The notes under the pieces were generated by a model that searched no databases, was not told the origin of the DNA, and saw only the letters and a program-made list of their open reading frames with translations. From the IMG/VR virus record IMGVR_UViG_3300005511_000096, positions 1-21,122 of that record: 21,122 nt of DNA, one strand, 5' to 3'. Both the position numbers and the translations under genes were made by a program. This stretch comes from a virus. This document shows positions 1 to 21,122 of the stretch, piece by piece (within the stretch, counting starts at the first letter, position 1; every line of letters begins with the position of its first letter).

Positions 1-1
1 C

Positions 2-499
2 GGCGCATCTGCACCGGTGTTTACGTCGCCGACAGACGTCACAACGCTTTCGCTGGCCGCGACCGAGGCAACGATCCGCCTGGGCTCCACCGACGTCGTC
101 GACATTACCTCGTTCGACATCGCCTTCGACCTGCAGCCGAATGCGCCGAGCACGATCAGCCCCGGCGGCCTGGCTCCCGATGTCTTCACGGGTATCTTCC
201 AGACGTCCATGAACCTGACGATGCTGCGCAAGGACCTCCAGGCGCTCGCCGATTTCAGTTCCGAGGCGCAGTTCTCGCTGCACGTCCTCGGGCAAGAGAA
301 CACGGCGGCCCCGGCTGCCTTCTTCTCCGTGTTCGTGCCGAATTTTACGCTGGGCAGCGTGGCGAAATCAGCCCTCAGTAAGGCGGGCGGCGCCCGTACC
401 GTCACGATCGGGGTTCCTGCCGAGCTCGTCGGCAAGGATACACGCGGTGGCGCCTATGACGCCACTATGGTGAAACTGCAGGTCAGCAACGCGACCTGA
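2..499 (+). CDS. Phage tail tube (major tail) protein, 5' partial
   Basis: The reading frame is open from the first bases of the window, so the N-terminus is probably missing; the first in-window start is a GTG at 17 without a convincing ribosome binding site. The visible 160 residues are rich in beta-type alternation, with a Ser-Pro-Gly-Gly pattern followed by a Phe-x-Gly segment and an 'NLTMLRKDLQ' stretch, the style of siphoviral tail tube subunits. Position supports this: it lies two genes before the tail chaperones and upstream of the tape measure, as in lambda and HK97. The product would polymerise into the non-contractile tail tube. The assignment rests on general resemblance and gene order, not on a diagnostic motif. 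Confidence 0.65.
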   Translation, partial: GASAPVFTSPTDVTTLSLAATEATIRLGSTDVVDITSFDIAFDLQPNAPSTISPGGLAPDVFTGIFQTSMNLTMLRKDLQALADFSSEAQFSLHVLGQENTAAPAAFFSVFVPNFTLGSVAKSALSKAGGARTVTIGVPAELVGKDTRGGAYDATMVKLQVSNAT

Positions 500-519
500 A
501 ACTCCAGAAGGAGATCCAG

Positions 520-843
520 ATGGAAGCACTTGAAAAGGCCGTGCGTGATGCCGCCGAAACGCTCCAGCAGGCAGTCGATAAGGCAGTTGCGGCCGGCTAT
601 GTGATTGTCTTTCCGCAGGCGGCAGGCCTGCCCATCACGGCGCTCGCGATCAGCGAGACGGCGAAGAGGGCGAAGGTGACGAATCTAGACGGGTCACCAC
701 TTCCGATCGGCCCGGATGGGGTCATACAGGGAGAATCCCTGCTTTTGACGGACGAGGAGCGTGCAGCGCTGCCGCCCCTCGATCAGTCATCATCCAATGA
801 CCCTGCCACCTTCGTGAGCGGCGAAGCTAGGAAATCGAAATAG
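520..843 (+). CDS. Small phage protein of unknown function
   Basis: A 107-residue protein starting at an ATG preceded by a very strong AGAAGGAG ribosome binding site (about 7 bases away), 20 bases after the tail tube gene. The first 30 residues are an Ala/Glu-rich amphipathic helix. A short Gly/Pro-rich middle ('DGSPLPIGPDGVIQG') and a polar C-terminus follow. I do not recognise a family. Location between the tail tube and tail chaperone genes suggests a tail assembly or structural accessory. No membrane segment, signal peptide or cysteine pair is visible. Confidence 0.7.
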   Translation: MEALEKAVRDAAETLQQAVDKAVAAGYVIVFPQAAGLPITALAISETAKRAKVTNLDGSPLPIGPDGVIQGESLLLTDEERAALPPLDQSSSNDPATFVSGEARKSK

Positions 844-942
844 CAGGATCGGCGCCGAGAAGCCGATTAAAAATTGCGCGCAATGCGGAGGGGCGTTTCT
901 CGGCGCCCCTCCGCTCTCCTTCCCGAGAAAAGGACAGATACA

Positions 943-1371
943 ATGGACAATGCAGTTGAACTCGACGGCTTTCTGCCCACGGATGTCGCCGTCATCGAAA
1001 TCGAGCGGAACGGCACGCCGACCGGCTGGAAAGTCACTCTGGCCGGCCCCTCGCATGAAAAGTCGATCGCGTGGAGCGACGCGGCAGCCCGCAAGGGCCT
1101 GCTCAAGCAGAAGCAAATCGAGAGCGCCCAGGTCAACGGTAAGAAGTACAAGCCGGACGAGATCTCACCCGAAGAGGCACGGCGCGACAACGTCGCGTGG
1201 GTCGTCGCGCGGATCGTGGACTGGACGCCCATCAAGATCGGCGGCGTTCTCTATGACGTCTCGAAGGCCAGTGAACTTCTGATCAAGCCGGAGATGGGCT
1301 GGGCCTATTCGCAGATCGTCGATTGGCTGGTGGAAGACAAGGCTTTTACACCGCGCTCTGCGACGAGCTGA
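943..1371 (+). CDS. Tail assembly chaperone, first frame (lambda G-like)
   Basis: A 142-residue protein. I chose the ATG at 943 over an in-frame ATG at 874 because it has an AAAGGA ribosome binding site at normal spacing, and the 874-942 translation is Arg-rich and unlike a structured N-terminus. The protein is small and charged, with no catalytic motif. Its position between tail tube and tape measure and its overlap with a second, -1 frame ORF match the G/GT chaperone arrangement of lambda-like phages, in which the short form and a frameshifted long form hold the tape measure during tail assembly. The family call comes from gene order and overlap; the residues alone would not prove it. Confidence 0.6.
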   Translation: MDNAVELDGFLPTDVAVIEIERNGTPTGWKVTLAGPSHEKSIAWSDAAARKGLLKQKQIESAQVNGKKYKPDEISPEEARRDNVAWVVARIVDWTPIKIGGVLYDVSKASELLIKPEMGWAYSQIVDWLVEDKAFTPRSATS

Positions 1372-1733
1372 TCGCTTTCGCCGAGCGCCGCTTTGCGCTG
1401 AACATCGTCGGCAAGGACGGGGTGACGCATTTTGACCGGGTGAAAGCTCTGTTGAAGCGGACCCGGAATCCGGAGAAAAGGGCGAAGTTGGAGGCGGAAA
1501 TAAAGCTTCCGTCCTTTCCCCAACCTCTCGCCTATCTCTGGACAGCTTATCATCGCATCCGCCGCCGCAAGGGCGTCGGATTTGCCGGCCCCGAACCGAT
1601 CGGATGGTCGGATATTGAAGCCTTTAACCGCATGACGCGCATGCGGCTCGCCCCATGGGAAGTCGAGGTGATTGAAACCCTCGACAATCTCTACCTCGAT
1701 GCCAAGGAAACGGATCTAGACGACGATGGCTGA
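1323..1733 (+). CDS. Tail assembly chaperone, second frame (T-like, possibly made by -1 frameshift)
   Basis: The frame is open from 1275; the only start near the overlap is a TTG at 1323 with no ribosome binding site, so independent initiation is doubtful. The C-terminal half carries a 'GWSDIEAF' segment, then Arg-Met-Arg-Leu-x-Pro-Trp-Glu, then Leu-Asp-Asn-Leu-Tyr-Leu. This is the Trp-x-x-Ile ... Trp-Glu ... Leu-Asp-x-x-Tyr-Leu pattern of chaperone-type proteins encoded just before tape measures in Mu-like and siphoviral phages. It overlaps the preceding gene by 49 bases in the -1 frame and overlaps the tape measure start by 8 bases. The most likely product is a fusion with the preceding ORF. 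The alternative is a separate protein from the weak TTG. Confidence 0.65.
   Translation: MAGGRQGFYTALCDELIAFAERRFALNIVGKDGVTHFDRVKALLKRTRNPEKRAKLEAEIKLPSFPQPLAYLWTAYHRIRRRKGVGFAGPEPIGWSDIEAFNRMTRMRLAPWEVEVIETLDNLYLDAKETDLDDDG
1342..1348 (+). promoter_or_regulatory. Candidate -1 ribosomal slip site
   Basis: In the overlap of the two chaperone frames, the zero-frame codons GCT-TTT-ACA form GCTTTTA. The TTT codon at 1345-1347 can re-pair fully one base back on TTT at 1344-1346, which would move the ribosome into the frame ending at 1733. It is not a perfect X-XXY-YYZ heptamer, because the GCT codon would re-pair poorly on GGC. I saw no clear stimulatory stem just downstream. It is the best slip candidate seen in the shared open window 1275-1371. 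Confidence 0.35.
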
Positions 1734-4700
1734 TCAACGCGATCGCAAGATTGTCGAGCTTGTTATCGATGCCTCTGGCGTCGAGGCTGGCGAGCGCCGT
1801 GTGGCTCTCGCTTATGATCACCTCGGCGAGCGTGCCGCGGCTGCGCAGGCGAAGGCGACTGCTGCTATCCAGCAGTCAATGCGCATCTATGAAAACCAGC
1901 TGCCGCAGTCGATCGAGCGGACGGCTGCGGCTTATGACCGGCTCCGATCGAAGACTGATCCGGTTCTTGCTGCGCAGCTGAAGCTCGAATCCGAAATGAC
2001 GCGGTCCCTGCAGGTGATCAACCGCGCCGTCCTTCAGGGCGTTACGACCCAGCAGGAGGCTGAGCAGCAGGTTCTTCGTCTGCGTAACCAGCAGGTCGAG
2101 CAACTGGACAAGGTTCGTCTTGCGCATGAGCGACTGAACGAAGAGCAGAAAAAGGGCGCAAACGACAACTCTGCGCAGGGTCGCCGCCAGATCCTGGGCT
2201 ACCAGGCCTTCGACATAAGTCAAGGTATCGCATCAGGCACGCCGCTCAGCATAATTGCAGCGCAGCAAGGCCCGCAGATTGCCCAGCTATATGCGGGTCA
2301 AGGAGGCGTTAAAGCCGCTCTCAGCGATGTGGCCTCTGTCGCGACGATAGCCGTATCCAGCATCGGCGCACTGCCGCTTGCATTGGGTGCCGCCGGCGCA
2401 GCGGCGATCATGTACGCCAAGAGCAGCGAAACATCGCTGAAGAATGCCGACCAGCTGCTGCAACAGCATCAGGCCAACGTGAAAGCCCTGGCTGAAGCCT
2501 ATGGTGTGGCAGAACGCAGCGCGCGGTCCTATTCGAATGCGGACCGGGCTGTTTCGCGGGCATCGACGATTGGTAGCCTCGCCGAGCAGCAGAAGCTGCA
2601 GGTGCAGGCGGCGCGCGAGCTGCGCGAACAGTTCGGCACCATGCAGACCCCTGGCAAAGGCGGGCAGGCGTTCTTCAATCTCTCCCAAGATTACAAGCCG
2701 TTTGAGGACGCCTTCCGCGGGCTCGACAGCGGCATCCGCAGCGGGCGGATCGAGGGGGAGAAGTTCATTGATACGATCTCGGAAATCTCGAAGGTTAACC
2801 CTCAGTACGAGGAGTTTGGAAACAAAATCCTCAAGGCTGCCCAGCAGTTTCTGCAGATCAATACGGAGATCACAAAAACCAAGGATCTTCTGACGCAGAT
2901 CGGCACCTTGCCGCCGCTAGATCCGTTGGGCGTCTTCAGTCCCATTCGCGATGCACAGGCTCAGGCCGACCGGACGCCATCGCTCTTTCAGCAGCAGCAG
3001 AACCGCCTCGCGGCCATCAGGCAGGAGGCTGCTGCGCGCTCTCCAGCCGAGCGCGAGGCTGCGGCGCGCGCCTCCGCGGCTGCGCAGTTCAACGAGAGGG
3101 AAAGCACGACGGATCGCGACTACAGGATCGATCTCGCGGGCATACAAGCAAGAATTGCCGCCGAACATCAACTGCTGGAGGCGCAGCGCGATCGTGCGCA
3201 GAACATGCAGCGAATGGTGCAGGACCAGCAGACGGAAATCGACCTGATTGGCAAGACCGGCGGCGAAGTTGTCGCGCTGCGCAAGGAATATGAGCTGACT
3301 TCGGCGTTGCGTATCGAGGCGGCAAAAAATGGCGTCGACGTCGACCAATCCGAACTGGAGTTGATCCGCCAGAAGGCGCAGGAACTTGGCAAGCTGACCG
3401 ACGCCTATAACCGTGCCAAGCTGGCAAATGATCTGCAGTTCGAGCGCGAGCAAATCTTCCGTTCGTCTGAAGATCAGCAGATCGCCTCACGTCAGCGCGG
3501 AGCCGGCTTGCCGGTCGACCTGATGTCGCAGGAAGCGCAGGTGATGCGTGACAACATGCGGATTCAGGAACTGCGCGATGGCGTGCGCGGCTTCTTCACC
3601 GATTTCCGCGACGGATTGATGCAAGGTGACAGCATCGGCGAGGCGCTCGGTAATGCGATCCTGAACGCGCTCAACAATGTTCTAGCGAAGGTGACGGACC
3701 GGCTGTTCGAGCAGTTCGTCAATGCGATCGTTGGTACGGGGTCGAGCGGCGGACTGCTCGGCAGCCTGGGCATCGGTAAAATTGCAGCCAACGACAATTT
3801 CTCGGCCAATACAACGCTTGGAAAGCTTCTCGGTGCCGTAAACGACAACGTCGGGACGGCTCCGGTGACGCCCGTCACGCGCGCTCCTCTCGGCGATGTG
3901 GCCAGTTACATCGCGCAGGCGGCGACGCAGCGCGGGATCGACCCGAGCATCGCACTCGCTGTTGCTCGCTCTGAAGGTGGGCTGAGCAGTTGGAACCTGC
4001 AGTCCAACTATGTGAAGAACGGGGTGCGGGAAGCATCTTTTGGACCATTCCAGCTCTATAAGGGCGGCGGCCTTGGGAATGCCTTCATGTCGAAGACTGG
4101 ACTTGATCCGGCCATCGCCGCCAATGGTCCTGCCGGTATCGATTTCGCGCTCGACTATGCCTCCAAAAACGGCTGGGGCGCATGGTATGGGGCAGGCAAG
4201 GCTGGGATCAGCAAGTGGCAGGGGATCGGTGCTAACCAGAACATGGAAAGCGCCGCCGATGCGGTCAACAAGCTGAGCTCTTCTGCCGGCGTTGCCACCA
4301 AAGGTCTCGATGGCTTGGGTGGTGGACTCAGCAACATGGCGCCGGCCGTCAACACTGCTGCGCAGGGGTTGACCAATCTAGGTGGCGGCCTCGGCCAATT
4401 CTCCCAGCAGCTGGTGGCGGCGGCGAACGGCGCCAACAGTCCATCGAGCTTCCTTGGTAGCCTTGGTAGCCTATTCGGAGGCATTTCGCCGACGAGCTCG
4501 ATGTGGGCGCCGAATACGACGCTTGGCAGCTTCCTCATTCGCGGCTTTGCCGAAGGCACTGACTTCGCGCCTGGCGGCGTTGCAATGGTCGGGGAGCGCG
4601 GCCGTGAGCTGGTGAACCTGCCGCGCGGCTCGAAGGTGGTGCCGAATCAAAAAACCGAAGCATTGCTTTCCGGCGCCAGGAGCGCGGCGAATGTGAATGT

Positions 4701-4887
4701 GAATTTCAACGTGGTCAACAACAACGGGTCGAGCGTGAAAGCACAGCGGCGCGATACGAATGACGGGCTGCAGTTCGATGTCATTATCGACGAGGCCGTC
4801 GCCTCGAATCTGAGCACACCTGGAACGCGCTCGCGCCGTGCCGTGAAGTCGCAATTCGGTCTTTCGGAAGGCCTCGCACGTCGATGA
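1726..4887 (+). CDS. Tail length tape measure protein with internal lysozyme-like domain
   Basis: At 1053 residues this is the second-longest gene here and sits where tape measures sit. The N-terminal 180 residues are Ala/Gln/Arg-rich helix, followed by the segment 'FDISQGIASGTPLSIIAAQQ', characteristic of prophage tape measure proteins (TMP_2 type). A hydrophobic stretch lies near residues 202-229. Long coiled-coil-like helix covers about 290-630. Around residues 720-815 is a lytic-transglycosylase/lysozyme-like domain with Ser-Glu750-Gly-Gly and Ser-Phe-Gly-Pro-Phe-Gln776. The end has the usual Gly-Glu-Arg-Gly-x-Glu-x-Val-x-Leu-Pro-Arg-Gly-Ser pattern. It sets tail length, and the lysozyme-like part may help cell-wall passage of DNA. 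Its start overlaps the chaperone frame and its stop overlaps the next gene (ATGA). Confidence 0.93.
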   Translation: MADQRDRKIVELVIDASGVEAGERRVALAYDHLGERAAAAQAKATAAIQQSMRIYENQLPQSIERTAAAYDRLRSKTDPVLAAQLKLESEMTRSLQVINRAVLQGVTTQQEAEQQVLRLRNQQVEQLDKVRLAHERLNEEQKKGANDNSAQGRRQILGYQAFDISQGIASGTPLSIIAAQQGPQIAQLYAGQGGVKAALSDVASVATIAVSSIGALPLALGAAGAAAIMYAKSSETSLKNADQLLQQHQANVKALAEAYGVAERSARSYSNADRAVSRASTIGSLAEQQKLQVQAARELREQFGTMQTPGKGGQAFFNLSQDYKPFEDAFRGLDSGIRSGRIEGEKFIDTISEISKVNPQYEEFGNKILKAAQQFLQINTEITKTKDLLTQIGTLPPLDPLGVFSPIRDAQAQADRTPSLFQQQQNRLAAIRQEAAARSPAEREAAARASAAAQFNERESTTDRDYRIDLAGIQARIAAEHQLLEAQRDRAQNMQRMVQDQQTEIDLIGKTGGEVVALRKEYELTSALRIEAAKNGVDVDQSELELIRQKAQELGKLTDAYNRAKLANDLQFEREQIFRSSEDQQIASRQRGAGLPVDLMSQEAQVMRDNMRIQELRDGVRGFFTDFRDGLMQGDSIGEALGNAILNALNNVLAKVTDRLFEQFVNAIVGTGSSGGLLGSLGIGKIAANDNFSANTTLGKLLGAVNDNVGTAPVTPVTRAPLGDVASYIAQAATQRGIDPSIALAVARSEGGLSSWNLQSNYVKNGVREASFGPFQLYKGGGLGNAFMSKTGLDPAIAANGPAGIDFALDYASKNGWGAWYGAGKAGISKWQGIGANQNMESAADAVNKLSSSAGVATKGLDGLGGGLSNMAPAVNTAAQGLTNLGGGLGQFSQQLVAAANGANSPSSFLGSLGSLFGGISPTSSMWAPNTTLGSFLIRGFAEGTDFAPGGVAMVGERGRELVNLPRGSKVVPNQKTEALLSGARSAANVNVNFNVVNNNGSSVKAQRRDTNDGLQFDVIIDEAVASNLSTPGTRSRRAVKSQFGLSEGLARR

Positions 4888-5237
4888 CAGTCCCTTCTTG
4901 GCCCGCGGGCCTGCCACAAGAATTCCTGCAGGATGGTTACGCCGAAGAGGGTGCGGACAACCTGCTCGCTTCTAATGTCTCTGTCGGGCCTGCCAAGGTG
5001 CGCCGGCGCACGACCGCGAATGTGCGGCCGATCACGGGGAGCATGATGATGATCGAGGCGCAATACCAGGCGTTCATCGACTTCGTGATCGACGACATCA
5101 AGGACCGCGCGCGCGCCTTCACTTTCCCTGATCCGCATGGCGGTTCTCCGTTGCTGGTAAGAATGCGCCAGCCGGCGTCCGTCTCGTCAGTCGGGATCGA
5201 CTGGCGCGTTCAAATCGCCCTCGAGGTGCTGCCATGA
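4884..5237 (+). CDS. Minor tail protein, lambda M-like
   Basis: A 117-residue protein whose start overlaps the tape measure stop (ATGA), implying translational coupling. The sequence begins 'PSWPAGLPQEFLQDGY', then has a beta-rich middle ending in Phe-Thr-Phe-Pro-Asp-Pro-His-Gly-Gly and a conserved-looking final strand. This resembles short siphoviral proteins encoded directly after the tape measure, the position of lambda gpM. It would be part of the distal tail or tail-tip complex. The length (lambda M is about 109 residues) and position agree. The homology call comes from order and overall form. Confidence 0.7.
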   Translation: MTVPSWPAGLPQEFLQDGYAEEGADNLLASNVSVGPAKVRRRTTANVRPITGSMMMIEAQYQAFIDFVIDDIKDRARAFTFPDPHGGSPLLVRMRQPASVSSVGIDWRVQIALEVLP

Positions 5238-5737
5238 GCCGGGATGTAAGCGATAGGTTCCGTGAGGTCGTCTATGCGCAGGAAACGGACGAGGTCGTTA
5301 TTTGTCTCCTTACTGTGACGCATGAGGACCTCGGCACGCCGATCTACCTGTCGAGTGATCCAACCGCGCGGCTTTCCGACGATCCGCTCATCTATGGGAC
5401 GAACAGCCGAGGCAACGAATACCTCTTCCTGCCATTCGAGTTCACCCTGCCAGACGACGATAGCGATAGCCCGCCGCGTGTCCAACTTAGCATGGACAAC
5501 ACGGACCGGTCCCTGGTTACGATTCTGCGAAGCATTGCGACGCCGGCGGACATCAAGGTCGAACTCGTCCTGGCCAGTGATTTAAACACGGTCGAGATCC
5601 AGCTGCCGGCGCTTCAGCTTTCGGATGTCACCATGGACGATGGCAGGATCTCCGCCACGCTGGTGGCAGATGCGCTCATTAATGAGCCGCACCCGGCGCA
5701 GCTTTTCACGCCCGGCAGCTTCCCCGGCTTGTTCTGA
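5234..5737 (+). CDS. DUF1833 tail-tip protein (lambda L position)
   Basis: 167 residues, coupled to the preceding gene by an ATGA overlap. Features of the DUF1833 family are visible: 'VYAQETDEVVICLLTVTHE' near the start, 'LPFEFTLPDDDSDSPPR' in the middle followed by an Asp-Asn-x-Asp-Arg-Ser motif, and the terminal 'LINEPHPAQLFTPGSFPGLF'. Family members occur in Mu-like and siphoviral tail-tip clusters just before an NlpC/P60 gene, as here. The likely role is a structural hub protein of the tail tip. No catalytic residues are evident. Among the tail genes this is one of the safest family calls. Confidence 0.85.
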   Translation: MSRDVSDRFREVVYAQETDEVVICLLTVTHEDLGTPIYLSSDPTARLSDDPLIYGTNSRGNEYLFLPFEFTLPDDDSDSPPRVQLSMDNTDRSLVTILRSIATPADIKVELVLASDLNTVEIQLPALQLSDVTMDDGRISATLVADALINEPHPAQLFTPGSFPGLF

Positions 5738-5739
5738 CA

Positions 5740-6144
5740 ATGTCGAAAACGGCGAGCGACTTTGTCGGGATTCCATATGTGGCTCACGGACGCGAATACG
5801 CCGGCGCGGACTGCTGGGGCATCCTGTTTCTCTTCTATCGAGATATGCTCGGCACTCCGGTGCCGGCATATTCCGCCGAGATGGACGCCAGGGAGTTCCG
5901 GCACAGGGATATCGGCCCGTTGATCGCCGAGGAACGCGAGAAAAACTGGCGGCAGGTGGACACACCTGTTTTCGGCGACTGCGTGCTGATGCGGGCAGGG
6001 CGGCACGACAGCCATGTGGGCGTCTTTCTCGGTCAAGGCCGGATGCTTCACAGCGAAGGGCCGGATGATCCGTCCGTCATCCAGCGCATCGGCGACATGC
6101 GCTGGCGAAGTCGAATTTCCGGGTTCTACCGGCTCAATCAATAG
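5740..6144 (+). CDS. NlpC/P60 tail-associated peptidoglycan hydrolase (lambda K-like)
   Basis: 134 residues, starting two bases after the preceding stop. The NlpC/P60 cysteine peptidase triad is visible: Cys25 in Ala-Asp-Cys-Trp-Gly, His92 in Ser-His-Val-Gly-Val-Phe-Leu-Gly and His104 in Met-Leu-His-Ser. Such enzymes cleave peptide stems in peptidoglycan. In tails the domain corresponds to the C-terminal part of lambda gpK and acts at the tip during entry or assembly. The N-terminal Mov34/JAB-like half of lambda gpK is absent, as in many rhizobial and Mu-like phages with stand-alone NlpC genes. Confidence 0.9.
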   Translation: MSKTASDFVGIPYVAHGREYAGADCWGILFLFYRDMLGTPVPAYSAEMDAREFRHRDIGPLIAEEREKNWRQVDTPVFGDCVLMRAGRHDSHVGVFLGQGRMLHSEGPDDPSVIQRIGDMRWRSRISGFYRLNQ

Positions 6145-6153
6145 GGCAGATCA

Positions 6154-9100
6154 ATGCAACTAGTATCGGCGCCGGCGCCGGTTGAGATCTTCGCGCCGGG
6201 CGAAGGCGTAGACGTTTATCTGCGTCGCTCGCCACTGCGCCAGCATCGCGAGCACATACGCGTGCCAGCCTGCCTTTCTGTCGCCGAGATCTTAGACTTT
6301 TGCGAAGTCGAGCCGTCGAGGCTGTACATCACGATCAACGGCCACTCGATCAACCGGGCAAACTGGCCGCGTGTGCGTGTCAAGGCTGGTGCCTCTGTCG
6401 CGATCGTGAGGGTGCCCGGCAAGGGGATGCTTAAGAGCATTCTTGGCGCCATTGTGTCGATAGCCGCGGCGATCTTTGCACCATACCTTCTCGGCGTGCT
6501 CGCGCCAGCCTTGGTCGGCACAGCTGCCGGCGCTGCGGTAACCGGTTTAATCGGTGCCGGTCTGACTGTCGCTGGCTCATTGGTGGTCAATGCTCTTTTC
6601 CCGGTTGCCAAGCCAAAACAGCAAGCGGCCGACAACACCAAGACGCTCTATTCCATTGGTGGCGCGCAAAACGAAAATTTGCAGTATGGCGCGGTGCCAG
6701 AAATCTTCGGCATCCACCGCATCTCGCCGCCAAAGGCAGCAGGCGACTACACCGAGATCGTGGGTAACGACCAGTACCTGCGGCAGCTTTTCTGTGTTGG
6801 CTATGGCCCGATCGACATAAGCGACCTCAAAATCGCTGAGACGCCGATCAGCACGTTCGAAGAAGCCTCCTATGAGATCATCACGAATCACCTGACGCAG
6901 TCTCCGACGCTTTACACCAAGCCGGTGTACGAGGAGAGCGTTTCCGTCCTGCTCGACAATCCCAGTGGATGGATTCAGCGCACGACAGCCGACAATATTG
7001 ACGAAATATCCGTCGACGTCAGCTTTCCAAACGGAGTCTATCGATACAGGAAGAAAGACGGCAATCGCGTCAACTACAACGTCAACATTGAGGTGCAGTA
7101 CGCCCCGGCGGGGACTGGTTCGTGGGTGTCAATGGGGCAGATTTCCGTATTGGCGGCCTCCGCGCAAGCGGTTAGGCAGTCGCGCTCCGTAGCGGTGGCG
7201 CGTGGCCAGTATGATGTGCGCCTTTGGAAATCATCGCCAGATTACGTTGGTGGCGATACCGTTTCTGAAACGGCCTATTGGACAGCTGTTCGTGGCCGCC
7301 GCAATGAGCCGGTTATCAGCTTCAGTAAGCCGCTGACACTGATCGCCTTGAGGATCAAGGCCACCAACGAGCTCAACGGGACGATCAGCCAGCTTAACTG
7401 CATCGTCAGCCCGCGTATCAGGTCATGGAATGGCGCCACATGGGTGTTCAACCAGACCACACGCAACCCAGCCGATCACTTCAGGCAGGTTCTGCAAGGT
7501 AACGCAAACGCTCGTCCTGTTGCGGATGCATCCATTGACCTGGAGAGCATTCAGGATTGGCACGCATACTGCGCGACGCAGGGCTTCACGTTCGATCTGG
7601 TGGCGGCCGATCAAGTGTCGGTCTACGACCGACTTACGCAAATCGCCGCAGCGGGTCGAGCTTCCGTTTCATTCCGGGATGGCAAGTGGGGTATTGTTTG
7701 GGATGTCGCGGGGTCCGACATTGTACAGCATTTCACGCCGCGCAATTCGTCCGGGTTCTCTTCGACAAGGGCATACGCGGATATGCCACACGGCTTCCGC
7801 GTGAACTTCATCAATCGGGACAACAACTATCTCAATGATGAGCGGGTTGTTTATGACGATGGATACACAGCAGCTAATGCGACCAAGTTTGAAGGGCTCG
7901 ATTTCCCTGGCGTTACGGACACCAAACTGATCTGGCGTCACGGACGTTATCAGATCGCGCAACTTCGCCTTCAGCGAGAATCTTATTCGCTGATGACCGA
8001 CTTCGAGCATCTGGTTTGCACCAGAGGCGATCGCGTCCGCGTCAATCATGACGTTGTGTTGTGGGGCCTCGGAGCGGCGCGCGTCAAGGCGGTCTCTGCG
8101 GGCGGCGTCACGCTCGACGATACGTTCTCGATGGAGAGCGGCAAGACATACTCGATGCGGTTCAGGCTGACTGACGGAACGTCACTGGTTCGCACCGTGG
8201 TAGGTGTCGATGGTGAATTCACCAACTTCACCTTCTCCGACACGGGCGCGTTGCCTGGGGTTGGGGATCTGGTGCAGTTCGGCGAGAATGGCACGGAGAG
8301 TGTCGTTCTTCGCGTCAAGAGCATCATGCCTCAATCTGACCTGTCGGCAAAACTGGAACTCGTCGATGATGCTCCGGCGATCTTGACGGCTGACACCGGG
8401 ACCATCCCACCGTTCCAGACAGGCATTCCAGCCCTGGTGGACTATCGCTCATTGAAGCCGACTGGGCTTGCGTCGGTAGAGAGCATCTGGACCACCAATC
8501 CGCCAACTTCTGCTGTCCGCATCTCGTGGCAGGCACCCCAGGGTGGCAAGGTTACTAGCTACATAGTCCAGTACGCACCCAAGGGTTCCGGCCTTTGGTA
8601 TCCGATCAATCAGGTGACCGTTGCTTACGCCGATCTGGTAGATCTGCCAGCCGGGGCTTACGATGTCAGGGTGCGCGCTGTTTTTGCCAACGACCAGTTG
8701 TCGGGATGGCTGTACGGTGTTGTCAGCGCGATAATATTCGCGACCCCCCCTCCAGATGTAACTGGCTTCAAGATTGCGGTAACCGGTGACTCGGCAACCT
8801 TTCAGTGGGACCCGATTGCCGCAGAGACTGGCATCTCTCACTACGAGATCAGGTACTCGCCTGTTCCGTCGCCGCTGGTGACGTGGCAAACCGCGTCTCT
8901 GTTGCGGTCGCCAATTGTCGGACAGCAGGTGCAACTGCCGCCGTTGCGCGGCACGTACCTGATCAAGGCTGTTAGCTTTTCTGGGCTTCGGTCACCCAAC
9001 CCGACAATCATTGTCAACACGATTGACGGACTGACAAGCTTCAACGCGGTCGAGGATGCAAACGAAGTGGCGCCATTCCCTGGCGTCAAAGACGGAACCT

Positions 9101-9801
9101 ATTTCGACGGCAGCACTCTGCGGCTCGATGTAAGCTCCGACTTTTTCGATCTCGCCGACTTTTTCGACCCGGCCGATTTCTTTCTATCTACGGAGGGGTA
9201 TCTGCCGTTTGGCTACTACTACTTTGAGGACGTCATCGACCTTGGTGACACCTACACCTCTCGCGTCTCGTCGGCGATCAATGCTTCCGGTGAGTGGTCT
9301 AGTGACGACTTCTTTTCACTTGAAGACGCATTCGGTCGGGCCGACTTCTTTGGTGATGTCGGCAGTCTTTGGAATACTCTTCTAGAGATGTCGATCACAG
9401 ATGACGATCCGTCCGGATCGCCGACATGGTCGAATTGGACCCCATTCGTGACCGGAGACATAGCCGCCAGAGGGTATAGGTTCCGCGCAAGGCTTGAGAC
9501 CTTGCAGGATGACCTAACGCCGATCGTGACCTCCATGGGCGTCTCGATCGACATGCCTGACAGAGTCGCGGCCGGCAATGACATCGCCGTTCCGCCTGGC
9601 GGGCTGACCGTGTCGTTTGATCCTGCCTACAAGCACCTGCAGGGCGTCTCGATCGCCGCGCAGGGCCTCGCGACTGGCGATTATTACCTGATCACGGCTA
9701 AAAACGAGGCCGGATTCCACATGGAGTTCAAGAACGCGGCCGGGACATCAATATCCCGAACGTTCGATTACGTTGCAAAAGGATACGGAGCCATTCAATG
9801 A
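6154..9801 (+). CDS. J-like tail-tip / host specificity protein
   Basis: The largest gene here (1215 residues), nine bases after the NlpC gene, with an AGGG ribosome binding site. The N-terminus resembles tail-tip proteins that start with a small beta domain followed by a hydrophobic stretch (about residues 90-150) and 'LYSIGGAQNENLQYGAVPEI', a segment typical of J-type central tail proteins. The middle is a long beta-rich region. Residues about 768-865 and 864-955 look like two fibronectin type III domains. Residues 996-1075 contain repeated Asp-Phe-Phe motifs. The C-terminus is Gly-rich. It would form the baseplate hub and central tip and contact the host receptor. Its stop overlaps the next start (ATGA). 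Confidence 0.9.
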   Translation: MQLVSAPAPVEIFAPGEGVDVYLRRSPLRQHREHIRVPACLSVAEILDFCEVEPSRLYITINGHSINRANWPRVRVKAGASVAIVRVPGKGMLKSILGAIVSIAAAIFAPYLLGVLAPALVGTAAGAAVTGLIGAGLTVAGSLVVNALFPVAKPKQQAADNTKTLYSIGGAQNENLQYGAVPEIFGIHRISPPKAAGDYTEIVGNDQYLRQLFCVGYGPIDISDLKIAETPISTFEEASYEIITNHLTQSPTLYTKPVYEESVSVLLDNPSGWIQRTTADNIDEISVDVSFPNGVYRYRKKDGNRVNYNVNIEVQYAPAGTGSWVSMGQISVLAASAQAVRQSRSVAVARGQYDVRLWKSSPDYVGGDTVSETAYWTAVRGRRNEPVISFSKPLTLIALRIKATNELNGTISQLNCIVSPRIRSWNGATWVFNQTTRNPADHFRQVLQGNANARPVADASIDLESIQDWHAYCATQGFTFDLVAADQVSVYDRLTQIAAAGRASVSFRDGKWGIVWDVAGSDIVQHFTPRNSSGFSSTRAYADMPHGFRVNFINRDNNYLNDERVVYDDGYTAANATKFEGLDFPGVTDTKLIWRHGRYQIAQLRLQRESYSLMTDFEHLVCTRGDRVRVNHDVVLWGLGAARVKAVSAGGVTLDDTFSMESGKTYSMRFRLTDGTSLVRTVVGVDGEFTNFTFSDTGALPGVGDLVQFGENGTESVVLRVKSIMPQSDLSAKLELVDDAPAILTADTGTIPPFQTGIPALVDYRSLKPTGLASVESIWTTNPPTSAVRISWQAPQGGKVTSYIVQYAPKGSGLWYPINQVTVAYADLVDLPAGAYDVRVRAVFANDQLSGWLYGVVSAIIFATPPPDVTGFKIAVTGDSATFQWDPIAAETGISHYEIRYSPVPSPLVTWQTASLLRSPIVGQQVQLPPLRGTYLIKAVSFSGLRSPNPTIIVNTIDGLTSFNAVEDANEVAPFPGVKDGTYFDGSTLRLDVSSDFFDLADFFDPADFFLSTEGYLPFGYYYFEDVIDLGDTYTSRVSSAINASGEWSSDDFFSLEDAFGRADFFGDVGSLWNTLLEMSITDDDPSGSPTWSNWTPFVTGDIAARGYRFRARLETLQDDLTPIVTSMGVSIDMPDRVAAGNDIAVPPGGLTVSFDPAYKHLQGVSIAAQGLATGDYYLITAKNEAGFHMEFKNAAGTSISRTFDYVAKGYGAIQ

Positions 9802-10826
9802 GCCAAGCAACTAACTGGAGCGTGCCGCTCATAGGTCCAGCAACGCCGACGGCAATGGCCGGCAGGATGGACGAAAGCCTGGATGCGCTTCTGAGTTCGC
9901 ATTCAGGATCCGTTCGCCCTGCCTATGCAGTCGCCGGCACCGAATGGGTATCGACAGCGACTGCGGGGATTATGGAATTCTACGTGTTTGATGGGGCAAG
10001 TGATCGCCTCATCAAGACGATCGATACCGCTACGGGTGCCATCAGGTACAACCACAGTACGGAGTACCTCACTAAGAGCGGCAACTACACCGCCGTAGCT
10101 GCCGACGCAGGTACGACGATCCGGTTCACCGCCGCCGCGACACTCTCGCTTGCGACGGCGGCGACACTTGGTAGTGGTTACCCGTTGGACATTATGGCGT
10201 ATGGCGGCCCCGTCACGATCGACCCAAACGGTTCGGAAACGATCAACGGACTTGCCACGCTCGTTGTCCCCCTCGGGGCGTCCGCGAAAATCATCTGCGA
10301 TGGATCGAATTTCTTCACCGTCATAAAGCCGTTTAGCTGGGAATCGATCGGCCATTACACACTGTCTGCCGCCGGCTCTCTCGGCGTTACAGACCTGGGC
10401 TCTTATAGGATGCTGCGGGTAGTAGGTTCGCTCGTTCCATCTGCGGCGTCGGCAGGTATGTTCATCAGGTCCAGCACCAACAATGGCTTATCCTATGATT
10501 CGGGAGCCGGTGATTACACCATCCAAACACTGGTTGGCTCAGCTGGGTCGGTTGCTGCCTCCAGTATCACAGATACAGCTTTAGCGATCACGAGGCAGAC
10601 GCTACTCGCTGTGTCATTCGAAACAATTCTTTTCAATTTCAACGCATCCGGCAACAATATGCACGCGACATCAAGGGTTTATACAAATGTCTCCCCCTCC
10701 GGCGTCACGTCGGAAAACAACGGCGGCCAGAGATCATCCGGCACTGCTAGAAACGCCCTTCAGATCACCCCCGGCAGTTCCGTCACGCTAGCCGGTTTTG
10801 TTACTGTTGATGGCATTAGAGGATGA
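9798..10826 (+). CDS. Tail fibre-like or tip-attached protein
   Basis: 342 residues, coupled to the J-like gene by ATGA. It is rich in Ser, Thr, Ala and Gly with alternating beta pattern, no membrane segment and no catalytic motif. It includes a 'YTAVAADAGTTIRFTAAATL' stretch, a style common in phage fibres and appendages that display glycine-rich beta repeats. The final third has Ser/Asn-rich strands like receptor-facing domains. Position directly behind the tip protein and before a small accessory gene supports a receptor-binding or fibre role. The specific family is not recognised, and the call depends on composition and context. Confidence 0.65.
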   Translation: MSQATNWSVPLIGPATPTAMAGRMDESLDALLSSHSGSVRPAYAVAGTEWVSTATAGIMEFYVFDGASDRLIKTIDTATGAIRYNHSTEYLTKSGNYTAVAADAGTTIRFTAAATLSLATAATLGSGYPLDIMAYGGPVTIDPNGSETINGLATLVVPLGASAKIICDGSNFFTVIKPFSWESIGHYTLSAAGSLGVTDLGSYRMLRVVGSLVPSAASAGMFIRSSTNNGLSYDSGAGDYTIQTLVGSAGSVAASSITDTALAITRQTLLAVSFETILFNFNASGNNMHATSRVYTNVSPSGVTSENNGGQRSSGTARNALQITPGSSVTLAGFVTVDGIRG

Positions 10827-11182
10827 CCATGTTCAAAAACATAAATGGCGTTGAAATCGAGATGACCGTGGCAGAAGAGGCTGAATTCCTCGCCTCGGTC
10901 GCGGCCCTCAGCCAGCCGCAGGTGGCCGACTACCAAACTGCCATCCAGGGCACGATTGATGGAACAGCCCGTTCAAAACTCTTCAATGATGGCGTGACAA
11001 TGGCCTCCTACATCGCATCCACCGTCGAACCTTGGGCCGCGCAAGCACTGGCTTTCGTCGCATGGCGAGATGATGTTTGGCAGTACGCCTATTCTGAACT
11101 CTCCAAGGTGCAGGCGGGGAAACGTGAAAAGCCCACTGTGGCCGAGTTTCTGCTGGAGCTTCCTGAAATAGTCTGGCCGTAA
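10823..11182 (+). CDS. Small tail-fibre-associated protein
   Basis: 119 residues starting at an ATG that overlaps the fibre gene stop; a second ATG two codons on (10829) is an alternative start. The C-terminal half contains 'TVEPWAAQALAFVAWRDDVW' followed by Tyr-Ala-Tyr-x-Glu-Leu and a final Pro-Thr-Val-x-Glu-Phe-Leu-x-Glu-Leu-Pro. This resembles small proteins encoded after fibre genes in many proteobacterial phages, often labelled fibre assembly or accessory proteins. The role is therefore probably structural or chaperone-like. It is the last gene of the tail operon and converges on a reverse-strand gene three bases away. Confidence 0.65.
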   Translation: MTMFKNINGVEIEMTVAEEAEFLASVAALSQPQVADYQTAIQGTIDGTARSKLFNDGVTMASYIASTVEPWAAQALAFVAWRDDVWQYAYSELSKVQAGKREKPTVAEFLLELPEIVWP

Positions 11183-11188
11183 CGGCTA
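11174..11188. terminator. Compact hairpin spanning two convergent stop codons
   Basis: TGGCC and GGCTA pair around a GTAAC loop (one G-U pair; the loop can close further by one G-C pair). The hairpin contains the TAA stop of the + gene and the TAG stop of the - gene. There is no T tract on either side, so it is at best a weak or factor-assisted bidirectional end signal. Confidence 0.25.
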
Positions 11189-11482
11189 GTTGAGCATCGG
11201 CAAGAGTACTTCTTTTGGCACGGTCGCTAGCACCATCAGAATTCCAAGGCCTATCTGGCCTATGCGAGCACTGCCAGCAAACAATCCGAATGACCCGATA
11301 GCAAGAATGACCAGCTTCGGCTGGTTGAGTTCATAGTTGCTCGCGTAGATGAGGACCGTGGCTAGAAACGCGTAACCTACGCTTCTCATGAGCCGCAGGA
11401 AGTACTCGCTGCCAAACGCCAGCAGGGCGTCTAGGTGGTCGTCTCCGATCGGTTCGTCTGTATTGTTCGCCAGAGTGGTCAT
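11186..11482 (-). CDS. Reverse-strand membrane protein, moron-like
   Basis: 98 residues from the ATG at 11482. That start is preferred over the ATG at 11488, because AGGAG directly abuts the 11488 ATG but lies six bases from the 11482 ATG. The protein has a polar N-terminus (about 30 residues) and then about two hydrophobic helices ('SVGYAFLATVLIYASNY' and the Gly/Ile/Leu-rich stretch after 'PKLVILAIGSFGLFAG'). No family is recognised. It opposes the tail and lysis genes and has its own candidate promoter, the usual layout of a moron expressed from a prophage. Such genes often alter host surface or superinfection behaviour, but nothing in the sequence shows that here. Confidence 0.65.
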   Translation of the reverse strand: MTTLANNTDEPIGDDHLDALLAFGSEYFLRLMRSVGYAFLATVLIYASNYELNQPKLVILAIGSFGLFAGSARIGQIGLGILMVLATVPKEVLLPMLN

Positions 11483-11505
11483 CGGCATCTCCTATGATCA
11501 CTCGA

Positions 11506-11534
11506 CGTATAGGACACCTTTTTCATCTCTGCAA
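11506..11534 (-). promoter_or_regulatory. Candidate sigma70-type promoter for the reverse membrane gene
   Basis: Reading the - strand, TTGCAG (11534-11529) and TATACG (11511-11506) are separated by exactly 17 bases. The start of transcription would fall near 11499, just upstream of the AGGAG at 11493-11489 and the ATG at 11482. Each hexamer is an imperfect match to consensus. Confidence 0.4.
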
Positions 11535-11658
11535 TCTCACGGTGATTAATTCCGAGATCGGAGACTTAAATGCTCGTCTCATAGTTGGGGCGAGTGCTTT
11601 AACCAATTTTATTTCGCTTTAGCGTCTTTTCCCTATTCCCCGCAATCTGGAGACATCC

Positions 11659-12312
11659 ATGAACCGATCGCAATTCTTTGCGGCTGTCCGAACCTCTGTG
11701 TTCGGCGGATCGCTGGCCCAGTCTCAGGTCGCCGGCATCGAAGCTATCCTTGATGGGTGTGCAACCGAGCAAGTCGCAGATCAGCGCCACGTCGCCTACA
11801 TCCTCGCCACGCCGATGATCGAGACGGGCGGTACATATCTGCCGATCGTTGAAAACCTGAACTACAGCGCTCAGGGCCTCGTCAGGACGTTCGGCAAATA
11901 CTTCTCCAATAAAGACGCGGCAGCCTATGCCAAGCAGCCCCAGCGCATCGCCAACCGCGCCTATGCCAACCGCATGGGGAACGGGGATGAGGCTTCAGGC
12001 GATGGGTGGAGATTCCGTGGCCGCGGCTTATGCCAGATTACAGGCCACGACAACTATGCCAAGTTCGCGCGGTTGCTTGGGGTCGATCTCGTCGGCAATC
12101 CGGATCTCGCGCTGCATCCTGACATCGCCGGCAAGATCATTGTCGTCGGCATGCGAGATGGCCTGTTCACCGGGAAGGCGCTGCGCGACTTTTTCACCAG
12201 CGGTTCATCGGATTGGGTGAACGCTCGCAAGATTATCAATAGCCTCGATCGTGCTGCCGATATCGCTCGGTATGGCAAGCTCTTCGACGCCGCCCTGCAG
12301 GATGCCGCCTGA
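11659..12312 (+). CDS. Endolysin, GH19 chitinase/lysozyme-like
   Basis: 217 residues with a GGAG ribosome binding site. Glycoside hydrolase 19 features are visible: Ile-Glu55-Thr-Gly-Gly with the first catalytic acid, then 'ANRMGNGDEASGDGWRFRGR' containing the second acid Glu111, followed by Gly-Leu-Cys-Gln-Ile-Thr-Gly and Asn-Tyr. Phage GH19 enzymes cut the glycan strands of peptidoglycan at lysis. There is no signal peptide or N-terminal anchor, so export would rely on a holin. The next gene, coupled by a one-base overlap, encodes a small two-helix membrane protein. A cell-wall binding domain is not obvious, and the length is standard for single-domain GH19 endolysins. Confidence 0.92.
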   Translation: MNRSQFFAAVRTSVFGGSLAQSQVAGIEAILDGCATEQVADQRHVAYILATPMIETGGTYLPIVENLNYSAQGLVRTFGKYFSNKDAAAYAKQPQRIANRAYANRMGNGDEASGDGWRFRGRGLCQITGHDNYAKFARLLGVDLVGNPDLALHPDIAGKIIVVGMRDGLFTGKALRDFFTSGSSDWVNARKIINSLDRAADIARYGKLFDAALQDAA

Positions 12313-12662
12313 TGTCTCGCCGGGCAGAAGCCAAGCCCAGCGGCGAACCAGGCTGGCAGTGGCGGAAGGCAGCGATCTTCCCGAACCTCATCATCTCATT
12401 CTGGTTCATCTACGTGCTGATCGGTTCTCAGGATACGCGGGTAAACGAGACGATCGCATGGGGCCTGATCGTGAACATCATCGCGTCGGTGTTCTTTTAC
12501 ACCGGCTTTGCGACCGCCCAGGATATCGCGGCGATCTTCGCGACCCGAACTGGGCTTCCCTACGCCACGCCACCGGTAGCTGTCGATGGCGAGCCGATTG
12601 GACCGGAGCCGTATGCTCCGCCGGCCGAACCCTATGACGTCCGCGATCAAGGAGTGCGCTGA
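12312..12662 (+). CDS. Two-helix membrane protein, candidate holin
   Basis: 116 residues, start overlapping the endolysin stop by one base. A basic N-terminus precedes a hydrophobic helix ('AIFPNLIISFWFIYVLIGS'), a short polar turn and a second helix ('TIAWGLIVNIIASVFFYTGF'). A Pro/Glu-rich soluble tail of about 45 residues closes the protein. Size, two membrane segments and the place between endolysin and spanin genes fit a holin. There is no family motif to prove it, so it could also be another lysis-cassette membrane protein. Ribosomes finishing the endolysin would readily restart here. Confidence 0.65.
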   Translation: MSRRAEAKPSGEPGWQWRKAAIFPNLIISFWFIYVLIGSQDTRVNETIAWGLIVNIIASVFFYTGFATAQDIAAIFATRTGLPYATPPVAVDGEPIGPEPYAPPAEPYDVRDQGVR

Positions 12663-13180
12663 TGAGTGCTGTTCTCGCCGCCATAGCGCGCCTTATCGGG
12701 ATCGGCGGTGTGCTCTTCGTTGGGCTGCTGCTCTACGAGGAAGGCATTCCCGGTGCTGCCCGCATCCGAATCCCGGACGCCGTGCCGCTGGTCGGCGGCT
12801 TCGGGCTCGTCGACGTGCCTGTCATCGGCGATCTCACGGCCGGCCGGGTGAAGACCTACGCGGCCGAACAGGTGAAGATCGCGACGGCCGCGGCAAAGGC
12901 GGTCTGCGACGGAAAGCTGGAAAAGATGGTTTCCGGCTACGAGCTGGCAGCGGCGAAGGCCGAAATCGCCGAGTTGGAGCGCCAGCGCAACGCGGCGGCA
13001 CAGGTGCTCGAGGATTACCGGAAGCGGGCGCGGGCCGACCAGCAATCACTACAGGTGGCACATGAAAAGCTTGAGCGTGCGATCGCCGAGGATGTTGGCG
13101 ACGATGGCGGCCGTTGGACTGATGTTGACCAGCGCTGGATGCAAGACCACAGAGGAAGAAAGGCAAGCCCGGGCCGATAA
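12662..13180 (+). CDS. Inner-membrane spanin-like protein (Rz-like)
   Basis: 172 residues, AGGAG seven bases before the ATG, and one-base overlap with the preceding gene. A hydrophobic N-terminal segment (about residues 4-25) is followed by a short Pro/Gly-rich linker. Then comes an Ala/Glu/Lys-rich coiled coil (roughly residues 70-140) with 'AAAKAEIAELERQRNAAAQV'. This is the architecture of Rz i-spanins: N-terminal anchor plus periplasmic helix. A second gene with a lipoprotein signal begins inside its 3' part in another frame, the classic spanin arrangement. It would join inner and outer membranes at the last step of lysis. Confidence 0.75.
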   Translation: MSAVLAAIARLIGIGGVLFVGLLLYEEGIPGAARIRIPDAVPLVGGFGLVDVPVIGDLTAGRVKTYAAEQVKIATAAAKAVCDGKLEKMVSGYELAAAKAEIAELERQRNAAAQVLEDYRKRARADQQSLQVAHEKLERAIAEDVGDDGGRWTDVDQRWMQDHRGRKASPGR

Positions 13181-13376
13181 GGCCGCCGCGGCCGTCGGCC
13201 GGCTGGCCGTGCGTCCGCAGAAGCCGGAACTGCCGGCTGAATGCCGCACCGAGATGGGCCGGGCCTATCCGCAGGTCAACGAGAAATACAGAGCGACCCA
13301 GTTGCGCTGGGAATACCTCGCCGATGTCGAGGATGCCGTGAAGCAGCGCTGCGCGGCCTTTTACGACGCGAGCTGA
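13062..13376 (+). CDS. Outer-membrane spanin-like lipoprotein (Rz1-like), frame-overlapping
   Basis: 104 residues starting inside the Rz-like gene in another frame; 119 bases are shared. The N-terminus has basic residues (Lys2, Arg7, Arg10), a hydrophobic core and a Thr-Ser-Ala-Gly-Cys27 signal that resembles a lipobox, although Ser at -3 is not the usual Leu. The mature part is soluble, with Pro-Glu-Leu-Pro and two more Cys residues (near 61 and 97). It is longer than lambda Rz1, like several o-spanins from rhizobial phages. It is expected to be lipidated, sit in the outer membrane and bind the i-spanin. AGGTGG lies close upstream of the ATG. Confidence 0.75.
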   Translation: MKSLSVRSPRMLATMAAVGLMLTSAGCKTTEEERQARADKAAAAVGRLAVRPQKPELPAECRTEMGRAYPQVNEKYRATQLRWEYLADVEDAVKQRCAAFYDAS

Positions 13377-13437
13377 TCGGGCCGCGCGGGCGATATCGCC
13401 ACAACTGAAATCCAAATCGAAACCAGGAGACTGAAGC

Positions 13438-13770
13438 ATGGCTATCACCGGTGCTCATGTGCAATGCGGCTACGTCAAGGATGTCCGCGGGGCCAAATTG
13501 TTCTTCCCGATCTGGTCGGAGACGATCGCGCTTGCATCGAGCACGACGCAGGTCGCGCCGACGCTTGCGGCGCCTGAAGATGCGGCTTCGCTGGTGTTTC
13601 GTGTCCGTGCGCCCGCCAGCGGCGAAATGTTCTCGGCGGCCGGGCTGGCTCCAGATGCCAGCGTGGCGATCGGATCTGCGCAGAATACCGCGAGATCGCA
13701 TCACGTGGCGAGCGAGGAAAAGGACATCCCAGCCCAGGCCGGCTGGAAGTGCAATGTGGTGAGCGCCTAA
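13438..13770 (+). CDS. Small phage protein of unknown function upstream of the fusion gene
   Basis: 110 residues with a good AGGAG ribosome binding site. The sequence is beta-prone with many Ala, Ser and Val, contains two Cys residues (near positions 10 and 105), and has no membrane helix or signal peptide. I do not recognise a family. Its stop is one base before the ATG of the next gene, which has no clear ribosome binding site of its own, so the two are probably coupled. Partnership with the 857-residue protein as a small capping, linker or chaperone subunit is plausible from context only. Confidence 0.7.
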   Translation: MAITGAHVQCGYVKDVRGAKLFFPIWSETIALASSTTQVAPTLAAPEDAASLVFRVRAPASGEMFSAAGLAPDASVAIGSAQNTARSHHVASEEKDIPAQAGWKCNVVSA

Positions 13771-13771
13771 C

Positions 13772-16345
13772 ATGGCCGGCGTTGCGACGAGACTTGCCAA
13801 TATTCGCGGGCTGGCGAAGACGGTCAACAAGACCGTCGATCGCCGACCATTTTCGCGCAGCGGAGGCGGCGGCACGCCGTCGCTGCCAAATTTCACATTC
13901 CAATCAGAGACAACCGCCCTGGAAGCCGCTCGCGCAGGCCAGGGCGTCACCATGTCGCGCCGCCAGAAGTACCACTATGACAGGCTCGTCCGCATCATCA
14001 AGGATGCGGGGGCCTCCATGTCCGACGCTTTGTCCCTGTACTCCGCCTCGTTCGCGACCACGGAACCAACGTCTCGGCTCAATCTATTCCACCCAGGCAC
14101 CAATGACCTGACACTTACGGGGGCGGGCACGCCCACCTTTACGGCCAATGATCGGTGGGGCGGCTGGTCGAGTACCGCGAAGTACAATACCGGGATAGGG
14201 CTTCAGACCTTCACCCAGGGCGAATTCACCATCTTTTATTATTCCAGGACCGTCGCTGGCGCGTCAGGTGGTGATTTCGGCGCTCAAACGGCTTCTGGCG
14301 ACGGCATCGCGGCGAATGTCCGTGATGCCAGCAACAAGTTCAATGGCCGGTTTCAGAGCGCCAATTACGCATCCACCTCAACAGCTTTCCTCGGCCAGGG
14401 AATGCACTGCATTACGTCCGACTCCATAGACACGTTCGGTTTCTCGCGCGAGACGCCCTCGGTCACCTACGTTGCCCCATCGACCAACCCCACAATCCAC
14501 CTCGGTGGCATCAATGGTGGCGCCGTGTCGTCGCATGACTGCGGCCTCTTCGCCATCTTCAAGGTCAAACTCACGCCGGCGCAGCGGATACGCATCAGCG
14601 CGGCCCTCTTGGATTTCTACGAGAAGGGCCGCTTCGGCTTCATGGATGTCTATGAGGCAGGCTACGCGCCTCAGTACCTCTCGTACGACGTGGTTGTCTA
14701 CGGTGGTAGCTGGACCGCAGTCTGTGCAGCCTATGCCGCCAAGCAGGCAGGCAAGACGGTTTGCATCGTGTGCGACGACTTCGTGAAGACGGACTGGGGT
14801 GTCGCCGGTATGCCGACGCAGGGCCTCGCCTACATGGACTGCTACGCCTTCACTGCGTGTAAGGGTCTATGGAGGGACCTCACCTCCTGGGCCAACACAG
14901 CCATCTATGGGCGAGCCGACGCGAACAACCAAGCGACCAACTCCCTGGAGAGCCGTGTGTTCCAACAGGGCGTCCGCCGCATGCTGGACCCCACGAAGAC
15001 CAACGGTGCGCTCATCCTCGGGCAGGACATCCCCGTCTACTTCTCGACTGGCATCGCCCAGATCAAGACCAACGTGGCTGGCGACGTGGATCAGGTCCTG
15101 GTCACCAATGACGGCAGAGAGTTCACCGGCTCTATCTTCATCGGGGCAGACTACGATGGTGAATATGTCTACAAGTCTGGCCTCCCGTACATCATTGGGT
15201 CCGAAGCTTCTGGCGCCGGCTCCGAGCAGTACAACGGCTACCTGGGAGCAACCCAGATACTCAAGCCGTACACCACCTACGACATCGACCCTTACATCGT
15301 GGCGGGCAACCCAGCATCGGGCCTCCTGCCTGATATCCAGGGCACTCTGCCCCTCCCAGGGCTGACCCTGAACGGCCCTGACCCGTCGCTGGAGTCGATG
15401 AACTTCCGCTGGGCAATGACGACCATCGAGACCCGTAAGGCCTACCTCTCGCAGTTCGATCCGGGCCGCAACAGGAATGCCTTGAGGTACGAGACCTGTG
15501 CTCGCCTCTACGTCCAGAAGACGGATGTTACCATCTCCGACCCGTCCAACACCCAGACCATCCTTCAGTTCGTGGTCGGCCCGACGGCTGGCATCGTGGA
15601 CGTGAACAATGGCTCCGGGGGTCTCTCGACGGACCTTGGTAGCAGCGGCTACAACTACGCCCACGCGGCTGACCGCGCAGGCCAGCATGCGGTGGCCGAC
15701 GACATCAGGGACTACCAGCTTGGTTGGTGGGATTGGCACTCCTACTCGGGAGACAGCCGCATCCCCTCGACGCTGGTCACTCAGTTCCGAGCCCTCCAGC
15801 CGGATGCCGCAAGCTTCCTGGATGCTGGACCGGGAGAGCTGCTGTTCGTGCCCTCCAGGCCGTACCAGCGTGACCCCGTGTGGCAGTTGAAGAATGACGG
15901 CTACGTGTCCAGTGGTTCCGACTACGCTCGCACGGATGGCACCGCACCAAGGTCCCTCAAGACCGTGGCGGTTACCTCCTACGACAGCGATAGGCACCGC
16001 CCCTGGAAGGTCGTCTCTGGCGGCCTGCTCTACAGCCAAGGGGGTGTCCCCGAGGTCGTAGCTGGTGTTGACAAGATGGCACCTATCCCTCTGGAAGCTA
16101 TCGTGCCAGACAAGGCGCGTAAGAAGAATGTGATCATCCCCTGGGCATCGTCCAGCACGAAGATTGCATGGTTCATGGAGCGGCTGGAGCTTACGGGTGG
16201 CCTCAAGGGAGAGGCGGCTGGCGTCATCGCCGCCGCTGCCATTGACGCTGCTGTTGCCGTTCAGGACGTGGACTACGATAACGTCATCAGGCCCAACCTG
16301 TCGGCCCGGGATGTCAACCATCCCTACCTGCCGCAGGTGGCTTAA
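13772..16345 (+). CDS. Phage appendage protein fused to a FAD-dependent oxidoreductase-like domain
   Basis: 857 residues, starting one base after the previous stop. Residues 1-85 are basic and helical. About 88-290 look like a concanavalin/LamG-type phage appendage domain: 'DRWGGWSSTAKYNTG' followed by strands, closing with 'FAIFKVKLTPAQRIRISAAL'. From Tyr305 a Rossmann fold begins ('YDVVVYGGSWTAVCAAYAAK', then Gly-Lys-Thr-Val-Cys-Ile-Val), followed by Gly-Met-Pro-Thr-Gln-Gly-Leu. Near 543 is Met-Asn-Phe-Arg-Trp. The end has 'YSQGGVPEVVAGVDKMAPIP', Ile-Pro-Leu-Glu-Ala-Ile-Val-Pro and Gly-Glu-Ala-Ala-Gly. These match the FAD_oxidored-type flavoproteins end to end. The usual third Gly of the dinucleotide motif is Ala316. 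AGG Arg codons seem commoner in the C-terminal half (about eight by eye), a weak sign of separate origin. Substrate unknown. Confidence 0.8.
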   Translation: MAGVATRLANIRGLAKTVNKTVDRRPFSRSGGGGTPSLPNFTFQSETTALEAARAGQGVTMSRRQKYHYDRLVRIIKDAGASMSDALSLYSASFATTEPTSRLNLFHPGTNDLTLTGAGTPTFTANDRWGGWSSTAKYNTGIGLQTFTQGEFTIFYYSRTVAGASGGDFGAQTASGDGIAANVRDASNKFNGRFQSANYASTSTAFLGQGMHCITSDSIDTFGFSRETPSVTYVAPSTNPTIHLGGINGGAVSSHDCGLFAIFKVKLTPAQRIRISAALLDFYEKGRFGFMDVYEAGYAPQYLSYDVVVYGGSWTAVCAAYAAKQAGKTVCIVCDDFVKTDWGVAGMPTQGLAYMDCYAFTACKGLWRDLTSWANTAIYGRADANNQATNSLESRVFQQGVRRMLDPTKTNGALILGQDIPVYFSTGIAQIKTNVAGDVDQVLVTNDGREFTGSIFIGADYDGEYVYKSGLPYIIGSEASGAGSEQYNGYLGATQILKPYTTYDIDPYIVAGNPASGLLPDIQGTLPLPGLTLNGPDPSLESMNFRWAMTTIETRKAYLSQFDPGRNRNALRYETCARLYVQKTDVTISDPSNTQTILQFVVGPTAGIVDVNNGSGGLSTDLGSSGYNYAHAADRAGQHAVADDIRDYQLGWWDWHSYSGDSRIPSTLVTQFRALQPDAASFLDAGPGELLFVPSRPYQRDPVWQLKNDGYVSSGSDYARTDGTAPRSLKTVAVTSYDSDRHRPWKVVSGGLLYSQGGVPEVVAGVDKMAPIPLEAIVPDKARKKNVIIPWASSSTKIAWFMERLELTGGLKGEAAGVIAAAAIDAAVAVQDVDYDNVIRPNLSARDVNHPYLPQVA

Positions 16346-16346
16346 C

Positions 16347-16413
16347 CTGACGAAAGTGATTGAGTGTAAATTCAAGGGCACGGTGGTCGCCGGTTCGAAT
16401 CCGGCTCGTCTTA
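16347..16413 (+). tRNA. tRNA-like unit without a D arm, Tyr(GUA)-type loop
   Basis: The T arm is perfect: GCCGG-TTCGAAT-CCGGC at 16389-16405. The acceptor 3' strand TCGTC (16406-16410) pairs with GACGA at 16349-16353. Between them, TTGAG (16360-16364) and TTCAA (16371-16375) make a five-pair stem (one G-U) enclosing TGTAAA, the U33-GUA-A37-A38 core of bacterial tRNA-Tyr, with one loop base fewer than normal. Only AAGTGA (16354-16359) occupies the place of the D arm. The variable region is 13 bases. The two outermost acceptor pairs do not form and there is no encoded CCA. It could be a decayed phage tRNA or a functional tRNA-like RNA. Confidence 0.4.
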
Positions 16414-16481
16414 GGACGGTAGCGCAGTCTGGTAGCGCAACGTGGCGGGGGAGGTCAGGGGTTCGAATCCCTTCCTTTCGA
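16413..16481 (+). tRNA. tRNA-like unit with no recognisable anticodon arm
   Basis: It begins where the preceding unit ends. TA plus a perfect D arm (GCGC-AGTCTGGTA-GCGC, 16422-16438) and a T arm (AGGGG-TTCGAAT-CCCTT, 16457-16473) are present. The acceptor strands 16413-16419 and 16474-16480 form five of seven pairs including one G-U. Only 18 bases separate the D and T arms instead of the usual 22-23, and no five-pair anticodon stem with a seven-base loop can be drawn, so no identity can be given. The D arm resembles tRNA-Pro. Most likely it is a deleted tRNA gene or a tRNA mimic. Confidence 0.4.
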
Positions 16482-16524
16482 GGTAGCTCAGGCCGGTCAG
16501 AGCACCCCCGTTTAATTTTCAGGG
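16477..16524 (+). pseudogene. 5' half of a third tRNA-like unit
   Basis: TA followed by the D arm GCTC-AGGCCGGTCA-GAGC (16486-16503) is a standard tRNA 5' half, abutting the acceptor end of the previous unit. Downstream, CCC and GGG (16522-16524) could pair around a long loop, but there is no T arm before the next gene starts at 16531. Its last bases include the AGGG that serves as ribosome binding site for that gene. No anticodon can be assigned. Confidence 0.4.
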
Positions 16525-16530
16525 CGACAC

Positions 16531-16797
16531 ATGGCGAGAAAAGATATCTCCGACTTCGATGTGATCAATGCGATCAAGGAGCGCCAGAATGGCGCGAATG
16601 GCAATAATATTGAGGTCTTAGCGCGAATGACAGGCCAGCCGCTCAAGGTGGCTGAGCGGGCGATAGAACGTGCTGAGCGCCGAAACCTGATCGAGGTGGG
16701 GACGAGTATCCGCTACGCATGGCCACTCCCTGAGGGGGAGCGGCTATACCAAGCGAACGGCGGCAAGATTCCGCCAAGGCCTTACACGGAAATCTGA
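16531..16797 (+). CDS. Small winged-helix-like protein
   Basis: 88 residues with AGGG six bases upstream of the ATG. Residues 8-60 read as a helix-turn-helix/winged-helix unit: 'FDVINAIKERQ', a short turn, 'IEVLARMTGQPLKVAERAIE' as helix 2 and recognition-type helix, then Arg-Arg-Asn-Leu-Ile-Glu and a strand pair forming the wing. Similar small proteins occur in rhizobial prophages. It could bind DNA and regulate its own operon. It is the first gene of a five-gene + strand unit and starts inside the tail of the tRNA-like array. No ligand domain is visible. Confidence 0.7.
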   Translation: MARKDISDFDVINAIKERQNGANGNNIEVLARMTGQPLKVAERAIERAERRNLIEVGTSIRYAWPLPEGERLYQANGGKIPPRPYTEI

Positions 16798-16800
16798 GAG

Positions 16801-17040
16801 GTGGATGACGACAATGAAGGCAATTGGACGCCCGTGACTGAGAGCGATCGATTGTCGACGCGAACAATTTCCCAAGCCAGCTACGTCGAAGACAGGGTGG
16901 TTCGCAAGACCGTTCCGTGCATCGACTTTAGTGGCCCCGACATCCTGCAACTGCGGGAAGACGGATCGCGGACAGTGATCGGCCACACGGTATTGCGTGC
17001 CGGCGTTGGCGGCCAACGAGAAGAGAATGTCATCTACTGA
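16801..17040 (+). CDS. Small hypothetical protein
   Basis: 79 residues from a GTG three bases after the preceding stop. The purine-rich GAGAG sits directly against the GTG, which is poor spacing, so a later GTG in the same frame is possible. The sequence is polar with an Asp/Glu-rich start and two probable beta strands near the C-terminus ('DILQLREDGSRTVIGHTVL'). No family is recognised. Support for it being real comes from filling exactly the space between two convincing genes and from overlapping the next start by 14 bases. Confidence 0.5.
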   Translation: MDDDNEGNWTPVTESDRLSTRTISQASYVEDRVVRKTVPCIDFSGPDILQLREDGSRTVIGHTVLRAGVGGQREENVIY

Positions 17041-17353
17041 AGCAGGGCGACTGAGGGTGGAAGAAGTCGGTATCATAAAACTTTTTACCGAGTACGCCTT
17101 CACGCAAGGCGTGCTCGGCTTCACGACAGTGCTTTTCCTCGCCCTGTTTCTTCTTTCCCAATATGGGCGGGGAAAAGACCGGAAGCGGTATGACAGCGAT
17201 GTCGCCCAAATGCGGAAAGAATTTGAGGCGCTGACGGAAAAGCGCCTGGCTGAATATCAGAAGGTGATCGACGTGATCACCGATCTCACGGCAACGCAGA
17301 AGCTGCAATTTGCCGTACAGGCAAACGTCTTGCAGGCAAAGGAGAGGGCATGA
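17027..17353 (+). CDS. Single-helix membrane protein with coiled coil
   Basis: 108 residues from the ATG at 17027, chosen over an upstream start at 16997 because a purine-rich GAGAAGAGA lies just ahead. One membrane helix ('GVLGFTTVLFLALFLLSQYG') is followed by a charged coiled coil ('VAQMRKEFEALTEKRLAEYQ' onward) to the end. The topology resembles Rz-type spanins and other phage anchors, but a separate spanin pair is already present in the lysis cassette and no lipoprotein gene overlaps this one. The stop overlaps the next start (ATGA). Function unknown. Confidence 0.7.
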   Translation: MSSTEAGRLRVEEVGIIKLFTEYAFTQGVLGFTTVLFLALFLLSQYGRGKDRKRYDSDVAQMRKEFEALTEKRLAEYQKVIDVITDLTATQKLQFAVQANVLQAKERA

Positions 17354-17547
17354 GGCTGCTCCCGTTCTTCAGGCGCCGCAGCGATCAGAGGGTGCGCCCG
17401 CTGCTTTCGGAAGACAAGCGCCAGCAGCTGATCGAGGCGGAAGGCAGGCTGACCGAAGTCTTGGCGGACCATGCCGTGAAAATGGACTGGGCGCGGCGCA
17501 TCGCCCTGGACACCCTTGAAAAGCTCGATGAAAGGCATGCCAAATGA
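17350..17547 (+). CDS. Small helical protein of unknown function
   Basis: 65 residues, linked on both sides by ATGA overlaps, which strongly suggests a translated gene. It starts with a basic hydrophobic patch ('MRLLPFFRRR') and continues as a charged amphipathic helix to the end. No signal peptide cleavage site, cysteine or membrane helix is present. It may associate peripherally with the membrane and with the products encoded on each side, one a single-helix and one a multi-helix membrane protein. That is inference from position and charge only. Confidence 0.6.
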   Translation: MRLLPFFRRRSDQRVRPLLSEDKRQQLIEAEGRLTEVLADHAVKMDWARRIALDTLEKLDERHAK

Positions 17548-18104
17548 AGCGACTGCGCCGGAGCCTGATCGCCTATCTCTTCCTCGCCGTGACACTGTTG
17601 ACCTGGCTCTCCGCTTCGCTCTTCTCCTGGTACGAATTTCAGGAGATCGCCTCGGCGCTGGTCATGGGTTCCTGTCTGGTCGCCCTGCCGCAATGGTTCA
17701 AGCCGGCGGCGCGATCGCTGCGCGACGGGCAGGATTATGCCGACTTCTTCGCTTTCAGCATCTTCTCCATCCTGTTTTTCATCTCGGTGCAGCGGGTCTG
17801 GGGCAATATCCTGCGGTGGACCGGCCGGCCGGACTATCTCGTCTATTCGCCGGTGACCGGCGTCATCATGATCATGGGGGCGTTTTCCGTGTTCCTGATG
17901 ATCCTGGCACGCGGTACCGAGGGAGGGCAGGTGCCGCGGGAAAACATTCGGCGCGCGATCGTCGCCTTCATTCTCTCCGGCGCGATCGCGGCGCTGACGC
18001 TCTATCTGTTCTCGGATCAACTCGACGAGGTCGGCCGTTCCGGCAAAACGTCATGGTTGCCGCGTTTGGAATTCGTTGTCTCAACCAGCCCGATCGCCAA
18101 CTGA
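17544..18104 (+). CDS. Multi-helix membrane protein of unknown function
   Basis: 186 residues with about five hydrophobic helices: 'LIAYLFLAVTLLTWLSASLF', 'IASALVMGSCLVALPQWF', 'FFAFSIFSILFFISVQRVW', 'VIMIMGAFSVFLMILARG' and 'IVAFILSGAIAALTLYLF'. The N-terminus is basic (Lys-Arg-Leu-Arg-Arg), so it probably faces the cytoplasm. No transporter or enzyme motif is apparent. It is the last gene of the coupled operon from 16531, and its stop lies one base from the stop of a reverse-strand gene. The operon may supply a membrane-based accessory function, but the sequence does not show which. Confidence 0.75.
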   Translation: MKRLRRSLIAYLFLAVTLLTWLSASLFSWYEFQEIASALVMGSCLVALPQWFKPAARSLRDGQDYADFFAFSIFSILFFISVQRVWGNILRWTGRPDYLVYSPVTGVIMIMGAFSVFLMILARGTEGGQVPRENIRRAIVAFILSGAIAALTLYLFSDQLDEVGRSGKTSWLPRLEFVVSTSPIAN

Positions 18105-18105
18105 C

Positions 18106-18303
18106 CTATGCGGCATTCCACGCCGAGGTGGCCCGCCAGGCCTGATGTTCGCATTGGCTGACGCCTTCGCGAAAAAACGGCGCCGTCTTCACGGTGACTT
18201 TCTTCTTGCATTTCGGGCAGGATATGACCGAGGTCGGACCATAGGCGGCGTCTGGCTCGACACCGTGGCATCGGTTGAGGTGCGGCGTGGCGTCGTCAAT
18301 CAT
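18106..18303 (-). CDS. Small Cys-containing protein
   Basis: 65 residues. The ATG at 18303 is chosen because it forms an ATGA overlap with the preceding gene's stop; the longer in-frame ORF upstream only reads that gene out of frame. The centre has 'ISCPKCKKKVTVKTAPF', then a single Cys near residue 52 and a terminal Ala-Trp-Asn. A CxxC pair plus a later Cys and Trp-Asn recall small zinc-ribbon proteins such as the Lar family, but the match is weak and one ligand is missing. It is the third gene of a reverse-strand trio. Confidence 0.6.
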   Translation of the reverse strand: MIDDATPHLNRCHGVEPDAAYGPTSVISCPKCKKKVTVKTAPFFREGVSQCEHQAWRATSAWNAA

Positions 18304-18545
18304 CTTGGGATCTTCTGGGCCGCGAACTTGCAGCGCCCGCGGCGTTTGCATTCCGTGCACTTCAATTGCCTTTCCAGGTCGTGCAGTCGCGCGTCCTTGC
18401 CGTATCGCCTGATCAGTGGCCGGCGGTCCATGACGATGCCCCTGGGGCAATCGGGGCACGCCGCAATCAGCGCATACCAGCTGGGGATATCGTCCAGCGT
18501 CGTGGTCGGCCCGGGTCGTTCAAGAGCTGGTTGCCTGCGCGCCAT
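18300..18545 (-). CDS. Zinc-ribbon-like small protein
   Basis: 81 residues from the ATG at 18545, two bases after the preceding stop; a TTG five codons earlier (18560) is an alternative. A Cys-Pro-Asp-Cys pair, about 27 residues, then Cys-Thr-Glu-Cys form a four-Cys zinc-ribbon pattern. Between them lies 'DARLHDLERQLKCTECKRRG', a spacing and wording I associate with a small protein family common in rhizobial genomes, often next to phage or mobile regions. It may bind nucleic acid or protein. No specific function is known to me. Confidence 0.75.
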   Translation of the reverse strand: MARRQPALERPGPTTTLDDIPSWYALIAACPDCPRGIVMDRRPLIRRYGKDARLHDLERQLKCTECKRRGRCKFAAQKIPR

Positions 18546-18547
18546 AA

Positions 18548-18850
18548 CTATACCGGCCAAAGCCCCTCGTCGTCATCCTTCGCCCATGTGTCGGATCTCC
18601 TCGAGCTGCTCTCCATCAGTCGTTCGCGATCGCGATCGAACCCCCTTGATCTCCGCATCACCCTGGCGCCGTCCCGAAGAATGAGAACGTCGTTCTTCGA
18701 ATGGTAATGCCGCAGCTCCTCGAACGCGACATTCGCCACCACCACGTTGTTAATTCCGCCGATGTGGTCGACGAGCTTTCCCGCCTTGTCGACGATGTCG
18801 ATGGCATGGACAAAATAGTCGCCTTGGAAATTGGGCCTTCGGTAAATCAT
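18548..18850 (-). CDS. Small hypothetical protein, first gene of reverse-strand trio
   Basis: 100 residues. The ATG at 18850 has a GAGG ribosome binding site seven bases away, whereas an in-frame ATG at 18883 has none. The first 70 residues look compact, with alternating strands and one helix: 'GDYFVHAIDIVDKAGKLVDH', Ile-Gly-Gly, then Phe-Glu-Glu-Leu and 'VLILRDGARVMRRS'. The last 25 are polar and probably disordered. No family name is known to me; the form suggests a small conserved rhizobial protein. A promoter-like pair lies 70-100 bases upstream. Confidence 0.65.
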   Translation of the reverse strand: MIYRRPNFQGDYFVHAIDIVDKAGKLVDHIGGINNVVVANVAFEELRHYHSKNDVLILRDGARVMRRSRGFDRDRERLMESSSRRSDTWAKDDDEGLWPV

Positions 18851-18918
18851 GCGGATCCTCGTTAGAGATTTCGACCGCCGCATGTCGATGGTTATGTCGC
18901 TCCGCCCGAAGCGAGTTG

Positions 18919-18948
18919 CTAATATGTTCTTGTCGTGGGCCGAGTCAA
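18919..18948 (-). promoter_or_regulatory. Candidate promoter for the reverse-strand trio
   Basis: On the - strand TTGACT (18948-18943) matches five of six -35 bases, and TATTAG (18924-18919) matches four of six -10 bases, with an 18-base spacer. Transcription would start near 18912, leaving a leader of about 60 bases before the ATG at 18850. Confidence 0.4.
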
Positions 18949-18953
18949 TAACC

Positions 18954-18974
18954 CATCTTGGTCAATTTAAGATG
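18954..18974. repeat. Inverted repeat between divergent genes
   Basis: CATCTT and AAGATG are exact inverted copies separated by nine bases. The repeat lies just upstream of the candidate -35 of the reverse trio and 20 bases before the ligase ATG, so it could be an operator acting on both directions. A chance repeat of six bases cannot be excluded. Confidence 0.3.
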
Positions 18975-18993
18975 TTGCTGCTGAACTGCCGGC

Positions 18994-20042
18994 ATGACAA
19001 AGCCGCCCCGCAAGTCTTCGAAACCGCTGCTGCGTGAAACAGATACTCCTATCCGCAGCGCGCCTCGCCGCCGGCGCGACCCCTCCCAACCAAGCCTTCC
19101 CCTTGACCCTATGCCTGCGCGCATCGAGCCGTGCCTTGCGCTGCTCAAAGCGAGGCCGCCGAAGGGCGACGGCTGGGTCTATGAAATCAAATGGGACGGT
19201 ACCGGCTGGCGGTGCACATCGAGCCCGCCGGCGTGCGCATCCTGACGCGCGGCGGCCATGACTGGACGCATCGCTTTCCGGAGATCGAGCAGGCAGCCAA
19301 AAGCCTTCCCGTCGCCACGGCGATCCTCGACGGCGAGGCGGTCGTTCTCGACGAACTGGGCCGGTCGGACTTCGGGCTGTTGCAGCAAAGCCTCGGCGGT
19401 CGCGGCGGCAAGAAGACCTCCCACGAATCCATCCTGATGGCCTTTGACCTTCTCTATTTCGATGGACATGATCTGACGCGCATGGACCTGAGCGAGCGCC
19501 GGCACATCCTCGAGGATCTCCTCGACGATGCTGCCGGCGCCGTCCGTTTGTCGGAAGAGATCGAAGCCGACGGCGACCAGCTGCTGGCAAGCGCCTGCGC
19601 TCACGGCCTCGAAGGCCTCATCGCCAAGCGCAGAGATGCGCCTTATCGATCCGGCCGGATTGGCGACTGGCTGAAAATCAAATGCATCCAAAGCGACAGT
19701 TTCTTCATCGTCGGCTACGAGATATCGATGGCGGCGCGCGGCCATATTGGCGCACTGCTGCTCGCCGCTCGTAGGGGTGACGACCTGGTCTATGTCGGCT
19801 CGGTCGGGACGGGCTTCAAGGACAGCGTCGCCTGGAAGCTGCGTGGAATGATGGACAGGATCAAGCGAAAGACGCCGCCGATCCAGTATGCTGGTCGACG
19901 GAATGATGTCGTCTGGTTGCGGCCGACGCTGATCGCCGAGATCGAATATCGAGCCTGGACCGACGACCGCAAGCTACGCCATTCGTCCTTCAAGGGGCTT
20001 CGCCAGGTGCAGGACAATGCGGCGGTTTATCAGCTGGGATAG
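18994..20042 (+). pseudogene. LigD-type ATP-dependent DNA ligase, frameshifted
   Basis: The first frame (18994 to about 19199) encodes a basic leader with 'RIEPCLALLKARPPKGDGWV', then Glu-Ile-Lys66-Trp-Asp-Gly, the nucleophile motif of ATP-dependent ligases. The expected next residues, Tyr-Arg-Leu-Ala-Val-His-Ile-Glu, continue in another frame from 19200: one base is missing in the glycine codon. The second frame to 20042 keeps 'LDGEAVVLDE', 'FDLLYFDGHDL', 'GLEGLIAKRRDAPYRSGR', Trp-Leu-Lys-Ile-Lys and an OB-fold end. The polymerase and phosphoesterase domains of full LigD are absent, so this would be a stand-alone non-homologous end-joining ligase of about 349 residues. The ATG at 19191 opens the second frame but lacks the nucleophile lysine. 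Either a true pseudogene or a sequencing error. Confidence 0.85.
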
Positions 20043-20072
20043 GCGGACCGGCGGACCGTTTGCGGACCGTTT
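20043..20072. repeat. Three short tandem copies after the ligase stop
   Basis: GCGGACCG occurs three times back to back, directly after the ligase stop. The second and third copies carry an added TTT, making identical 11-base units at 20051-20061 and 20062-20072. No function is evident; slippage or a protein site are possible. Confidence 0.6.
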
Positions 20073-20089
20073 CATTGGACAGAATAGGA

Positions 20090-20118
20090 ACAGGCGGGAA
20101 CATATGGAAATCGCCTGT
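20090..20118. repeat. Inverted repeat / hairpin in convergent gap
   Basis: ACAGGCG (20090-20096) and CGCCTGT (20112-20118) pair perfectly around a 15-base loop. It lies between two convergent genes and may stabilise or end transcripts. No T tract follows on either strand. Confidence 0.45.
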
Positions 20119-20136
20119 CCCGGATTCATTGGGCTT

Positions 20137-20160
20137 TCCCGAAGCATCCTCCGTTCGGGA
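20137..20160. terminator. Second hairpin in convergent gap
   Basis: TCCCGAA (20137-20143) and TTCGGGA (20154-20160) form seven perfect pairs with a 10-base loop. It could act as a bidirectional transcript end between the ligase remnant and the membrane gene. Without a T tract an intrinsic terminator is doubtful. Confidence 0.35.
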
Positions 20161-20201
20161 CGTGGGGGTCTAGTGCTGCAGCTCAGGCATGCAGGATCCG
20201 C

Positions 20202-20918
20202 TCAAGCGGCTATGAGCACGATGGCGGCCATGAAAGAGCCGAAAGCGAATACGCCTACCGAGCCAAAGATAAGTGCGTTCCCAATGTCGATGACCGGGTT
20301 CAGGTGCCGTCCCAGGTAGCGCCCAATCGCATATAGCTTCGAATGGTTTGTGTTTCCCAACAGCGCTCCCCTTACCGTGGCTTGCACCTCGACGGCCCTT
20401 AAAAACATTATGCCGTGACCGGTAGCCAGCATTACAAGGCTGAGCACGCTGAACAATATCGTGCACTTTGCTGCAATCGTCGCCCCATGCGTGGGAGACG
20501 AGATCTGGCCCGACAGTACCGCCAAACTTGCCAGAATTGCTGCTCCGTTCAAAAGAACCATGCTTTTCAGCACCTCAATTGAAAGCGACAGCATGCCTTT
20601 CTCGGTGTTCGCGCACCAATCACTCCACATTTTCTTGACGTCATCGACATGAGCTCGCCGGTTCCTAACGAAATCGACATTCGCATCATGGATGGCTTTC
20701 GCCCGCAGCCAATCGGCCTGCCAATTATGGTCAGGTGCAAACTCTCGTTTCTCAAAGATTTTCTCTCGGTAGACCTCGATATAATGCTCGAGATCTGAAA
20801 GCCGAGTTTCAGATGCCCAGCCCTTCTTCCAGCTCGCGAGTATTTGCCCCCACTCTCGCTCTACGTGAGCGGCGATACTCATGTTCATAGGTGGGAGGGG
20901 AATGATCTCATCTGCCAT
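20202..20918 (-). CDS. Membrane protein of unknown function
   Basis: 238 residues from the ATG at 20918, chosen over a GTG at 20948 because an AGGGG lies eight bases before the ATG. The first 120 residues are soluble, charged and helical, with many Trp residues. Then come about three to four hydrophobic helices: 'SMVLLNGAAILASLAVLSG', 'TILFSVLSLVMLATGHGIMF' and a C-terminal pair within 'ALIFGSVGVFAFGSFMAAIV'. The Leu-Leu-Asn-Gly-Ala-Ala phrase is common in a loosely defined group of small bacterial membrane proteins. No enzymatic motif is present. It faces the broken ligase across a hairpin-rich gap and looks like a host or island gene, not a virion gene. Confidence 0.75.
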   Translation of the reverse strand: MADEIIPLPPMNMSIAAHVEREWGQILASWKKGWASETRLSDLEHYIEVYREKIFEKREFAPDHNWQADWLRAKAIHDANVDFVRNRRAHVDDVKKMWSDWCANTEKGMLSLSIEVLKSMVLLNGAAILASLAVLSGQISSPTHGATIAAKCTILFSVLSLVMLATGHGIMFLRAVEVQATVRGALLGNTNHSKLYAIGRYLGRHLNPVIDIGNALIFGSVGVFAFGSFMAAIVLIAA

Positions 20919-21122
20919 TAGAAGTACCCCTGATGATCGTGGTGGCACGGACTATGGCTTATTTGTTCTAGTAGTGGATGATTACTCGAACATATCCACA
21001 GGTAGTTTCTCGCATGCGGCGGCAGCGCTGGTTGCTCCAAACAGCGCTACGAAAGTGCTACGCAATCACGCATAATATTTGATTTTGTTCGTTAAAATTG
21101 GCCGATCCGTCCAGTCGATCAT

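Follow-up and report, generated by a model that had tools for sequence, protein, structure and literature searches.

A single open reading frame in a stretch of viral DNA raises the question of what a flavoprotein-like domain might do when it is fused to a phage-type lectin-like module. The stretch analysed here, referred to as the window, comprises 21,122 nucleotides (IMG/VR virus record IMGVR_UViG_3300005511_000096, positions 1 to 21,122). The fusion gene lies at 13772-16345 on the plus strand, as do all window features placed below upstream of it or within it, and encodes a leader, a LamG-like module and an FAD_oxidored domain in 857 codons, with an ATG start and zero internal stops.

The fusion gene and its relatives

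The original prediction, made from the letters alone, was that one frame unites a LamG/concanavalin-like region with a flavoprotein region. This was borne out, with the two modules at residues ~37-295 and 306-838. The motifs it quoted are present (YDVVVYGG at 305-312, NFR at 544-546, GGVPEVVAG and IPLEAIVP), and its assignment to the FAD_oxidored family was upheld by a near-full-length match to PF12831 (E 2.9e-26; 93.2 bits, cut-off 27; residues 306-838), which covers profile positions 1-412 of 416. The Pfam search of the window protein returned no domain except PF12831, an SGNH/GDSL hydrolase domain being absent, and searches of PHROGs and NCBIfam gave no match; the N-terminal ~300 residues searched alone also matched nothing in Pfam or PHROGs.

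An assembly artefact joining two genes was ruled out by recurrence of the fusion in complete phage genomes and in isolate genomes. The search of other phages for the same fusion, proposed at the outset, found the full-length LamG-FAD architecture by tblastn in three of 50,697 phage records, all of them complete Rhizobium phages, an unannotated fecal fragment matching the end of the FAD domain only. IMG/VR scans recovered the full-length fusion in ~14 further contigs, and it sits in prophages of the Rhizobium species genomes G001, G790 and G836. Full-length identity is 63-79% for close homologues and 25-30% for the others. Among 11 window-type homologues the median dN/dS came to 0.117 (LamG part) and 0.107 (FAD part); at ~0.11 in each, both halves of the fusion are kept up by selection. 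Two damaged copies were also seen in Rhizobium prophages, namely a frameshifted second fusion copy (G790:C1:2741357-2743916) and a copy with an internal deletion (G881:C1:4389889-4391266). The records IMGVR_UViG_2842363717_000001 and _000002 (L062, L002) come from the same IMG genome and hold one LamG-FAD fusion each, with differing leaders.

The window carries genes for a tape measure protein (1726-4887; phrog_19914, E 7.6e-102) and the tail tip protein J (6154-9801; phrog_31, E 8.5e-140; FNIII-A_GpJ). The predicted location downstream of a lysis cassette was confirmed, an endolysin and a spanin-like pair preceding the fusion gene. The endolysin gene (11659-12312; phrog_181, E 2.5e-61) is followed by three genes that gave no family match or were judged on their sequence: a small membrane protein that is a possible holin by position and sequence (12312-12662, no family match), an inner-membrane spanin candidate recognised by position and overlap (12662-13180, no family match), and an outer-membrane spanin candidate with the lipobox LTSAGC, whose gene overlaps the preceding one (13062-13376). 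A 110-aa gene (13438-13770) stops 1 base before the fusion ATG, and the two are probably translationally coupled; small genes precede the equivalent position, here called the slot, in several relatives too. Downstream of the fusion, the window holds a gene with an ATP-dependent DNA ligase domain (19191-20042; DNA_ligase_A_M and A_C, LigD-like), and DNA ligase-related genes also follow the slot in L003, L007, L066, L092, L103 and L104. In several prophages a 192-aa/129-aa gene pair lies downstream of the slot (L093 9181-10145, L098 8179-9143, L099 8165-9129); judged by eye, it is possibly a toxin-antitoxin pair of the Doc/Fic type.

Leaders and exchangeable bodies

The leader (residues 1-36, 13772-13879) is a candidate virion anchor. 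A LamG-GH30-like protein encoded by prophage L091 (G832) has a leader similar to it (E 4e-19; 77% identity over 31 aa). The LamG/concanavalin-like module that follows (residues ~37-295, 13880-14656, its N-terminal part helical) was delimited by structure and profile matches: the AlphaFold model shows a jellyroll that matches phage ConA-like/LamG proteins in BFVD, and a profile search with the module recovered phiM12 gp398, RHEph08 gp59 and Cp1R7A-A1 gp202 (E 1e-17 to 1e-19). From its fold, the module is a putative lectin for a host surface glycan. The Sinorhizobium phage phiM12 gp398 has a related LamG module and a GDSL domain and adjoins a lysozyme-like gene; it differs from the window protein in that its LamG module is C-terminal and its enzyme is an esterase.

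Comparison of closely related phages showed that the body of the slot gene is exchanged whole. The DNA of Y55 and RHEph04 is 92-96% identical on both sides of the slot gene, whereas within it only the first ~40 bases (~13 codons) are alignable and the bodies are then wholly unlike: LamG-FAD_oxidored in Y55, and in RHEph04, as in Y17, an SGNH esterase (phrog_8480, E 1.5e-166; "lysophospholipase L1-like esterase" in RefSeq). The slot of RHph_N17 (L107 3629-5752) holds a BNR_4 propeller (E 2.9e-13) with a C-terminal LamG module, and this unannotated protein is a candidate glycan-active appendage. A 97-aa upstream gene is conserved across Y55, RHEph04, Y17 and N17. A second swap pair is formed by I72 and TM26, which carry FAD_oxidored and an SGNH esterase of the RHEph04 family, respectively, in an equivalent slot.

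The same pattern was found among leaders. The L091 protein that shares the window leader is encoded after a spanin gene and consists of a LamG module (E 1e-17) and a GH30-like C-terminal end, the latter assigned from one weak PDB match (E 2e-4 over 60 residues). Leader C, which occupies this post-spanin slot too, precedes an SGNH-type esterase in L104 (phrog_8480, E 1.5e-98) and a weak SGNH-type match in L098 and L099. Leader class shows no link to FAD subtype, the other leaders pairing with differing FAD subtypes. Since leaders are shared across unlike bodies, leader and body are inherited separately. On sequence comparison the arrangement is that of a conserved N-terminal anchor with an exchangeable effector, as in receptor-binding proteins, where an N-terminal anchor carries interchangeable specificity modules (PMC8262889). 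The window protein resembles such modular depolymerases in its conserved N-terminal anchor and exchangeable C-terminal module, but has no beta-helix or lyase fold, and its middle module is lectin-like. The earlier idea of a surface-directed phage protein is backed by the shared leaders and by the exchange of bodies with those of SGNH esterase, GH30-like and BNR proteins.

The slot is empty in two prophages with a related tail module, so the slot gene is dispensable for that tail. Moreover, the fusion gene of the lytic phage N3_19 lies directly upstream of the portal gene, and those of the lytic phages I72 and Y55 lie between portal or head-morphogenesis genes and major head genes; from these neighbours, the appendage may be on the head rather than the tail. 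Both observations would fit a plain structural or decoration protein that takes no part in recognising host glycans, its swaps being neutral shuffling. We consider this very unlikely, because every swap partner has a carbohydrate- or ester-active fold and because whole-body swaps inside otherwise 92-96% identical genomes point to diversifying selection.

The flavoprotein-like domain

The FAD_oxidored domain (residues 306-838, 14687-16285) is defined by the Pfam profile and the predicted fold. The fold prediction suggested for the C-terminal half agreed with the family assignment: in the AlphaFold model of the whole protein (pTM 0.76, mean pLDDT 65.9), residues 299-849 form a two-dinucleotide-binding flavoprotein fold, with a structural match to urocanate reductase (VIA Z 17.6, rmsd 3.0 over 218 residues). 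Modelled alone, the domain reached pTM 0.78 and Z ~16 to GidA/MnmG, thioredoxin reductase and urocanate reductase; each of the two models has several low-confidence stretches within the flavin domain. Single-sequence and profile searches of the PDB gave no FAD_oxidored relative of known structure, and a cellular FAD_oxidored member searched against the PDB gave generic dinucleotide-domain matches only.

The nearest cellular clade (100/100) consists of secreted Rhizobiaceae PF12831 members of the L018-L020 type. They are homologous to the phage protein over the full domain and have in common with it a core of Y698, R700, D740, H742, R804 and E806; they differ in being stand-alone proteins with export signals, whereas the phage members are LamG-fused, and the window subtype has altered residues at the cofactor site. 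Sixteen Rhizobiaceae sequences served as the cellular reference, and 63 of their 96 near-invariant columns are kept in the window protein, those lost including H797, R477, D458 and G364. Throughout the window subtype R477, H797 and D458 are changed, G364 is replaced by lysine (G364K), and DASYEGDL becomes [GAS]ADYDGEY. The beta-alpha-beta dinucleotide motif, located by alignment at residues 306-336 (14687-14779), has an invariant G311 in this subtype, and in most members alanine replaces the third glycine of GxGxxG; in the window protein it reads G-G-S-W-T-A, with Asp335 one place past the canonical acid. Invariant columns number 9 of 33 in the dinucleotide segment and 244 of 478 in the rest of the domain.

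Given the weakened dinucleotide motif and the loss of residues invariant in cellular proteins, reuse of the fold for binding is possible. In its full form this reading makes the window subtype a pseudoenzyme, a fold without catalysis and perhaps without FAD that serves solely as a receptor-binding scaffold of the virion; the altered dinucleotide sequence, the substitutions common to every window-type member and the lower conservation of the segment all speak for it. We nevertheless judge it unlikely, although less so than the other alternatives considered. Purifying selection is strong, and R546, Y698, R700, D740, H742, R804 and E806 are invariant in the subtype without exception; Asp740 and His742 belong to an SYxxDxH motif (residues 736-742, 15977-15997) and are conserved in the cellular relatives as well as in the LamG-fusion phage ones. 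A near-canonical GAGPAS occurs in L065, L068 and L073, which are members of the same subtype, and with L065 and L068 left out invariance in the segment rises to 20 of 33. The N3_19- and I72-type proteins retain most family-invariant residues, and the histidine changed in the window type is still present in them and in 3 of 4 FAD proteins on or adjacent to tail fibres. The argument that an enzyme lacking the acidic residue must be dead was dropped, as the closest secreted cellular homologues also have no acidic residue after beta-2. Because of this, and of GAGPAS in three members, the window subtype may still bind the cofactor. Redox activity is plausible for the PF12831 family and putative for the window subtype, whose domain may work as a redox enzyme or be a fold repurposed for binding.

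Placement on the particle and proposed role

FAD_oxidored domains also occur on tail fibres. P0014 (L047, and L076 in IMG/VR; 1356 aa) combines a tail-fibre N-terminus, a GDSL/SGNH esterase (PF13472, E 7e-18) and FAD_oxidored (E 5.9e-46), and the gene for its relative in L077 lies immediately after J. P0015 (L048, L075; 665 aa) is an FAD_oxidored protein encoded downstream of J, and an IMG/VR scan with P0016 gave no match. In L049 a tail-fibre gene with a terminal LamG module is followed, with a one-base overlap, by a stand-alone FAD_oxidored gene; this pair is an unfused form of the window architecture. The maximum-likelihood tree placed the FAD domains of LamG fusions together (85/80), beside the secreted stand-alone Rhizobiaceae proteins (100/100), and tail-fibre FAD domains elsewhere, the placement of P15 and P16 being unsure owing to long branches; its strongly supported branches demand that the domain was recruited at least twice. 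One gene by a tail fibre, in G146, was rejected as a prophage moron, a close homologue in G054 lying amid ordinary chromosomal genes; at this locus (L053 877-6556) the gene for the secreted FAD_oxidored protein has genes for a tail-collar-like fibre and a DNA adenine methylase close by.

These fibre-borne domains bear on whether the fusion protein is part of the particle at all. In temperate relatives the fusion gene comes after the endolysin and spanin genes, and the product could be a soluble or periplasmic late enzyme, co-expressed with the lysis genes, that is either freed at lysis or takes part in lysogenic conversion, acting on the host envelope or the environment. Leader class B contains an RR-hydrophobic stretch, and the cellular homologues bear twin-arginine-like (Tat-like) export signals, consistent with export in a folded, cofactor-loaded state. 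Two Rhizobium prophages have acyltransferase-3 genes close to the slot (L091 2235-3386, L093 2579-3619), which possibly serve O-acetylation of surface polysaccharide by lysogens. Against this, a signal-peptide core is missing from the window leader, the lytic phages encode the protein among head genes, FAD domains are joined to tail-fibre N-termini or encoded after J, and LamG modules, like the cadherin-like repeats that stand before the LamG-FAD part in L064, are typical of appendages. A location off the particle is thus improbable in our estimation.

With moderate confidence, we favour an exchangeable, glycan-directed virion-appendage cassette of rhizobial phages with a flavoprotein-fold effector. 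The protein probably recognises or chemically trims Rhizobium surface polysaccharide. The short leader would anchor it to the particle, the LamG/ConA-like module would bind a host surface glycan, and the C-terminal domain would modify or recognise that glycan, as the flavoprotein equivalent of the SGNH deacetylases and glycosidases in the same slot of sister phages. FAD would be loaded in the cytoplasm and the protein would leave with the virion at lysis, the presumed chemistry being oxidation of a sugar residue. We hold only tentatively, and with some doubt, to the stricter version in which a virion-borne flavoenzyme, recruited at least twice and swapped with esterases and glycosidases, oxidises a sugar of host exopolysaccharide, capsule or lipopolysaccharide.

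The E. coli phage G7C gp63.1 is reportedly a receptor-binding protein with an SGNH hydrolase. This protein and its Klebsiella counterparts resemble the window protein as modular appendages with a non-depolymerising, glycan-modifying enzyme, and SGNH proteins fill the very same slot in RHEph04, Y17, TM26 and L104; the window effector differs in its flavoprotein fold, which would carry out a redox reaction instead of hydrolysing an ester. The SGNH receptor-binding enzymes of Klebsiella temperate phages are a precedent for a surface enzyme that modifies instead of cutting, in a paper that makes no mention of an oxidoreductase (PMC13123978). Among the proteins with the full-length LamG-FAD architecture, RHph_I72 QIG76482.1 and RHph_Y55 QIG68875.1 (25-28% identity) are encoded in the head gene region and annotated by domain only ("FAD dependent oxidoreductase"), and the literature searched held no analysis of either. 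An FAD-dependent oxidoreductase has been named in phiM9 (PMC10783043); it was absent from the tblastn matches and so probably belongs to another family. In the literature searched, PF12831 was seldom named, a flavoprotein was never linked to a phage tail, no report of sugar oxidation by a phage appendage was found, and a flavoprotein fold as effector of a modular glycan-active phage appendage was undescribed.

To our knowledge, phage appendages that act on polysaccharides either cut them, as hydrolases and lyases, or deacylate them. If a flavin redox fold works in this slot, it would be a third chemistry for attack on the host surface, and the proposed role, if true, would give PF12831 proteins a testable function. 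Whether the slot plays a part in host range can be tested directly on two natural pairs, Y55/RHEph04 and I72/TM26.
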